A program made the translations under genes and the position numbers. Source: Pseudomonas fluorescens (lineage in GTDB: Bacteria > Pseudomonadota > Gammaproteobacteria > Pseudomonadales > Pseudomonadaceae). From it: a DNA stretch of 64,000 bases. The notes beneath the pieces were generated by a model. The model was not told the DNA's origin and made no database searches. It saw only the letters and a program-made list of their open reading frames with translations. The stretch spans positions 2,604,001 to 2,668,000 of the forward strand of contig NZ_CP015225.1 of NCBI RefSeq assembly GCF_001623525.1, read 5' to 3'. Of the stretch, positions 1 through 64,000 are shown in pieces (position 1 is the stretch's first letter; every line of letters begins with the position of its first letter).

Positions 1-5
1 AGTCG

Positions 6-1067
6 TTGCTCAAGATCAGGCCCGACACCCGCAGCGCCCATTTCCAATGGTTCCACTTCAAGGCCAGCGGCCTGCACGTCGGCCAGGAATATTCCTTTCG
101 GCTGCTCAACGCCAGTCAATCGTCTTACAACAAGGCCTGGACGGGCTACCAGGCCGTTGCCTCCTACGATCACGTCAATTGGTTCCGCATTCCGACCCAA
201 TTTGAAGGCGACGCCCTGCGCTTTTATCTGGAGACCGAACAGACCAACGTCTGGTTCGCCTACTTCGAACCCTACAGTCGCGGCCGACATGATTGGCTGA
301 TCGAGCAAGCACAGCACAAGGCTGGCACCGAACTCTTGGCCGTCGGTAAAAGCGTGGAAGGCCGGGACATTCAGCTGCTGCGCAAAGGCAGCGGTGCCGA
401 AGGCCGGCGCAAAGTCTGGATCATCGCCCAGCAACATCCCGGCGAGCACATGGCCGAGTGGTTCATGGAGGGCGTGATCGAACGCCTTCAGCAGCATGAC
501 GATGCGCAACTGAACCAGTTGCTCGCCAAGGCCGATCTGTACCTGGTGCCGAACATGAACCCGGACGGCGCATTCCATGGGCATCTGCGGACCAACGCCA
601 TGGGCCAGGACCTCAACCGCGCCTGGCAGAACGCCAGTCCGGAAATCAGCCCCGAGGTCTTTTTCGTCCAGCAACAAATGGAAAAGTACGGCGTCGATCT
701 GTTCCTCGATGCTCACGGCGATGAGGAAATTCCCCACGTCTTCACCGCCGGTTGCGAAGGCAACCCGGGCTACACGCCACGCATTGCCGAACTTGAAGAG
801 CGCTTTCGCAGCCATCTCAAGCATCAGACCAAAGACTTCCAGACCACTCACGGCTACACCCGCGACGAACCGGGCCAGGCCAACATGACCCTGGCCTGTA
901 ACGCGGTCGGCCAGAAATATGACTGCCTGTCCCTGACCCTGGAGATGCCGTTCAAGGACCACAACGATCACCCGAACCCGATCACCGGCTGGTCTGGCAA
1001 ACGCTCGATGCAGCTGGGCAAGGATGTGTTGAGCACCATCGAGGCCATGGTCGACGAATTGCGCTGA
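6..1067 (+). CDS. M14-family metallocarboxypeptidase, 5' end outside the window
   Basis: A zinc carboxypeptidase of the M14 family, of the cytosolic carboxypeptidase-like type. The open frame runs to the left edge and its first possible start in the window is a TTG without a ribosome binding site, so the true start lies upstream and the protein is partial. The zinc motif HPGE is encoded near 435-446, the third ligand region reads FLDAHGDEE, and the catalytic glutamate lies in LTLEMPF, so the active site looks complete. An N-terminal beta-sandwich segment typical of this subgroup precedes the catalytic domain. The substrate cannot be told from the sequence. It converges on the cytochrome b561 gene, with a perfect palindrome between them. 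Confidence 0.9.
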   Translation: MLKIRPDTRSAHFQWFHFKASGLHVGQEYSFRLLNASQSSYNKAWTGYQAVASYDHVNWFRIPTQFEGDALRFYLETEQTNVWFAYFEPYSRGRHDWLIEQAQHKAGTELLAVGKSVEGRDIQLLRKGSGAEGRRKVWIIAQQHPGEHMAEWFMEGVIERLQQHDDAQLNQLLAKADLYLVPNMNPDGAFHGHLRTNAMGQDLNRAWQNASPEISPEVFFVQQQMEKYGVDLFLDAHGDEEIPHVFTAGCEGNPGYTPRIAELEERFRSHLKHQTKDFQTTHGYTRDEPGQANMTLACNAVGQKYDCLSLTLEMPFKDHNDHPNPITGWSGKRSMQLGKDVLSTIEAMVDELR

Positions 1068-1089
1068 TCCGAAGACCTGATCAATCCCC

Positions 1090-1119
1090 TGTGGCCAGGG
1101 AGCTTGCTCCCTGGCCACA
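1090..1119. repeat. Perfect 13-bp inverted repeat between convergent genes (REP-like)
   Basis: Two 13-bp arms starting TGTGGCCAGG close a 4-nt CTTG loop. It sits exactly between the carboxypeptidase and the convergent cytochrome b561 gene. It resembles the arms of the REP family in this window and could act as a bidirectional terminator, although there is no T-tract. Confidence 0.7.
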
Positions 1120-1124
1120 ATCCA

Positions 1125-1661
1125 TCAACCCTTGCCGCGCAACATACTGTCCAACACCTCATCCCGGCGCACCCAAGCGTGAAACAACGCCGCCGCCAGA
1201 TGCACCAGCACCGTCACGAACAACAGGTAAGCCAGGTACCCGTGGGCCTTGCGCAGCAGTGCGAACGTCTGCGCGTGGGCTGGCAGAATCGAAGGCAGTT
1301 GCAACGAGTCGCCGAGCATCACCGGGTCCCCCGCCGCCGAAATCATGCCCCAGCCCAACAACGGCAAGACCAGCATCAGGGCGTACAACAGCACATGCGA
1401 GGCGTTTGCCGCCAGCACTTGCCAGGCCGGCAGATCCGCCGGCAGCGGTGGTTGGCGGGTAGTAAAACGCACCACCAGGCGCACGATCACCAACAGCAAA
1501 ATCGCGATACCCAATGGTTTGTGCAACTGCAGCAGCCATTCATGGCGTTCGGACACCGAGGCGACCACGCCCGCGCCGATGAACAGCATGGCGATGATCA
1601 TCACGGCCATCAGCCAGTGCAGCAGCCGGGCCAGCGGTACAAAGTGACGAGGGGCGCTCAT
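1125..1661 (-). CDS. Cytochrome b561-family membrane protein
   Basis: A four-helix integral membrane b-type cytochrome of 178 residues, the normal length for the bacterial b561 (YodB/YceJ) family. Hydrophobic helices with histidines are visible: one with HWLMAV near residue 15, one with LHKPLG near residue 46, and a C-terminal one with HGYLAYLLF and HLAAALFH. Members pass electrons across the inner membrane, often from quinol. Its start codon overlaps the stop of the upstream catalase-like gene (ATGA), so the two are translationally coupled and probably form a redox pair. Both are likely driven by the ECF-type promoter at 2786-2811. The physiological partner is inferred from this coupling only. 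Confidence 0.9.
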   Translation of the reverse strand: MSAPRHFVPLARLLHWLMAVMIIAMLFIGAGVVASVSERHEWLLQLHKPLGIAILLLVIVRLVVRFTTRQPPLPADLPAWQVLAANASHVLLYALMLVLPLLGWGMISAAGDPVMLGDSLQLPSILPAHAQTFALLRKAHGYLAYLLFVTVLVHLAAALFHAWVRRDEVLDSMLRGKG

Positions 1662-2740
1662 GGACGGGACTCCTGTTTGGCGGGCAACTGGCTCACTTCG
1701 CTGGTACGTCGCAAGTAGGAACTGGCATAGGCGGCGGAGCGCGCAACCAATAGCGGGTCTTCGGAACCTTCGATCCCTTGGGGCAGGATCAGCGGGTCAT
1801 AGTTGATGTCGCGGCATTCGCCGTTGTCCTGCGCCTGGGTGCGCTCCAGCACCAACGTGCCGGCATTGAGTACCTTGCGGTCAGCGGGCCAGGCCTTGCT
1901 GGCATCGTTCACCGGGTCACCCGGGTTGGCCAGGGTGATGTTCAACTGCCAGCGCAACGGCCCGGCGGCGAGGCGCTTCACCAGGTCTTGCTCGAGGAAG
2001 TCGCCCCCCTGGGGTGGCGTCGCATCCGCAGCATCCTGGCTCATCGGCACCATGCCCCAGCGCACCGCCTGACGCTGCCCGGCGGGGTTGATCAGATAGA
2101 ACGCGTTGATGCCGTTGTAGGTTTCAGTGGCATAGCTGGCCGACGGCTTGGCGGTCTTGATCCATTGCAGGAACGGCGCCGCTTCGGGGTGTGCAGCAAA
2201 GAACGCCGGTACGGCCGCAGGGTTCGGTTTTCCTGTGGCTGGGTCCGGCGACTGGGCTTGCTGGAGTTGGTAGAAAGCTTGCGGCGTACCCACCGGAAAC
2301 ACCGGCATGCTGTTCATGCCGGTGCGCCATTGCTGGCCGTTGGCCTGGGTAAAGCGCAGTGCCAGGCTGCGAATCGGCACGCTGCCGTCCGGTGCATAGG
2401 GATTGCCGCTGGGCAAGGCGAAACGCCCAACCACAGGCGTTTGCGGCAGCGAGAACACCTGGGCGCTGGAATAGGCGCTGGCCTCGCCCGAGCTTTGGAA
2501 GTAACCCGCGACGCAGACCCCTTTCGAGTGGTTGCGTCGAAAGCCCGGGTGAACGCCGTTGTTTTTTTCCAGCACATTGACCAATGCCTGTGGTGTCAGG
2601 CGTTGTGGGTCGAGGCTGCCATTGACGTAGGCAAACGCCCCGGCCAACGCAGCAACAATCACGGCGATGCCGCTCAGGCGCAATGTCAGGCCAGCGGCAC
2701 TCAAGGGTGGCCGGCTCGACGAGGATGAAGGATCAACCAT
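1658..2740 (-). CDS. Membrane-anchored catalase-family (SrpA-like) peroxidase
   Basis: A heme peroxidase of the catalase family, minimal SrpA-like type, 360 residues from the ATG at 2740. This start is preceded by GGAGA at good spacing; the open frame continues upstream without a better start. An N-terminal transmembrane anchor (LRLSGIAVIVAALAG) places the catalytic part in the periplasm. The distal-side motif RRNHSKGVCVAG contains the expected histidine. It overlaps the downstream cytochrome b561 by 4 nt. It faces an ECF sigma/anti-sigma operon and carries in its leader a promoter with the same sequence as that operon (GGAATAA, 14 nt, CGTCT). This suggests a regulon responding to oxidative or envelope stress. 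Function is by family; the regulation is inferred. Confidence 0.9.
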   Translation of the reverse strand: MVDPSSSSSRPPLSAAGLTLRLSGIAVIVAALAGAFAYVNGSLDPQRLTPQALVNVLEKNNGVHPGFRRNHSKGVCVAGYFQSSGEASAYSSAQVFSLPQTPVVGRFALPSGNPYAPDGSVPIRSLALRFTQANGQQWRTGMNSMPVFPVGTPQAFYQLQQAQSPDPATGKPNPAAVPAFFAAHPEAAPFLQWIKTAKPSASYATETYNGINAFYLINPAGQRQAVRWGMVPMSQDAADATPPQGGDFLEQDLVKRLAAGPLRWQLNITLANPGDPVNDASKAWPADRKVLNAGTLVLERTQAQDNGECRDINYDPLILPQGIEGSEDPLLVARSAAYASSYLRRTSEVSQLPAKQESRP

Positions 2741-2785
2741 GAGAAATCTCCAGGCCTCGAGGCCATTTGTTGGAAAGGACCCGTC

Positions 2786-2811
2786 AGACGAAGGCCCGGC
2801 AGGTTTATTCC
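2786..2811 (-). promoter_or_regulatory. ECF-type promoter for the catalase/b561 operon
   Basis: On the minus strand GGAATAA (2811-2805) is followed after 14 nt by CGTCT (2790-2786). The -10 element ends 45 nt upstream of the catalase-like start codon. An identical pair of hexamer-like elements with the same spacer faces the opposite way at 2840-2865. Confidence 0.75.
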
Positions 2812-2839
2812 CACGCCTCGTATTTATTTTTCCTGCACT

Positions 2840-2865
2840 GGAATAATCTCGTTCGCGGGTCGTCT
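2840..2865 (+). promoter_or_regulatory. ECF-type promoter for the sigma/anti-sigma operon
   Basis: GGAATAA (2840-2846), a 14-nt spacer, then CGTCT (2861-2865). Transcription would begin near 2872. This gives a leader of about 37 nt if translation starts at 2909 and only about 10 nt for the ATG at 2882. It implies autoregulation by the ECF sigma factor that follows. Confidence 0.75.
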
Positions 2866-2908
2866 TTCCAGTCCCGGCGCAATGACTGCCCACAGAAGCC
2901 ACACCCCT

Positions 2909-3415
2909 ATGAACGCATTCGACGAACAGTTGCGCGAGCTCATCCCCAGGCTACGGCGTTTTGCCGTGTCGCTGACGCGCAACCCGAGCAACGCCGACGA
3001 CCTGGTGCAGATGTGCCTGGAACGGGCATTGTCCAAATGGAACGACAAGCGTCCGGACGGCGATCTGCGGGCCTGGCTGTTTTCGATTCTGTATCGGCAG
3101 TTTCTCGACAGCCATCGCCGCTCACGACGGTATGCGCGCATGCTGGAGTTTTTCACCGGCCGCGACGATGCCCACCCTTCGGCCGAGCGCAGCGTGATCG
3201 CGCAATCGTCGTTGCAGGCCTTCGATCAGCTCACGACGGAACAGCGCGCGCTGTTGCTCTGGGTGTCGGTGGAAGGCTTGAGTTACCAGCAAATCGCCGA
3301 CATCCTCGGCGTGCCGACCGGCACGGTAATGTCCCGCCTGTCCCGCGCTCGCCAGGCCCTGCGCCAACTCAGCGACGGCGAAGTCACCCGCCCTACCCTG
3401 CGGATACTCAAATGA
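2909..3415 (+). CDS. ECF-family RNA polymerase sigma factor
   Basis: A sigma-70 family factor with only regions 2 and 4, 168 residues. Region 2 covers roughly residues 10-80 (DDLVQMCLERAL, then RAWLFSILYRQFLD), and region 4 roughly 105-155 (LSYQQIADILG with the helix-turn-helix, then MSRLSRARQALR). I chose the ATG at 2909 rather than the in-frame ATG at 2882 because the promoter at 2840-2865 would leave the earlier start with almost no leader; the ribosome binding site of either is weak. Its stop overlaps the start of the anti-sigma gene (ATGA). The divergent catalase/b561 operon has the same promoter, so it is the probable main target. Confidence 0.93.
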   Translation: MNAFDEQLRELIPRLRRFAVSLTRNPSNADDLVQMCLERALSKWNDKRPDGDLRAWLFSILYRQFLDSHRRSRRYARMLEFFTGRDDAHPSAERSVIAQSSLQAFDQLTTEQRALLLWVSVEGLSYQQIADILGVPTGTVMSRLSRARQALRQLSDGEVTRPTLRILK

Positions 3416-4164
3416 TCAGCATGCCCCCCAGCGACAACGACCTGCACGCCTACGTCGATCGCCAACTGAGCGAGGCCGACCAGCGCCTGGTGCAGGCCTA
3501 CCTGGCCAACCAGCCGGAAGTCGCCGCCCGGGTCCGCGCCTGGCAACAAGACGCGCAGCACCTGCGCACGGCCCTGAGCGGCGCCTTGCAACAGCCGCCC
3601 AATCCGGATCTCGACCCGGCCATGATTCGCCAGCACCTGAAACATCGCTCCCGCCGCCACCTGGCCAGCGTCGCGGTGTTGCTGCTGGCCGTCAGCGTAG
3701 GCGGGGTCAGCGGCTGGCAGGCGCGACAAATGACCCTACTCAGCGCCGCAGCCCCCATGGCTGACGCCCTCCAGGCGTACCGGTTAATTGCCCAGCAGGG
3801 CATCCTTCCGGCCGATTACCAGACCGGCGACGAGCAGAGCATGCAAGGCTGGCTCGACCGCTACTTCACTCAGGCTGACCGGCTGCCAGACCTGTCGGGG
3901 GCGGGCTTCAAGCCGGTCAGCGGACGCTTGCTCAGCACCGAACAAGGCGCGGCGGCGATGGTGGTCTATCAGGACCCGAGCGGTCAGAAAATCAGCTTCT
4001 ACGTGCGCCCACCCGGCCCGAAAAACTTCCTCCTGCCGCGGGGCAGTCGTCGCGAGGGCGAGTTGCAAGCCGAGTACTGGTCCGGGCCGGGCTACAACTA
4101 TGCGATGGTCATCCCCAGTGATGCGCCGACGGTGCAAAGACTTAAGCAGACATTGGACTTCTGA
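3412..4164 (+). CDS. Anti-sigma factor, single transmembrane segment
   Basis: A membrane anti-sigma factor of 250 residues that would sequester the ECF sigma factor encoded immediately upstream; start and stop codons overlap. The N-terminal cytoplasmic part begins with NDLHAYVDRQL, the typical opening of RsiW/ChrR-like anti-sigma zinc-finger-type domains, but no HxxxCxxC zinc motif is visible. A transmembrane helix (LASVAVLLLAVSVGG) lies near residues 83-98. The C-terminal 150 residues are periplasmic and include a predicted beta-rich region with KISFYVRPP. The signal it senses is unknown. The arrangement with a divergent peroxidase suggests a redox signal. Confidence 0.88.
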   Translation: MISMPPSDNDLHAYVDRQLSEADQRLVQAYLANQPEVAARVRAWQQDAQHLRTALSGALQQPPNPDLDPAMIRQHLKHRSRRHLASVAVLLLAVSVGGVSGWQARQMTLLSAAAPMADALQAYRLIAQQGILPADYQTGDEQSMQGWLDRYFTQADRLPDLSGAGFKPVSGRLLSTEQGAAAMVVYQDPSGQKISFYVRPPGPKNFLLPRGSRREGELQAEYWSGPGYNYAMVIPSDAPTVQRLKQTLDF

Positions 4165-4188
4165 TCAGCGGTGGGTTTGAGGCAGTGT

Positions 4189-4494
4189 TCAACCCTGCCC
4201 AAACACCTGCGAAGGCCTGCGCAGCAACGGGTCGAACGGGTTGATCCGCGGTCCGATCAGGGCCGCCTCGCGCTTGAGCATGTCCACCACCATCGGCAGG
4301 CGATCGGGCCCCAGGCGGTCGCTCACCGTTGCCACGCTCAAGGCGGCCACGGCTCGACCGTCACGGTCGAGGATCGGCAATACCTGGAAACGGCGATTGC
4401 CGTGGATTGGGACCAGGTCAACGAGCAACGCCCGGCCTGGAACGCCCGCTGGAACCGCAGCATCGAGCGCTAGCGCGAATTTTGCAGTTATCAT
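4189..4494 (-). pseudogene. Remnant of an IclR-family transcriptional regulator (C-terminal end)
   Basis: The last 85 or so residues match the end of IclR-type regulators: a VLPILDRDGRAVAALSVATV core, then DRLPMVVDMLK and the terminal INPFDPLLRRP. A complete family member has about 250 residues with an N-terminal winged helix; neither that nor most of the effector domain is present. Upstream of the frame lies a REP sequence and then an IS110 element, so the 5' part is lost. It is unlikely to be functional. The frame's ATG at 4494 has no convincing ribosome binding site. Confidence 0.7.
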
Positions 4495-4528
4495 GCGGCC
4501 CTCTCGGGCTTAGTGCCTGAAGATAACC

Positions 4529-4560
4529 TGTGGCGAGGGAGCTTGCTCCCGCTGGGCTGC
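4529..4560. repeat. Left part of a REP palindrome split by the IS110 element
   Basis: Starts TGTGGCGAGGG and ends GGGCTGC, exactly the 5' half of the REP copies at 7606 and 42925. The missing half resumes at 6111 (AGCAGCCC). Rejoining the two flanks across a single GA restores a hairpin with 7-bp arms GGGCTGC/GCAGCCC and a GAA loop. Confidence 0.9.
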
Positions 4561-4574
4561 GATATAGGTAGTCC

Positions 4575-4778
4575 GTTCCTTGCTCCCCCATACTGATACT
4601 CGCTGGAGTCCGGTTGTTGCGAGGAAGGAACATGCACCTGCGAGCTACGAATAGGGCTGCAACGCATCTCGATGATTACTGCTTCACCTTCGAGCCCAGC
4701 AGGTGCGCTTGCGCCCTCTAACGAACACTCAGGGAAAGCCGGGCACGGCTCTCTATATCGCCTTCGCTGGACGCAAGC
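4575..4778 (+). ncRNA. Candidate bridge RNA of the IS110 element
   Basis: Three consecutive structures can be read. A 5' stem-loop is closed by 4575-4581 with 4625-4631. A first large loop is closed by an 8-bp stem, 4634-4641 with 4698-4705. A second is closed by a 7-bp stem, 4707-4713 with 4772-4778. Loop one contains GGGCTGC (4654-4660), identical to the left target flank 4554-4560. It also contains CTGCTTC (4679-4685), the reverse complement of the GA core plus right flank 6109-6115. Loop two contains CTCAGGG (4728-4734), identical to 6099-6105 at the element's right end. It also contains CTATATC (4753-4759), the reverse complement of the left end 4561-4567. This matches the target-binding and donor-binding loop order known for IS621. 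Exact RNA ends are not known. Confidence 0.75.
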
Positions 4779-4821
4779 ATGCATGTTCCTGCATGTACTT
4801 TAGCGTCTGTGGAGGTGTGCG

Positions 4822-6090
4822 ATGCAAACGCTCTTGTCTCAGAAATTCACTGCTTATATCGGAATTGATTGGGCCGATACCAAACATGACGTCTGTTTGC
4901 AGGTTGCTGGGCAAGCCCAGCGGTGCTTCTCGGTCATCCGACACAACCCCGAAGCTATTGATCAATGGGCTCATGCGCTGTATCAGCGTTATGGCGGTCC
5001 TATCGCCATTGCCGTGGAGTTAGACAAAGGACCGTTGATAGCGGCCCTGCAAAAATATGATTTTTTTTGTTTGTTCCCGATCAACCCCGCCACCTTAGCC
5101 AAGCAGCGTAAGGCCTTCGTTCCCAGCGGTGCGAAGGACGATCCGAGCGATGCCCAGTGGGCACTTGAGCTATTGCTCAAGCATCCCGACAGATTTCCCC
5201 AGCAGGAGAAACAAAGTCCTGCCATACGTTCTCTGGCTAGCTTGACTGAACATCGGAGAACCTTGGTTGATGAGCGGGTAAGAATCAGTAATCGGTTGGT
5301 TTGCATGCTCAAGCAGTACTATCCGTTGGCGCTGGAGTTGTTCCACGATCATGACACACAGGTGTTCTGTGATTTCCTGGAGCGCTGGTCGACGTTGGAA
5401 ACACTTAAACGTGCTCGGCCTACAAGCGTTTTGAAGTTTCTTAACGCGCATAATGTTCGCCATGCAGAACTCAATCAGCAGCGTCTGGCCTTGATCCTCA
5501 AGGCCACGCCGCTGACAGAGGATCCGGGGATTGTTAACCCTTCAGCGCTGTATGTGCGGACCCTGGCATCGCAACTGAGTGGGATGCTGGTGGCGATCAA
5601 GCAGTTTGATGCGGCGATCGAAGAAACGGCCAATACCCTGGCCGATTACAGCCTCTTCAAATCCTTGCCTGGAGCCGGGCAACAGCTTGCACCACGGCTA
5701 ATGGTAGCTTTTGGTGAGCAACGTGATCGCTTCAAGGATGCTGGTGCTATGCAGCGATATGCCGGGATCGCTCCGGTTACCGAGCGCAGTGGCAAGAAGA
5801 AAATCGTTCGCTGGCGCTATCAATGTTCAACCTTTTTGCGCCAGACATTTGTCGAGTGGGCTGCCCACAGCATCAATCAATCGGTATGGGCAGGGGCGTA
5901 CTATCGCCAACAGAAGGCCAAAGGCTGCTCTCATCAAGCAGCCCTGAGGGCACTGGCTTTTAAATGGATCAGGATCGTTTATCGGTGCTGGAATGCTGGA
6001 TCCCAGTATGACGAGAGCGTCTATTTACAAGCCTTGGCCCGCCACGACTCGCCTTTGATAAGAGCACCGGAGGCAACGAAAGCATGTTGA
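4822..6090 (+). CDS. IS110-family transposase (DEDD recombinase)
   Basis: The recombinase of the element, 422 residues. The N-terminal RuvC-like DEDD domain shows the first aspartate in YIGIDWADTKHD, the glutamate in AVELDKG and the last two in KDDPSDA. A coiled middle segment follows. The C-terminal Tnp domain has SLPGAGQQLAPRL and the YAGIAPVTERSGKK motif containing the catalytic serine. Length and motif order are those of an intact IS110-group enzyme. The start codon follows GGAGGTGTGCG, a good ribosome binding site. Its codon use is more AT-rich than that of its neighbours, consistent with transfer. The enzyme is expected to act with the RNA encoded just upstream. Confidence 0.95.
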   Translation: MQTLLSQKFTAYIGIDWADTKHDVCLQVAGQAQRCFSVIRHNPEAIDQWAHALYQRYGGPIAIAVELDKGPLIAALQKYDFFCLFPINPATLAKQRKAFVPSGAKDDPSDAQWALELLLKHPDRFPQQEKQSPAIRSLASLTEHRRTLVDERVRISNRLVCMLKQYYPLALELFHDHDTQVFCDFLERWSTLETLKRARPTSVLKFLNAHNVRHAELNQQRLALILKATPLTEDPGIVNPSALYVRTLASQLSGMLVAIKQFDAAIEETANTLADYSLFKSLPGAGQQLAPRLMVAFGEQRDRFKDAGAMQRYAGIAPVTERSGKKKIVRWRYQCSTFLRQTFVEWAAHSINQSVWAGAYYRQQKAKGCSHQAALRALAFKWIRIVYRCWNAGSQYDESVYLQALARHDSPLIRAPEATKAC

Positions 6091-6110
6091 CGGAAGAGCT
6101 CAGGGCGTGA

Positions 6111-6208
6111 AGCAGCCCTCAAACCTGACACCAAGGTGTGTCAGACTGATTGCATAGCCGCTTTTGGGGCTGCCATGCAGCCCAGCGGGAGCAAGCTCCC
6201 TCGCCACA
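6111..6208. repeat. Right part of the split REP and an inverted partner REP
   Basis: 6111-6120 completes the REP interrupted by the IS. A short inverted repeat (CTGACAC/GTGTCAG, 6125-6144) and a second REP in opposite orientation (6166-6208, ending CTCGCCACA) complete a REP pair. The layout is the same as in the uninterrupted pair at 7606-7737. Confidence 0.85.
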
Positions 6209-6248
6209 GGTTCTTGTGCCCTCCCCTTGATCAACAGCGACCCCATCC

Positions 6249-7562
6249 ATGCACACCCTCGCCCAACTACGCGCCGGCCAGCTCTGCGGCATTACCCGGC
6301 TGGACCTGACCTGTGGCTTGACGGAGTTTCCCCGGGAAATCTTCGACGTGGCCGATTCCCTCGAGATCCTCAACCTCAGCGGCAATCAGTTGGACACGCT
6401 GCCCGACGACCTGCATCGGCTGACTCGCCTGCGCGTACTGTTCTGTTCCGACAACCGCTTCACTGAACTGCCCGAATGCCTGGGCCGTTGCAGCGCCTTG
6501 ACCATGGTCGGTTTCAAGGCCAACCGTATTGCGCACGTCGCGGGCGCCGCGCTGCCGCCACTGCTGCGCTGGCTGATCCTGACCGACAACTGCGTCAGCC
6601 GCTTGCCGGATGAACTGGGCCAACGCCCCTATCTGCAAAAACTGATGCTGGCCGGCAACCGTTTGCAGCAGTTGCCGGCGAGCCTGGGCCAGTGTCATCG
6701 CCTCGAACTGCTACGCATCGCCGCCAACCAACTGACCGAACTGCCGCAATGGCTGCTCACGTTGCCAAGCCTCAGTTGGCTGGCCTACGCCGGCAACCCA
6801 CTGGAAACCCAGGCGCAAGCGACGGCCCTGAATACCACGACGCCTATCGAATGGTCGCATCTGGAACTGCAACGACAACTGGGCGAAGGCGCGTCGGGGG
6901 TGATTCATCAGGCGCTCTGGCAGACGCCCGGCCAGGCGGCACGAAAGGTCGCAGTGAAGTTGTACAAGGGCCAGATGACCAGCGACGGCTCGCCCCTGCA
7001 TGAGATGCATGCCTGCATCACGGCCGGTCGCCACTCGAACCTGATTGAGGTGCTGGGTCAGGTTGCCGGGCACCCCGAGCAACAGGCCGGGCTGGTGATG
7101 GCGCTGATCGAGCCCAGCTACCGTAACCTCGCCGGGCTGCCGAGCCTGGCGTCATGCAGCCGCGACGTGTATGCCGATGAACTGCGCCTGAGCGCCCCGG
7201 TGGCCTTGCGCATCGCCCACGGCATTGCCTCGGTGGCGGCGCACCTGCACCGCCATGGCATCACCCATGGGGATCTCTACGGGCACAATATTCTGTGCGA
7301 TGAACAGGGCGATTGCCTGCTGGGGGACTTTGGCGCGGCGTCGTTCCACGCCACCACAGACAACCTGCAAACCCGCGCGCTGCAACGCATCGAGGTGCGG
7401 GCCTTCGGGATTTTGCTGGGGGAATTGCTGGCGCGGATCGAACCGACGCCCAGTGCTGAGGAACTGGCAGCGTTACAGGATCTGCAGGTGCGTTGCTGTC
7501 AGCCAGAGGTGTTGGCGCGGCCGGGGTTCGATGAGATCAGGCAGCTGTTGTCCAGCTTCTAA
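6249..7562 (+). CDS. Leucine-rich-repeat protein kinase
   Basis: A 437-residue cytoplasmic protein with two parts. Residues 15-195 form about seven leucine-rich repeats of the LxxLxLxxNxLxxLP type (LEILNLSGNQLDTLP, LQKLMLAGNRLQQLP, LELLRIAANQLTELP). Residues 210-435 form a Ser/Thr kinase-like domain: glycine loop LGEGASGVIHQA, lysine in VAVKLYKG, catalytic loop HGDLYGHNIL, and magnesium loop GDFGAAS. HGD replaces the usual HRD, as in non-RD kinases, but the aspartates and asparagine needed for catalysis are present. Substrate unknown; such fusions occur in many Pseudomonas genomes. No signal peptide or membrane segment. It stands alone between two REP pairs. Confidence 0.88.
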   Translation: MHTLAQLRAGQLCGITRLDLTCGLTEFPREIFDVADSLEILNLSGNQLDTLPDDLHRLTRLRVLFCSDNRFTELPECLGRCSALTMVGFKANRIAHVAGAALPPLLRWLILTDNCVSRLPDELGQRPYLQKLMLAGNRLQQLPASLGQCHRLELLRIAANQLTELPQWLLTLPSLSWLAYAGNPLETQAQATALNTTTPIEWSHLELQRQLGEGASGVIHQALWQTPGQAARKVAVKLYKGQMTSDGSPLHEMHACITAGRHSNLIEVLGQVAGHPEQQAGLVMALIEPSYRNLAGLPSLASCSRDVYADELRLSAPVALRIAHGIASVAAHLHRHGITHGDLYGHNILCDEQGDCLLGDFGAASFHATTDNLQTRALQRIEVRAFGILLGELLARIEPTPSAEELAALQDLQVRCCQPEVLARPGFDEIRQLLSSF

Positions 7563-7605
7563 TCCACTGATTCAATCGACGTCATCGGTTGATCGCCCGA
7601 ACCTT

Positions 7606-7737
7606 TGTGGCGAGGGGATTTATCCCCGCTGGGCTGCGCAGCAGCCCCTAAAACTCTGCCGAGTCAGCCAGACATACCCAAGTTGTCTGGTTTCAGGGCC
7701 GCTTCGCGGCCCAGCGGGGATAAATCCCCTCGCCACA
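7606..7737. repeat. REP pair (TGTGGCGAGGGG type)
   Basis: Two REP units in opposite orientation, TGTGGCGAGG at the left and CCTCGCCACA at the right, each with an internal GGGCTGC(GCA)GCAGCCC-type hairpin. The linker contains a CCAGACA/TGTCTGG inverted repeat. It fills the gap between the LRR kinase and the YebC-like gene, which are convergent. Confidence 0.9.
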
Positions 7738-7771
7738 TGTCCATCCTGTCCCTGGTCCAAGCAGGGTGGGG

Positions 7772-8476
7772 TTAACCCGCCAACCCGACAAACATGTCCT
7801 GCACGTCATCGTGGTTGTCGAGGCCTTCGAGGAAGGCTTCTACTTCAGCCATCTGCTCGTCGGTCAGGCCACTGACCGGGTTTTTCGGCTGATAGCCCAG
7901 CTTGGCCGACAATACGGTGAAACCCTGCTCCGGCAAGGCCTTCTGTACGGCATCGAGGTCGGCAGGATCGGTGAGAAACAACGTCGCGCCTTCTTCGCCC
8001 GGTTCGAAATCCTGGGCACCGGCCTCGATGGCGGCCATTTCCGGATCGGCGTCCGGGCTGTCCGGCGCGGCTTCGATCATGCCGACATGGTTGAAGTCCC
8101 ACGCCACCGAACCCGAGGCGCCGAGTTGGCCCTTGCGGAACGCGACGCGAATTTCGGCAACAGTACGGTTGATGTTATCGGTCACGCACTCAACGATCAG
8201 AGGCACCTGGTGCGGCGCAAACCCTTCGTAGGTGACGCGGTGGTATTGCACGGTTTCACCGAGCTGGCCAGAACCTTTCTTGATCGCACGTTCCAGGGTC
8301 TCGCGGGGCATCGAGGCCTTCTTCGCCTGTTCGACCACCAGTCGCAAGTGCGCGTTGGTCGCGGTATCAGCGCCGTTGCGCGCGGCAATGGTGATTTCCT
8401 TCACCAGCTTGCCGAAGATCTTGCCCTTGGCGTTGGCAGCCGCTTCTTTGTGTTTAACCTTCCACTGTGCGCCCAT
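7772..8476 (-). CDS. YebC/PmpR-family DNA-binding protein (YeeN type)
   Basis: A 234-residue member of the YebC/TACO1 family. The N-terminal part [19 protein letters not shown] is the start of the YeeN subgroup rather than of YebC itself (which begins MAGHSKW). It continues with the conserved [32 protein letters not shown] and [14 protein letters not shown] segments. The acidic middle and C-terminal domain ([17 protein letters not shown]) follow the family plan. YebC proteins bind DNA or associate with ribosomes at proline-rich sites; the role of the YeeN paralogue is less clear. Monocistronic. Confidence 0.92.
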
Positions 8477-8695
8477 TACTCACTCTCTTGTCTGACGCGC
8501 CGAGACATCTGCCGGCCGGCGCTGTGGCGCAAGTTTATACGGCCTAAACCGGCTGATCGACCAAAAAATTCACCCTGCCGGATCGACATTTTCACAGCGT
8601 GTTGTAGGGCGTTTCTGAAATAGCGACTCACAAGCACCGTTTTCCCCTGCGGTTTCGTACCCTCTGCGCCTCTCTCCCTGCCAGTAGGAGCTGCG

Positions 8696-10102
8696 ATGCG
8701 CAACGACACGGAAAGTCCCTTCAGCCTGACGCTCACGCAAAGCGGCTTGCAACTGCAAGTCTTGCGGTTCAGTGGCCGCGAAGCCCTCAACCAGCCATAC
8801 CGCTTTGACCTCGAACTGATCGGCCTGGCCCCGCCGATAGATCTCCAACTGCTCTTGGGGCATCCGGCCTTCCTGCGCCTGGAAGGCGAATCGGGCGTCC
8901 ATGGGATTGTCCACAGCGTTAGCCTCAGTGCCCTGGCGCCGCGGCGTATCGGCTATCGTGTGACGTTGGTTCCCTACCTCCAGCAACTGGAGCAAGGCCC
9001 ACAGCGCCGGGTTTTCCATCGGCTCAGCGTGGTGCAGCTGCTGCAACGCCTGCTGGAAGAACACGCGCTACCCGTCGACAGTTACCGTTTCGAACTGCCC
9101 CATGGGCTGTATCCGTGTCGCCCGTTTTGCATTCAGTACGACGAAAGCGACCTGACCCTCCTGCAACGACTGTGTGAGGAAGAAGGCATTCATTACCACT
9201 TCGAACACGCTCCCCAGGGCCATGTCCTGGTGTTTGCCGAAGACCCGAAGAGCTTTCCCGCGCGCCCCATCGAGCTGCCCCTGCGCCCGAACGACAGCCT
9301 GCAGCCGGCCATCAGACGCTTGTATTTGCGTCACCATCCGATGATGCCTGGGCTGCCCGTCGGGTTCAGTGACCGGGCCCCGCCCGAAGCCGAGGCCTCG
9401 GCGGCGAATCAACCCCTTGAGCGGCTCGATCACGAAGCCATGCGCGGCAACCCGGCCTTGGCTCACCGTTACCAGGCCGGTCGCCGCCACCTTGAACGGC
9501 TGCGCTGCCGGCAACGGGAAATCCATGGCCACAGTACCCAACCGGCCCTGCACGGCGGCGACATCGTACAGGTCTGCGAACACCCGGTTTCCACCTTCAA
9601 CGATCAATGGCTGATCACCGAGGTCCAGCATCGCGGACGGCAGTTTTCGATCCTGGAGCCGGACCTGCCCGCCGCACCGTCGGCCCGTGACTACCGCAAC
9701 CGGTTCACCGCCATTCCCTGGTCCACCACGTTCAGGCCAGCCCTCAAGCACCCCAAGCCCCCCGTCCCCGGGTACCACCTGGCCCATGTACTCGGCAGCA
9801 CCGGCCAGCCGGCCAGCCCCGATGAACGTGGCCAGGTGAGTGTCAGCCTATGGGCGCCGGACCAGGACGGCATCACGCTGCCCGTGTCGCGGCTGACTCT
9901 GGATGGCAGCCCCAGCCTGATGGCCGGCAGCGAAGTGCTGGTGAGTTTTCTCGATGGCGACCCTGATCGACCGGTGCTGTGTCCAGGGGCTATCGATACC
10001 GGCGCAGGCCATAGCGCCACGTCCCCGAAATCGCCCCGTGGGGAGCATGATGGGGGGCTGCTGTTGGACTGGCTGCTGAATCCGCCGGTTTTGACTCCCT
10101 GA
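8696..10102 (+). CDS. Short, orphan VgrG-type type VI secretion tip protein
   Basis: A 468-residue VgrG-like protein. Residues 8-330 correspond to the gp27-like hub (LQLQVLRFSGREALNQPYRF, FCIQYDESDLTLLQRLCEEEGIHYHFEH). Residues 355-440 form the OB fold of the gp5-like part (GQVSVSLWAPDQDG). The protein stops soon afterwards, whereas full VgrG tips have 600-1000 residues including a long triple beta-helix. Sequence after the stop does not continue the family in any frame that I can see. A good ribosome binding site (GGAG) precedes the ATG. No effector, adaptor, PAAR or other type VI gene is adjacent. It may serve as a minimal tip or be a remnant. Confidence 0.85.
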   Translation: MRNDTESPFSLTLTQSGLQLQVLRFSGREALNQPYRFDLELIGLAPPIDLQLLLGHPAFLRLEGESGVHGIVHSVSLSALAPRRIGYRVTLVPYLQQLEQGPQRRVFHRLSVVQLLQRLLEEHALPVDSYRFELPHGLYPCRPFCIQYDESDLTLLQRLCEEEGIHYHFEHAPQGHVLVFAEDPKSFPARPIELPLRPNDSLQPAIRRLYLRHHPMMPGLPVGFSDRAPPEAEASAANQPLERLDHEAMRGNPALAHRYQAGRRHLERLRCRQREIHGHSTQPALHGGDIVQVCEHPVSTFNDQWLITEVQHRGRQFSILEPDLPAAPSARDYRNRFTAIPWSTTFRPALKHPKPPVPGYHLAHVLGSTGQPASPDERGQVSVSLWAPDQDGITLPVSRLTLDGSPSLMAGSEVLVSFLDGDPDRPVLCPGAIDTGAGHSATSPKSPRGEHDGGLLLDWLLNPPVLTP

Positions 10103-10228
10103 CTCAATCCTATGGCTTCATGCCGGCAAAAATGATCTGGCTCAAGCAAACCCAGCGAAACGGGCTTACAGTAAACGGATAACGCCGCTCTAGACGGCGC
10201 TCTACCCTGATCGTTGGAGAGGCCTGCA

Positions 10229-10777
10229 ATGCCCTGGAAAAACTCAGAAAGCCGCTACAGTACCGTCACGGTCACCTTGCATTGGCTGATGCTGGTTCTG
10301 CTGGCCGTGGTTTACGCCTGCATCGAGTTCCGCGGGATTTTCCCCAAGGGCAGCGGCGGTCGCACCCTGATCAAGGAAGCGCACTTCATGCTCGGCCTGA
10401 CGGTGTTCCTGCTGGTCTGGCTACGCCTGTTCGCTCGCAGCATGGGTAAGGCTCCGGCGATTTTCCCGGCGTCGCCTGCATGGCAAACCGTTCTCGCTCG
10501 CCTGATGCATTGGGCGCTGTACCTGTTCATGATCGCCATGCCGCTGCTGGGCTGGCTGATCACCAGCGCCGAAGGGCACCAGGTGATGTTCTACGGTTTC
10601 GATCTGCCGTTGCTCATCAATCAAGACAAGGATTTCGCCAAGCAACTGGAAGGCTGGCACGTGCTGGGCGGCACCATCGGCTATTGGCTGATTGGCCTGC
10701 ATGCCTTGGCGGGGCTGTACCACCACTATGTGGTACGGGACAACACGCTGCTGCGGATGATGCCCAAACGCGGCTGA
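10229..10777 (+). CDS. Cytochrome b561-family membrane protein (second copy)
   Basis: A 182-residue b-type cytochrome of the YodB/YceJ group with four membrane helices: VTLHWLMLVLLAVVYAC, AHFMLGLTVFLLVWLRLF, LMHWALYLFMIAMPLLGWL and GYWLIGLHALAGLYHHY. The heme-ligand histidines lie in THLHW-like and LMHW/LHALAGL positions. The ATG at 10229 is preceded by GGAGAGG seven bases upstream; the in-frame TTG at 10214 is not needed. It is a different subtype from the copy at 1125 (about a quarter identical by eye) and has no catalase partner. It may act as a quinol oxidase of periplasmic superoxide or a similar electron carrier. Confidence 0.93.
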   Translation: MPWKNSESRYSTVTVTLHWLMLVLLAVVYACIEFRGIFPKGSGGRTLIKEAHFMLGLTVFLLVWLRLFARSMGKAPAIFPASPAWQTVLARLMHWALYLFMIAMPLLGWLITSAEGHQVMFYGFDLPLLINQDKDFAKQLEGWHVLGGTIGYWLIGLHALAGLYHHYVVRDNTLLRMMPKRG

Positions 10778-10783
10778 CCGTCG

Positions 10784-11692
10784 CTACTCGAACCCCCGGC
10801 GACCTTGCAAACCGCCGGTGTGGACGAAGACCAGACGGGTATCCGGGGCAAATCGTCCGGCCTCGACTTGCGTCTTGAGCAACATCAAGGCTTTGCCGGT
10901 GTACAACGGTTCCAGTTCGATGGCCGTCGTGGTTTCGATGAACTCGGTGAGTTCGGCATCGACCCGGGCGAACCCGTCACGGCTGCCGTCGAACAATTCA
11001 TAAGGTGGACTGCAAAGGCCCGCCTCCCCCACGATGCGCTCGACTTGCTGCACCACGCCATGGTCCTGGGGCACCGCCAGCACGCCATAGACCGGGCGCT
11101 GTCCCGCTTCGGCCAGCACCAGCCCGGCCAGCGACGTACCCGTCCCACAGGCCAGCCACCAACCGTGAAAATCCGCCCATCCCAACGTCGCCAGTTGTGC
11201 ACGGACGTTGGCCGCCCATACCTGGCAGCCTTGTGCACCGGGCAATCCTGAACCGCCCTCGGGCACCGGATGCAAATGTGGATAGCGCATCTGCCACGGT
11301 TCCCAGAAATCCGCTGCGTGCCGCTCCCGGTATCCGCCATAACCCAACCAGTGCAGGTCCATGCCAAACACTTTCAGGTCGCGCACCGTCGGCGTGTCCT
11401 GGGGATGACCACGCAACAGCCCCGCCGTGGGAAACCCGAAGCGCTTGCCCGCCGCCGCCAACGCATGCAAATGGTTGGAATACGCCCCGCCCAGGCTCAT
11501 GACCCCCTCGGCACCGGCCTCATGGGCGGCGCGCAAGTGATGGACCAACTTGAACCACTTGTTGCCGCTGATCAGTGGATCGATCCGGTCCAGGCGCAAC
11601 ACCGCCACTTCAACACCGGCACGGGCGAGCCAGTCCAGGTGAAGGGGTTCGAGTCGGGGTTGGGGATGCCAGTCGAGGGCGGGAAGCAGCAT
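10784..11692 (-). CDS. PLP-dependent D-cysteine desulfhydrase / ACC deaminase-family protein
   Basis: A fold-type II PLP enzyme of 302 residues in the ACC deaminase/D-cysteine desulfhydrase family. The PLP lysine is in DPLISGNKWFKL near residue 47, and the phosphate-binding glycine-rich region is GTGTSLAGLVLAE near residue 185. The asparagine-containing SLGGAYSNHLHALAAAG segment is typical. Distinguishing true ACC deaminase from D-cysteine desulfhydrase needs the Glu/Leu residues near the C-terminus (here FVHTGGLQG), which favour the desulfhydrase or an undefined activity. It converges on the cytochrome gene with 6 bp between them. Cytoplasmic. Confidence 0.88.
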   Translation of the reverse strand: MLLPALDWHPQPRLEPLHLDWLARAGVEVAVLRLDRIDPLISGNKWFKLVHHLRAAHEAGAEGVMSLGGAYSNHLHALAAAGKRFGFPTAGLLRGHPQDTPTVRDLKVFGMDLHWLGYGGYRERHAADFWEPWQMRYPHLHPVPEGGSGLPGAQGCQVWAANVRAQLATLGWADFHGWWLACGTGTSLAGLVLAEAGQRPVYGVLAVPQDHGVVQQVERIVGEAGLCSPPYELFDGSRDGFARVDAELTEFIETTTAIELEPLYTGKALMLLKTQVEAGRFAPDTRLVFVHTGGLQGRRGFE

Positions 11693-11770
11693 TGCGGCGG
11701 GCCGGCGGGGAAGATACCGGCATCTTAACAGCTCGGTGTTGAGAGACTTCAGGATCGGAGTTCACCGCCT

Positions 11771-11798
11771 CCTGTGGGAGCGAGCTTGCTCCCACAGG
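11771..11798. repeat. Single REP-like palindrome (CCTGTGGGAGC type)
   Basis: A near-perfect palindrome reading CCTGTGGGAGC at the left and GCTCCCACAGG at the right, the compact version of the second REP family of this window. It lies between the divergently placed 5' end of the desulfhydrase gene and the 3' end of fadH. Confidence 0.8.
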
Positions 11799-11825
11799 GG
11801 ATCCGGGTTCTACAGAGCGTGTGAG

Positions 11826-13886
<2,061 letters not shown>

Positions 13887-14105
13887 TCACGGGGAAAAGC
13901 GCAAGCTCTGCGGCTTGCGTCTGTCATGACCCACAGCGTAAGAGTCCGGATGCGGGCGCTCAATGACCGTAACTGACAAGTTAATGATCCAAATGTGCAG
14001 CGCACCGATCAGCTGCGCGTGACTCTCGCCGGAATGCACCAGTCCTACCAACGCTGGTCCAGGTGCTCAACCCTAAAATAACCTTAATAACACGGTCGCC
14101 CTCGC

Positions 14106-15323
14106 ATGCATCCCCAACGAAAAATGCTGCACAACGAGTTGCACGCCCGCCCGTCGCTGTACTTCGACGAGCCGGCCCACGTCTTCCACCTGGCGTTTCT
14201 TGGCGACAATGCCCAGTGCAACGCGCTGCTCGAGCGACTGTGCCCGGAAACCGTCGCAGCAGAGGCCGCACAAGGCATCACCCGCCTTGAAGGCCATCCA
14301 CTCAAGTGGGAGCGCCACGCCGAGTTCTTCACCCTGACCCTGGTCGTTCCCGCCAGCACCAACGAACCGCACTGGACAACGCTGCCCGAATGCCTTGCCC
14401 AGGGTATCGAAGGCCATTCCCAGCACCTCATCAATGCCGTTCAGGTGGTGGTGCGCGCCGAAGCCGGTCTCGACCTGCCCAGCTACGGTTTCAAGGACCC
14501 CTGCGGTTCTTGCGTGGGCGGTGGCGATGCGGTGGTCTGGAGCGATTTTCGCCTGACCGAGGACGGCACCAACCGCCTGCTGTTCATCAACCGACGGCTC
14601 AACGCTTATCGTCAGGGCCGCATGATCCGGCGCCTGCTGGAAATCGAGACCTATCGCATGATGGCGTCCTTGTCGCTCAATACCGCCAAGGCACTGGAGC
14701 CGCAACTGAACGAATTCGATCGCACCCTGGTGAGCCTGTCCGAACGCAACGCCAATGCCAGCGGCGTGCATGCCAAAGCCCTGCTGGAGGACATCGCCCT
14801 GCTGTCTCGCCAGGTCGTCAGCAGCACGGTCAAGAATCGCCACCGTTTCAGCGCCACCCGCGCCTATGCCCAACTGGTGTTCGAGCGCCTGGGGGAGTTG
14901 CGCGAAAGTCACCTGGGGGATTGCCAGCGGCTGGGCGTGTTCATCGAGCGGCGTTTCAAACCCACGGTGCGTTATTGCGCAGCCACCGAACAGCGCCTCG
15001 AGCAACTGGCCATGAGCGTTGCCAACCTGGGTGACTTGTTGCAAGCACGCGTACAGGTCGAAATGGAGGATCAGAACGCCGAGATCCTGCGCAGCCTCAA
15101 TGCACGCGCCGATGCACAGATAAAGATCCAGCGCGCGGTGGAAGGCCTGTCGATCATTGCCATCACCTACTACCTGATCAATCTGTTCAAACTGGTCTAT
15201 AGCGGGCTGCACACCTTGGGCGCAAGCCTCTCGGCCCGCGAGGCGCTGCTGGGCATGACGCCACCGGTGCTGTTGATCATGCTGCTGATTCTGATCCGCA
15301 TCAGGAAGGCCAAAAGTCATTAG
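14106..15323 (+). CDS. DUF3422-family membrane-anchored protein
   Basis: A 405-residue protein with the DUF3422 signature opening HNELHARPS and the central DPCGSCVGGGDAVVW and RLLFINRRL segments. It is mostly soluble with a long coiled-coil-like region (residues 180-330). Two hydrophobic helices lie at the C-terminus (IAITYYLINLFKLVYSG and PPVLLIMLLILI), so it is probably anchored in the inner membrane by its tail. No function is established for this family as far as I know. Complete length; no partner gene in the same operon is obvious, although the nitrilase-like gene follows 170 bp downstream. Confidence 0.88.
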   Translation: MHPQRKMLHNELHARPSLYFDEPAHVFHLAFLGDNAQCNALLERLCPETVAAEAAQGITRLEGHPLKWERHAEFFTLTLVVPASTNEPHWTTLPECLAQGIEGHSQHLINAVQVVVRAEAGLDLPSYGFKDPCGSCVGGGDAVVWSDFRLTEDGTNRLLFINRRLNAYRQGRMIRRLLEIETYRMMASLSLNTAKALEPQLNEFDRTLVSLSERNANASGVHAKALLEDIALLSRQVVSSTVKNRHRFSATRAYAQLVFERLGELRESHLGDCQRLGVFIERRFKPTVRYCAATEQRLEQLAMSVANLGDLLQARVQVEMEDQNAEILRSLNARADAQIKIQRAVEGLSIIAITYYLINLFKLVYSGLHTLGASLSAREALLGMTPPVLLIMLLILIRIRKAKSH

Positions 15324-15495
15324 TGCGCCTTGCTCGCGCGCAGGGTGTCCAAGGATTCCATGGACGCCTTGGCGCAGGCCTGGCGCAAGTACAAATCAGC
15401 GCCCGCCCTTCGCTAATCCCTTGTTTTACCGTACCCTGCCCCGTAGCTCCTGATGAAAAATCACGAACCTGCACACGGCCGCTGACTGTTCTCCC

Positions 15496-16626
15496 ATGCG
15501 CAAATTTCTGTACCTGCTGTTTTCCCTGGCCTTGATTGCCGCCCTGATCACCTACGCACTGTGGACGACGGATCGTCCGACGGGTCATTACCTGTCGGAC
15601 CTGCGCATCAGCCTGGCGGTCGATCAGGGCACACCCGCCGACCGCGGTAACCTGCTGGGCATCCAACCCGAACTGTTCCCCACCGACTACCAGAGCCCCG
15701 AGCGCCTGCATCGCAAACTGGCAGCCTATCTGCAGACGGCTCGCGACCAGGGCTTTCTCAATGCCAAGACCGTGGTGGTCCTGCCCGAGCACATCGGCAC
15801 CTGGTTGATGGTCGGCGGCGAAAAAGACGAGTTGTACCAGGCCACCAGCCTGAAGGAAGCCATGAACTGGCTGGCGATCAGTAATCCGCTGGCGTTTATC
15901 CAGGCATTGATCAGCGCTCAAGGCGATAGCCGACTGGACGATGCCCACCTGCGCATGAAAGCCGAGCGCATGGCCCATGACTATCAAGCGCTATTCGGTG
16001 GGCTGGCCAAGGAGTTCGGTATCACCCTGGTGGCCGGCTCCATCGTGCTTCCCGAGCCCAGTGTCAGTGACGGTGAACTGAAGATCGGTCGCGGTGCGCT
16101 GTACAACAGCAGCCTGGTGTTCGGCAGCGATGGCCGGCCGATCGGCCAGCCACAACGCCAACGACATCCGGTGTTTGAACAGCGCGACGTGCTTGGGGCC
16201 GACCGCCCGACCGCTGTCCAAGTCATCGACACCCCCGCCGGGCGCCTGGGCGTGCTGATCGGCAGCGACAGTTGGTACCCGCTCCACTACCGGCAACTCA
16301 ACGACCAGGGCGCGCAACTGATTGCGGTGCCCGCCTTCATCCTCGGTCGCGACACATGGGACAAACCCTGGAGCGGTTATAAAGGCCTGTCCACGCCGAG
16401 CGAGGTGAGCCTCAAGCCAGGTGAAGTGAGCGAGGGCCAAGCCTGGCATCGCCTGACACTGACCGGCCAATTGCCCATCAGCCAGGCCCAGGGCGGCGTC
16501 AGCGTGTTCCTGCGGGGCCAGTTCTGGGACAACGGCAGCGCCGGCCAGAGTTTCATCAGCCACAACGGCCAACACTTCCCCGATGGCAACGCCCGCGGCG
16601 CCCGCCTGCTGAACCTGTGGTTGTGA
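15496..16626 (+). CDS. Nitrilase-fold protein with an altered catalytic site
   Basis: A 376-residue protein with an N-terminal membrane anchor (FLYLLFSLALIAALITYAL), so the domain is periplasmic. The rest follows the carbon-nitrogen hydrolase fold. The glutamate motif VVVLPEHIG is present. The nucleophile region reads GVLIGSDSWYP, where family members have a cysteine at the position of the first glycine or serine (ICAD/ICYD). The usual catalytic lysine position falls in the basic stretch PQRQRHPVFE with arginine instead. Without Cys and Lys it probably does not hydrolyse amides. It ends 2 bp before the AraC-type regulator and is likely cotranscribed with it. Role unknown. Confidence 0.8.
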   Translation: MRKFLYLLFSLALIAALITYALWTTDRPTGHYLSDLRISLAVDQGTPADRGNLLGIQPELFPTDYQSPERLHRKLAAYLQTARDQGFLNAKTVVVLPEHIGTWLMVGGEKDELYQATSLKEAMNWLAISNPLAFIQALISAQGDSRLDDAHLRMKAERMAHDYQALFGGLAKEFGITLVAGSIVLPEPSVSDGELKIGRGALYNSSLVFGSDGRPIGQPQRQRHPVFEQRDVLGADRPTAVQVIDTPAGRLGVLIGSDSWYPLHYRQLNDQGAQLIAVPAFILGRDTWDKPWSGYKGLSTPSEVSLKPGEVSEGQAWHRLTLTGQLPISQAQGGVSVFLRGQFWDNGSAGQSFISHNGQHFPDGNARGARLLNLWL

Positions 16627-16628
16627 AC

Positions 16629-17666
16629 ATGAAACCGCAGCCGATGCGCCTGGGCGACCTGTCTGTGGGCTTTGTCCATAGCTTGGCTGACGCCGTCGCC
16701 AGCCATGGGCAAGACCCTCAACCTCTGCTTGAACAGTACGGTCTCGATGCCGCGCGCCTGGCCGAGCCCGGGGCACGATTGTCGATCCCGCGCTACATGC
16801 GCCTGGGCCACGCCGCGATTCAACAAACTCAGGACCCAGCCTTGGGCCTGCGCATGGGCCAACTCGGCCGCTTGAGCCAGGCCGGGCTGGCGGGCGTTAC
16901 CGCGGCCCAGGCGCCCACCGTGCGCGAGGCCGCCCGCTGCATGATCCGCTTCGAGCCGCTGTACGGCTCCAACTATCGCGGCCAATCGAGTTTCCATGAA
17001 GATGCCCGAGGCGCTTGGCTACGGTTCTATTCCATCAGCCCGTATAACGCCTACAACCGCTTTGTCGTGGACTCGATCATTGCCGGCTGGCTTGCGCAAC
17101 TGTCCAGCGTCAGCGGCATCGCGCTGCGGCCAGAACGCATCGAAATCGAATTCGAGGAGCCGGCATACGTGGAGGCCTACCGCACGCTCGGTGACTGCCC
17201 GGTCCAATTTGGCGCCGAACAGAATCAACTGCGACTGGGCCTGGACAGCCTCGCCCAGCGCAACCCACAGCATTGCCCCAGCACCTGGCACCATCTGCTT
17301 CAGTTGTGTGAACGGGAACTGGAACAACTGACCCGCACCCGCAGCCTGCGCGAGCGCATCATCCAACTGCTGGGACCGTTGCTCAACGGCGGCCGGGAAC
17401 CCGACCTGGAAGAAGTGGCGGCTCGCCTGAAGCTGCCAACCTGGACCCTGCGTCGCAAGCTGGCCGAGGAAGGCACGCAGTTTCGCGCCATCCTCAACGA
17501 CACCCGCCGCGACCTGGCCATGACCTACATACGCGATACCGAACTGGCGTTTGGCGAAATCGCTTATCTATTGGGATTCGCCTCAGCCGAGGCATTTCAA
17601 CGAGCCTTCAAGCGCTGGAACAACCAGACACCCGGAGAGTTTCGTCGTAGTCACCGAGGGGTTTGA
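16629..17666 (+). CDS. AraC-family transcriptional regulator (OruR/ArgR-like)
   Basis: A 345-residue regulator with an arabinose-binding-type N-terminal domain (residues 15-210, YGLDAARLAEPGARLSIPRYMRL) and a C-terminal double helix-turn-helix (residues 245-345). The latter is recognised by LPTWTLRRKLAEEGTQF and IAYLLGFASAEAFQRAFKRW. The ATG at 16629 lies 2 bp after the stop of the nitrilase-like gene; an earlier in-frame GTG overlaps that gene. It probably regulates its neighbour or itself, but no operator can be read. The effector is unknown. Confidence 0.9.
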   Translation: MKPQPMRLGDLSVGFVHSLADAVASHGQDPQPLLEQYGLDAARLAEPGARLSIPRYMRLGHAAIQQTQDPALGLRMGQLGRLSQAGLAGVTAAQAPTVREAARCMIRFEPLYGSNYRGQSSFHEDARGAWLRFYSISPYNAYNRFVVDSIIAGWLAQLSSVSGIALRPERIEIEFEEPAYVEAYRTLGDCPVQFGAEQNQLRLGLDSLAQRNPQHCPSTWHHLLQLCERELEQLTRTRSLRERIIQLLGPLLNGGREPDLEEVAARLKLPTWTLRRKLAEEGTQFRAILNDTRRDLAMTYIRDTELAFGEIAYLLGFASAEAFQRAFKRWNNQTPGEFRRSHRGV

Positions 17667-17715
17667 GCTTCAAGAACCTGGCTAGGTGCTTACCATTTGT
17701 AGCTTGTCGCGATCC

Positions 17716-17802
17716 TTACAACTCCGTCGCATCTTCGGCGGGTTCCAACGGGTCCAGTTCATACGCCTGGTATTCCAGCAGCTCTTCCTGATAATCATCC
17801 AT
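17716..17802 (-). CDS. Small acidic protein of 28 residues
   Basis: A very short ORF beginning MDDYQEELLEY and ending EDATEL. Ten of its 28 residues are Asp or Glu and there is none of the basic ones. It has a strong ribosome binding site (GGGGAAGGA ending nine bases before the ATG), which is the main argument that it is translated. Its third positions are G/C-rich as in real genes. No known family comes to mind. It lies alone between the AraC regulator and the DUF2242 lipoprotein, upstream of an AT-rich stretch (17840-17930) suitable for a promoter. Confidence 0.6.
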   Translation of the reverse strand: MDDYQEELLEYQAYELDPLEPAEDATEL

Positions 17803-17969
17803 TACGTGTCCTTCCCCTGTCATTGAAACCGATGCCTTATGGCGCTGGCATCAGCATAAAGCTGCTTTATGAATAAAACATGAAGCAAAGGCTTCATGAA
17901 TTAAACGTAGCACAGGGTCGGGAAATTACTGTGTAAAGAGTGACAGGGCGTTATCCCTGCCACTGAACC

Positions 17970-18851
17970 TCAGGATGACGGAAGCGGCTGGATCGGCTCG
18001 GTCGGTGCCGGTAACGAGCTGGACGGTGGTGGCGGTGGTGTAACGGTTTGCGTCGTCGGCGCAGACTCGAACGACTCGGGCGCAATCGACTCGGGTGCAA
18101 TCGGCGCTGGCTCGCTCGGCGGTGCGAGGGGCTCCGAGACCGTGGGAGTGGTTTCGACGGGGGCCGGCGCGGCCTCTTCCACCGGGGTGGCTGGCGCAGG
18201 GGCAATCGGCTCCGGCTCCGGCGCAGGCGCTGGAGCAGGCATCAGGGCAGCCGGTTCGACCTTGGTTTCCGGAATGCCCAGTTCAGTTTTCGGTTTTTCG
18301 GCGTTATCGGCCGCTTTCTTCGCCTCGGGAGGCAGGAACAGCTCCACCAGGGCAAAGAAGCGCTCATAGAACTTGGACGCCGACACGGTTTCGCTGGCGA
18401 CCTTGACCATCGAATCATCCGAAGAGCCGATCGGCATCGATACCGAACCCAACACGCCCACGCCCAGGCTGGCGGAGTTGTTGATCTTCTTGAGGGCATA
18501 ACGGTCCTGCAAGGCGTTGGCGAACATCGTCGCACGGTGGCCAGTACCGCCGTCTTCGGCACAGACCAGGTTGAAGCTGATTTCCATGTGGGTGTCGCCG
18601 GTCTGCTGGAAGCTCTTGTGACCGCTGACCAGCTTCGGATCGCTGCTGGTGATGATGTAGCCCTGGCTGAGCAACGCCCGACGCCCGGCCTCGCAGGTCG
18701 CCGCGTCGCTCACTGGATAAGTGCGCGAGAACGTGCCGGAGTCGTCGAAATTCTCGTGCTCGTAAATGGCTGCTTTCTTCGACGAGCAACCGGCTGCGGC
18801 GGCCAGCAACAGTGCAAGCCCGACGGTGCGCATGGGAAATGATTTGAACAT
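17970..18851 (-). CDS. DUF2242-family lipoprotein with a proline-rich tail
   Basis: A 293-residue predicted lipoprotein. The signal peptide ends in a lipobox, LLLAAAAGCSS, with the lipidated cysteine near residue 22. Residues 25-170 form the DUF2242 domain (TYPVSDAATCEAGRRALLSQGYI, FNLVCAEDG, SNALQDRYAL-like ANALQDRYALKK). From about residue 195 to the end the protein is a low-complexity Pro/Ala/Glu tail, probably an extended linker across the periplasm. Function of the family is unknown. Monocistronic. Confidence 0.88.
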   Translation of the reverse strand: MFKSFPMRTVGLALLLAAAAGCSSKKAAIYEHENFDDSGTFSRTYPVSDAATCEAGRRALLSQGYIITSSDPKLVSGHKSFQQTGDTHMEISFNLVCAEDGGTGHRATMFANALQDRYALKKINNSASLGVGVLGSVSMPIGSSDDSMVKVASETVSASKFYERFFALVELFLPPEAKKAADNAEKPKTELGIPETKVEPAALMPAPAPAPEPEPIAPAPATPVEEAAPAPVETTPTVSEPLAPPSEPAPIAPESIAPESFESAPTTQTVTPPPPPSSSLPAPTEPIQPLPSS

Positions 18852-19134
18852 TGAACATCCTGAGAAAAACGGTCCGGGGCGTATTGTGCAACAGAACGCG
18901 ACTCGGCAGCGTGGCTAATCTTGTTTCAAGGGGGTTACAAGTTTACTGGGGGTTGTTTGCAGGAAAAAGACGCCAACCGGATAGATCGACGAACACCCGC
19001 TTTCCAGGCAACAAGCAGATACAAAAAACTGACGGTTCGGGCTAATGCTGTTCACTTCAGCGGTCAATGAAGTTTTTTATTCCGTTTCCAGAGACGTGGT
19101 TTTATTTGGACATACACCCAAAACCCAAGCCCAA
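18852..19134. other. Intergenic stretch without a recognisable gene
   Basis: About 280 bp, AT-rich in places, between the DUF2242 lipoprotein start and the terminator of ppiD. I find no ORF with a ribosome binding site and no tRNA-like fold. It must hold the lipoprotein promoter near its left end. Confidence 0.5.
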
Positions 19135-19173
19135 AAAAACGGCGCTTCCCATTTCTGGAGAAGCGCCGTTTTC
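19135..19173. terminator. Rho-independent terminator after ppiD
   Basis: Inverted repeat AAAACGGCGCTTC / GAAGCGCCGTTTT, with A- and T-tracts on both sides. It can stop transcription of ppiD on the minus strand and works in either direction. Confidence 0.88.
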
Positions 19174-19220
19174 TCTAAAGCGAACAGCATTACAATCAGG
19201 CTTGGCCAAACCTCAAGCAA

Positions 19221-21092
19221 TTAGAAACGCTTGATATCCGCCTGGCTCTCCAACTGCTTGCGATACGCCGCAAAGTCCTGCTGACCAACACGGGACGCGA
19301 GGTAGCGGCGATATTCCGCCTTCTCTTCGTCAGTCGGTGCCGCGGCTTCGTTCACGCCATTCAAACGCACGACCATCAGGCTGCCATCAGGCAAGGTCAC
19401 ACTGGTGAACGTCGGCTTGTCCTTGGACTCAGGCTTAGGCATGCGGAACAGTGCTTGCAGCACCGCCGGGTCGATGCCTTCCTGGTTGCGGGTGGCCGCC
19501 TCGATGGCTTTCCAGCCTTGGCCGTCCACCGGTTTATCCATTGCCGTCTTGCCGTCGCGCAGGCTGGCGATCAGCTCGTCGGCGCGGGTCTTGGCCGCTG
19601 CGCTGGCATGTTCCTTGGTCAATTGAGCACGAATCGGCCCTGCCAAGCTTTCCAGCGGCAGTTGCTCAGGCTTGCGGTGCTCCTTGGCACGCAGCACTAC
19701 GACGGTTTCCGGGTCCAGTTCGATGGCGGTGCTGTTGGCACCTTCATCCAGCACTTCCGGGCTGAACGCCGCAGTGACCACGGCGCGATTGGCCGCAATC
19801 CCTTCACCGCCTTCACGACCGAACGGGGCCGATGTATGAATGGTCAGCTTCAGGTCCTGGGCCGGCTGCGCCAGGTCGGACGCTTCGAACGAGGCATCTT
19901 CCAGTTGCTTGGTCGCCTCCACGAAACGCTGCTCCACCTGCTGAGTCTTCAGCTCGCGGGTCAGTTTGTCCTTGAGGCTGGCGAAGGTCGGCACTTCAGG
20001 CGCTTCGATCCCCAGCAGCTTGATCAGGTGCAGACCAAAATCGGTACGGACCGGTGCCGAGACCTGGTCCTTGTTCAAGGCGTACAAGGCCTTTTCGAAC
20101 TCCGGATCGTAGACACCTGGGCCGGCATAGCCGAGATCGCCGCCGTTGTTCGCCGAACCCGGGTCCTGGGAAAACTCCTTCGCCAACGCTTCAAACGACT
20201 CGCCTTTGGCCAAGCGAGCCTGGATCTCTTCGATCTTCGCCTTGGCCTGGGCTTCGGTCACCTTGTCGTTCACTTCGATCAGGATGTGCGCAGCGCGACG
20301 CTGTTCGGACAGGTTGGCGATTTCTTTCTGATAGGCCGCTTGCAGGTCTTCGTCCTTGACGCTGACCTGATCGAAGAAAGAGGCTTTCTTCAGCTCGAGA
20401 TAATCGATGACCACCTGGTCAGGCGTCATGAATTCCTTGGCGTGTTGGTCGTAGTAAGCCTTGACCTCATCGTCGGTCAGCTTTACCGACGCAGGATCGG
20501 CCTTGATGTTCAAGGTGGCGAAATCACGCGTCTGTTTTTCCAGGCGTGCAAATGCCAGCACTTGGGCATCTGTGACGAAACCGCTGCCCGCCAGGCCGGC
20601 GCGCAACTGACCGATCAGCATTTCCTGAGCCAGCATCTGGCGGAACTGCATACGGCTATAACCCAGCTGGCGGATCACCTGATCGAAACGCTCGGCGCTG
20701 AATTTACCATCCACCTGGAACTCAGGCGTCTGCAGGATGACTTGATCAAGCGCAGCTTCCGAGAAAGCGAATTTCGCATCGTGTGCACCTTGCAGCAGCA
20801 ACTTGCGGTCGATCAGGCCCTTGAGCGCCGAATCGCGCAGCATTTTTTCGTCCAGCAGGGAGGCGTCGAAATCCTTGCCCAGCTGTTGCATGAGCTGACG
20901 GCGTTGCATGTCGACCGCCTGGCTCAGCTCGTTCTGGCTGATTTTTTCGCCGTTGACCTTGGCCGCGTCATTGCTGTTGGTGGTGGCTTGAAAAATGGCA
21001 TCGAAACCGGTCAACGCCATCAATGCGACGATGACCCCGATGATGGTCTTGGCAATCCAGCCTTGTGAATTGTCCCTGATATTCTGCAGCAT
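19221..21092 (-). CDS. ppiD: Peptidyl-prolyl isomerase D, inner-membrane periplasmic chaperone
   Basis: A 623-residue periplasmic folding factor anchored by one N-terminal helix (AKTIIGVIVALMALTGF, residues 14-30). A SurA-like N-terminal domain follows (residues 35-190). The parvulin isomerase domain covers about residues 265-360 (RRAAHILIEVND, FSQDPGSANNGGDLGYAGPG). A second, degenerate parvulin-like region lies near the C-terminus. It assists folding of proteins emerging from SecYEG. The position after hupB in the tig-clp-lon-hupB order is the normal one in Pseudomonas. Confidence 0.96.
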   Translation of the reverse strand: MLQNIRDNSQGWIAKTIIGVIVALMALTGFDAIFQATTNSNDAAKVNGEKISQNELSQAVDMQRRQLMQQLGKDFDASLLDEKMLRDSALKGLIDRKLLLQGAHDAKFAFSEAALDQVILQTPEFQVDGKFSAERFDQVIRQLGYSRMQFRQMLAQEMLIGQLRAGLAGSGFVTDAQVLAFARLEKQTRDFATLNIKADPASVKLTDDEVKAYYDQHAKEFMTPDQVVIDYLELKKASFFDQVSVKDEDLQAAYQKEIANLSEQRRAAHILIEVNDKVTEAQAKAKIEEIQARLAKGESFEALAKEFSQDPGSANNGGDLGYAGPGVYDPEFEKALYALNKDQVSAPVRTDFGLHLIKLLGIEAPEVPTFASLKDKLTRELKTQQVEQRFVEATKQLEDASFEASDLAQPAQDLKLTIHTSAPFGREGGEGIAANRAVVTAAFSPEVLDEGANSTAIELDPETVVVLRAKEHRKPEQLPLESLAGPIRAQLTKEHASAAAKTRADELIASLRDGKTAMDKPVDGQGWKAIEAATRNQEGIDPAVLQALFRMPKPESKDKPTFTSVTLPDGSLMVVRLNGVNEAAAPTDEEKAEYRRYLASRVGQQDFAAYRKQLESQADIKRF

Positions 21093-21162
21093 GCGTCCCC
21101 CAGAAACGGTTGAACTTCAAATTTAGGCAACCGTGGAGCGTGGGTAGAATCCGGATAGAAGA

Positions 21163-21186
21163 AAGGCGCATCCGAGGATGCGCCTT
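21163..21186. terminator. Terminator-like hairpin downstream of the tRNA-like sequence
   Basis: AAGGCGCATC and GATGCGCCTT flank a 4-nt loop. On the minus strand it lies just after the 3' end of the degenerate tRNA and would end transcripts from hupB or the tRNA-like gene before ppiD. Confidence 0.7.
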
Positions 21187-21194
21187 CTCGTAAC

Positions 21195-21269
21195 TGGCGG
21201 AGCGGACCGGGCTCTAACCTGCAAGCCCTGGTGTGCCAGACCGGTTGCAACCGGCCGTATTACCGCTCC
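21195..21269 (-). pseudogene. Degenerate tRNA-Asp-like gene
   Basis: On the minus strand the sequence begins GGAGCGG and ends CCGCTCC-GCCA, a perfect 7-bp acceptor stem with encoded CCA as in Pseudomonas tRNA-Asp. The length is 75 nt. Inside, the D arm lacks the usual AGCTCAG, the T loop reads TTAGAGC rather than TTCGAAT, and the anticodon arm has no clear 7-nt loop with GTC. It is therefore probably not charged as tRNA. Location next to ppiD, where related genomes carry tRNA-Asp/Val genes, supports decay of a former tRNA. Confidence 0.6.
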
Positions 21270-21316
21270 GCTGCCAAGCCAGGCATGACCCCGACCCGGA
21301 TAAACTCAACGAAACC

Positions 21317-21589
21317 TTAGTTAACGGCTTCTTTCAGTGCTTTACCAGCTTTGAAGCCTGGCTTTTTGGCAGCAGCGATTTCCAGCGTCTTACCGGTCTG
21401 CGGGTTGCGACCGATACGAGCAGGACGATCGGTCACGGAGAAGGTACCGAAACCAACCAGAACAACGGAGTCGCCAGCCTTCAGAGCGCCAGTGACGGAT
21501 TCGATTACAGCGTCCAGCGCACGGCCAGCAGCAGCTTTCGGGATATCAGCGGATGCAGCGATAGCATCAATCAGTTCCGACTTGTTCAC
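21317..21589 (-). CDS. hupB: DNA-binding protein HU-beta
   Basis: A 90-residue histone-like protein beginning [16 protein letters not shown], with the DNA-binding arm signature [22 protein letters not shown]. Full length for HU. It bends DNA as a dimer and shapes the nucleoid. It follows lon on the same strand with about 150 bp between, probably with its own promoter. Confidence 0.97.
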
Positions 21590-21737
21590 TCTAAGTCCCC
21601 TTATATCTATTTGAGATGATTCTAAGTTTTTTTGGTGAAAGCAAAAACGAGTGCTGAATGGCCTGCAGACACTTAAGAGCCGCTTTATAACAAGGGCTCT
21701 AAAAAACTGTCAAGGAAGCCCCCCAGGCAAATGCGTA

Positions 21738-24134
21738 TTAATGCGTGCTAATTCTTTCCTTAGAGTCAGACTCTCGCTTTTCTTCCTTCGCGACAATCTC
21801 CGGAGCCACATCCGGCAAGGGCTCCGGCGCGTATTGCAGCGCAATTTGCAGGACCTCGTCAATCCATTTAACGGGTTTGATCTGAAGATCTTGCTTGATG
21901 TTGTCAGGAATTTCCTTCAGGTCGCGGACATTCTCTTCGGGAATGATCACGATCTTGATCCCGCCACGGTGTGCCGCCAGCAGTTTTTCCTTCAGGCCGC
22001 CAATCGCCAGGACCTGGCCACGCAACGTGATTTCACCCGTCATGGCGACGTCGGCGCGCACCGGAATACCGGTCAATGCCGAAACCAGGGCCGTGCACAT
22101 GCCTACACCAGCGCTTGGGCCGTCCTTGGGCGTAGCCCCTTCAGGCATGTGGATATGCGTGTCGCGCTTCTCATGGAAGTCCAGGGGAATACCCAGGCTC
22201 CGGGCGCGACTGCGAACCACCGTCAGCGCAGCGGTGATCGATTCGACCATCACGTCGCCCAGGGAACCGGTCTTGATCAGTTGCCCCTTGCCCGGCACCA
22301 CGGCGGCTTCGATGGTCAGCAACTCACCACCGACCTGGGTCCAGGCCAAGCCAGTCACCTGGCCGATCTGGTCCTGTTGCTCGGCAAGGCCATAGCGGAA
22401 CTTGCGTACGCCCAGGAAGTGCTCCAGCAGGTCCGCAGTGACCTTGACCGCGAAGCGTTTTTCCAGCGCATGTTCCTTGACCGCCTTGCGGCAAACCTTG
22501 GCAATCTGCCGTTCCAGGCCACGCACACCGGCTTCGCGAGTGTAGTAGCGGATGATGTCGCGAATCGCTTCCTCGTCGAATTCCAGCTCGCCTTTTTTCA
22601 GGCCGTTGGCCTGGATCTGCTTGGGCGAAAGGTATTTCACGGCGATGTTGATCTTTTCGTCCTCGGTGTAACCCGGCAGACGAATCACCTCCATCCGGTC
22701 CAGCAACGCTGGCGGAATGTTCATGGAGTTGGAGGTGCAAAGGAACATCACGTCCGACAGGTCGTAATCGACCTCCAGGTAGTGATCGTTGAAGTTGTGA
22801 TTCTGCTCAGGATCGAGGACTTCGAGCAACGCAGAGGCTGGATCGCCGCGCATGTCGCTACCCATCTTGTCGATTTCGTCCAGAAGGAACAGCGGATTGC
22901 GCACGCCGACCTTTGTCATCTTTTGAATCAATCTTCCTGGCATCGAACCGATGTAGGTACGGCGATGGCCCCGAATTTCCGCCTCATCGCGCACGCCGCC
23001 AAGGGCCATGCGTACGAATTTGCGGTTGGTGGCGTGGGCAATCGACTCCGCGAGGGAGGTTTTACCGACCCCTGGAGGACCAACCAGGCACAGGACCGGG
23101 CCACGGATCTTCTTCACGCGCTTCTGCACGGCGAGGTATTCCAGGATGCGTTCCTTGACCTCTTCCAGGCCGTAATGATCGGCGTCGAGGATGTCTTCGG
23201 CACGTGCCAGGTCCAGACGCACCTTGCTCTGGGCTTTCCACGGCACCTGGACCAGCCAGTCGATGTAGGAGCGCACGACGGTGGCCTCGGCAGACATCGG
23301 CGACATTTGCTTGAGCTTGTTCAGCTCGGCCTGGGCCTTAGCCAGTGCATCCTTGGGCAAGCCGGCGGCATCGATGCGCTTTTTCAGCTCCTCGATTTCG
23401 TTGTGACCTTCGTCGCCATCGCCCAGCTCTTTCTGGATGGCCTTCATCTGCTCATTCAGGTAGTACTCGCGCTGGCTGCGCTCCATCTGCTTCTTGACGC
23501 GACCGCGAATGCGTTTCTCGACCTGCAACAGATCGATTTCGCCGTCGAGCAGTGCCAGCACGTGTTCGACACGGGCCGACAAATCAATGATTTCGAGAAT
23601 TTCCTGCTTCTGCTCGATTTTGAGGGCCATGTGGGCCGCCATCGTATCGACCAATCGCCCAGGCTCATCGATGCTGTTAAGCGACGACAGGACCTCTGCA
23701 GGCACCTTCTTGCCCAGTTGCACGTATTGTTCGAACTGCGACAGCAGGCTGCGGACAAACACTTCTGATTCACGCTCGGGCGCATCGACCTCTTCGATCA
23801 GCGACACCTCGGCCCGGCAATGGCCGTCCACTTCGCTGAAACGCTCGATAGCACCACGCTGCTCGCCTTCGACCAGGACCTTGACGGTGCCGTCGGGCAG
23901 CTTGAGCAATTGCAGAACCGTTGCAATCGTACCTACGCGATACAGTGCGTCTTCGCCGGGATCATCGTCGGCAGGATTTCTCTGAGCCAGCAGAAGAATC
24001 TGCTTGTCACCCGTCATCGCAGCCTCAAGGGCTTCGATGGACTTCTCGCGCCCCACGAACAGCGGGATAACCATGTGCGGATACACCACGACATCGCGCA
24101 ATGGCAGGAGAGGCAATTCGATGGTTGTCTTCAT
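21738..24134 (-). CDS. lon: ATP-dependent protease Lon
   Basis: A 798-residue cytoplasmic AAA+ serine protease. N-terminal substrate-recognition domain (residues 1-300), ATPase with Walker A GPPGVGKTSLAES and Walker B LFLLDEIDK, then the protease domain with the catalytic serine in PKDGPSAGVGM and the lysine about 43 residues later. I take the ATG at 24134 (MKTTIELPLLPLRD), which gives the normal family length; the frame extends 40 codons further with no homology. It degrades misfolded and short-lived regulatory proteins. Confidence 0.97.
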   Translation of the reverse strand: MKTTIELPLLPLRDVVVYPHMVIPLFVGREKSIEALEAAMTGDKQILLLAQRNPADDDPGEDALYRVGTIATVLQLLKLPDGTVKVLVEGEQRGAIERFSEVDGHCRAEVSLIEEVDAPERESEVFVRSLLSQFEQYVQLGKKVPAEVLSSLNSIDEPGRLVDTMAAHMALKIEQKQEILEIIDLSARVEHVLALLDGEIDLLQVEKRIRGRVKKQMERSQREYYLNEQMKAIQKELGDGDEGHNEIEELKKRIDAAGLPKDALAKAQAELNKLKQMSPMSAEATVVRSYIDWLVQVPWKAQSKVRLDLARAEDILDADHYGLEEVKERILEYLAVQKRVKKIRGPVLCLVGPPGVGKTSLAESIAHATNRKFVRMALGGVRDEAEIRGHRRTYIGSMPGRLIQKMTKVGVRNPLFLLDEIDKMGSDMRGDPASALLEVLDPEQNHNFNDHYLEVDYDLSDVMFLCTSNSMNIPPALLDRMEVIRLPGYTEDEKINIAVKYLSPKQIQANGLKKGELEFDEEAIRDIIRYYTREAGVRGLERQIAKVCRKAVKEHALEKRFAVKVTADLLEHFLGVRKFRYGLAEQQDQIGQVTGLAWTQVGGELLTIEAAVVPGKGQLIKTGSLGDVMVESITAALTVVRSRARSLGIPLDFHEKRDTHIHMPEGATPKDGPSAGVGMCTALVSALTGIPVRADVAMTGEITLRGQVLAIGGLKEKLLAAHRGGIKIVIIPEENVRDLKEIPDNIKQDLQIKPVKWIDEVLQIALQYAPEPLPDVAPEIVAKEEKRESDSKERISTH

Positions 24135-24252
24135 GATTTCGCCTCTACGGCGGCCCTCGGGCCGGAAACAGATGGAAGTAAGCTTGAAACCAAGATGGGG
24201 GCAGCCTCGAAAAAAAACAAGCGCTAAGACACGTCTAAAACGCGCAAAAAGC

Positions 24253-24277
24253 AAAGGGGCCCGAAGGCCCCTTCTTT
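24253..24277. terminator. Terminator between clpX and lon
   Basis: AAAGGGGCC / GGCCCCTT hairpin followed by CTTTG. It separates clpX from lon on the minus strand, so lon needs its own promoter in the 24135-24250 gap. Confidence 0.8.
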
Positions 24278-24295
24278 GTTCCGGCAGCGGGACGC

Positions 24296-25579
24296 TTAAG
24301 CGTCCGGTGCGGCCTTGGCAGCCGGCTCATTGTTTTCATAGATATACAATGGCTTGGACTTGCCTTCTATGACGCTTTCATCGATCACGACTTTACTCAC
24401 CTCTGACTGCGAGGGGATCTCGTACATCGTATCGAGCAATACGCCTTCGAGGATCGAGCGCAATCCACGCGCACCGGTCTTGCGTTCCAGGGCACGTTTT
24501 GCGACCGATTTCAGCGCGTCGGAACGGAACTCCAGGTCTACACCTTCCATTTCGAATAGCTTGGCATACTGCTTGGTCAGGGCGTTTTTCGGCTCGGTCA
24601 GGATCTGCATCAACGCAGCTTCATCCAACTCGTCCAGCGTCGCCAGGACCGGCAGACGACCGACGAATTCCGGGATCAGACCGAACTTGACCAAATCGTC
24701 AGGCTCGACTTCACGCAGGGACTCACCGACCTTCTTGCCCTCTTCCTTGCTGCGCACTTCGGCGTTGAAACCAATGCCGCCACGGGTGGAACGGTTTTGA
24801 ATAACCTTTTCCAGGCCGGAGAACGCACCACCGCAGATGAACAGGATGTTACGGGTGTCGACTTGCAGGAATTCCTGCTGCGGATGCTTGCGGCCACCTT
24901 GGGGTGGGACGGAAGCGACCGTACCTTCGATCAACTTGAGCAAGGCCTGCTGCACGCCCTCACCGGAAACATCCCGGGTGATGGACGGGTTGTCGGACTT
25001 GCGTGAAATCTTGTCGATTTCGTCGATGTAGACAATGCCCATCTGGGCCTTTTCCACATCGTAGTCGCACTTCTGCAACAACTTCTGAATGATGTTCTCG
25101 ACGTCTTCACCTACATAACCCGCCTCGGTGAGGGTGGTTGCGTCGGCGATGGTGAACGGAACGTTCAGCAAGCGGGCCAGGGTTTCGGCAAGCAGGGTCT
25201 TGCCCGAGCCTGTCGGGCCGATCAGCAGGATGTTGCTCTTGCCGAGTTCGACCTCGTCATTCTTCTTGTCACGCTGGTTCAGGCGCTTGTAGTGGTTGTA
25301 CACCGCTACGGCCAGTACCTTTTTCGCACGTTCCTGACCAATCACATACTGATCAAGGATGCCGCTGATTTCTTTAGGCGAAGGCAATTTATGCGCGCTG
25401 CTCTCGGCCTGGGCTTCCTGCACCTCCTCGCGGATGATGTCATTGCACAGGTCGACGCACTCGTCGCAAATGAAGACCGAGGGGCCGGCAATCAATTTGC
25501 GCACTTCATGCTGGCTTTTGCCACAGAAGGAGCAATAAAGCAGTTTGCCGTTGTCCTCGCCGTTGCGGGTGTCAGTCAT
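24296..25579 (-). CDS. clpX: ClpXP ATPase subunit ClpX
   Basis: A 427-residue AAA+ unfoldase. The N-terminal zinc-binding domain has CSFCGKSQ and FICDECV (four cysteines), Walker A is [12 protein letters not shown], Walker B is VYIDEIDK, and the pore and sensor motifs are in place. The ATG at 25579 gives the exact family length; the TTG at 25612 is an artefact of the open frame. It feeds substrates into ClpP, encoded immediately upstream (5') on the same strand. Confidence 0.97.
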
Positions 25580-25627
25580 TCGATCGATCCAAATCCGATA
25601 GGCTTGCAACACAAGATGAAGGCAATT

Positions 25628-25647
25628 GCGGGCTTTTTCAAGCCCGC
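25628..25647. terminator. Hairpin between clpP and clpX
   Basis: GCGGGCTT / AAGCCCGC around a TTTTC loop. It is placed to attenuate transcription from clpP into clpX. Confidence 0.6.
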
Positions 25648-25686
25648 AGGCGGCCGGTCATCCCAACCACCTGCATATTGAGCGGC

Positions 25687-26328
25687 TTAGGCAGGCATTT
25701 GACGCTTGTTGATCACGGAGTCGATCAGGCCATATTCGGCCGCACGCTCCGCGCTCATGAAGTTGTCACGCTCGGTGTCACGCTCAATGGTTTCGAGGCT
25801 TTGGCCGGTATGATGGGCCAGCAACGAGTTCAGGCGCGAACGAATGTGGAGGATTTCCTTGGCATGGATGTCGATATCCGACGCCTGGCCCTGGAAGCCG
25901 CCCAATGGCTGGTGAATCATCATCCGCGAGTTAGGCAGGCAGTGACGCTTGCCCGCTGCGCCGCCGGCGAGCAGGAAAGCGCCCATGCTGCAGGCCTGGC
26001 CGATGCAGATGGTGGAAACGTCAGGCTTGATGAACTGCATGGTGTCGTAGATCGACATGCCCGCAGTCACCGAACCGCCAGGTGAGTTGATGTACAGATG
26101 GATATCCTTGTCCGGGTTTTCCGCTTCAAGGAACAACAGCTGCGCCGCGACCAGGTTGGCCATGTAGTCTTCAACGGGGCCGATCAGGAAGATGACGCGT
26201 TCCTTGAGCAGACGCGAGTAGATGTCATAGGCACGTTCGCCGCGGGCGGACTGCTCGATAACCATCGGGACCAGGCCGCCTGCGGCCTGGATGTCAGAGC
26301 TCTGCTGATAAAAAGAATTGCGGGACAT
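25687..26328 (-). CDS. clpP: ATP-dependent Clp protease proteolytic subunit
   Basis: A 213-residue serine peptidase that forms the double-heptamer barrel. The catalytic serine is in [16 protein letters not shown] (residues near 110), the histidine in [10 protein letters not shown] and the aspartate further on. The family has GQAAS; here it is GQACS, a conservative change. The N-terminal propeptide up to about residue 14 is likely removed. Part of the tig-clpP-clpX series. Confidence 0.97.
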
Positions 26329-26367
26329 GTCTCGCAGTCACTCCCAAATAGTTATGTCTTGAATACG

Positions 26368-26395
26368 CATAAGCCAGCGCGAAGGCTGGCTTATG
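26368..26395. terminator. Hairpin between tig and clpP
   Basis: CATAAGCCAGC / GCTGGCTTATG with a short GCGAA-type loop, directly after the tig stop codon. There is no strong T-run on the minus strand, so termination may be partial. Confidence 0.6.
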
Positions 26396-26421
26396 GGTGT
26401 TTATTTCTTACCGCAGAACCA

Positions 26422-27732
26422 TCAATCGGCTTGTGGAGCTTCCACCGGCTTGACCGCTTCTTCGTAAGAGACCGCTTTATCGGTCACGCTAGCTTTCTGC
26501 AGAACAGTATCCACAACTTGTTCTTCCAGCACAACCGAACGGACTTCGTTCAGTTGCTGGTCGTTCTTGTAGTACCAGGACACGACTTGCTCAGGCTCTT
26601 GATAGGCCGAAGCCATTTCCTGGATCAGCTCGCGAACGCGGGCTTCGTCAGGCTTGAGCTCGAACTGCTTGACCACTTCAGCGACGATCAGGCCCAGTAC
26701 GACGCGGCGCTTGGCTTGTTCTTCGAACAATTCGGCAGGCAGTTGGTCCGGCTTAATGTTGCCACCGAACTGCTGAACAGCCTGCACACGCAGACGGTTC
26801 ACTTCGTTATCCAGCAGAGCCTTTGGCACTTCGATCGGGTTGGAGGCCAGCAGACCGTCCATGACCTGGTTCTTGACCTTGGACTTGATGGCCTGGCGCA
26901 GCTCACGCTCCATGTTCTTGCGAACTTCGGCGCGGAAACCTTCCAGACCGGTTTCCTTGATGCCGAACTGGGCGAAGAACTCTTCGTTCAGCTCAGGCAG
27001 TTTCGGCTCGGAAACAGTGTTGACGGTCACGGTGAACTCGGCGGCTTTGCCAGCCAGGTCCAGGTTCTGGTAGTCCTCAGGGAAGGTCACGTTCAGAACG
27101 CGCTCTTCACCGGCCTTGGCGCCAACCAGGCCGTCTTCGAAGCCAGGAATCATGCGACCGGAGCCCAGCACCAACTGAGTAGCCTTGGCGGAACCGCCGG
27201 CGAACACTTCACCGTCGACCTTGCCGACGAAATCGATGTTCAGTTGATCTTCGTTCTGGGCAGCACGCTCAGTCACTTCGAAACGGGTGTTCTGCTTGCG
27301 CAGGATGTCCAGCATCTTGTCCAGGTCGGCATCCGACACGTCAGCGCTCAGGCGCTCGACGGCGATGGATTCGAAACCGGCAACCGTGAACTCAGGGAAC
27401 ACTTCGAACGTGGCGACGAATTCCAGGTCCTTGCCTTTTTCCAACACTTTAGGCTCGACGGACGGAGCGCCGGCCGGGTTCAGCTTCTGCTCGACGACCG
27501 CTTCGTAGAACGAAGACTGGATCACGTCGCCCACGGCTTCCTGACGCGCATCAGCTTCGTAACGCTGACGGATCACGCTCATTGGCACTTTGCCTGGGCG
27601 GAAACCTGGGATTTTGGCCTTTTGGGCAGTCTGCTGCAGACGCTTGTTGACCTGAGTCTCGATGCGCTCAGCCGGCACGGTGATGCTCATGCGGCGCTCA
27701 AGAGCAGAAGTATTTTCAACAGAAACTTGCAT
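26422..27732 (-). CDS. tig: Trigger factor, ribosome-associated chaperone
   Basis: A 436-residue chaperone and prolyl isomerase. The ribosome-binding domain contains the GFRPGKVP signature near residue 45, the FKBP-type isomerase domain spans about residues 150-240 ([14 protein letters not shown]), and the C-terminal arms follow. The ATG at 27732 (MQVSVENTS) has GAGGAAT as ribosome binding site; the frame's earlier ATG at 27750 has none. It is the first gene of the tig-clpP-clpX order. A group II intron lies about 50 bp upstream of the start codon, in the same orientation, so expression should depend on read-through and splicing or on a promoter inside the intron. Confidence 0.97.
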
Positions 27733-27782
27733 GGATATTCCTCGTTGCACAGACGTTGGCCGGGCGTTTCCGACCCCAGAAT

Positions 27783-30637
27783 GTCGGGTAGAGATGGGCC
27801 ATTACTGGCCCACCTCCCCCTAAGAACCGTACGTGCGAGTTTCCCCGCATACGGCTCGGGCCTAATCAAAACCCCCGGTAAGGGGAGCCGGTTTGTTCAC
27901 TGTCAATCCGCGAGCGTGTAGCCGCTGGTGACAAAGGGGGTGCAATAGTACCCGGTTATTTAGGGAGTCTCCACCGCCTTTTGTGCGGTACAGAATGTGG
28001 TGATCATGCCACCCCGTCTCCTTCGTAATCGGTAACTTACATATTGGACACAATCCTTTCTGACTCTGGAAAAGGCTCAAGATTTGCTTACGGTACGCCA
28101 GCCTTTTGAGCATCTGTTCCATACGCCTTTTCTCACCCATTTCCTCCATAGAAGGATCGAAGGGGTTGTACTCCCCACTCACCTTCTTGTGTCTTTCGAT
28201 CGGAGTGCTCGCTAGCGAGTACAACTCGATCGTTCGCATCTCTCCCTTGTCATTCATCGTCGCGGTGGCAAACACCCCTTTGCGCCCCTTCATGGGTTTA
28301 AAATATTTCGCTCCGATCCACTGGAGTGTTTTCTTAGGGTGTCGCCGTTTTGCCCAACGCCATAGAGCCAGAAAGATCATGTAATCCATGCGGCTATACG
28401 CTTTCTTGGCTACCACAGGCTGGTGATAGAACGCCCAGCCACGCAGTATCGGATTCAGCTGTCGGATCAGATCCTCCTGCCTTACCGTTTTGCTGGTACT
28501 GATGACCTCCCTTACCTTGCTATAGAACGCTTTCACGTTTTTCTTGCTTGGCTTGATCAGAAGCTTCCCATCGTACTTGCGGAAATTCCAACCTAGAAAG
28601 TCAAAGCCTTCCTTTATATGGACGACACGCGTCTTCTCGAGTGACAACTGCAGCCCCCGCACTGCTAGGAACTGCTCTACCCAAGGTCTGACTTCAGTTT
28701 CCAGCACCTCTCGCGAGGTTCCGGTTATCACAAAGTCATCCGCGTAACGCACCACATTGATTTTCAGCTTCTTGGCCTTGGTCACACCCAGATGTTGCTT
28801 AAGTTGTGACTCCAGCCCATCCAGCACCAGATTCGCCAAGCTGGGCGAGACAATCCCGCCCTGTGGCGTACCGGCATCCGTTGCCTGTAGCTGGCCTTTA
28901 TGAATCACGCCAGCTTTCAACCATTTTCGGAGAACCACCTTATCCGTTGGGACGTTGGTGATAAGCCAGTCATGATTGATATGGTCAAAGCAGCCTTTGA
29001 TGTCCGCCTCCAAAACCCATTGGGCCGAAACCTTCTTGGATAGGCATACGAACAACTGCCCCATTGCATCCGCCGTAGATCGCTCGATCCTAAAGCCGTA
29101 GCTGTTTGGATCGCCGGTGGTTTCTGCAATGGGTGCCAGAGCTAGCAAATACAGCGCCTGCATAGCCCTGTCAGTCATGGTCGGGATGCCCAAAGGGCGT
29201 TCCTTCCCATTCGACTTCGGAATGAACACACGCCGTAAAGGTCGTGGTTTATATCCGTGACGCTTCAACCCATTTGCCGCTTTCCATTTTGCGTCGGGTG
29301 TATCCCAGAGCACGCGGTCGACTCCCGCCGTGCGCTTACCCTGGTTTTCAGTGACTCGCCGTACGGCCAAGTATCTGGCCGAGCGTGAGCGGGTCAGCAT
29401 CCGCTGCAAGGCTTTCACCCTGCGCCAGTTGCCTTCCCGACAAGCCTTCGCAATCCGTATCTGCATCGCCCGGACATTCCGCTGAACACGCCACCAATCG
29501 ATGTCATGCCATTGTTGCGGAGCGCCGGAAGGCGCAGACACGGCCAATTGGCTATGTTCTAACATGCTGCCTTCCTCTCAAGTTGCCCCAAGCGAAAGAC
29601 GCACACATCCCCTGACGGGAATGGACGCTCCCGCCAGGGTTGGATTAATAGAAGATCCGTTACAGCTGGATCTCTAGGTTTATTGAGACAGGTTCACTCA
29701 GAGTTCATGCGACGAAAGACCACGCAGAAGTCTGCCCGGTTTCCCGTGGAGCAATGTTCCAGCCCCTATCCGGGCCATTACAGCCCGGCTTTCGCTTTCT
29801 CTGCGATCCCATACCCGCACAGCCAACGGATCCCCTTGCGGTTCACCTGCCCGAAGGCAGCCATACGGGCTTACCACGTTCCCTGCCTGTCACACGACTG
29901 GGTTAGAGTCTGCCTATTCGCCGGCGACCTTATGTGACGACGTGTTCCGACCCTTGACCAGAACAACCGGTCGCATCACCTTTTTGGTTAATGCCTATCA
30001 GCAGATTAGGCACCGTAATGCTGACGACGTTTATTAGCAGTTCACTTGTGTTACCCATACCAGCCAGCCTAGCGCCTCAACCCGGTACTGCTCCGAGCAT
30101 CTGCGCTCCGCCTCACGGCGAAGACGCACCCATACGGGGGCTACATTGTTGGAAGAGCTTCACACCCCACCGTTACCAGTGACGCATGTCTTCCTAGGCT
30201 ATCGTTGGTCGCACAACGAGTCCGCTGCCACTCCAAACAGGCAATGGTTGGACAATGACAGACAGAGCTTTCGCTCATGTCTCCGGTTTGATGTGAACAG
30301 GGACTGCCGGGGCAGCATGCTCAAAGAATTGTTACCTCCTGTTTCAAAAGCAGGAGGGAACCCCAGCGGGGATTCTCTCCCGCATGGGTTTAGCCCTGAA
30401 TAGGGCTGATGTGTAGTAGGCACTCCAATACCGGAAATCCAGTACTGCGGTCGAGCCACCGAGCGCTAATCGACCTTGAGTTTGCCACCGCCGCTGCGGC
30501 AAGTCCTTGAAGGCATTGGACTTCTGGGAGGGTTTTGTTTCTTGGGATTGGGCACCCAAGCTCTCGGCTCTCTTTCGAAAACCCTTCAAGATGACTCTAC
30601 ACCTCGAAGTTTAGGAGACACGCCACGCGTGTCGCAC
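27783..30637 (-). mobile_element. Group II intron with its own reverse transcriptase
   Basis: On the minus strand the intron begins GTGCGAC at 30637, the consensus 5' end, and finishes ...CCCGAC near 27783 after domains V and VI. Domain V is the 34-nt hairpin at 27857-27824 starting GAGCCGTA with AACGGTTC-type closing and a GAAA loop; domain VI follows with a bulged A. The ORF sits in domain IV. The exon ending CCCTTG (30643-30638) can pair with CAAGGG at 29956-29951 or 29838-29833, as an EBS1-IBS1 contact. The 3' end could differ by 2 nt. About 1.07 kb precedes the ORF, longer than most, so domain I has extra segments. Confidence 0.88.
27862..29565 (-). CDS. ltrA: Group II intron-encoded reverse transcriptase/maturase with HNH endonuclease
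   Basis: A 567-residue multifunctional protein. The reverse transcriptase domain (residues 60-340) carries FIPKSNGKERPLGIPT, the DIKGCFDHI motif, GTPQGGIVSPSLANL and the catalytic YADD box. The maturase X domain covers about 360-460 (LRGWAFYHQPVVAK). The C-terminal HNH nuclease has CPICKLPI, HDHHILYRTKGG and LLHPLCHQRLH. All motifs are intact, so it should support splicing and retrohoming. It lies in domain IV of the surrounding intron RNA. Confidence 0.95.
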   Translation of the reverse strand: MLEHSQLAVSAPSGAPQQWHDIDWWRVQRNVRAMQIRIAKACREGNWRRVKALQRMLTRSRSARYLAVRRVTENQGKRTAGVDRVLWDTPDAKWKAANGLKRHGYKPRPLRRVFIPKSNGKERPLGIPTMTDRAMQALYLLALAPIAETTGDPNSYGFRIERSTADAMGQLFVCLSKKVSAQWVLEADIKGCFDHINHDWLITNVPTDKVVLRKWLKAGVIHKGQLQATDAGTPQGGIVSPSLANLVLDGLESQLKQHLGVTKAKKLKINVVRYADDFVITGTSREVLETEVRPWVEQFLAVRGLQLSLEKTRVVHIKEGFDFLGWNFRKYDGKLLIKPSKKNVKAFYSKVREVISTSKTVRQEDLIRQLNPILRGWAFYHQPVVAKKAYSRMDYMIFLALWRWAKRRHPKKTLQWIGAKYFKPMKGRKGVFATATMNDKGEMRTIELYSLASTPIERHKKVSGEYNPFDPSMEEMGEKRRMEQMLKRLAYRKQILSLFQSQKGLCPICKLPITKETGWHDHHILYRTKGGGDSLNNRVLLHPLCHQRLHARGLTVNKPAPLTGGFD

Positions 30638-30949
30638 CAAGGGCATGCATTCTAGTAGGTCAAACTCAAGAAGTCACCCTACTGAAAACGCGCTGGAAAC
30701 AGGCGCCGGATTTAGGACGGGACAAACGCTCATGCCCCACCCGGATTGCAAATACAGTCGATTCAGCCCAGGGCTCTGCGCCGACGCTTCTATATATAGA
30801 AGCAGCTTGCCCGATCGCGCGACGCCCGCCCCCACAAGGGGACCGACGGCCATGTCACGCATCATCGCGAAACACATTCGCGAAAAACCGATCGCTACGC
30901 GCAGCGCCAAAAAACCGTACCGACGCCAAACACAGAACCACTGAAAACA
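30638..30949. promoter_or_regulatory. Leader/promoter region of tig, exon 1 of the intron
   Basis: Between the intron and the tRNA terminator. It contains a perfect 18-bp palindrome, GCTTCTATAT/ATATAGAAGC (30786-30803), whose TATATA can serve as -10 on either strand. The tig promoter is expected here because a terminator isolates the tRNAs upstream. The + strand carries a 30-codon ORF at 30852. Confidence 0.45.
30852..30944 (+). CDS. Possible small basic protein of 30 residues
   Basis: Begins MSRIIAKHIREKP and ends RRQTQNH; about a third of the residues are Lys or Arg. An AAGGGG sequence lies ten bases before the ATG, a possible -10 lies in the palindrome 50 bp upstream, and a terminator starts six bases after the stop. 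That is the layout of a small independent gene. No family is recognised and it may be chance. Confidence 0.35.
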   Translation: MSRIIAKHIREKPIATRSAKKPYRRQTQNH

Positions 30950-30987
30950 AAAACGGCGCAGCCCCTTTCAGGTACTGCGCCGTTTTC
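30950..30987. terminator. Terminator of the tRNA cluster
   Basis: AAAACGGCGCAG / CTGCGCCGTTTT with a 13-nt loop, A-tract on one side and T-tract on the other. It ends the minus-strand tRNA transcript and could also end the small + strand ORF. Confidence 0.88.
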
Positions 30988-31010
30988 TGCTATTTAAATA
31001 GCGACTTGTA

Positions 31011-31095
31011 TGGTGCGGACGGAGAGACTCGAACTCTCACACCTTGCGGCGCTGGAACCTAAATCCAGTGTGTCTACCAATTCCACCACATCCGC
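31011..31095 (-). tRNA. tRNA-Leu (anticodon UAG)
   Basis: An 85-nt class II tRNA with encoded CCA. The acceptor stem GCGGATG pairs with its 3' partner, a long variable arm is present, and the anticodon loop between CTGGA and TCCAG reads TTTAGGT, giving UAG. Confidence 0.95.
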
Positions 31096-31113
31096 GTATC
31101 AAGCTTTTAAAGC

Positions 31114-31145
31114 AAAGGCGCCAGATTGTTAGATCTGGCGCCTTT
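31114..31145. terminator. Hairpin between tRNA-Leu and tRNA-His
   Basis: AAAGGCGCCAGAT / ATCTGGCGCCTTT with a short TGTTAG-like loop. It may be a terminator or an RNA processing signal within the tRNA transcript. Confidence 0.65.
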
Positions 31146-31153
31146 CTAGAATA

Positions 31154-31229
31154 TGGGGTGGACGATGGGGATCGAACCCACGACAACGGGAGTCACAATC
31201 CCGTGCTCTACCAACTGAGCTACGCCCAC
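31154..31229 (-). tRNA. tRNA-His (anticodon GUG)
   Basis: A 76-nt tRNA with encoded CCA. The anticodon stem CGGGA/TCCCG encloses TTGTGAC, giving GUG. The extra G at -1 that marks tRNA-His is encoded at 31230 opposite the discriminator C. Confidence 0.96.
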
Positions 31230-31270
31230 CATATTGCCTTGTTGCCTTACTTGTGCCAAAGCTGCCTAAT

Positions 31271-31347
31271 TGGCGCACCCGGCAGGACTCGAACCTGCGA
31301 CCATCCGCTTAGAAGGCGGATGCTCTATCCAGCTGAGCTACGGGCGC
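31271..31347 (-). tRNA. tRNA-Arg (anticodon UCU)
   Basis: A 77-nt tRNA with encoded CCA. The anticodon stem TCCGC/GCGGA encloses CTTCTAA, giving UCU. The acceptor arms GCGCCCG and CGGGTGC pair with one G-T. Confidence 0.96.
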
Positions 31348-31470
31348 CTTTTTAATCTGTATTCTTGGACGATTACAAACTAAGTGCTTTCAGTTTCGCC
31401 GAGTTTAAACAACCAACTCCGCTCCACCTTCTTAACCAGTGCTAGGCTGTGCCCGACAAGTGCGACGAAT

Positions 31471-31497
31471 GTTATAGACGGCCTGATAGGTCGTCAA
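31471..31497 (-). promoter_or_regulatory. Sigma-70 promoter of the tRNA Arg-His-Leu transcript
   Basis: On the minus strand TTGACG (31497-31492), 15-nt spacer, TATAAC (31476-31471). It is about 120 bp upstream of tRNA-Arg. Confidence 0.6.
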
Positions 31498-31628
31498 CTC
31501 TTTTTTAAAAAAAATTCATTTAATTAAAGGGGTTAGGGGAATTTGCAGACCAAGCGCCTTTGCCCTCACGCCCCGGCATGCGAGAATGCGTTCTCTTTTT
31601 TTCCCCTCTCGATGGTTAACCACGCGCA

Positions 31629-32483
31629 ATGACTGCACAACTTATCGACGGCAAATCGATCGCCGCCAGCCTGCGCCAGCAGATCGCCCAACGAGTCACC
31701 GAGCGCCGCCAGCAAGGCCTGCGCACGCCCGGCCTTGCGGTGATCCTGGTCGGCAGCGATCCTGCCTCTCAGGTTTATGTCTCGCACAAGCGTAAAGACT
31801 GTGAAGAGGTCGGCTTCCTTTCCCAGGCCTACGACCTGCCTTCCGAAACCACCCAGCAAGCGTTGGCCGATCTGATCGATCGCCTGAACGATGACCCGAA
31901 CATCGACGGCGTTCTGCTCCAGCTGCCGCTGCCTGAACACCTCGACGCCTCCAAGCTGTTGGAGCGTATCCGCCCGGACAAAGACGTCGATGGCTTCCAT
32001 CCTTATAACGTCGGTCGCCTGGCCCAGCGCATCCCGTTGCTTCGTCCCTGCACCCCGAAAGGCATCATGACGTTGCTGGAAAGCACTGGCGTGGACCTGT
32101 ATGGCCTCGACGCCGTAGTAGTGGGTGCGTCCAACATCGTTGGTCGTCCAATGGCCATGGAGCTGCTGCTGGCCGGCTGCACCGTGACCGTGACCCATCG
32201 TTTCACCAAGGATCTGGCTGGCCATGTCGGCCGCGCGGACCTGGTGGTGGTGGCCGCCGGCAAACCCGGCCTGGTCAAAGGCGAGTGGATCAAGGAAGGC
32301 GCCATCGTCATCGACGTGGGCATCAATCGCCAGGAAGATGGCAAGCTGGTGGGCGACGTGGTCTACGAGACCGCCCTGCCCCGCGCCGGCTGGATCACGC
32401 CGGTACCTGGCGGCGTAGGCCCGATGACCCGCGCCTGCCTGCTGGAAAACACGTTGTACGCGGCTGAAACGCTGCACAGCTGA
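31629..32483 (+). CDS. folD: Bifunctional methylene-THF dehydrogenase/cyclohydrolase
   Basis: A 284-residue enzyme that oxidises 5,10-methylene-tetrahydrofolate to 10-formyl-tetrahydrofolate in two steps, supplying one-carbon units. The signature [15 protein letters not shown] carries the catalytic tyrosine and lysine. The second, LPLPEHLD, and the NADP loop [14 protein letters not shown] follow. Complete and at its usual place beside the tRNA cluster. Confidence 0.97.
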
Positions 32484-32501
32484 TACGCGGCAACAAAAAA
32501 A

Positions 32502-32593
32502 CCTGTGGGAGCGAGCTTGCTCGCGATAGCGATGGACCAGCCAGCATCCAGTTGACTGGCACACCGCTATCGCGAGCAAGCCCGCTCCCACAG
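32502..32593. repeat. REP pair (CCTGTGGGAGCGAGC type)
   Basis: Two inverted units, CTGTGGGAGCGAGCTTGCTCGCGATAGC at the left (shown by its first bases CTGTGGGAGC) and the complementary unit ending GCTCCCACAG at the right. It follows the folD stop and may help end its transcript. Confidence 0.85.
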
Positions 32594-32797
32594 ATGTTTC
32601 CGGCGACGGACTTTAGCCGCCAAATTACACATTTTTCAGATTCGTTTCGCCAAAATCCCCCGCCATGAAACTTTATTTATTCATAAGCCTTGGCGGTACA
32701 GGCATATAGCGCTGCTGTCGCCCATACTCCTAAAATGCGACGTTTTTTTTAAAAGTCGTTGCTCAACGGCACCTTCAACTCTATCGAGCCTACTCGC

Positions 32798-33736
32798 GTG
32801 AAAATCCGTCTTTCGATCATCAGCCTGTTCATCGCTTTCACAGGCAGTTTTATCACGCAGAATGTCGCTGCACAGGAAACCATCGCAGCCCCACGGGATA
32901 CGGCCAAGCTGCAAGTCGCCTCGGGCAGCGCGATGTTGCTGGACCTGCAGACGGATAAAGTCGTTTATTCGAGCAACCCGGACGTGGTGGTGCCCATCGC
33001 GTCGGTGACCAAGTTGATGACCGGCCTGATCGTGCTGGATGCCAAACAGAACCTGGATGAATACATTTCCATCACCATCGCCAACACCCCAGAGATGAAG
33101 GGCGTGTTTTCCCGGGTCAAGCTCAACAGCGAGCTGTCGCGCCGGGACGTGCTGCTGATCGCCCTGATGTCTTCGGAAAACCGCGCCGCCGCCAGCCTCG
33201 CCCACCACTATCCGGGGGGCTATGCGGCGTTCATTGCCGCCATGAACGCCAAGGCGAAGGCGCTGGGCATGACCAGCACCCATTATGTCGAACCGACGGG
33301 CCTGTCGATCCACAACGTCTCGACTGCCAGGGACCTGACCAAGCTGCTGATCGCCGCGCGCAAGTATCCGCTGCTGAGCGAACTGAGCACGACCAAGGAA
33401 AAGACCGTTACCTTCCGCAAGCCTGTGTACAGCCTGGGATTTCGCAACACCGATCACCTGGTCCACAAGGCCAACTGGGATATCCAGTTGACCAAGACTG
33501 GCTTCACCAACCAGGCCGGTCACTGCCTGGTGCTGGTGACGAAAATGGGCAATCGCCCGATGGCGCTGGTGATCCTCGACGCCTTTGGCAAGTACACGCA
33601 CTTCGCCGATGCCAGCCGGATTCGTAGCTGGGTGGAAACCGGAAAAAGCGCCGCGGTGCCGGCGGTGGCCCTGCAATACAAGGCCGCCAAGAATCTCAAG
33701 AGCCGCCAGAGTGGCGTGGTGGAAGCCTCCAAGTAA
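32798..33736 (+). CDS. pbpG: D-alanyl-D-alanine endopeptidase (PBP7-like)
   Basis: A 312-residue periplasmic penicillin-binding protein that cleaves peptidoglycan cross-links. I start at the GTG at 32798 ([10 protein letters not shown]), giving a proper signal peptide ([13 protein letters not shown], cleavage near AAQE); the frame's earlier TTG gives an implausible extension. The SxxK motif is in PIASVTKL, SxN in MSSENRA, and KTG in [10 protein letters not shown]. All active-site motifs are intact. Confidence 0.93.
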
Positions 33737-33748
33737 CCCACAGGTTAT

Positions 33749-33943
33749 TTATGGCTTCAAGTCACCCAGCGGATCATAGGGCTTGGGCTTGCGCTCATCC
33801 TTCTTGTCCAGGGGCGCCTTGGCCGGCCCTACCGGATCGACCTGGGGATCCTCAAGATCCGGTGAATCCGGATCGAACCCCAAGTCATCACCGCTGGAAT
33901 GCTCTGACGAATGTGGCCCCGTAGGTGTTTTCGACTGCGCCAT
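33749..33943 (-). CDS. Small hydrophilic protein, proline and aspartate rich
   Basis: A 64-residue protein starting MAQSKTPTG. The strong GGAGGAGG ribosome binding site eight bases upstream fixes the ATG at 33943. It is acidic and likely disordered (DLGFDPDSPDLEDPQ), ending in KPYDPLGDLKP. No family is recognised. It converges on pbpG with 12 bp between. Confidence 0.75.
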   Translation of the reverse strand: MAQSKTPTGPHSSEHSSGDDLGFDPDSPDLEDPQVDPVGPAKAPLDKKDERKPKPYDPLGDLKP

Positions 33944-34043
33944 GCGTGCCTCCTCCAATCACGGTCGGAAAATGCCCAACCCTGACGATAAGAGCTTCAG
34001 ACCTGCCAGGTTGTGCCCGGCAAGTGACGAACGGGGTGAGCGA

Positions 34044-34721
34044 TCAATGCGCCGCTTCCAAGGTCTTGGTGGCCCGCGCCGCGGCTTGTTCCTGCCCTGC
34101 CCCGCCCAATTCGACCGCTGCCTTGAGCCACCGCTGCGAGTCGACATTGGCCGGAAGCTGCGTAGGTCGCTGGAGCAGCACCGCCCAGCCACCCGCGCTC
34201 TGGAAGGCCGACTCGAAGGCACTGAAGCTCATCAATTGCCGCCGGTTCATGCCTGAGCGCAGCAATACCGTCTGCTTCTGACGGTTGTAGCCGGCGAGAA
34301 TCCCATACCGAGGCTCGGCCCAGAACGCCGAACCGTCGATATAGCGCACCAGCACCGGATAGCCCGCCGCGACCTGTTCCAACAACGCGGGCAGCTTGGC
34401 GTCGAGGGGATACACCAGCAACCCGTATTCACGCGCCAGGGTCTGCATATTCAGTTGCAAACCGGCTTCGCCACCCGGCAGGTGCAACGGTTTCTCCAGC
34501 AGCCCCGGCGTGATCACCGTGCCTTGCAACGTCAGCAGGGCAGCCAGGGACTGCGGGGCGCCCTGGTACATTTCGCCGCGAAAGAACGGCACGCTGTTAA
34601 GTTCCACCCGCTCGGGCAGGCGCTGTATCTGCGGCGACACACTGCCCGCACACCCCACCAGGGCAACGAGGCAGGACAGCGTCAGGACCAGTGATCGAAA
34701 AGATGAAATAACCGGCGACAT
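34044..34721 (-). CDS. C39-peptidase-like lipoprotein lacking the catalytic cysteine
   Basis: A 225-residue lipoprotein with lipobox LVALVGCAG near residue 25. The rest resembles the papain-like C39 domain found in bacterial lipoproteins (VELNSVPFFRGEMYQGAPQSLAALL). At the place where C39 peptidases have QCGPAAL the protein reads QGAPQSL, and the usual histidine motif HFVVV is replaced by RYGILAGY. It is therefore probably not a peptidase but may bind peptides. The last 50 residues are a helical extension with a TPR-like QRWLKAAVELGGAGQEQAA. I start at the ATG at 34721, after an AGAGAG ribosome binding site. Confidence 0.7.
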   Translation of the reverse strand: MSPVISSFRSLVLTLSCLVALVGCAGSVSPQIQRLPERVELNSVPFFRGEMYQGAPQSLAALLTLQGTVITPGLLEKPLHLPGGEAGLQLNMQTLAREYGLLVYPLDAKLPALLEQVAAGYPVLVRYIDGSAFWAEPRYGILAGYNRQKQTVLLRSGMNRRQLMSFSAFESAFQSAGGWAVLLQRPTQLPANVDSQRWLKAAVELGGAGQEQAAARATKTLEAAH

Positions 34722-34945
34722 GATGACTCTCTTGTTCAGACGCCCGGCATCCGGGGCCAGGCTTGGGTCGACGATCATAAGGCGCGCACAGCCCTGGGTA
34801 TAGCCATAACGGCAGTTTTACGAGCGCGATAGAACGAACCGATCCGTGCCCGAGGGCCACGGATCGATTACCTGCAACACTTGGACGACTAGACTGTCCA
34901 TGTATTAGGTGCGTGATCCCGGACCGGGATAAAAAGGAGGCACAG

Positions 34946-35110
34946 ATGAGCCTGACCACGACAATTCTGATGCTGATATTCGGCTGGCTGAGCGTAGCCA
35001 CGGCCATGCTGTGGGGTGTGCTCCGGATCACCCGGCGCCATCATCACGCGCCACCTGCGCAATCGGAAAAAACCAGAAAACCCGCGCGACGCCACGCCAC
35101 CGCACACTGA
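34946..35110 (+). CDS. Small single-pass membrane protein
   Basis: A 54-residue protein starting MSLTTTILML with a strong AAGGAGG six bases upstream. One transmembrane helix (residues 5-25) is followed by a basic, His/Arg-rich cytoplasmic tail. No family recognised. It is followed by a terminator. Confidence 0.7.
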   Translation: MSLTTTILMLIFGWLSVATAMLWGVLRITRRHHHAPPAQSEKTRKPARRHATAH

Positions 35111-35133
35111 GCATTCGCTTTTCAACCCCTCGC

Positions 35134-35172
35134 AAAAAAGCCACCCGGGCCTGGACCCGGGTGGCTTCTTTC
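35134..35172. terminator. Bidirectional terminator before terC
   Basis: AAGCCACCCGGG / CCCGGGTGGCTT with A-tract and T-tract, between the convergent small membrane protein and the terC gene. Confidence 0.88.
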
Positions 35173-35181
35173 TGCCTGGCA

Positions 35182-35931
35182 TCAGGCGTTGTCGGCCAAC
35201 GCCCTTTCCCTGGCCCGACGGGACAACATGTTCAACACTTCGATCGCCGCCGAGAACGCCATGGCCGCGTAGATATAGCCCTTGGGCACATGGGCACCGA
35301 AGCCTTCGGCGATCAGCGTCATGCCGATCATGATCAGGAAACCCAGGGCCAACATCACCACCGTCGGGTTGTCATTGATGAACTTGGCGAGCGGCTCGGC
35401 CGCCAGCAGCATCACCAACACCGACACAACGACCGCGATGATCATGATCGGCAAATGTTCGGTCATGCCCACAGCCGTGATGATGCTGTCGATGGAAAAC
35501 ACCAGGTCCAACATCAGGATCTGACCGATTGCTGCAGCAAAGCCCAGGGTCACGCCGGACGTGGCCGACTTGGGGTCATTCGGTGCAGGGTCCATGCTGT
35601 GGTGAATTTCAGTGGTCGCTTTCCACAGCAGGAACAGGCCGCCGGCAATCAGGATCATGTCTTTCCAGGAGAACGCCTGGCCCAGGATTTCGATGACCGG
35701 TTCGGTCAACTGCACAATGAAGGCAATGGTGCTCAACAAGCCCAGGCGCAGGATCAGCGCCATGCCGATACCGATCCGCCGCGCCTTGGCACGGTGCTGG
35801 GCGGGCAGCTTGTTGGTCAGAATCGAAATGAAGATCAGGTTATCGATGCCAAGCACGATTTCCATGACCACCAGAGTTGCCAGGGCGATCCACGCGGTGG
35901 GGCTGGCGGCGAGCTGTAGAAGATAATCCAT
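35182..35931 (-). CDS. TerC-family integral membrane protein
   Basis: A 249-residue protein with seven or eight membrane helices, of the TerC/YjbE type. Conserved acidic positions within helices ([14 protein letters not shown] and [13 protein letters not shown]) are those thought to bind manganese or other divalent metals in exporters of this family. The gene lies 26 bp downstream of a small lipoprotein on the same strand and may share its promoter. The transported metal is not deducible. Confidence 0.92.
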
Positions 35932-35957
35932 GGGTCAGTCCTGACTGATGTGACGTG

Positions 35958-36209
35958 TTAGATGGTTTTGGTCGGGGTTTGTGTTTCGTCAGCTTCGTCC
36001 GCCGGTTTTTTCTTCGGGCTGATCAACCCGCCGGTGGCTTCGCTGATCGCCTGTTCGGCGGCCTTGTGGGTGTCATCGATGGCCTGCTTGGCGGTTTCCG
36101 CTGCCTGGCCCATCAGTTGCTGGGCACTTTTCTCAGCCTGTTCACAACCCGCCAGTGTCGTTACGGACATCACAAGCAGGGCTGCCAGCCCCAGGGATTT
36201 GTATGTCAT
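35958..36209 (-). CDS. Small lipoprotein with helical repeats
   Basis: An 83-residue lipoprotein, start ATG at 36209 (MTYKSLGLAALL), lipobox TTLAGCEQ with the cysteine near residue 21. The mature part is an amphipathic helix of (A/K)-rich repeats (SAQQLMGQAAETAKQAID, then HKAAEQAISEA). It then ends in a charged tail. Function unknown. Probably cotranscribed with the TerC gene. Confidence 0.8.
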   Translation of the reverse strand: MTYKSLGLAALLVMSVTTLAGCEQAEKSAQQLMGQAAETAKQAIDDTHKAAEQAISEATGGLISPKKKPADEADETQTPTKTI

Positions 36210-36348
36210 GGAATGAATGCCTCTTGGGAGAATAAAAGGAGCACGAAAGTGGCCCACCAATGGCAAGGCATTCTAGAGACGCGAATACTTCAGGAAAATT
36301 CGTATTTTCAGCGGTTATACTTCGGTTTTTACGAAGCAACGTGATCCC

Positions 36349-37245
36349 ATGCTCAACTATCGACAACTGCATTATTTCTGGGTGGTGGCTAAAACCGGCA
36401 GCATCGTGCGCGCCTGCGAGCAGTTGAACCTGACCCCACAGACCATCAGCGGGCAGATTTCCCTGTTCGAACAGACCTATAACATCAAGCTGTTTCGCCG
36501 CGTCGGACGGCAGCTGGAACTGACCGAGGCCGGCCGCCAGACCTTGCCCTACGCCGAACACATGTTCCAGTTGGGTGGCGAGCTGGAATTGATGCTGCGA
36601 GCCCAGCCCAACGAGCAGCAAACCCTGTTTCGGGTCGGGGTGGCGGATGTGGTGCCCAAATCCATCGTCTACCGGCTGCTCGCGCCAACCATGGAGTTGA
36701 GTGAGCCGCTGCGCATCACCTGTCGCGAGGACAAGCTCGAACGGTTGCTGGCGGACTTGGCAATCCAGCGTCTGGACCTGGTGATTTCCGACAGCCCGAT
36801 GCCGACCCACCTGGACATCAAGGGCTACAGCCAGAAACTGGGAGAATGCGGGATCAGCTTTTTCGCCACCGCCGCGCTGGCCGAACGCTACGGGCAGGAT
36901 TTCCCCCACGGCCTGCATGACGCTCCACTGCTGATTCCCGGGCCGGAAACCGTGGTGCGCAGTCGCTTGCAACGCTGGTTCGCCGAGCAACAGATCCAGC
37001 CGCGTATCGTCGGCGAGTTCGACGACAGCGCATTGATGCAGGCCTTCGGCCAATCAGGCAGCGGAATTTTCATCGGCCCGAGCGTGATCGCCGAAGAGGT
37101 CAAGCGCCAGTACGGCGTAGAAGTGATCGGCCAGACCGATGCGGTGAGCGAATCCTTCTACGCCATTTCCGTGGAGCGCAAGGTCAGCCACCCCGGTATC
37201 GTCGCGATTGCCGAAGGCGCGCGCCGCGAGTTGTTCAGCGCTTAG
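36349..37245 (+). CDS. nhaR: LysR-family regulator NhaR
   Basis: A 298-residue transcriptional activator starting MLNYRQLHYFWVVAKTGS, the opening typical of NhaR. The winged helix-turn-helix (residues 5-65) precedes the effector-binding domain. In enterobacteria NhaR activates the Na+/H+ antiporter gene nhaA in response to sodium; no nhaA is in this window, so the target is elsewhere. It diverges from the small lipoprotein gene. Its stop overlaps by 4 bp the stop of the convergent MFS gene. Confidence 0.92.
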   Translation: MLNYRQLHYFWVVAKTGSIVRACEQLNLTPQTISGQISLFEQTYNIKLFRRVGRQLELTEAGRQTLPYAEHMFQLGGELELMLRAQPNEQQTLFRVGVADVVPKSIVYRLLAPTMELSEPLRITCREDKLERLLADLAIQRLDLVISDSPMPTHLDIKGYSQKLGECGISFFATAALAERYGQDFPHGLHDAPLLIPGPETVVRSRLQRWFAEQQIQPRIVGEFDDSALMQAFGQSGSGIFIGPSVIAEEVKRQYGVEVIGQTDAVSESFYAISVERKVSHPGIVAIAEGARRELFSA

Positions 37246-38393
37246 CAGGTGACACGAGGCTTGAAGGTCATCAGCAGCAACGCCAGCAGAATCGATACGA
37301 AGATGAACCCGGCCGCCGCAAACCCGACACTGCCCAGGCCCAAGGTATCGATGACCCGGCCACCGACCATCGCCCCCAGGCCAATCCCCAGGTTGGCCCC
37401 GGCGATGTTCAACGATGCGGCAAAGGCCGGGGCCTGCGGAGCCGCCTTCATCAACCGCACATGACTGACCAGGAACAAGGCCGCCTGGGTTACGCCCCAG
37501 ATGCCCATCGCCGCCGCCAGCGCGAGGGGCGAATGAATGCTCGGCACCAACGCCACCATGCCGCCGATCAGGAACAGGCAGAAGACCATCGATGCGATCA
37601 ACGGATGCCGGTCCACCGCCCGACCGCCCAGGGAATTGCCCAATAGCCCGACTGCGCCAAAGCCCATCAGGCACCAGCCCACCAGGGTGCCATCGAACCC
37701 AGCGAGGCGTTCGAGGATATCCGCCAGGTAGGTGTAGGCGGTGAACATGCCGCTGAACACCAGGATCGACAACAGCACATGCCCTTGCATCAACGGGCTG
37801 CGCAGGATCTTGAATTGCGAACGAAAGCTCACCTGATGCTGGTGCAGGTTGGTTTTCGGCAAGTAGATAAACAGCAGCAAGGCCTTGGCGAAGGCGATGA
37901 CCGCCAGGATCGCGAACGCACTGCGCCAGCCAAACGCATCGGAAATCAACGTGCCCACGGGAATGCCGAACACCGTGGCACAGACGATGCCAAAGCCGAT
38001 TCGGGCGATGGCCCGCCCGGCCAACTGTGGCCCGACAATGTCCACCGCCGTTTCACTGGCCAGCGCCCAGAACACCGGCAGCCCCAGGGCCGGGATCAAC
38101 CGGGCAACGGCCATCACCCAGATGTTGGGGGCAACGGCGGCGAGCATGTTGGCCAGACCGAACATCACCAGCACGCTGATAAACAACTTGCGCCGCTCAA
38201 AGCGGGCGAACCAGGCCGTCAGGAAAGGCCCGAACGCCGCCACCGTAAACGCGAACAACGTCACCAGTAGGCCGGCCTGGGGGATGCTGACCTGCAAGTC
38301 GCGGGCGATAGAGGGCAACAGGCCAACGATGACGAATTCCGTGGTCAGCACCGTAAAACCGGCGGCCGACAACAGGAAAATGGGTAACAACAT
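37242..38393 (-). CDS. MFS transporter, drug efflux type
   Basis: A 383-residue permease with twelve membrane helices, of the DHA1 class (AraJ/YdhP-like). The opening FLLSAAGFTVLTTEFVIVGLLP and the loop FLTAWFARFERRKLF match motif A of the major facilitator superfamily. The substrate is unknown; relatives export sugars, drugs or purines. Its stop overlaps nhaR. Confidence 0.9.
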   Translation of the reverse strand: MLLPIFLLSAAGFTVLTTEFVIVGLLPSIARDLQVSIPQAGLLVTLFAFTVAAFGPFLTAWFARFERRKLFISVLVMFGLANMLAAVAPNIWVMAVARLIPALGLPVFWALASETAVDIVGPQLAGRAIARIGFGIVCATVFGIPVGTLISDAFGWRSAFAILAVIAFAKALLLFIYLPKTNLHQHQVSFRSQFKILRSPLMQGHVLLSILVFSGMFTAYTYLADILERLAGFDGTLVGWCLMGFGAVGLLGNSLGGRAVDRHPLIASMVFCLFLIGGMVALVPSIHSPLALAAAMGIWGVTQAALFLVSHVRLMKAAPQAPAFAASLNIAGANLGIGLGAMVGGRVIDTLGLGSVGFAAAGFIFVSILLALLLMTFKPRVTC

Positions 38394-38675
38394 GCAGAAC
38401 TCCAGCGAAACGACGACACCAGCGTTAGCCCAAGGGCCCGCTGGCAGTAAGAAAGTGAGAACGGCAAAGCCTAACAGAATGCGCGCGTCTTACAAACGCA
38501 TGCCAGGACCCGGATAAGGGTGACGGACTGTCACAGGTCCGTCAGATTTGTTACCGGCTGTGATAAAGTCCGCGGCCTGCAAACGCCGTACTTTCCCACG
38601 GTCCGCTCATGTGGCTTGCCCGCTTGTTGCCCTGACTCGTCGACCGTCGCACACAATAAAATCAGAGATGCCGCT

Positions 38676-39908
38676 ATGACAGCTTCGTCCGTTACCCCTA
38701 TGCAACGCCTCAAACGCACCAGCCTGGTGACGCAAATCATCATCGGTCTGATCGCCGGTATTGTCCTGGCATGGCTGGCGCCCGACGTGGCCAAATCCAC
38801 CGCATTCATCGGCAAGGTCTTCGTGTCCGCGCTCAAGGCCGTGGCGCCGATCCTGGTATTCGTGCTGGTCATGGCATCCATCGCCAACCACAAGCACGGC
38901 CAGGAAACCCATATCCGGCCGATCCTGTTCCTCTACCTGCTGGGCACGTTCACCGCGGCGGTGGTCGCGGTGGTTGCCAGTACACTGTTTCCGTCCAGCC
39001 TGGTGCTATCGACCCAAGACGTCGCGGTCACGGCGCCCGGGGGCATCAGCGAGGTGCTGCAAAGCCTGTTGCTGAGCGTGGTGGATAACCCGGTCCGGGC
39101 GCTGATGGACGGTAACTTCATCGGCATCCTGGCCTGGGCCATCGGCATGGGCATCGCCATTCGTCATGCTGGTCAGACCACCCGCACCGTGCTCGAAGAC
39201 CTGTCCAACGGCGTGACTGTCATCGTGCGCGTGGTCATTCGCTTCGCCCCACTGGGGATCTTCGGCCTGGTAGCCTCGACGCTGGCCACTTCCGGCTTCG
39301 GCGCACTACTCGGTTACCTGCACCTGCTCACCGTACTGATCGGCTGCATGCTGTTCGTGGCGTTGGTGGTCAACCCACTCATCGTGTTCTGGAAACTGCG
39401 TCGCAACCCCTACCCACTGGTATTCACCTGCCTGCGCGAGAGCGGTATCACGGCATTTTTCACGCGCAGCTCGGCGGCGAATATTCCGGTGAACCTGGAG
39501 CTGAGCAAACGCCTGGGCCTGCACGAAGACACCTATTCGGTGTCGATCCCTCTGGGCGCGACCATCAACATGGCCGGCGCCGCCATCACCATCACCGTAC
39601 TGACCCTGGCGGCCGTGCATACCCTGGGTATCGCAGTGGATATCCCAACGGCCGTGCTGCTGAGCGTTGTCGCGGCCATTTGCGCGTGCGGCGCATCCGG
39701 GGTGGCCGGTGGTTCGCTGTTGCTGATTCCCCTGGCGTGCAGCCTGTTTGGCATTCCCAGTGAGATCGCCATGCAAGTGGTCGCGGTGGGCTTCATCATC
39801 GGTGTCCTGCAGGACTCGGCGGAGACGGCGTTGAATTCGTCTACGGATGTGCTGTTCACAGCGGCGGCGTGCCTGGGTGAGGAAGAGAAGCTCGCGCGTA
39901 CGGCGTAA
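38676..39908 (+). CDS. sstT: Serine/threonine:sodium symporter
   Basis: A 410-residue transporter of the DAACS family that imports serine and threonine with Na+. Signature segments are [20 protein letters not shown] and [16 protein letters not shown], as in SstT. The ATG at 38676 ([12 protein letters not shown]) gives the family length. The open frame continues 52 codons upstream without homology. It diverges from the MFS gene. Confidence 0.94.
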
Positions 39909-39958
39909 CAACTGCGGTGGCTATTCGTCGTCATCGTCGGATCGCCGCCCGGTGCAAG

Positions 39959-40046
39959 CGCTCCCACAGAGGGCAGCGGCGCTCACACAATAGCCGCTAC
40001 ACAACAGATCCCCTGTGGGAGCGAGCTTGCTCGCGATAGCGGCGGT
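39959..40046. repeat. REP pair of the GTGGGAGCG type, left unit degenerate
   Basis: The left unit reads CGCTCCCACAGAGGG and the right CCTGTGGGAGCGAGC. The two are separated by about 45 bp. They lie between sstT and the terminator. Confidence 0.75.
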
Positions 40047-40072
40047 ATATCCGCCGAGGATGTGACAGCCAC

Positions 40073-40112
40073 AAAAAAGCCCGGGAACGGCCCACACCGT
40101 CCCGGGCTTTTT
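40073..40112. terminator. Bidirectional terminator of sstT and the DUF1993 gene
   Basis: AAAAAAGCCCGGGA / TCCCGGGCTTTTT stems with a longer loop, in the convergent gap. Confidence 0.88.
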
Positions 40113-40125
40113 CATGCCTGCGGGG

Positions 40126-40635
40126 TTAGAACGCGCCCATGTAGTCGCGCTTGCCCACTTCCACGCCATTGTGGCGCAGCAAGGCATAAGTGGTGGTGAC
40201 GTGGAAGAAGAACTGCGGCAGGCCGTAGGTCAGCAGATAATTCTGGCCGCTGAAGCGCTTCTCTTTAGGCGTCCCTGGACGGGTAACGATTTCGATGCCT
40301 TCCTTGCCATCGATCTGCGCAGGGCTGATGCCGTCGATAAAGGCCAAGACCTTGGCGATCAGGGCTTGCAGCTCGGCGAACGTGGTCTCGGTGTCCTCAT
40401 ACTTCGGCACGTCGATCTCGGCAAGGCGTGCAGACACACCTTTGGCGAAGTCCACCGCGATCTGTACTTGGCGCACCAGCGGGAACATGTCCGGGTACAG
40501 GCGAGCTTGCAGGAAGGCGTTCGGGTCGATGTTTTTCGCGGTGGCGTGGGCTTCGGCCTTGTTCAGAACGTCGCTCAACGCGTTGAGCATCTGCTTGAAA
40601 ACCGGGACGGAAGCGGCGTACAGGGAAATAGTCAT
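40126..40635 (-). CDS. DUF1993-family protein
   Basis: A 169-residue cytoplasmic protein, DinB-like in general outline. Typical segments are FKQMLNALSDVLNKAEAHA near the start and the C-terminal FFFHVTTTYALLRHNGVEVGKRDYMG, with a conserved histidine. Family function unknown; often called by its DUF number in Pseudomonas. Complete length, monocistronic. Confidence 0.9.
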   Translation of the reverse strand: MTISLYAASVPVFKQMLNALSDVLNKAEAHATAKNIDPNAFLQARLYPDMFPLVRQVQIAVDFAKGVSARLAEIDVPKYEDTETTFAELQALIAKVLAFIDGISPAQIDGKEGIEIVTRPGTPKEKRFSGQNYLLTYGLPQFFFHVTTTYALLRHNGVEVGKRDYMGAF

Positions 40636-40765
40636 GGCAATCTCATGCAGGTGGCAGGAAAGAATGAATCAAACGGCTGCGATTATAGCCACGGCTTGTT
40701 GCACGACTTGTCTTTTATTGCGCAAGGATTAGGCTAGGCGGCTTCCACAGCATAGGGAACGCGCG

Positions 40766-41413
40766 ATGAGCATCGAAGAACAACAGCAGGCTGAAGAACC
40801 ACGGCTCAATAGCACGGAAATCCGCATCCTCGGCGCGCTGGTCGAAAAACAGGCCACCAACCCTGAGACCTACCCGCTGACGCTCAACGCCTTGGTACTG
40901 GCCTGCAACCAGAAAACCAGCCGCGAACCGGTGATGAACCTCAACCCGGGCCAGGTCGGCCAGAGCCTGCGGGCGTTGGAAGGTCGCGGCTTTACCAAAC
41001 TGGTGATGGGCAGCCGCGCCGACCGCTGGGAACATCGGGTCGACAAAGCCCTGGAGCTGGTGCCAGCCCAGGTGGTCCTGATGGGCCTGCTGTTCCTGCG
41101 TGGCCCGCAAACAGTCAATGAGCTACTGACCCGCAGCGGTCGGATGCACGACTTCGAAGACGCCGAACAAGTGGTGCACCAGCTCGAACGCCTGATCGCC
41201 CGCGGTCTGGCGTTGCTGGTGCCACGCCAGGCCGGCCAGCGCGAAGACCGCTATGTGCACGCCATGGGCGATCCGGCGGACATCGAAGCGATTCTCGCCG
41301 CCCGCCAGCACCCATTGGAGCGTGGAGCCGGTAGCGCTGTCTCGCTGGAGCGCATCGAAGAACTCGAAGCCCGGATCGCGGCCCTGGAAGAACGCCTGTC
41401 GCGGCTGGAATAG
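40766..41413 (+). CDS. YceH-family protein (DUF480)
   Basis: A 215-residue protein of two winged-helix domains (residues 12-95 and 98-185). It has the typical segments [25 protein letters not shown] (here in two pieces, ILGALVEKQ and [11 protein letters not shown]) and a C-terminal coiled coil ([16 protein letters not shown]). Function is not established. It converges on the shikimate dehydrogenase-like gene with 6 bp between. Confidence 0.93.
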
Positions 41414-41419
41414 CAGTGC

Positions 41420-42241
41420 CTACGCCGACCGGGCGAAGGTCACGGTTTTTTCAAATTGCTCCAGGTTGGGCCGCACACCGGTGTACAGCACGAACTGTTC
41501 CAGGGCCTGGATCGCAATGACTTCCAGCCCGGTGATGACCCGCTTGCCTTCGGCCCGGGCGCGCACGATCAGTGGCGTTTCCGACGGGATCGCCACGACA
41601 TCAAACACAGTCTCGGCCGCGACGATGGTCTCGGGCTCAAACGCCAACTGATCGGCCTCCGGGCCGCCAGTCATGCCGATCGGCGTGACGTTGATCAGCA
41701 TCTGCGGCCGCCGGGTACCCAGGTCAGCTTGCCATTCATATCCCAGGGACTCGGCCAGGGCTCGCCCCGCGGCTTCATTGCGGGCAACGATCAGCCCGTT
41801 CTGGTAACCCCCATCGCGCAAGGCACTGGCCACAGCCTTGGCCATGCCGCCGCTACCGCGCAAGGCAAAGGTCGAGTCCTTGGGCACCGCGTGGCTTTGT
41901 AACAACTGGGCGATGGCAATGTAGTCGGTGTTGTAGGCCTTAAGATGGCCGTTGGTATTGACGATCGTATTGATCGACTCGATCGCGGCGGCGGAAGGAT
42001 CCAGCTCATCCACCAGGGCAATGCAGGCTTCCTTGAACGGCATCGACACACCGCATCCACGAATCCCCAGGGCACGGATACCGCCCACAGCTCCAGGCAA
42101 ATCCTGGCTGCTAAACGCCTTGTAATAGAAATTCAGGCCCAATTGTTCATACAGGTGATTATGAAAACGCAGGCCGAAGTTTCCGGGACGCCCCGATAGC
42201 GACATGCACAGTTGGGTGTCTTTGTTGGGATTGATCTGCAT
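41420..42241 (-). CDS. Shikimate 5-dehydrogenase-like protein
   Basis: A 273-residue NAD(P)-dependent oxidoreductase of the AroE superfamily. The shikimate-binding part has SLSGRPGNFG, catalytic lysine in GVSMPFKEAC and aspartate in YNTDYIA. The dinucleotide motif is ALRGSGGMAKAV. It is divergent from AroE proper (the AroE start SPSxxxHN is replaced by LSGRPGNFGLRFHN), so it is a paralogue with a possibly different substrate. The 42242-42501 gap upstream contains nothing that I recognise beyond its promoter. Confidence 0.87.
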   Translation of the reverse strand: MQINPNKDTQLCMSLSGRPGNFGLRFHNHLYEQLGLNFYYKAFSSQDLPGAVGGIRALGIRGCGVSMPFKEACIALVDELDPSAAAIESINTIVNTNGHLKAYNTDYIAIAQLLQSHAVPKDSTFALRGSGGMAKAVASALRDGGYQNGLIVARNEAAGRALAESLGYEWQADLGTRRPQMLINVTPIGMTGGPEADQLAFEPETIVAAETVFDVVAIPSETPLIVRARAEGKRVITGLEVIAIQALEQFVLYTGVRPNLEQFEKTVTFARSA

Positions 42242-42501
42242 GCGTGTCTCCTTGCGTTCACTTTCGGACAGATGGAAGGGCCGTCGCGAAAGGTTTATTC
42301 GATGATGATACCGTCAGGCCCGGCCCTATCTCAGGCCACAGGATGACCCGGCGCGGTCAATAAAAGCGCTACAGACCTTACACAATATTTACCCAACGGC
42401 GTTGCAAATCCTGAGAAAATCGCTGTCATAGCAAGTATCCCCGCGACCCTCATCGGGTCTGTTGCAGACCACAGGCGCCGGGGCCGAAACGAGGAACAGC
42501 C

Positions 42502-42852
42502 ATGAATCGTAGACTTCCCATCATCGCCCTGCTCATGGGGGCACTCGCGGTCACCGGCCAGGCATCCGCCCACGGTCGTGGTGGTTGGGAGGGGCCCGCC
42601 GTTTTTGGTGCCATCGTCGGTTCGGCCATCGTTGGCTCAGCCATCATCAACCGTGATCGGCCGGTGTATGTGCAGCAACCGGTCTATGTCCAGCCACAGC
42701 CGGTCTACTACCAGGCCCCGCCACCGGTCTACTACCAGCCGCAGCCGGTGTATGTAGAGCGACCGATCTACTATCGCCCGGCACCGGTGTATTACGGGCC
42801 ACCACGGGGCTATTACTACGGCCCACCCCGGGGTCATTACGGCCGCTGGTAA
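42502..42852 (+). CDS. Secreted Tyr/Pro/Val repeat protein
   Basis: A 116-residue protein with a cleavable signal peptide (IIALLMGALAVTGQASA, cleavage before HGRGG). After a short glycine-zipper-like stretch (GAIVGSAIVGSAI), about 75 residues are repeats of QPVYVQP/PPPVYYQ type, ending in GPPRGHYGRW. Such proteins are probably surface or envelope-associated; function unknown. GGAAC precedes the ATG. A terminator follows. Confidence 0.8.
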   Translation: MNRRLPIIALLMGALAVTGQASAHGRGGWEGPAVFGAIVGSAIVGSAIINRDRPVYVQQPVYVQPQPVYYQAPPPVYYQPQPVYVERPIYYRPAPVYYGPPRGYYYGPPRGHYGRW

Positions 42853-42870
42853 CCGGCTCCCGGGCGGCAC

Positions 42871-42905
42871 AAAAAAGCCTGTGATCATTGATCACAGGCT
42901 TTTTC
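42871..42905. terminator. Terminator after the Tyr/Pro repeat protein
   Basis: AAAAAAGCCTGTGATC / GATCACAGGCTTTTT hairpin. Confidence 0.9.
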
Positions 42906-42924
42906 GTGTCCACTGGATAACCCC

Positions 42925-43014
42925 TGTGGCGAGGGAGCTTGCTCCCGCTGGGCTGCGCAGCAGTCCTAAAACAGGGCCGCTTCGCGTCCAGCGGGAGCAA
43001 GCTCCCTCGCCACA
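42925..43014. repeat. REP pair (TGTGGCGAGGGAGC type)
   Basis: Two inverted units; the left one has the intact GGGCTGC-GCA-GCAG hairpin, the right one a slightly decayed loop (GCCGCTTCGCGTCC). It provides the reference for the REP interrupted by the IS110 element. Confidence 0.9.
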
Positions 43015-43022
43015 GGGAATTG

Positions 43023-44543
43023 TCAGACGTGCTCGCTGCTTTTCAGTCGGATCGGCCCATGCTCCGCCACCCCGTGAACAGGCTCCGCCACCACGGGAAT
43101 CTCGTTGCCATCGCAGTCGTGCAGCTTGCCATCGCTGAAGTAATCACCTTCACGTAGCGCTGCCAGGTCCTGATAGCGCAACACTCGCTCGGTGCCGGCG
43201 GCGAAAACCGACTGCTGGTCGGAGTTACCGGCAGTGAAGTGGTTGAACGCCAGGTTCAGCACGATCGCCATGATCGCCGAAGAACTGATGCCCGAATGGA
43301 AAATGGTCGCGAACCAGCTCGGGAAATGGTCATAGAAATTCGGTGCGGCGATGGGAATCATGCCAAAACCAATGGAGGTGGCGACGATGATCAGGTTGAC
43401 GTTGTTGCGGTAATCGACTTTCGACAGCGTGCGGATGCCGCTGGCAGCCACAGTGCCAAACAGTACGATACCGGCACCGCCCAGCACCGAGGTCGGCACT
43501 GCGGCGATCACCCGGCCCATGAACGGCAGCAGCCCGAGTACCACCAGGAACACGCCACCGGTCGCCACCACGAAACGGCTCTTGATTCCTGTCACGGCCA
43601 CCAGCCCGACGTTCTGGGCAAAGGCGCTTTGGGTGAAGGAACCGAAGATCGGCGCGATCATGCTCGACAGCATGTCAGCCCGCAAGCCGTTACCCAGGCG
43701 CCTGGAGTCGACCTTGGTGTCGATGATCTCGCCCACAGCCAGGATGTCGGCAGAGGTTTCCACCAAGGTCACCATGATCACAATGCACATCGACAGGATC
43801 GCGGCGATATGGAAAGTCGGCATGCCGAAATGGAACGGTGTCGGGAAGCCGAACATCGGGCCTTGGCTGACCGATGAAAAGTCCGCCATGCCAAGGAACA
43901 CCGCGATGACGGTACCAATGACCATCGCCAGCAGAATCGACAACCGGGAGATGGTTGCGCTGCCCATTTTGCTCAGCAATAGCACCAGCACCAGAGTCAC
44001 CGCCGCCAGGCCGATATTGGCCATGCTGCCAAAATCAGCGGCGTGGCTGTTGCCACCCATGGCCCAGCGCGCCGCTACCGGCATCAGGGTCAGGCCGATG
44101 GTGGTGATCACGATGCCGGTGACCAATGGCGGAAAGAACCGGGTAATGCGCGAAAACACCGGGGTAATCAGCAAACCAATCAGCGACGCGGCGATCACCG
44201 CGCCAAGGATGGCTTGAAAGCCGCCTTCCCCGCCGCTGCCGACAATCGCCACCATGGTCGCCACGCCCGAGAACGATACGCCCTGCACCAAGGGCAATTG
44301 GCAGCCAAAAAACGGCAGGCCGAGGGTTTGCAGCAACGTTGCCAAGCCCCCCGCGAACAATGACGCGGCAATCAACAGACCGATGTCCGCGGGCGAGAGC
44401 CCGGCCGCCTGGCCGATGATCAACGGCACGGCGACGATGCCGCCGTACATGGTCAACACATGTTGCAGGCCGTAAGCCATATTCGCGCCGACGCCAAGGT
44501 TTTCGTCCTCGGGCCGTGGGAGTGAAACATGGGGCGTTTTCAT
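43023..44543 (-). CDS. Nucleobase:cation symporter-2 family permease (xanthine/uracil type)
   Basis: A 506-residue transporter of the NCS2 family with about 14 helices. It has the conserved QHVLTMYGGIVAVPL near the start, QSAFAQNVGLVAVTGIKSR with the NCS2 signature in the second half, and a 60-residue hydrophilic tail. Likely imports xanthine, uric acid or uracil with protons. The regulator and catabolic genes are not nearby. Specificity uncertain. Confidence 0.92.
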   Translation of the reverse strand: MKTPHVSLPRPEDENLGVGANMAYGLQHVLTMYGGIVAVPLIIGQAAGLSPADIGLLIAASLFAGGLATLLQTLGLPFFGCQLPLVQGVSFSGVATMVAIVGSGGEGGFQAILGAVIAASLIGLLITPVFSRITRFFPPLVTGIVITTIGLTLMPVAARWAMGGNSHAADFGSMANIGLAAVTLVLVLLLSKMGSATISRLSILLAMVIGTVIAVFLGMADFSSVSQGPMFGFPTPFHFGMPTFHIAAILSMCIVIMVTLVETSADILAVGEIIDTKVDSRRLGNGLRADMLSSMIAPIFGSFTQSAFAQNVGLVAVTGIKSRFVVATGGVFLVVLGLLPFMGRVIAAVPTSVLGGAGIVLFGTVAASGIRTLSKVDYRNNVNLIIVATSIGFGMIPIAAPNFYDHFPSWFATIFHSGISSSAIMAIVLNLAFNHFTAGNSDQQSVFAAGTERVLRYQDLAALREGDYFSDGKLHDCDGNEIPVVAEPVHGVAEHGPIRLKSSEHV

Positions 44544-44667
44544 GGTTCGGGGATTCCCTGTTTTTTGTTATGGGCACACTGTATTCAAAACTCAGGACAA
44601 ATGTCCATATAGCTGTATACAACTTGTTACCCTAACCAGGAACAGGTACCCCCGGCCAACAGCTTTC

Positions 44668-45492
44668 TTATGGCTGGAGCACCTTCACAATCGCCGGTCG
44701 CAACAGCTCGCGCGGCGGTACGCGCAGGCCAAACTCTTGTTCGAGCAAGTCAATCAATTCATCGGCATCGGCGATCACCCGGCGTTCGCTCTGCTGCCCT
44801 ATCCGGTGCACCGCGTAGCTGTTGCCGTTCAGGGTCTTGCGCAACCCGTCACCGGTGCGTGCAACCATCAACCGGCCCATGAACGGGGATTCCGGGTGGC
44901 TGCTGACGTACCAATTACCGAGGGTGTAGTCGATGTCTTCCTGGCGTTGCAGATCGAACAGGTACATTGGCCGCCATTCGTCGTCGACGTTGGCGCGCAG
45001 CAGGTAACCGTCCGCATGGGTTTCGATGCGGTACAGCTCATGGGGGGTGGTTTGGGCCTCACGGCTGTCCAGCAGCAACGGCGCAGTGGGCACCATGCCG
45101 CCAAAGCCGACGTCGGTGATGTAGCGCACGCCATCTAACGTCACCAGGCTCAAGCGGTGGGTCCGGGCAGCCCAAGAGCCTTCAGGCGCGTTCATCACCA
45201 CGCGCCCGGTGATGCCGCGGGCGTCGAAACCCAACTCCAGCAACAGCGCAAAAAATAGTTGGTTGAGTTCATAGCAATAGCCGCCGCGCCCTTGTTCGAA
45301 CACTTTTCGTTCGACCGATTCAAGGTCGATGGGCACGGGTTGACGCAGCAACGTCGACAGGGTTTCAAAAGGGAACTCGGCGGTATGGCGCCGTTGCAGT
45401 TGACGCAACGTGTCGAGGGTCGGCGCTGGCGGGGTGTCGAAACCCAGGCGCAGCAGATAGCGGGCCTTGTCGCTCAGTTGGAGGTGACTCAT
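44668..45492 (-). CDS. Arylamine N-acetyltransferase
   Basis: A 274-residue enzyme that transfers acetyl from acetyl-CoA to arylamines and hydrazines. The Cys-His-Asp triad is visible: cysteine in RGGYCYELNQLF, histidine in AARTHRLSLV, aspartate in YITDVGFGG. Complete family length. Cytoplasmic, monocistronic. Confidence 0.95.
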   Translation of the reverse strand: MSHLQLSDKARYLLRLGFDTPPAPTLDTLRQLQRRHTAEFPFETLSTLLRQPVPIDLESVERKVFEQGRGGYCYELNQLFFALLLELGFDARGITGRVVMNAPEGSWAARTHRLSLVTLDGVRYITDVGFGGMVPTAPLLLDSREAQTTPHELYRIETHADGYLLRANVDDEWRPMYLFDLQRQEDIDYTLGNWYVSSHPESPFMGRLMVARTGDGLRKTLNGNSYAVHRIGQQSERRVIADADELIDLLEQEFGLRVPPRELLRPAIVKVLQP

Positions 45493-45609
45493 GAGGGGTG
45501 TCCTTTTCCAGGGTCGGCGCTGCGCTCACGACAAGCGCACCGCTGTTGGGCGCCAGGTATAAGGCATTCCCCTCACAGAGACAACAATCGACCGGGATGC
45601 CTCGCCTGT

Positions 45610-46404
45610 TCACCGCCGCTTGCGTGACGCCAGCCGGATCCAGGTGGGCGCGTGGTCGCTGGGGTGGGGTTGGTTCCGGACCCAGGCGTCCACGCCGGCT
45701 TCGCTCAGGTACGCGCTGGCCGCCGGGTTGAGTAGCAGGTGATCGATGCGCAGCCCGGAATTTTTCTGCCAGTGCTGACGGAAATAATCCCAGAAAGTGT
45801 AGACCCGCTCATCTGGATACAGGTGGCGCAACGAATCGGTCCAGCCCTGGTCCAGCAGTCGCTGGTAGCACGCGCGGCTTTCTGGCTGCAACAGCGCATC
45901 CTTGAGCCAGGAGCGCGGGTTGTAGATGTCCATGTCGGTGGGAACCACGTTGTAGTCACCGGCCAGCACCACAGGGTGATCGCTGGCCTGCAACCCTTGG
46001 GCGTAGTCGATCAGCCGTTCGAACCACGCCAGTTTGTAGTCGAACTTGGGACCCGGTTGCGGATTGCCGTTGGGGAGGTACAGGCAGCCCACCAGCACGC
46101 CATGCACCGCCGCCTCCAGATAGCGACTGTGGCTGTCGTCATCCCCACCGGGCAGGCCTCGGCGGCTCTCCAGCGGCTGCGCGTCACGGGCCAGGATCGC
46201 GACGCCGTTCCAGGATGCCTGCCCATGCCAGATCGCCCCGTACCCCACCGACTCCAGTTCCGCCGCCGGGAAATCATTGTCCACGGCCTTGAGCTCCTGC
46301 AAACAGGCAATGTCGGGTTTTTCCCGCTCCAGCCATTCCAGCAGATTGGGCAGTCGGGCCCGGATGCCATTGATATTGAAGGTCGCGATCCGAAGGTTTT
46401 TCAT
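45610..46404 (-). CDS. xthA: Exodeoxyribonuclease III
   Basis: A 264-residue AP endonuclease/3' exonuclease for DNA base-excision repair. Signature motifs: FNINGIRARLPNLLEWL at the start, CLQELK with the metal-binding glutamate, GDYNVVPTDMDI, and the C-terminal RIDHLLLNP and SDHAPTW. All catalytic residues are present. Confidence 0.95.
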   Translation of the reverse strand: MKNLRIATFNINGIRARLPNLLEWLEREKPDIACLQELKAVDNDFPAAELESVGYGAIWHGQASWNGVAILARDAQPLESRRGLPGGDDDSHSRYLEAAVHGVLVGCLYLPNGNPQPGPKFDYKLAWFERLIDYAQGLQASDHPVVLAGDYNVVPTDMDIYNPRSWLKDALLQPESRACYQRLLDQGWTDSLRHLYPDERVYTFWDYFRQHWQKNSGLRIDHLLLNPAASAYLSEAGVDAWVRNQPHPSDHAPTWIRLASRKRR

Positions 46405-46473
46405 AGCGCCAGAACTCGAAATGCCAAGTCACAGTTGTGACCGACAACCGGACTGGGTGGTTGCAACAGGTTT

Positions 46474-49050
46474 TCAGGAACCCGTTTTCGGCAGCGGCAG
46501 GCCACTCTCCAATAAGCGTGCAAAGGCTTGCTTGTCGATCGGCCGGCTGAGGAAATAACCCTGCACCTCGTGGCACTGGTCCGAGCCCAGTGAGCCGAGC
46601 TGGGCCAGGGTTTCCACGCCCTCGGCAGTCACCGTCAGCCCCATGGCCTTGCCCAGGTTGATGATCGCCTGCACCACGGCGCGGTCATTGCTGCTGTTGC
46701 TCATCGAAGCAATGAAGCGCTTGTCGATCTTGATGCCATCGAATGGATAGGTGCGCAGATAACCGAGGGACGAATAACCGGTACCGAAATCGTCCATGTT
46801 CAAGCGCACGCCCAGTTCCTTCAGGGCATTCATGACCTGCAGAGCGCCATCAACGTCGTTGAGCATCACGTTTTCAGTGATCTCCAGTTCCAGGCGACTC
46901 GCCGGGAAACGGGTTTCGATCAACACCTGTCGCACATCCTCCACCACATCGCTGCGCTCGAACTGCGCCGGTGACAGATTGACCGAAACCATCAATTCTC
47001 CCGGCCAGGTCAGTGCGGTTTCGCAGGCCTCGCGCAATACCCATCGCGAAAGCGGGACAATCAGGTCGGTTTGCTCGGCCAATGGAATAAAGGCGTCGGG
47101 GCTCAACAAGCCTTGGGTCGGATGCTGCCAGCGCACCAAAGCCTCGACCGCCACGATCTCCCGACCATCGACGGTGTAGCGCGGCTGGAAATGCAGGACG
47201 AATTCGTTTTTCTTCACCGCCTGGCGCAGGTCGCTCTCCAGTTGGCGACGATGCTGGATCTGATCGTTCATCTGCGAAGCGAAATAGCACCAGGTTTTCT
47301 TGCCCTCGGACTTGGCCTGGTACAAGGCAATGTCGGCGCAGCGGATCAGTTCTCCGGGGACATAACCCTGGCGGCGGCTGACAGCGATGCCAATGCTCGC
47401 GCCGATGTGCAACGAATGGGTTTCGTAGAGGATCGGCTGCTGCAGGCTGTCGATCAGCCGCTCACAGAATCGATCGATCTCAGTGGTGTGCTCCATCCCG
47501 TTGAGCACCACCACGAACTCGTCCCCTCCCAGGCGCGCCACCAGGTCTTGCTCGCGGGTACAGTCGCGCAGTCGCTGGGCCACTTCCAGCAACACCGCGT
47601 CGCCGGCCGGGTGGCCGAGAGAGTCGTTGATCGGCTTGAAGTTGTCCAGGTCGACCATCAGCAAGGTCAGCGGCGCGGAATGCTCCTTGGCCACCAGCGC
47701 ATCATCAAGATGTCGCGCCAGCTTGTTACGGTTCGGCAGGCCGGTCAGTGCATCATGCATCGACAGGTGCTGGACCTGGGCATGGGCCGCCACTTCATCG
47801 GTGATGTCACTGGCGGTGCCGCGATAGCCCACCACCTCAGCCTTGTTAAAGATCGGGCGTGCCGAGACACGGCAGAAACGCAACTGCCCGGAATGATCAC
47901 GGTAGGAACAGCGCAAGTTGCTGGCGTTCTGTTCCTCCGTCAACTTGCCCAGCCAGAGGGCAATCGGCGTGGTGTCGCAATACAGCAGTTGTTCGATGTC
48001 CTGCCCCAGCCATTGCTGGTCGGAAAACCCGGTGACCGTATTGAAACGCCCCGACAGATAAGTGATGCGTTGCTGCCCGTCGATTTCCCAAATCCAGTCG
48101 GAAGCCGCCTCGGCCACGGCCCGGAAGCGCTCTTCGCTGGCCTCCAGGGCATGCGCCGACTGTTCCAGGCTGTCGTAACTGGCGTCCACATGCCGTGCCG
48201 TGCGCAACGCATAGCGAGAAAAGTAAGCGGTCAGCAGTGCCAGAATCAGCAACGCGCCACCCAGCGGCGGCAACAGGGACCAGAGCAATTGCTGGCCCGG
48301 CCGCTCCAGGCGAGACACCAGGCTGAAACCGGTACTGTCCAGCGGCACGGCCGGCCGGCCAGGCTCAAGCTCGGTGTCTTTCTTGAGATTCAAGTCGGTG
48401 AGGCCATAACTCTTGCCCAACTTGCGCAGCTTGACCGGCGTCAGTTGGTCGACGAACAGCAAGACCGAGGTGCCTTTGGACTCGACCTGGGGTCGTTCGT
48501 CGTTGGGCAGGATCACCGAAGCCGTCATGATGGCCGGCCAGCCCTCGAACAAGGTGTAGCGAGTCATGGACATCGTCAGGTCGGGCTGCGCCTGGAGCTG
48601 GTCGACCAGGTCCGTCAGCGATGCATTCATATACATCGCGGCATCACCTTGGACATTGCGCCCGCGCACCACGGCATATTTGGTGCGTTGCCGATCAACG
48701 ACAAACACACCCTCGTATTCATCATTGGTGAACAGGGTTTTGCCCATGTTCTGTTCGGCGTAGGCCCATTGCACATCGACTTCACCGTTGAGGCGCTCGT
48801 AGCCCGTGGTCCAGTAGGCATAGCTGGCAATGTAGTTTTTCGAAGCGGTGATGCGATTCTCGAGGGCACGCTCGATATAGAAATGCGTCTTGCGCACATC
48901 CTCCGCGTCCAGCTTTTGCGCAATATTGAACAACGCGGCAACCGCCACCAGAACGCCCAGGACAAAAAGTGCCCCGACCGCCACGACCAGGCGACGGGTA
49001 ATCGGTGTGTGACGCGCAGTGTTTGAAGGGGTATCGGCAGCGGAATCCAT
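46474..49050 (-). CDS. CHASE4-PAS-GGDEF-EAL membrane protein (c-di-GMP turnover)
   Basis: An 858-residue sensor. Two transmembrane helices (about residues 20-45 and 265-285) flank a periplasmic CHASE4 domain (EVDVQWAYAEQNMGKTLF region). A PAS domain follows (residues 300-420), then GGDEF (LGGDEFVVVL, with a product-inhibition RxxD, REQD, just upstream) and EAL (VEALVRWQHP, ITENVML, DDFGTGYSSLGYL, EGVET). Both catalytic domains look intact, so it may make and degrade c-di-GMP; in many such hybrids the EAL activity prevails. Signal unknown. Confidence 0.93.
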   Translation of the reverse strand: MDSAADTPSNTARHTPITRRLVVAVGALFVLGVLVAVAALFNIAQKLDAEDVRKTHFYIERALENRITASKNYIASYAYWTTGYERLNGEVDVQWAYAEQNMGKTLFTNDEYEGVFVVDRQRTKYAVVRGRNVQGDAAMYMNASLTDLVDQLQAQPDLTMSMTRYTLFEGWPAIMTASVILPNDERPQVESKGTSVLLFVDQLTPVKLRKLGKSYGLTDLNLKKDTELEPGRPAVPLDSTGFSLVSRLERPGQQLLWSLLPPLGGALLILALLTAYFSRYALRTARHVDASYDSLEQSAHALEASEERFRAVAEAASDWIWEIDGQQRITYLSGRFNTVTGFSDQQWLGQDIEQLLYCDTTPIALWLGKLTEEQNASNLRCSYRDHSGQLRFCRVSARPIFNKAEVVGYRGTASDITDEVAAHAQVQHLSMHDALTGLPNRNKLARHLDDALVAKEHSAPLTLLMVDLDNFKPINDSLGHPAGDAVLLEVAQRLRDCTREQDLVARLGGDEFVVVLNGMEHTTEIDRFCERLIDSLQQPILYETHSLHIGASIGIAVSRRQGYVPGELIRCADIALYQAKSEGKKTWCYFASQMNDQIQHRRQLESDLRQAVKKNEFVLHFQPRYTVDGREIVAVEALVRWQHPTQGLLSPDAFIPLAEQTDLIVPLSRWVLREACETALTWPGELMVSVNLSPAQFERSDVVEDVRQVLIETRFPASRLELEITENVMLNDVDGALQVMNALKELGVRLNMDDFGTGYSSLGYLRTYPFDGIKIDKRFIASMSNSSNDRAVVQAIINLGKAMGLTVTAEGVETLAQLGSLGSDQCHEVQGYFLSRPIDKQAFARLLESGLPLPKTGS

Positions 49051-49255
49051 TGATCTGCTCCTGTCCTGTCAACGCTGGCTCCGATCGAGAACGGTGAGGA
49101 TCCGCGGCCAGTCATGCTCCCAACCTTAGCACCCGCTGCCTGATCATTTGGCGAGCCCACGGTTCTTTGCGAAAGAACCTACACACCTCGTCTATGGCAC
49201 CAGCGCAGTGTCTGAACAATGGACCGTGGCACGTTGCCGATGATTCCAACCGATC

Positions 49256-50827
49256 TCAACGATCCGAGCGCGCCAGCGTATCGAGCCCACCTTCCGTCGA
49301 TAGCACCGCCACACGGTTGCGGCCGTTGTACTTGGCCTGGTAAAGCGCCGCATCGGCCCGCTGGATGAAGACTTCGATGCTGTCCAGGCTGCTGGGCACA
49401 AAGGCATAGCAGCCCAGGCTCACCGTGAGGTAACCGGTCGGAGAGCCGGAATGGATGATGTGCTTGTCGATGACGCTGCGGCGGATCTGTTCGGCCAACG
49501 CCATGGCCCCCGAAAGATTGGTGTCGGGCAACAAAACCGCAAACTCTTCGCCGCCATACCGCACCGCCAGATCGGCCTTGCGATGGCAACAGTCCTTGAG
49601 CACCTTGGCCACTTCCGCCAGACAATGGTCCCCGGCCACGTGCCCATAGGCGTCGTTGTAGCGCTTGAAGAAATCGATATCGAGCATGATCAGGCTCAAG
49701 GGACTGCGCTGACGGGCGCCCCGCCCGAATTCGACGTCCAAGGCCCGTTCGAACAGACGCCGGTTCGCCAGCCCGGTGAGGCTGTCATGGGTGGCAATCA
49801 GCTCCAACGCTTCCTGAGCCTTGCGCAAGTCAGCCTCGATCCGTTCGCTGTTACGTACCTGGCGCACGAATACCCAGCCGAACAAGCAAATGCCCAGCAC
49901 CACCAGGCCGACAATCAGACTGGATTGGAAAGCCCTGTCATGCCATCCCGACAGGATCGCTTCTTCGGACACCGCGGCGGTGACCACCAGCGGATAGGCC
50001 TGTAAATGTTGGTGCCCATACAGCCTGACGACGCCATCGATGGCTGATCGGATGATTGCATCGCTGGCCATCACGCTTGCCGCGTCATGCTTGAAGATAT
50101 TCTCTTCACCCAGCGGATGACCGATTCGCGCCTGATCAAAAGGGCGACGCGCCAACAGTGTCCCGTCAGACAAGGCCAGGGCCATCTCGCCTTGATCATC
50201 CAGACTGAAGCTCCTGAAAAATCGGTCGAAGTACGACATTTTGATGCCGGCCATCAACACGCCTTGGAAGTTGCCATCCTGATCGTTCAAACGTCGGGAA
50301 ACGGGAATGATCCACTCGCCGTTTTGCCGGCTGCGGATCGCCGGGCCGATATGAGCGATCAAGGAGGCATTCTGTTCGTGGAAAGTAAAATACTCCCGAT
50401 CCGCCACCCCTGCGCCCCTGTGCAGGTTGTCAAAAGAGGTCACCACCCAGTGACCGTGCTTGTCGAACAGGAACAGGCCATGCAATTGCTCAAGCGATTG
50501 CACACGTCGGGCAAAGGTTTGCTGCAAACGCGGCTGTACGGCGGGACCATAGCCATCGACCTGGATCCAATCCGCCAGGCTGGCCAACACCAGATCAGCT
50601 TGGAGAAAGGTGTCCTGGGCCTGCTGGGCCATGGCCCGGGTAAGAGTCGCCGAAGCGACGCGGGCCGACTCCAGGTCGTGGCTGCGGGACTGCTCCAACT
50701 GCAGGTAAAGCAAACCGCACAAGCACAGGCACACCGCCGCGATAAACGTCACCGCTGCCTTGAGCAACGGCAGGCGCTTCAAGGCACCGCCAGGGGCATG
50801 GAAAGGATCGAGAATAGGGATAGGCAA
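49256..50827 (-). CDS. Membrane diguanylate cyclase with periplasmic Cache-type sensor
   Basis: A 523-residue diguanylate cyclase. Two transmembrane helices (AAVTFIAAVCLCLCGLLYL and SLIVGLVVLGICLFGWVFV) enclose a periplasmic double-Cache-like domain. The cytoplasmic GGDEF domain has GGEEF, with an inhibitory RxxD (RKAD) five residues before it, so it should be active and product-inhibited. The start is uncertain: I use the TTG at 50827, which follows AGGA; the open frame extends to another TTG at 50959, and no ATG suits. A palindrome GAGCGAATTCGCTC (50854-50867) lies just upstream. Confidence 0.85.
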   Translation of the reverse strand: MPIPILDPFHAPGGALKRLPLLKAAVTFIAAVCLCLCGLLYLQLEQSRSHDLESARVASATLTRAMAQQAQDTFLQADLVLASLADWIQVDGYGPAVQPRLQQTFARRVQSLEQLHGLFLFDKHGHWVVTSFDNLHRGAGVADREYFTFHEQNASLIAHIGPAIRSRQNGEWIIPVSRRLNDQDGNFQGVLMAGIKMSYFDRFFRSFSLDDQGEMALALSDGTLLARRPFDQARIGHPLGEENIFKHDAASVMASDAIIRSAIDGVVRLYGHQHLQAYPLVVTAAVSEEAILSGWHDRAFQSSLIVGLVVLGICLFGWVFVRQVRNSERIEADLRKAQEALELIATHDSLTGLANRRLFERALDVEFGRGARQRSPLSLIMLDIDFFKRYNDAYGHVAGDHCLAEVAKVLKDCCHRKADLAVRYGGEEFAVLLPDTNLSGAMALAEQIRRSVIDKHIIHSGSPTGYLTVSLGCYAFVPSSLDSIEVFIQRADAALYQAKYNGRNRVAVLSTEGGLDTLARSDR

Positions 50828-51031
50828 GCGAATTCCTGAAGGGGGCAAAACATGAGCGAATTCGCTCAAAGCCCCCAATATTCGTGAGCTTAGCCTACCG
50901 CTTGTGAGGCGGCAATTTGCCCGTGCAGCAGAGCCGATGGGTGGCTGCAGTGGATCCAAAAAACCGCCTGCCAGCCGATAAAAATGCCCTCTTCAGAACA
51001 AAGAAATTCCCTGTGGCCAGGTTTGCGACTC

Positions 51032-51691
51032 TCACCGTACCGGGGGCACCCGGATCTCCCCGGCCCGGCATTGTGTCCTGACGCCCCTGCCACACGCGGC
51101 GAACGCCAGGTCCTTGTCCATGCACACTCGCACTTCCGACAATTGAGGTCCGCTGCAAATCACCGCAATGCCGTCGGACGCAATGCCTGGATTGCTTTGG
51201 CGGAACAGCCGGATGATTTCATCAGCCTCGAAATAATACGAGGAGTTGAGCGGTTGCAGCTGCGGTGGGATTTTCACCGCGCCCAAGGCTTTGTCGGCAA
51301 CCTCCAGGTAGCCCATGGCGCCCAGGCCACTGCAAGTGCCGTGCTTGGACCATTCATGCGCCATCAACTTGCGGGTGGGAAACAAGGTCAGGCCCTTCTG
51401 CTGCTCCGCCGCCGTCAACGGCACCTGGGGCGCACAGGATTGCGGCCAGCCGCCCCGAGTGTATTGCGGCCAGAGGCCATGGAGCACAAAGCCGTAACCC
51501 TTGCCGGAACACTGCGCATCCTTCTGGTGAGTCAGGCAGAACGTCGGCGACCAGGACAGCGCCAGCAAGTAGTAATCGAATACCCCTGCCACGGATTGAG
51601 TCCGTGCGTTGCCGGATTCGCGGGCATTGGCCGCGCCCATGGAACCCAGGGTCAGTACCACCAACGCGACAATGGCAAGACGTTGTTTCAT
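51032..51691 (-). CDS. Periplasmic ribonuclease of the T2 family
   Basis: A 219-residue RNase I-like enzyme with signal peptide (LAIVALVVLTLGSMGAANA). The two conserved catalytic segments are FVLHGLWPQY and HEWSKHGTC, with both histidines. Six or more cysteines suggest disulphides. It degrades RNA non-specifically in the periplasm. ATG at 51691 with AAGGAG upstream; the frame extends further without reason. Confidence 0.93.
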   Translation of the reverse strand: MKQRLAIVALVVLTLGSMGAANARESGNARTQSVAGVFDYYLLALSWSPTFCLTHQKDAQCSGKGYGFVLHGLWPQYTRGGWPQSCAPQVPLTAAEQQKGLTLFPTRKLMAHEWSKHGTCSGLGAMGYLEVADKALGAVKIPPQLQPLNSSYYFEADEIIRLFRQSNPGIASDGIAVICSGPQLSEVRVCMDKDLAFAACGRGVRTQCRAGEIRVPPVR

Positions 51692-51869
51692 TGACCCACT
51701 CCTTGGGGCGATTGTGCGAAAGCAAGATGATCGGGCGATGATTGTTTCAACCTTGTGTTTCAAATCTCTGAAGGGCTGTTTTTTACAAGCAAACCTTGCC
51801 GGGGGCTATCTAAATTGCGTAACGCCCCATAACGTAGATCGCCTTTGACTTTTACGTGCCCCGTCACCC

Positions 51870-53228
51870 ATGAGCAAATCGACCCGAACCGATGACGAAC
51901 AGCCCCTGACCCGACCCGACGCCGTCAGCCTGCGCGTGGCCTTCTGGTTCTGGCTCAAACTAGGCTTCATCAGCTTCGGCGGCCCTGCGGGGCAGATCTC
52001 GATCATGCACCAGGAGTTGGTGGAGCGCCGACGCTGGATTTCCGAACGACGATTCCTGCATGCCCTCAATTACTGCATGTTGCTGCCGGGGCCAGAAGCC
52101 CAGCAACTGGCCACCTACCTGGGCTGGCTGATGCACCGCAGTTGGGGCGGGATCATCGCCGGGGCATTGTTCGTACTGCCTTCGCTGTTCATCCTCATCA
52201 CCTTGTCCTGGCTGTATGTCGCCTTTGGCGAAGTGCCGGTGGTGGCGGGCATTTTCTACGGCATCAAGCCAGCGGTAACAGCAATCGTGGTGCATGCCGC
52301 CCACCGGATCGGCTCCCGCGCACTCAAGAACAATTGGCTGTGGGCGATCGCTGCGGCGTCCTTCACGGCGATATTTGCCTTCAACGTGCCCTTCCCGCTG
52401 ATCGTGCTGGGCGCCGCCGTCATCGGTTACCTGGGTGGTCGCTGGGTACCGGAAAAATTCAGCCTGGGCGGCCACGATGACAAGCACCAATCCTTCGGCC
52501 CGGCATTGATCGACGATGACACCCCGCCCCCGGAGCACGTCCGGTTCAGCGCTTTCAGGCTCGCCCGGCTGGCGATAATCGGTGCCCTGCTGTGGACGTT
52601 GCCAATGGGCCTGCTGACCGCGGTGTTCGGCTGGGAAGGCACGCTGACGCAAATGGCCTGGTTTTTCACCAAGGCTGCATTGTTGACGTTCGGCGGTGCC
52701 TATGCGGTTTTGCCCTACGTGTACCAGGGTGCCGTCGGACACTTCGGCTGGCTGACGCCGACACAAATGATCGACGGCCTGGCCCTGGGCGAAACCACGC
52801 CCGGGCCGCTGATCATGGTCGTGGCCTTCGTCGGTTTCGTCGGAGGCTACGTGATGCAGGTGTTCGGTCCCGAACAGGCGTTTCTCGCCGGGGCCGTCGC
52901 GGCCACACTGGTGACCTGGTTCACGTTCCTGCCCTCATTCCTGTTCATCCTGGCCGGCGGCCCATTGGTGGAGTCGACGCACAACACGCTGAAATTCACC
53001 GCGCCGCTGACTGCGATCACCGCGGCGGTGGTCGGGGTGATCCTCAACCTGGCGTGCTTCTTCGGTTACCACGTACTCTGGCCCAATGGTTTTGCAGGTG
53101 CCCTGGACTGGCCGTCGGCAATCATCGCAATCGCAGCGGCCGTTGCGCTGTTTCGCTACAAGCTGGGGGTGATCCAGGTGTTGATCGCGTGCGGGCTGGC
53201 TGGGCTGGCGGTGCACTTGCTGCGCTAG
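51870..53228 (+). CDS. chrA: Chromate efflux transporter, long type
   Basis: A 452-residue permease of the CHR family made of two homologous halves. Each begins with the FISFGGPAGQI / LLTFGGAYAVLP type motif (KLGFISFGGPAGQISIM near residue 30; KAALLTFGGAYAVLPYV near residue 265). It expels chromate, probably by a proton or sulphate gradient. No chrB regulator is adjacent. Its stop overlaps by 4 bp the stop of the convergent acetyltransferase gene. Confidence 0.94.
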   Translation: MSKSTRTDDEQPLTRPDAVSLRVAFWFWLKLGFISFGGPAGQISIMHQELVERRRWISERRFLHALNYCMLLPGPEAQQLATYLGWLMHRSWGGIIAGALFVLPSLFILITLSWLYVAFGEVPVVAGIFYGIKPAVTAIVVHAAHRIGSRALKNNWLWAIAAASFTAIFAFNVPFPLIVLGAAVIGYLGGRWVPEKFSLGGHDDKHQSFGPALIDDDTPPPEHVRFSAFRLARLAIIGALLWTLPMGLLTAVFGWEGTLTQMAWFFTKAALLTFGGAYAVLPYVYQGAVGHFGWLTPTQMIDGLALGETTPGPLIMVVAFVGFVGGYVMQVFGPEQAFLAGAVAATLVTWFTFLPSFLFILAGGPLVESTHNTLKFTAPLTAITAAVVGVILNLACFFGYHVLWPNGFAGALDWPSAIIAIAAAVALFRYKLGVIQVLIACGLAGLAVHLLR

Positions 53229-53656
53229 ACGAGACGTTTGCCCAGGTAGGTCGCCGAAGCCGGGCACAAGGTTTTGAATTGGGCCGTCGCACCGATCGAA
53301 GCAGGCGCCAGCGATCGGTCCCGCGCCTGATAGCCCTGGCCGGTAAAAAACGCGGCGGCACTGTCAGTCAGCAGATGGAGCTGCCCTACAGCCTCACGTT
53401 TTGCAAACGCCTCGATAGCGGCCAACACCGCCGCGCCAACGCCCTTCCCCCGCTGTCCCTCGAGGACAACCAGCGAGCGCAGCAACCGGTCAGCCCCCTC
53501 CCCCTCGATGCCACCAAACGCCACAACAACATCTTGGTCGCTGAAGCTGAAGAACTGTCGACCGGGATACGCCAGATCGTCGATGGGTAGACCGGCCAGG
53601 GTGAGCGCATCGCGCAAAGGTCCCAGGTCGTTGTTGCTCAGAACTATCATGCGCAT
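53225..53656 (-). CDS. GNAT acetyltransferase, ArsN2-like
   Basis: A 143-residue acetyltransferase. The acetyl-CoA loop is VVLEGQRGKGVGAAVLAAIE, with LHLLTDSAAAFFTGQGYQ as the typical C-terminal strand-helix. This arrangement is that of ArsN2, linked to arsenic resistance (acetylation of arsenic-containing amino acids is known for the related ArsN1). No ars operon is nearby. I use the ATG at 53656; the frame is open further upstream. Confidence 0.78.
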   Translation of the reverse strand: MRMIVLSNNDLGPLRDALTLAGLPIDDLAYPGRQFFSFSDQDVVVAFGGIEGEGADRLLRSLVVLEGQRGKGVGAAVLAAIEAFAKREAVGQLHLLTDSAAAFFTGQGYQARDRSLAPASIGATAQFKTLCPASATYLGKRLV

Positions 53657-53787
53657 GGTGGGTGCTCGGTCCTGTGTGCTGTCCTGATCATCGGGGCATT
53701 CCCGAATTTGGTTACAACTCACGGGGTGAATCGGAAGGTGAAGTTCAATAGGATTGCTCAAAAGTAAGCCACTGGCGTACATTAGCA

Positions 53788-54102
53788 ATGATTTTTATTG
53801 AAACTCCAATTTTTACCCGTCGAGTCAAAGAACTGATGGATGACGATGATTTCGCTGTCCTACAGAAAATACTGGTCCGTGATCCTTCCGCTGGCGATGT
53901 AATGGAAGCCACTGGAGGGATCCGAAAGATCCGCATCGCAGCCAAAGGCCATGGCAAACGGGGTGGGGCCAGGGTGATCTACTACCACTTCGTCCATGCC
54001 TCGCGGATCGCGCTGTTGATGATATACCCGAAAAATGAACAGCAAGATTTGACTGTCGATCAACGCACAGCATTAAAAATGATTGTCGAGCACTGGAGAT
54101 AA
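53788..54102 (+). CDS. RelE/HigB-family mRNA interferase toxin
   Basis: A 104-residue toxin of the RelE superfamily. It begins MIFIETPIFTRRVKEL and has the core GGIRKIRIAAKGHGKRGGARVIYYHF and LLMIYPKNEQQDL, with the basic residues that contact ribosomal A-site RNA. The antitoxin gene follows 2 bp downstream. The toxin-first order is that of higBA-type modules. Confidence 0.92.
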   Translation: MIFIETPIFTRRVKELMDDDDFAVLQKILVRDPSAGDVMEATGGIRKIRIAAKGHGKRGGARVIYYHFVHASRIALLMIYPKNEQQDLTVDQRTALKMIVEHWR

Positions 54103-54104
54103 CC

Positions 54105-54392
54105 ATGAGCAAATTTTTCGATGAGCTGATGGAAAGCGTACAACAGATGGATGAAATCGTCCGAGGCGAACGCCAGCCGTCCCGGGAATTCATCGTCGAC
54201 GCGTTGCAAGTGAAAGAAATACGCAAGGCTACCGGCCTGACCCAAGCCAAATTCGCAGCACTGATCGACGTCCAATTGGGCACGCTTCGCAATTGGGAGC
54301 AAGGACGACGCGAGCCAACCGGCCCCGCCAAAGCGCTGCTGCGAGCGATTCATAATGATCCGAAACACGTGATCAGCGCCTTGGCAGTTTAA
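54105..54392 (+). CDS. HigA/NadS-type antitoxin with helix-turn-helix
   Basis: A 95-residue protein. The N-terminal 40 residues (MSKFFDELMESVQQMDEI) should bind the toxin. The C-terminal XRE helix-turn-helix is at about 48-90 (EIRKATGLTQAKFAALIDVQLGTLRNWEQGRR, given here as LTQAKFAAL and TLRNWEQGRR). It neutralises the upstream RelE-like toxin and represses the pair. Confidence 0.92.
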   Translation: MSKFFDELMESVQQMDEIVRGERQPSREFIVDALQVKEIRKATGLTQAKFAALIDVQLGTLRNWEQGRREPTGPAKALLRAIHNDPKHVISALAV

Positions 54393-54524
54393 GTGTTACC
54401 GAATCTTAGTCACCGCTTACATGTCGTGAAGGCGCTTGCTCCCCATACCACCCCATGACCCAGCGCAAATGAACACCCCAGCCCATCAGCTAAGCTCAAC
54501 CTATCATCACGACAGGGAATCGAC

Positions 54525-55013
54525 ATGAGCAAGGCAGACGAGCTAGCGGCCAAACTGAGGAAAACCCAGCAAACCCGCGCGGATACCGACAATTGCGCCG
54601 ACCTGGCGATCGAACACTGGCCCGCCCAGGTCTACGAACTGTATCGCCAGATCGAAATCTGGCTGGCGCCCGTGTGCGAGGCGGGCCTGGACATTCGGCG
54701 CAACCCCACCCATGTATTTGAAAGTCATTCCAGCGGTTCGACGTACAGCTACGCCATCGATCAACTGGTGATCGAAGGCAATCATCAGCGCATTTCATTC
54801 GACCCCATTGCACGTTTCTCGTCCAAGGGAGAGGGATGTATTGAAGTTCATATGAAGGGGCAGGAACACTGCATCGTGCGCAAACTTGGCGAACATGGTG
54901 AATCGCTCTGGCATATCCAGGCACTGCGCCTGAGCGGACAACCGTGTCCAGAACCCGCCATGCTGGACGAGGACACCTTGCTCGCGCTGGTAGAGCAAGG
55001 CCTGGGGCTTTAA
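54525..55013 (+). CDS. Protein of unknown function
   Basis: A 162-residue soluble protein that I do not recognise, starting MSKADELAAKLRKTQQTRAD. GGGAATCG precedes the start. The first 60 residues are likely helical, the remainder alternating strands (STYSYAIDQLVIEGNHQRISF). Its codon use is like that of the chromosome. It is followed by a terminator. The proximity to the toxin pair may be accidental. Confidence 0.75.
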   Translation: MSKADELAAKLRKTQQTRADTDNCADLAIEHWPAQVYELYRQIEIWLAPVCEAGLDIRRNPTHVFESHSSGSTYSYAIDQLVIEGNHQRISFDPIARFSSKGEGCIEVHMKGQEHCIVRKLGEHGESLWHIQALRLSGQPCPEPAMLDEDTLLALVEQGLGL

Positions 55014-55018
55014 CGCAA

Positions 55019-55045
55019 ATGGGCGACCCTTGAGGTCGCCCTTTC
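55019..55045. terminator. Terminator after the unknown gene
   Basis: GGGCGACC / GGTCGCCC hairpin with TTTC tail, between convergent genes. Confidence 0.85.
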
Positions 55046-55090
55046 AATTGTGTTTACACCAGGTCCTTCCTCGACTGACGGATATTTATC

Positions 55091-56308
55091 TCAACCCACC
55101 GTGCTGTAGGGCGTTGCTTGTGTAGTCGATGAAGATTCCCGAACCGCTGACCGAGCAGCCAGCACCGCAAGAACAGCGGCAACACCCAACACCGCCGCAC
55201 TGGTTTCGAAGGTCGCGCAATAGCCACTCAGGTCGAACAGAAGGCCGCCCACTGTCGCGCCCGCGGCGATGGCGAGCTGGACGATCGCCACCATCAGACC
55301 GCCGCCGGCTTCGGCATCTTCCGGTAGCGTTCGCGAAAGCCAGGTCCACCAACCTACGGGCGCCGCCGTGGCCACCAGGCCCCAAAGGCCGAGCAGGAAG
55401 GTCGCGATCGTTATCGACCCGCCGAACCCCACCAGGGCAATGGCAATTGCCGCCATCAACAGCGGGATGACGATGAGCGTCCGATAGAGGTTGTTTTTCA
55501 AGCAGACCCCGATCAGAAAGGTGCCCAGCAGACCCGCCACACCGATCACCAGCAGCATGAAGGACAGCATGGAAACACTCACCTGTGTCACCGTTTCAAG
55601 GAACGGACGCAGGTAGGTGAACAACATGAACTGGCCCATGAAAAATGTGCTGACCGCCAGCATGCCCAGCGCGACCGGTGCCCGGGTCATCAACTTGAAG
55701 ACATTGGTGCCGCCCCGCTTCGCCTGCGAAGGCATGGAGGGCAGGCGTAGCAGGAGCCAGACCAGGGCGATGGCGGCGACGGGCACGATACAGAAAAACG
55801 CGCCACGCCAACCGATGATCGCCCCCAGGAAACTGCCCAGCGGCGCAGCGACCACCGTCGCCAAGGCATTGCCGCCATTGACGATGGCCAGAGCCTGCGG
55901 AACCTGATCGTCCGGCACGAGCCGCATGGCCGTGGCCGCCGACAACGACCAGAAGCCGCCAATCGCCACGCCGATCAACGCGCGACCGAGCATGAATACC
56001 GGGTAATTCGGCGCGAACGCCACCACGGTGCCTGAAACGATCATCAGCAATGTCAGCCCCAGGAGAAGCCATTTGCGATCGACCTGGGCGGCAATCGAGG
56101 CGATGAACAGACTGGTGATCAGGGCAAAGGCGCCAGAGACGGCAATGCCTTGGCCGGCCTGCCCTTCGCTGACGTGAAGATCGGCCGCTACCGGCGTCAG
56201 CAAGCTGACCGGCATGAACTCCGAAGCAACCAGCACGAACGCGGCGAGCGACATGGCAAGTACCGCGCCCCAGGCGGGCGGGTCTTGTGACAATGGGTTA
56301 TCGGTCAT
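55091..56308 (-). CDS. MFS transporter, DHA1 family
   Basis: A 405-residue permease with twelve helices. The early VLVASEFMPVSLLTPVAADL segment and the IASIAAQVDRKWLLLG loop (motif A) are as in sugar-efflux/drug transporters. The ATG at 56308 (MTDNPLSQDPPAWG) has AGGA upstream; the frame extends to 56386 without support. It diverges from an AraC regulator that presumably controls it. Substrate unknown. Confidence 0.9.
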   Translation of the reverse strand: MTDNPLSQDPPAWGAVLAMSLAAFVLVASEFMPVSLLTPVAADLHVSEGQAGQGIAVSGAFALITSLFIASIAAQVDRKWLLLGLTLLMIVSGTVVAFAPNYPVFMLGRALIGVAIGGFWSLSAATAMRLVPDDQVPQALAIVNGGNALATVVAAPLGSFLGAIIGWRGAFFCIVPVAAIALVWLLLRLPSMPSQAKRGGTNVFKLMTRAPVALGMLAVSTFFMGQFMLFTYLRPFLETVTQVSVSMLSFMLLVIGVAGLLGTFLIGVCLKNNLYRTLIVIPLLMAAIAIALVGFGGSITIATFLLGLWGLVATAAPVGWWTWLSRTLPEDAEAGGGLMVAIVQLAIAAGATVGGLLFDLSGYCATFETSAAVLGVAAVLAVLAARSAVRESSSTTQATPYSTVG

Positions 56309-56651
56309 TGAATGACAATCCTGTATTGCTTGATGGATCTGTGGGAGCGAGCTCGCTCGCGATGACGGCGGCACATCCAACACCACCGCCTCAGGCAGAC
56401 TGCTAACGCGAGCAATCCGTTGACGCGTCTATCAGCCGGTCGAAGTCGCGTTATCGACCGCGAAGCGATACTCGACGTCGCCCTGGAAGACGCCTTGGTG
56501 AATTGAGTGAGGGAGTATTTTCAGCGCTCGATCCGGCCGGCCGTTAACGCATTACGCTGAGATGCTTGCCTGATCCTATGAGTTCTTCCGTCGCGTATAG
56601 GCAGCGCTTCGTTTAGCACGTTAATGTTCTGCCTATAGCGCTTGAGCCGAG
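56309..56651. promoter_or_regulatory. Divergent promoter region of the MFS exporter and AraC regulator
   Basis: 344 bp. It includes a REP-type unit CTGTGGGAGCGAGCTCGCTCG near 56339-56366 with a decayed partner (CGCGAGCAATCC near 56407), and an AT-rich stretch at 56510-56640 suitable for the AraC gene's promoter. No ORF of note is visible. Confidence 0.5.
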
Positions 56652-57587
56652 ATGACACCCGGAGCCGACATGGCCGCCCAACGCCGATCCGTACAAGAGA
56701 CATTGACCGCCGTCATTAGCGCCTGGACACCACACCCGGGCGACTTCGAAACGCCCATTCCCGGCCTCGCCCTCTTCCGGCGCGAAGCCCCGGCGCCGCC
56801 AGTGATTTGCATGATCGAACCGAGCATCGTGCTGGTGGCCCAGGGCGAGAAGCAGGTGTGGATCGGCGGCGAAGCCTATGGCTACGACACCGGGCGGTTC
56901 CTCATGACCTCCCTGGACATCCCGGCCAATTCCGAAGTGCTGCAGGCCAGCCCGGAACAGCCCTGTCTGGGCCTGGTCCTGAGGCTCGACTTGCGCATGG
57001 TGGCCGATCTGATCGCCCAAGGCAGCCTGCCGCCGCCGCGTGATCGAGCGGTCGGGATCGGCGCGGGAATCGGCACCGCGACTCCCGACTTGCTGGCGCC
57101 ATTCGCACGCCTGCTGGGGTTACTGGATGAACCCGATGCGATCCCCATACTGGCGCCGTTGATCCAGCGTGAGATTCACTACCGGCTGCTGCTCAGCGAC
57201 CAGGCTGCCCGACTGCGGCAGATCGTTTCGGTCGATAGCCAGGGTTACCGGATCGCCAAGGCCATCGACTGGTTGAAATTGAACTACACCGAACCCGTGC
57301 GCGTAGACGACCTCGCGGCGCGGGTGCAAATGAGTGCGCCGACGTTTCACCACCACTTCCGTCAGCTCACGGCGATGAGCCCACTGCAATACCAGAAGTG
57401 GCTGCGGTTGAACGAAGCAAAACGCTTGATGCTCAATGAACACGTGGACGTGGCGAGTGCGGCCTTCAAGGTGGGCTATGAAAGCCCTTCCCAGTTCAGC
57501 CGCGAATACGCCCGTTTGTTTGGTGTGCCGCCCAAGCGGGACATTGCGGCGTTGCGCGGGCCGGCCAACCACACCAAGGTGATTTGA
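56652..57587 (+). CDS. AraC-family regulator with cupin-like AraC_N domain
   Basis: A 311-residue regulator. Residues 25-180 are the AraC_N type effector domain (PVICMIEPSIVLVAQGEKQVWIGGE region). The C-terminal double helix-turn-helix (residues 205-300) shows LAARVQMSAPTFHHHFRQL and AAFKVGYESPSQFSREYARLFG. Divergent from the MFS exporter, its likely target. Effector unknown. Confidence 0.9.
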   Translation: MTPGADMAAQRRSVQETLTAVISAWTPHPGDFETPIPGLALFRREAPAPPVICMIEPSIVLVAQGEKQVWIGGEAYGYDTGRFLMTSLDIPANSEVLQASPEQPCLGLVLRLDLRMVADLIAQGSLPPPRDRAVGIGAGIGTATPDLLAPFARLLGLLDEPDAIPILAPLIQREIHYRLLLSDQAARLRQIVSVDSQGYRIAKAIDWLKLNYTEPVRVDDLAARVQMSAPTFHHHFRQLTAMSPLQYQKWLRLNEAKRLMLNEHVDVASAAFKVGYESPSQFSREYARLFGVPPKRDIAALRGPANHTKVI

Positions 57588-57622
57588 TAGATTCAGGTTT
57601 GACTCATTGTGGCCTGACTCAT

Positions 57623-57712
57623 TGTGGCGAGGGAGCTTCCCCCCGCTGGGCTGCGTAGCAGCCCCTTTTGTGAGCGCTTCGCACTCAAGCGGGAGCAAGC
57701 TCCCTCGCCACA
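57623..57712. repeat. REP pair (TGTGGCGAGGGAGC type)
   Basis: Two inverted units; the left has GGGCTGC-GTA-GCAGCCC, so its hairpin loop differs from the GCA and GAA versions elsewhere. It fills the convergent gap between the AraC regulator and the racemase. Confidence 0.9.
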
Positions 57713-57730
57713 AGGGCCAAATTTCAACCA

Positions 57731-59245
57731 TCAGGTAGCAGCAACATCCTTCGACGTTTTCAGAACACTCATCGGCTTGTCAGCCCTCTGCGCCAACGTC
57801 ACACACTTCAACGCCAGAATCATCGTCGGATCAACCAGCGCCACCCTGTGCCCATTGATATCGAACGCATCGCAATGCGCCAGCACCAGCGGCAACTCCG
57901 TACACCCCAGGATCAACACCCCAGCCCCCAGCTCGCACAGATGCTCGGCCGCCAGCAACAGTTGCTCCTTGCAGAGCCCCTGTGTGAAGCCGGCCTTGAT
58001 ACCCCGCGGTCCGTAGATGGCGTCCATGACCATCGCCTGGTAATCGACACCTGGCGTGAGGACCTGGAGCCCGGCATGGCGCGCCGCCTGATGATAGACC
58101 TGGCTCTGCACCGTACCGGAAGTCGCCAGCAGGCCAATCGCCTTGCCCGAACCATAGGTCCGCGCGATCCACTCCACCGTCTCACTCAACATGTTCACGA
58201 TGGGCACCCTCAGGTGGGCCTGGATCCGCTCGACGAAGGCATGGGCGGTGTTGCAGGGAATCGCAATGGCATTGGCGCCGGCACTTTCGAGACGTTTGCA
58301 GGTGGCATACATCGCCATCGTCGGGTCGGTTTCATCGCGCAGCAGGCTGGCCGTCCGATCCGGTATCTGCGGGTTTTGCTCGACCACCATCTTGATGTGG
58401 TCCTGGTCCTTTCCCGCCGGGGTATTGGCCACCACCTTGGCCATGAAGTCCACTGTGGCGGCAGGCCCGACACCTCCCACGATGCCCAGCTTGAAAGGTG
58501 GGCGCCTGGGCTGCTGGTCCAGCGTCGCGAAGTCGGCGTAGATCTCATTGATGTCCAGCACGGTGATCCCGCGACGCTGCAAGTCGGCACAAACCAGGGA
58601 CAGCTCGGTCATGCCGGGCAGCATCACCGTCGCACCCTGGGCCTGCAATGAAAGACACGCCCGATAGACCGCCTCAAGCGGCACGCCTTCGAGATGACCG
58701 TCCTTGATGCCGTTGAGACCGTACATCGCCTCCATCAACCCCACTTGAGCGTCTGCGTCGGGGTAAACAATCCGGAAGTCTTTCCCGAAATATCGCTCGA
58801 ACAATCCGCAATGGCGCACGAAGTCGGAGGCGATCACCCCCAACGTCGCCTGGGGCGGCACCGTGTGGCTGACGTGCCGGGTCAAGGCGGCCATCATGTC
58901 CAGCACGGGAATGCCCAGTTCCTCCTCGATTTCAGCGCGAAAGGTATGGCTGGCGAAGCATGGGAGCATCACCGCATCGAAGCCACTGTCCTCGAACGAC
59001 TTGCACACCTGAAACACATAAAACTTGCGCGACGTCATGCTCGCGCCCTGGTCCAGCGGCAGCAGCACGTCCTTGAACGGGTGCTGTTCGAACAGGAAAT
59101 GGTAGCGCCCCTGATCCTCGAGCACCGCCCGGGACTTGACCAACTTGAAGAACAGATCGCCTCCGGCCAGAGACCCAAGCCCACCGACGATGCCCAACTT
59201 GCGCACCACAGAAGCCTTGTGACTCGACTTCGCTTTAGCCTTCAT
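57731..59245 (-). CDS. Tandem aspartate/glutamate racemase-family protein, two fused domains
   Basis: A 504-residue protein containing two complete Asp/Glu racemase folds in series. Each opens with KLGIVGG (residues 16 and about 258). The second has both catalytic cysteines (AIPCNTAHAF and LGCTELPLVL). The first keeps the first cysteine (MLPCFASHTF) but has PGMTELSLV where the second cysteine should be. So domain 1 is probably inactive or altered. Family members have a single domain of 230-250 residues. It is the second gene after a dicarboxylate symporter, 10 bp apart. The ATG at 59245 has no earlier homologous extension. Confidence 0.85.
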   Translation of the reverse strand: MKAKAKSSHKASVVRKLGIVGGLGSLAGGDLFFKLVKSRAVLEDQGRYHFLFEQHPFKDVLLPLDQGASMTSRKFYVFQVCKSFEDSGFDAVMLPCFASHTFRAEIEEELGIPVLDMMAALTRHVSHTVPPQATLGVIASDFVRHCGLFERYFGKDFRIVYPDADAQVGLMEAMYGLNGIKDGHLEGVPLEAVYRACLSLQAQGATVMLPGMTELSLVCADLQRRGITVLDINEIYADFATLDQQPRRPPFKLGIVGGVGPAATVDFMAKVVANTPAGKDQDHIKMVVEQNPQIPDRTASLLRDETDPTMAMYATCKRLESAGANAIAIPCNTAHAFVERIQAHLRVPIVNMLSETVEWIARTYGSGKAIGLLATSGTVQSQVYHQAARHAGLQVLTPGVDYQAMVMDAIYGPRGIKAGFTQGLCKEQLLLAAEHLCELGAGVLILGCTELPLVLAHCDAFDINGHRVALVDPTMILALKCVTLAQRADKPMSVLKTSKDVAAT

Positions 59246-59255
59246 GAACGTATCC

Positions 59256-60551
59256 TCAAGCCACCGGCACCGGCTCGGATCGCGACCGAACCGGGGCACC
59301 TGCGCCCTCGTCCTCGTCGGCCTCTTCGTGGGGTTCGGACTTGGCGACAACCGCCGTCGCAATGCTGTTACCCACCACGTTGGTGGCGGTGCGGGCCATG
59401 TCGAGGAACTGGTCGATGCCGATGATCAACAGCAGCCCCGCCTCGGGAAGATTGAACATCGGCAACGTGGCCGCGACCACAACCACCGAAGCTCGGGCGA
59501 CACCGGCCATACCCTTACTGGTGACCATCAGCGTCAGAAGAATCAGCAACTGCTGCGTGAAACTCAAATCAATGTTGTAGGCCTGGGCGATAAACAGGAT
59601 GGCGAACGCCTGATACATCATGGAACCGTCGAGGTTGAACGAGTAACCGAGAGGCAACACGAAGCTGGACACGCGTTTGGGCGCACCAAACTTCTCCAGT
59701 GCCTCGATGGTTTTCGGGTAGGCGGACTCGCTGCTGGCGGTGGAAAAGGCCAGGAGAATCGGTTCGCGGATGAGCTTGCCGAGGTGGAAAACCGAGCGAC
59801 CAAGGAACAGGTAACCGGCACCGAACAGCAGCGCCCAGAGAATCAGGATTCCCAGGTAGAACTCAGCAATCAGCTTGCCGTAATCCACCAGCAGGCCAAG
59901 CCCCTGGGTGGTAATGGCCGAGGCGATGGCGGCAAATACCCCAATCGGCGCGAACGCCATCACGTAATCAGTGATCTTGAACATCACCTTCGCCAGCTCT
60001 TCGATGCAATCGGTGATACGGGTGTAACCCGCCCGTTTCACGCCGGCCAGTGCAAAGCCGAAGAACAGCGAGAACACCACGATCTGCAGGATCTCGTTGT
60101 TGGCCATCGCTTCGGCAATGCTGCGCGGAAACACATGACCGATGAACGCCTTGAGACTGAAGTCGCCGGTGTTGACCGGCACGGCCGCCGTTGCGTGCTG
60201 GGCCACGTCCATGTTCAGCCCGGCACCGGGTTGAAACAGGTTGACCAGCCCCATGCCGATCAGCAGCGAGACGACCGAGGCGGTGACAAACCAGGCCATC
60301 GCCCGAGCCCCGATCCTGCCGACGGAACGGGAATTACCCATGCTAGCGATACCACCGACCAGCGTCGCAAAAACCAGCGGCGCGATGATCATCTTGATCA
60401 TGCGCAGGAAAATATCAGTGACCATCGAGAAGTAACTGGCGATCTCTTTGGCACTTTGCTCGCTCCCTGCGAAATGGTGACACGCCCAACCAACAAGTAC
60501 GCCCAGGGCAATGCCCATGGCAATTCGACGTGGGAGCTTATTCTTCTTCAC
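59256..60551 (-). CDS. Dicarboxylate/amino acid:cation symporter (GltP/DctA type)
   Basis: A 431-residue transporter of the DAACS family, with the signature FSTASSESAYPKTIEALEKFG and the helical hairpin LPLGYSFNLDGSMMYQ. It imports glutamate, aspartate or C4-dicarboxylates with H+ or Na+. With the downstream racemase it suggests uptake and stereo-inversion of acidic amino acids; the LysR gene on the opposite strand probably controls both. Confidence 0.93.
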   Translation of the reverse strand: MKKNKLPRRIAMGIALGVLVGWACHHFAGSEQSAKEIASYFSMVTDIFLRMIKMIIAPLVFATLVGGIASMGNSRSVGRIGARAMAWFVTASVVSLLIGMGLVNLFQPGAGLNMDVAQHATAAVPVNTGDFSLKAFIGHVFPRSIAEAMANNEILQIVVFSLFFGFALAGVKRAGYTRITDCIEELAKVMFKITDYVMAFAPIGVFAAIASAITTQGLGLLVDYGKLIAEFYLGILILWALLFGAGYLFLGRSVFHLGKLIREPILLAFSTASSESAYPKTIEALEKFGAPKRVSSFVLPLGYSFNLDGSMMYQAFAILFIAQAYNIDLSFTQQLLILLTLMVTSKGMAGVARASVVVVAATLPMFNLPEAGLLLIIGIDQFLDMARTATNVVGNSIATAVVAKSEPHEEADEDEGAGAPVRSRSEPVPVA

Positions 60552-60735
60552 GGAGCTGTCCTCAAGTAGTTCTTGGAGTTTTTTTACTTGGCAGGATCGA
60601 TTCTAAGGAGCCGATTCGCAGAGATGATGAGTAATCCTGCTAACCCCATGCGCTTTTGGAATAGTTAGCGAAAGGCCGCGCTATGTCGGGAGATTGCGCA
60701 GTAAAATCGCGCTCTCACAGGGGGAGTTTCTCGAT

Positions 60736-61683
60736 ATGCAACTCAAATGGCTGGATGATCTTCTGGCGATTGGCGAATGGAAAAACTTCTCCCGCGCCGC
60801 CGAGGTTCGTTGCGTGACGCAATCGGCCTTGTCCCGGCGTATCCGCTCACTCGAGGAATGGGTGGGCGTCAAGCTGGTGGACCGGGGCACCTACCCTGTC
60901 CAACTCACCCCCGCGGGAGTCACCTTCTGCGATGAAAGCCGAGAGGCCCTCGCCGGACTACTGAGGTTGCGCTCGACGCTGCGCGACGTGGAACGAATGC
61001 CCGGACGCTCGATCCAGATCACCGCCGGCCACAGCCTGTCGATGACCTTCCTGCCCAAGTGGCTCTCGCAGTTCCAGCAACACAACGAACAGTTCAACGC
61101 CCGGGTGGTGGCCGCCAATATTCATGACGCCGTCATTGCACTGGAGGAAGGCAGTTGCGACTTGATGATGGTCTATCACCATCCGCTTGCCCCCATCCTG
61201 CTGGACCCCGAGCGTTTTGGCAGCCTGGTGCTCGGCCACGATGCGTTCATACCCTTGTGCGCGCCCAACCGCAAGGGCGAACCACTGTTCCGCCTGCCCG
61301 GACGCGCCGGCAAACCGGTGCCCTACCTGGCCTACACGGCAACGACGTTCCTGGGGCGCGTCGCGGACATCGTCATCAACAACGGCCCTGAACCGATCAC
61401 CCTGGAACGCTGTTACGAAGCGGACATGGCGATGCTACTGATGCGCATGGCCATCGAGGGCTACGGCGTGGCCTGGCTGCCGCAGAGTGCAGTGGCCGAC
61501 GAGTTGGAGCGTGGACTGTTGGTGCGGGCCGGTAGCGAGCAATGGAGCACGCGATTGGAGATTCGCTCGTACTGTGCGATTGCCAATCGCAACCCAACGA
61601 TGCGTAAGCTGTGGAAAACCCTGGAAGGCGCTTCGCTGCAGCGACTGGGCAACGCACCCGCTGCGCCAGAAGGTGCGAACTGA
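60736..61683 (+). CDS. LysR-family transcriptional regulator
   Basis: A 315-residue regulator starting MQLKWLDDLLAIGEWKNFSRAAEVRCVTQ (the first part shown by MQLKWLDDLLAIGEWKNFSR), of the HypT/YjiE-like subgroup by this opening. HTH in residues 1-60, effector-binding domain after. It is transcribed divergently from the symporter-racemase operon, with a 184-bp gap. ATG 60736 follows GGGGAG. Confidence 0.92.
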   Translation: MQLKWLDDLLAIGEWKNFSRAAEVRCVTQSALSRRIRSLEEWVGVKLVDRGTYPVQLTPAGVTFCDESREALAGLLRLRSTLRDVERMPGRSIQITAGHSLSMTFLPKWLSQFQQHNEQFNARVVAANIHDAVIALEEGSCDLMMVYHHPLAPILLDPERFGSLVLGHDAFIPLCAPNRKGEPLFRLPGRAGKPVPYLAYTATTFLGRVADIVINNGPEPITLERCYEADMAMLLMRMAIEGYGVAWLPQSAVADELERGLLVRAGSEQWSTRLEIRSYCAIANRNPTMRKLWKTLEGASLQRLGNAPAAPEGAN

Positions 61684-61693
61684 TCGGTGGAGG

Positions 61694-62578
61694 CTACGCG
61701 TTCAAGCCGATCCAGCCGTGGATGCCCACGTAGAGACCGACGCCGATGATCAATACACTGGACAAGTAAGGTGCCCGGCGAGCAACGGTGCCCAGCCAAG
61801 GCCAGCGATTGGAAGCCTGTCGTGCACCAATGGCCGCCGCAGCCCCCACGGTCACCAGGGTAATCGCCAGGCCGATGCTGAAGCACAGGACGAGCAGGCC
61901 ACCCAGCGCGACCTCTTTGACTTGCAAGCACAGCAGCAGCACGGTAATGGCCGCGGGGCAAGGAATGAGCCCGCCCGTCAGGCCGAACACGATGATCTGG
62001 CCGGTGGTGACCTGCCGATTGGTGAAGCGCTTACGGATATCGTTGGCATGTGCCTGCTCGTGGGCATCCTGATAGCCCTCCAGCGACAGCACCAGGCCTT
62101 TGGGTTCGGGATGCCCGTGGTCATGTTCGTGGTGGTGATCGTGATCGTGATCGTGATCGTGATCGTGATCGTGATCGTGATCGTGATCGTGATGATGGTG
62201 GTGGTCATGTCCCTGTTGGAACCTGAACATCCGCTCGCCACGCCAGGTACGCCACAGCATCCACAGCGCGATGGCAACGATCAGCGCAGCGGATGCCAGT
62301 TGGAAATACGGCTCGGTGGTTTCAGCGTCCAACCCCTGGCCCAGGTACATGCCGCCGATGGCGACCAGCCACACCACGACGGTGTGGGACAGCGTCGCCG
62401 CCAGGCCTAGCAACACTGCCTGTTTGACCGAGCCCCGAATCGCCACGATAAACGCCGCCATCATGGTTTTCGAATGACCAGGCTCCAGGCCATGCAAGGC
62501 GCCCAGCAAGATAGCGCTGGGGAAATACAGCCAGGCGTGCGTGCCACCCTGTTGCAGCAATTCAGCAAAATTGGGCAT
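61694..62578 (-). CDS. Nickel/cobalt efflux permease (NicO/RcnA family) with a His-Asp tract
   Basis: A 294-residue membrane protein with six or more helices. The first metal motif LLGALHGLEPGHSKTMMAAF and a later GLIPCPAAITVLLLC are those of NicO/RcnA proteins. A cytoplasmic loop (residues 123-160) contains a run of alternating His-Asp (about ten pairs) with additional His/Glu, a metal buffer. It exports Ni2+ or Co2+. The CsoR-family gene lies 8 bp upstream on the same strand, so it is an operon with its own repressor. Confidence 0.92.
   Translation of the reverse strand: MPNFAELLQQGGTHAWLYFPSAILLGALHGLEPGHSKTMMAAFIVAIRGSVKQAVLLGLAATLSHTVVVWLVAIGGMYLGQGLDAETTEPYFQLASAALIVAIALWMLWRTWRGERMFRFQQGHDHHHHHDHDHDHDHDHDHDHDHDHHHEHDHGHPEPKGLVLSLEGYQDAHEQAHANDIRKRFTNRQVTTGQIIVFGLTGGLIPCPAAITVLLLCLQVKEVALGGLLVLCFSIGLAITLVTVGAAAAIGARQASNRWPWLGTVARRAPYLSSVLIIGVGLYVGIHGWIGLNA
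62135..62188. repeat. Tandem GTGATC hexamer, nine perfect copies
   Basis: In-frame within the NicO gene; on the coding strand each hexamer encodes His-Asp. Copy-number change by slippage would add or remove His-Asp pairs without a frameshift. Confidence 0.93.
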
Positions 62579-62585
62579 GTCAGGC

Positions 62586-62873
62586 CTAGAGGTACTTGGT
62601 GATTTGTTTGAAGGCTTCCAGCGGCGCGCGCTCGCCTTTATTCAACGACGAAACGGTGTCCTCCAGGCAGTGATCTATGTGATCCTGGATCAACGTCCGC
62701 TTGGCCTGGCATACCGCTTTCTCCACCGCATGCAACTGCTGGGCGATATCGACGCACTCACGGCCCTCTTCGATCATCGTGATAATGCTGCGCAAATGAC
62801 CGTCCGCGCGCTTGAGACGTTTGATGATCGCCGCATGGCTTTGGTGGGGATGTTCGTGGTCGTGCTCAGTCAT
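62586..62873 (-). CDS. CsoR/RcnR-family metal-sensing repressor
   Basis: A 95-residue all-helical repressor (MTEHDHEHPHQSHAAIIKRL shown in part by HAAIIKRLKRADGHL). The metal site fingerprint is Cys40-His65-Cys69 (RECVDI, DHIDHCLED), the CsoR/InrS-type set, plus five histidines in the first thirteen residues as in nickel-sensing members. Start ATG 62873; the earlier ATG at 62912 overlaps the operator. It controls the downstream NicO permease. Confidence 0.88.
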   Translation of the reverse strand: MTEHDHEHPHQSHAAIIKRLKRADGHLRSIITMIEEGRECVDIAQQLHAVEKAVCQAKRTLIQDHIDHCLEDTVSSLNKGERAPLEAFKQITKYL

Positions 62874-62914
62874 GGTTTGAGCCTTGGGTTTCGATGAATT
62901 TACGCTCGCCATCC

Positions 62915-62933
62915 TATCCCCCCAGGGGGGATA
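62915..62933. promoter_or_regulatory. CsoR-family operator
   Basis: A perfect palindrome TATCCCCCC-A-GGGGGGATA, 19 bp, 42 bp upstream of the repressor start. G/C tracts flanked by AT are the hallmark of operators of this repressor family. Confidence 0.88.
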
Positions 62934-63135
62934 TAAGCAAACCCATCGAAACGCAGATCAAACCGTCATCAACCATCTACTGCGCCAGGCCTGCTATCAA
63001 AGATTGCTCACAATCTGGAATAGTCAGCCCGAAAACGGCCTCGCACAGTCAAACCTGATTCGTCCAGGCGCAACGTAGGCCACGCCAACGGGATGGGCTA
63101 TAATCCGCCCACCAGCGCGATTTGAGGTCCAGCCC

Positions 63136-63306
63136 ATGGGCAATATCAGCCTTGAAACCAAAAAGGCCTATGCCGCCAGGACGCGTAGATCCAACTACGC
63201 GGCCAGCCTCCGTCTGGAAGGTTTCAAAACGACCTTCGCGGACGGCGAACGCAAAATGCCAACGCGTGAAGAGGTCTTGAAGGCCTTCGCCCAGACCAGA
63301 ACCTGA
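63136..63306 (+). CDS. Fic antitoxin (VbhA/YhfG-like)
   Basis: A 56-residue protein starting MGNISLETKKAYAARTRR, too short for many gene finders. It contains the inhibitory motif SLRLEG (residues 24-29), the (S/T)xxxE(G/N) pattern that obstructs the ATP site of class I Fic proteins. Its stop overlaps the fic start (TGATG). A weak AGGTCC precedes the ATG. Confidence 0.85.
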   Translation: MGNISLETKKAYAARTRRSNYAASLRLEGFKTTFADGERKMPTREEVLKAFAQTRT

Positions 63307-63905
63307 TGGCTGACAAATATGGAGTCGGTGAAGACGCTTACTGCTACCCCGGCTCCGCGGTCCTTCGCAACAAACTCGATATCCGTGACGAACCGACCCT
63401 AAGCGAAGCCGAACAACAGCTCTCGGCCATCGCAGCGGACAACGTCGAATTCAGCCCTCCTCCCTACAACCTGGCCTACCTTCAAAACATTCATCGAATC
63501 CTCTTTTCGGACCTGTTCGAATGGGCCGGCGAGTTGCGCACCGTTGGCATGTCCAAACAAGCCACCCGCTTTTGCCAACCCCAGTACATGCAAGCGGAAG
63601 CCAACAAGATCTTCATGAGCATGGCGGCGGCCAACTGGTTCGAGGGCATGGAGCGGGCTGAGCTGATCGTCGCCGTTGCAGAGGCCTATTCCGACATCAA
63701 CGTCGTACACCCCTTCCGCGAAGGCAACGGTCGTGCGCAACGCATCCTGTTTGAACACCTCATCATGAATGCCGGGTTTGAAATCAGTTGGTGGGGGATT
63801 GAGAAGGACGAGTGGATCTTTGCCAACATTGCGGCTTATAACGGCGTCATGGGGCCTATGGAGCAGGTTTTTGAGAAATGTATCGGGCAGGCGATTCAAG
63901 CTTGA
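63306..63905 (+). CDS. Fic-family AMP transferase (toxin)
   Basis: A 199-residue Fic protein with the intact motif HPFREGNGRAQR near residue 138 and the beta-hairpin flap ELRTVGMSKQATRFC before it. It transfers AMP to target proteins (for related toxins, DNA gyrase and topoisomerase IV) unless blocked by the small protein encoded immediately upstream. It has the small size and helix order of class I (VbhT, YhfG-Fic). The last 95 bp of the window, after it, hold nothing that I recognise. Confidence 0.93.
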   Translation: MADKYGVGEDAYCYPGSAVLRNKLDIRDEPTLSEAEQQLSAIAADNVEFSPPPYNLAYLQNIHRILFSDLFEWAGELRTVGMSKQATRFCQPQYMQAEANKIFMSMAAANWFEGMERAELIVAVAEAYSDINVVHPFREGNGRAQRILFEHLIMNAGFEISWWGIEKDEWIFANIAAYNGVMGPMEQVFEKCIGQAIQA

Positions 63906-64000
63906 CCGTACAACGTTATTCCCTCGCTCACCGACTTACGGTTTATTTCGCCAAGTGATACAGTCATCGCCAATCAACATCTGCTGAAGCACTGAGAATG

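Follow-up and report, generated by a model that had tools for sequence, protein, structure and literature searches.

The 259-nt left end of an IS110-family element at positions 4563-6110 of the 64,000-nt stretch of Pseudomonas fluorescens DNA analysed here (the window) very probably encodes a bridge RNA, as judged by all the sequence tests applied. Bridge RNAs and their covariation with targets are already known (PMC11208160), and a comparison by topic with open-licence papers makes it well supported that the present element is a further example of this known kind. The original prediction, made from the letters of the window, had read the left end as a complete bridge RNA with target and donor guides. 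Helix covariation and the covariation of guides with flanks both support it, and handshake bases, a junction promoter and a subterminal inverted repeat are added here. The reading would explain, base by base, how an IS110 element lands in Pseudomonas REPs in one orientation.

The element, its recombinase and its REP target

The whole element, which like all of its parts described below lies on the plus strand, measures 1548 bp including one copy of the core, and the same span is found in 9/9 copies. In the window it consists of the 259-nt non-coding left end, a gene at 4822-6090 and a right end of 20 nt after the gene. The gene encodes a DEDD RNA-guided recombinase of 422 aa, with matches to PF01548 (DEDD; 82.5 bits) and PF02371 (Tnp; 58.5 bits), both above cut-off, and to NF033542 (IS110 family RNA-guided transposase; 159 bits, cut-off 140). 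Its residues D16, E66, D107, D110 and S323 are invariant across five sequences and, judging from spacing and motif, would correspond to D11, E60, D102, D105 and S241 named for IS621 (PMC11208158). The nearest solved chain by sequence is IS621, and a profile of five relatives leads to ISCro4 and IS621. An identity as TIGR-Tas was rejected, as NF052498 reached only 23.1 against a cut-off of 100, and PADLOC, which covers anti-phage defence, gave no match at E <= 0.001. Elsewhere in the window, group II intron matches (domains D1-D4-7, Intron_gpII) are located at 27783-30220 on the minus strand, near three tRNA genes in a row (31014-31347, minus strand).

The left target GGGCTGC (4554-4560) lies inside an interrupted REP and is followed by the left core GA on the target side (4561-4562), whereas the right core GA, on the donor side (6109-6110), is followed by the right target AGCAG (6111-6115). 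The right end of the element provides the left donor CTCAGGGCGT (6099-6108), and the left end provides the right donor TATAG (4563-4567). The interrupted REP belongs to an inverted REP pair (REPIN; 4530-4560 and 6177-6207 in the window), and matching REP pairs are present in many of 298 Pseudomonas genomes.

A Pfam model detects 15 IS110-type genes in the 6.9-Mb genome, nine of which are this element (L001-L009). Counted from core to core, each copy is 1550 bases long; GA bounds it at either end, and AGCAG follows on the right. Every left flank is a REP, reading GGGCTGC in eight copies and GGACTGC in L007. Since the outer flanks differ, the nine copies are separate insertions. No case of the same guides at a site without the target was seen among them: all nine sit at the predicted site, eight with an exact match and one with one mismatch. 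A second IS110-type element (320 aa), probably another bridge RNA element, has six copies in the same genome (L010-L015). These are inserted in another REP, flanked by CGAGCAAGCTCGCT and CCCACA; their core appears to be CT, and about 220 nt of non-coding sequence lie upstream of the gene.

Candidate sites are abundant in this genome. The exact 14-mer GGGCTGCGAAGCAG has 79 uninterrupted occurrences (reversed control, 0), and the REP half GAGGG-N7-TCCCGCTGGGCTGC has 343, with GAAGCAG attached in 49. The pattern GCTGGGCTGC-NN-AGCAG occurs 303 times; GA as core is possible in no more than 79 of them, and among the matches listed GA is found in at least 21 and GC in most. GA, GC, GT and AT are all represented as cores in the REPs of this genome. 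Assuming that the target supplies the left GA, the chance of GA at 8/8 such copies is about 0.26 to the eighth power, or 2e-5. On this calculation, the core and the right guide seem to be read in addition to the REP itself. The two halves of the REP hairpin are nearly symmetric (GGGCTGC-GAA-GCAGCCC), and the middle becomes TTC when the hairpin is read the opposite way. Only the core and the right guide tell these halves apart, and they would thereby also set the single orientation of insertion.

A query made of the joined flanks of the window copy matches 201 of 298 Pseudomonas genomes, nearly always, among the matches listed, through the REP pair alone. In one genome (G160, locus L124) the match extends over the full query, from the gene on one side to that on the other, and the position of the element is taken by the empty site CGGCGGC-GA-AGCCG with one GA; the scan scored two candidates per genome, and further empty sites are possible.

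Structure of the predicted RNA and covariation of its guides

The predicted RNA begins with a 5' stem-loop (4575-4631) in which GTTCCTT (4575-4581) pairs with AAGGAAC (4625-4631), a helix that was read from the sequence and lies outside the covariation scoring. The target-binding loop with its closing helix (loop 1; 4634-4706) and the donor-binding loop with its closing helix (loop 2; 4707-4778) come after it. The original prediction had described such a stem-loop ahead of two loops closed by an 8-bp and a 7-bp stem. The stem-loop is present, as is the 7-bp stem of GCTTGCG (4707-4713) with CGCAAGC (4772-4778). In the 8-bp stem the 5' arm GCACCTGC had been placed correctly at 4634-4641, but the 3' arm GCAGGTGC lies at 4699-4706 and not at 4698-4705.

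The putative left target guide GGGCUGC (4654-4660) and right target guide CUGCUUC (4679-4685, core included) lie in loop 1, and the putative left donor guide CUCAGGG (4728-4734) and right donor guide CUAUAUC (4753-4759, core included, matching GA-TATAG) in loop 2. All four had been placed at these positions, 18 nt apart in either loop, and this spacing holds in the window sequence. The order of loops and guides likewise agrees, as claimed, with that described for IS621 (PMC11208160, PMC11208158). The second guide of each loop had been said to include GA, and indeed in the window both core bases pair in the right target guide and the right donor guide; the left target guide pairs the second core base only and the left donor guide the first only.

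Folding of single sequences gave z -2.68 for the 259-nt left end and z -0.71 for the 179-nt double-loop stretch; it was rejected as proof of a bridge RNA, since the double loop folds no better than its shuffles. With such folding indecisive on its own, the case rests on the covariation of the helices and of the guides with their flanks. For the helices, 50 of 60 distinct loop regions were aligned, ten having been removed by hand as distant or redundant (L075, L086, L089, L090, L092-L094, L096, L110 and L111). The RNAalifold structure comprises two helices that contain internal loops, together with short pairings further in. We counted 34 pairs, omitting two predicted pairs within loop 2, and found both sides altered in 23 of them, with 95.7% of cells pairing. 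Compensatory changes in the closing stems, which had been proposed as a check, were present in 12/17 pairs for loop 1 (alignment columns 11-28/67-84) and in 9/10 pairs for loop 2 (4707-4716/4769-4778). None of 500 shuffles reached any of the five helix measures. Once the partners are slid, pairing drops to 26-43% of cells, a comparison that favours the scored structure because it came from the same alignment. Rfam 15 contains no family matching 4540-4830 at E <= 1. A search of this genome for orphan bridge RNAs, comparable to ssr9 of ISPpu9, found none, the 260-nt left end occurring nine times, always at the nine tnp copies.

A match to the protein was found in 6 of 298 Pseudomonas genomes, this genome included, and near relatives (72-74% aa identity) carry other target guides at other, matching sites. 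One such element (L017, L023, L026 and L028) has the guides GCCTCTC/CCTCCTC and reads GCCTCTC-GA on the left in 4/4 loci and GA-GGGGG on the right in 3/4, with GA-GGTGG in L026 and one G-U pair in the guide. Another (L018 and L019) has GCCTCCC/CCCCTTC and the site GCCTCCC-GA...GA-AGGGG. In L026 and L028, two of four related elements from one Pseudomonas genome, the recombinase gene is interrupted by a stop codon, but the left end and the target site are intact. Natural pairs of close relatives whose recombinases differ in guides and targets could serve, without any design, as reagents for work on reprogramming, handshake pairing and core tolerance.

For a broader comparison, 85 loci were assembled from the best 80 of 123 relatives in a scan of species genomes, the window, L017-L019 and one Cupriavidus plasmid locus. 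Anchors and ends were located in 43 of the 85 (42 were dropped for missing anchors or ends), with 37 different sequences of loop 1 among them. On average, 6.30/7 positions agree between the left flank and the 5' half of the loop 1 belonging to the same element (18 full matches, 32 at >=6), compared with 4.25 for flanks of other elements (n=37). The right flank matches the 3' half of its own loop 1 at 4.74/5 (23 full, 31 at >=4) compared with 3.66 (n=31, those with a clean right end), and with the core included at 6.10/7 compared with 4.91. On either side, 0/20000 permutations gave own-flank matches as high, although the permutations ignore phylogeny; the covariation of the loop-1 guides with the flanks of each element, another proposed check, is thus observed. 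Some other element's flank matches better in 12/37 cases on the left and 5/31 on the right. Five of six controls using the wrong half, loop or strand were unremarkable, and the sixth, in which the left flank was reverse-complemented and compared with the 5' half of loop 1, was borderline (963/20000). Target patterns of the sister elements were also searched for in 10 genomes, but as the reversed control hit at least as often in most of these, the result was not taken as a count. A covariance model run on 398 Pseudomonas genomes added three new loci (G391, G115), one of which is readable (L133); its left guide CGACCC matches its own flank, and its donor loop is broken.

The left donor guide behaves differently from the target guides in that it is invariant among the closer relatives and hence carries no covariation signal there. 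All seven of its positions match donor positions -2 to 4 in 31/31 elements, window included. The CTCAGGG match had been described as offset from the core; this is confirmed, and the same offset in 31/31 elements makes it a trait of the subfamily. Further along the donor, agreement is 65% at position 5, 3% at position 6, 45% at position 7, 90% (28/31) at position 8, the first core base, and 0% at position 9. Own donors are not preferred over others at positions 5-9, and positions 5-7 are mismatched in the window. Of eight distant loci whose right end is visible, read by eye, three agree with the left donor guide fully (L085, L090 and L093) and five partially (L086, L089, L092, L096 and L102). 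In the left target guide, core positions 8 and 9 match in 25% and 47% of the 32 elements where this is clear.

Each right guide is followed by two candidate handshake bases. AC after CUGCUUC (4686-4687) is complementary to left donor positions 6-7, the GT of CGT-GA, and GC after CUAUAUC (4760-4761) to left target positions 6-7, the GC of CTGC-GA, so that each right guide with its handshake bases spells a product junction. The first base (position 7) matches the donor for loop 1 in 24/31 elements (3/20000 permutations as high) and the target for loop 2 in 32/36 (1/20000). At the second base (position 6), covariation is weak for loop 1 (9/31; 201/20000) and not detected for loop 2 (7/36; 7342/20000). 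The register of the loop-1 right guide was set by the best match to the element's own right flank, and L053 is without a loop-2 register.

The joined ends of the element read TTGACG-18-TATAGG and would form a promoter, with a predicted -35 box (TTGACG, 6087-6092) that overlaps the stop codon and a predicted -10 box (TATAGG, 4563-4568) whose first five bases are the right donor. TTGAC at 17-18 nt from TATAG is kept in 34/43 loci by script (not deduplicated), and also in L068 on reading, which had been mis-scored at a spacing of 28 owing to an earlier TTGA. TTGA is absent in 8/43 loci, five of them without a recognised right end. A subterminal imperfect inverted repeat of 12 bp flanks the donor, with its left arm at 4566-4577, its right arm at 6089-6100 and 8/12 matching positions in the window. 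Over 30 elements the arms covary: own arms match at 9.0/12 and swapped arms at 7.9 (0/20000 permutations); individual values span 5-12 of 12, with 12/12 in L083.

Proposed mechanism, alternative explanations and known systems

We infer a sequence of events in which the two ends of a circular element would form the promoter and the RNA would be transcribed from about position 4575. The 422-aa recombinase would then bind this RNA, loop 1 (GGGCUGC, CUGCUUC) would pair with the REP sequence GGGCTGC-GA-AGCAG, and loop 2 (CUCAGGG, CUAUAUC) with CTCAGGGCGT-GA-TATAG, the junction of the element's two ends. Exchange of strands would take place at GA, helped by the handshake bases beside the right guides, which match the products GT-GA-AGCAG and GC-GA-TATAG, and the element would end up inserted in REPs in one orientation. 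In the sequences themselves we see the structure, guides that match and covary with targets, handshake covariation, conserved promoter halves and an empty site, and we consider it highly likely that, as a whole, a bridge RNA guides the recombinase into REPs in this manner.

The left end could instead be no more than a 5' untranslated region controlling translation of the transposase, with the protein choosing the REP. There is a precedent in ISPpu9, which has a structured 5' untranslated region of 244 nt and two sRNAs that affect transposase translation (PMC8450116), and the window RNA is directly upstream of the start codon. A role of this type, however, predicts neither loop bases that match the flanks nor their joint change with the flanks, and handshake covariation with the other DNA partner is equally unexpected under it. 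As an exclusive explanation it is very improbable; the two roles may coexist. Steering by DNA homology, in which captured pieces of REP direct homologous or site-specific recombination without RNA, appears less probable again. The left target guide is indeed a direct copy of seven REP bases and the right donor guide an inverted copy of an element end, but compensatory pairs in both closing helices are needed only by a folded strand, the same loop architecture is found where the flanks are unrelated in sequence, and the control orientations are near chance. Least credible of all is that 7-nt guides within a GC-rich left end match by accident. The guides are short and the loops fold unremarkably as single sequences, yet 0/20000 permutations for both target guides and 0/500 shuffles for the helices leave such an explanation a negligible chance.

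The predicted bridge RNA system shares with IS621 the left-end RNA with a 5' stem-loop and a target loop followed by a donor loop (PMC11208160), the same-sense left guide and complementary right guide, handshake bases and a junction promoter (PMC11208160, PMC11208158), and a DEDD and Tnp recombinase. The handshake bases of IS621, two following each right guide, pair with the other DNA partner once strands have been exchanged (PMC11208158). The two systems differ in core (CT in IS621, GA here) and in protein length (328 aa in the solved chain, 422 aa here). The core of IS621 is said to be part of all four pairings (PMC11208160), whereas here it matches the left target guide in 25%/47% and the left donor guide in 90%/0% of elements at its two positions. 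Similarly, the left donor guide of IS621 pairs with donor positions 1-8 without a break (PMC11208158), while the present one extends outward by three more bases, with an interruption ahead of the core.

REP targeting by Pseudomonas IS110 elements was described by 2006, when ISPpu10 and ISPpu9 of Pseudomonas putida, both of the IS110 family, were reported in REPs in 7/7 copies each with 2-bp direct repeats (PMC1525189), and Extended Data Fig. 10 of PMC11208160 shows a bridge RNA for ISPpu10. The window element shares family and REP insertion with both, as compared by description only. The repeat of ISPpu9 is AG, and an sRNA lies downstream (PMC8450116), in contrast to GA and only 20 nt after the gene here. 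Target selection by an RNA was found independently as the seekRNA of ISEc21 (IS110) and of IS1111 elements (PMC11187229). The window element shares with ISEc21 a non-coding region upstream of tnp, whereas the RNA of IS1111 elements is usually downstream of tnp (PMC11187229), where the present element has those 20 nt only. According to the same source, a subterminal inverted repeat is absent in the IS110 type, or short and imperfect; the imperfect one in the window, with 8/12 bp, may be set beside the 7-17 bp of the IS1111 group.

Core dinucleotides in sister elements

The base of the right donor guide that reads the first core base is U in 29 and C in 6 of the 35 loci where both ends are available. 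In the U-type loci the left and right dinucleotides differ in 28/29 cases, the right one being GA in 25 and AA in 4 and the left one of eleven kinds. Ends are equal in 4/6 C-type loci, with L035 (TT/GA) and L072 (GA/GG) as exceptions. This base thus tracks equal cores, mostly within one clade (Fisher p 0.0014, or 0.0026 on distinct loops), but few independent events lie behind these values, five of the six C-type loci being the window and near Pseudomonas relatives. In Methylobacter luteus, three copies sharing one RNA all have GA as their right dinucleotide, and their left ones are TT, TA and TT. Locus L106 has AG on the left and GA on the right; the homologous uninterrupted repeat L145 from another Pseudomonas reads CGACCC-AT-AGCTG, with AT in place of GA, and its match covers the right flank and the repeat but not the far left flank. 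Together, these observations suggest, without proving it, that the left dinucleotide is that of the target and the right one that of the donor, and that the two cores need not be equal.

A tentative and rather doubtful extension is that the 420-aa subfamily represents a bridge RNA variant in which identity of donor and target cores is optional, with core reading as an evolvable switch set by one base per loop. The left donor guide would reach outward, being interrupted at positions 5-7, and the left target guide would mostly ignore the core. U-type members would join donor GA (or AA) to unrelated target dinucleotides, and such inequality would leave no direct repeat, while in the window clade the right donor guide carries C and both ends read GA (9/9 copies). 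The odds of optional cores are reduced by the C-type falling mostly in one Pseudomonas clade and by the left donor guide matching the first core base in 28/31 elements. If sister elements do recombine unequal cores, the target-site range of bridge recombinases would widen. L038, L039, L107 and other U-type relatives have no direct repeat, their left dinucleotide being variable and their right one GA or AA.
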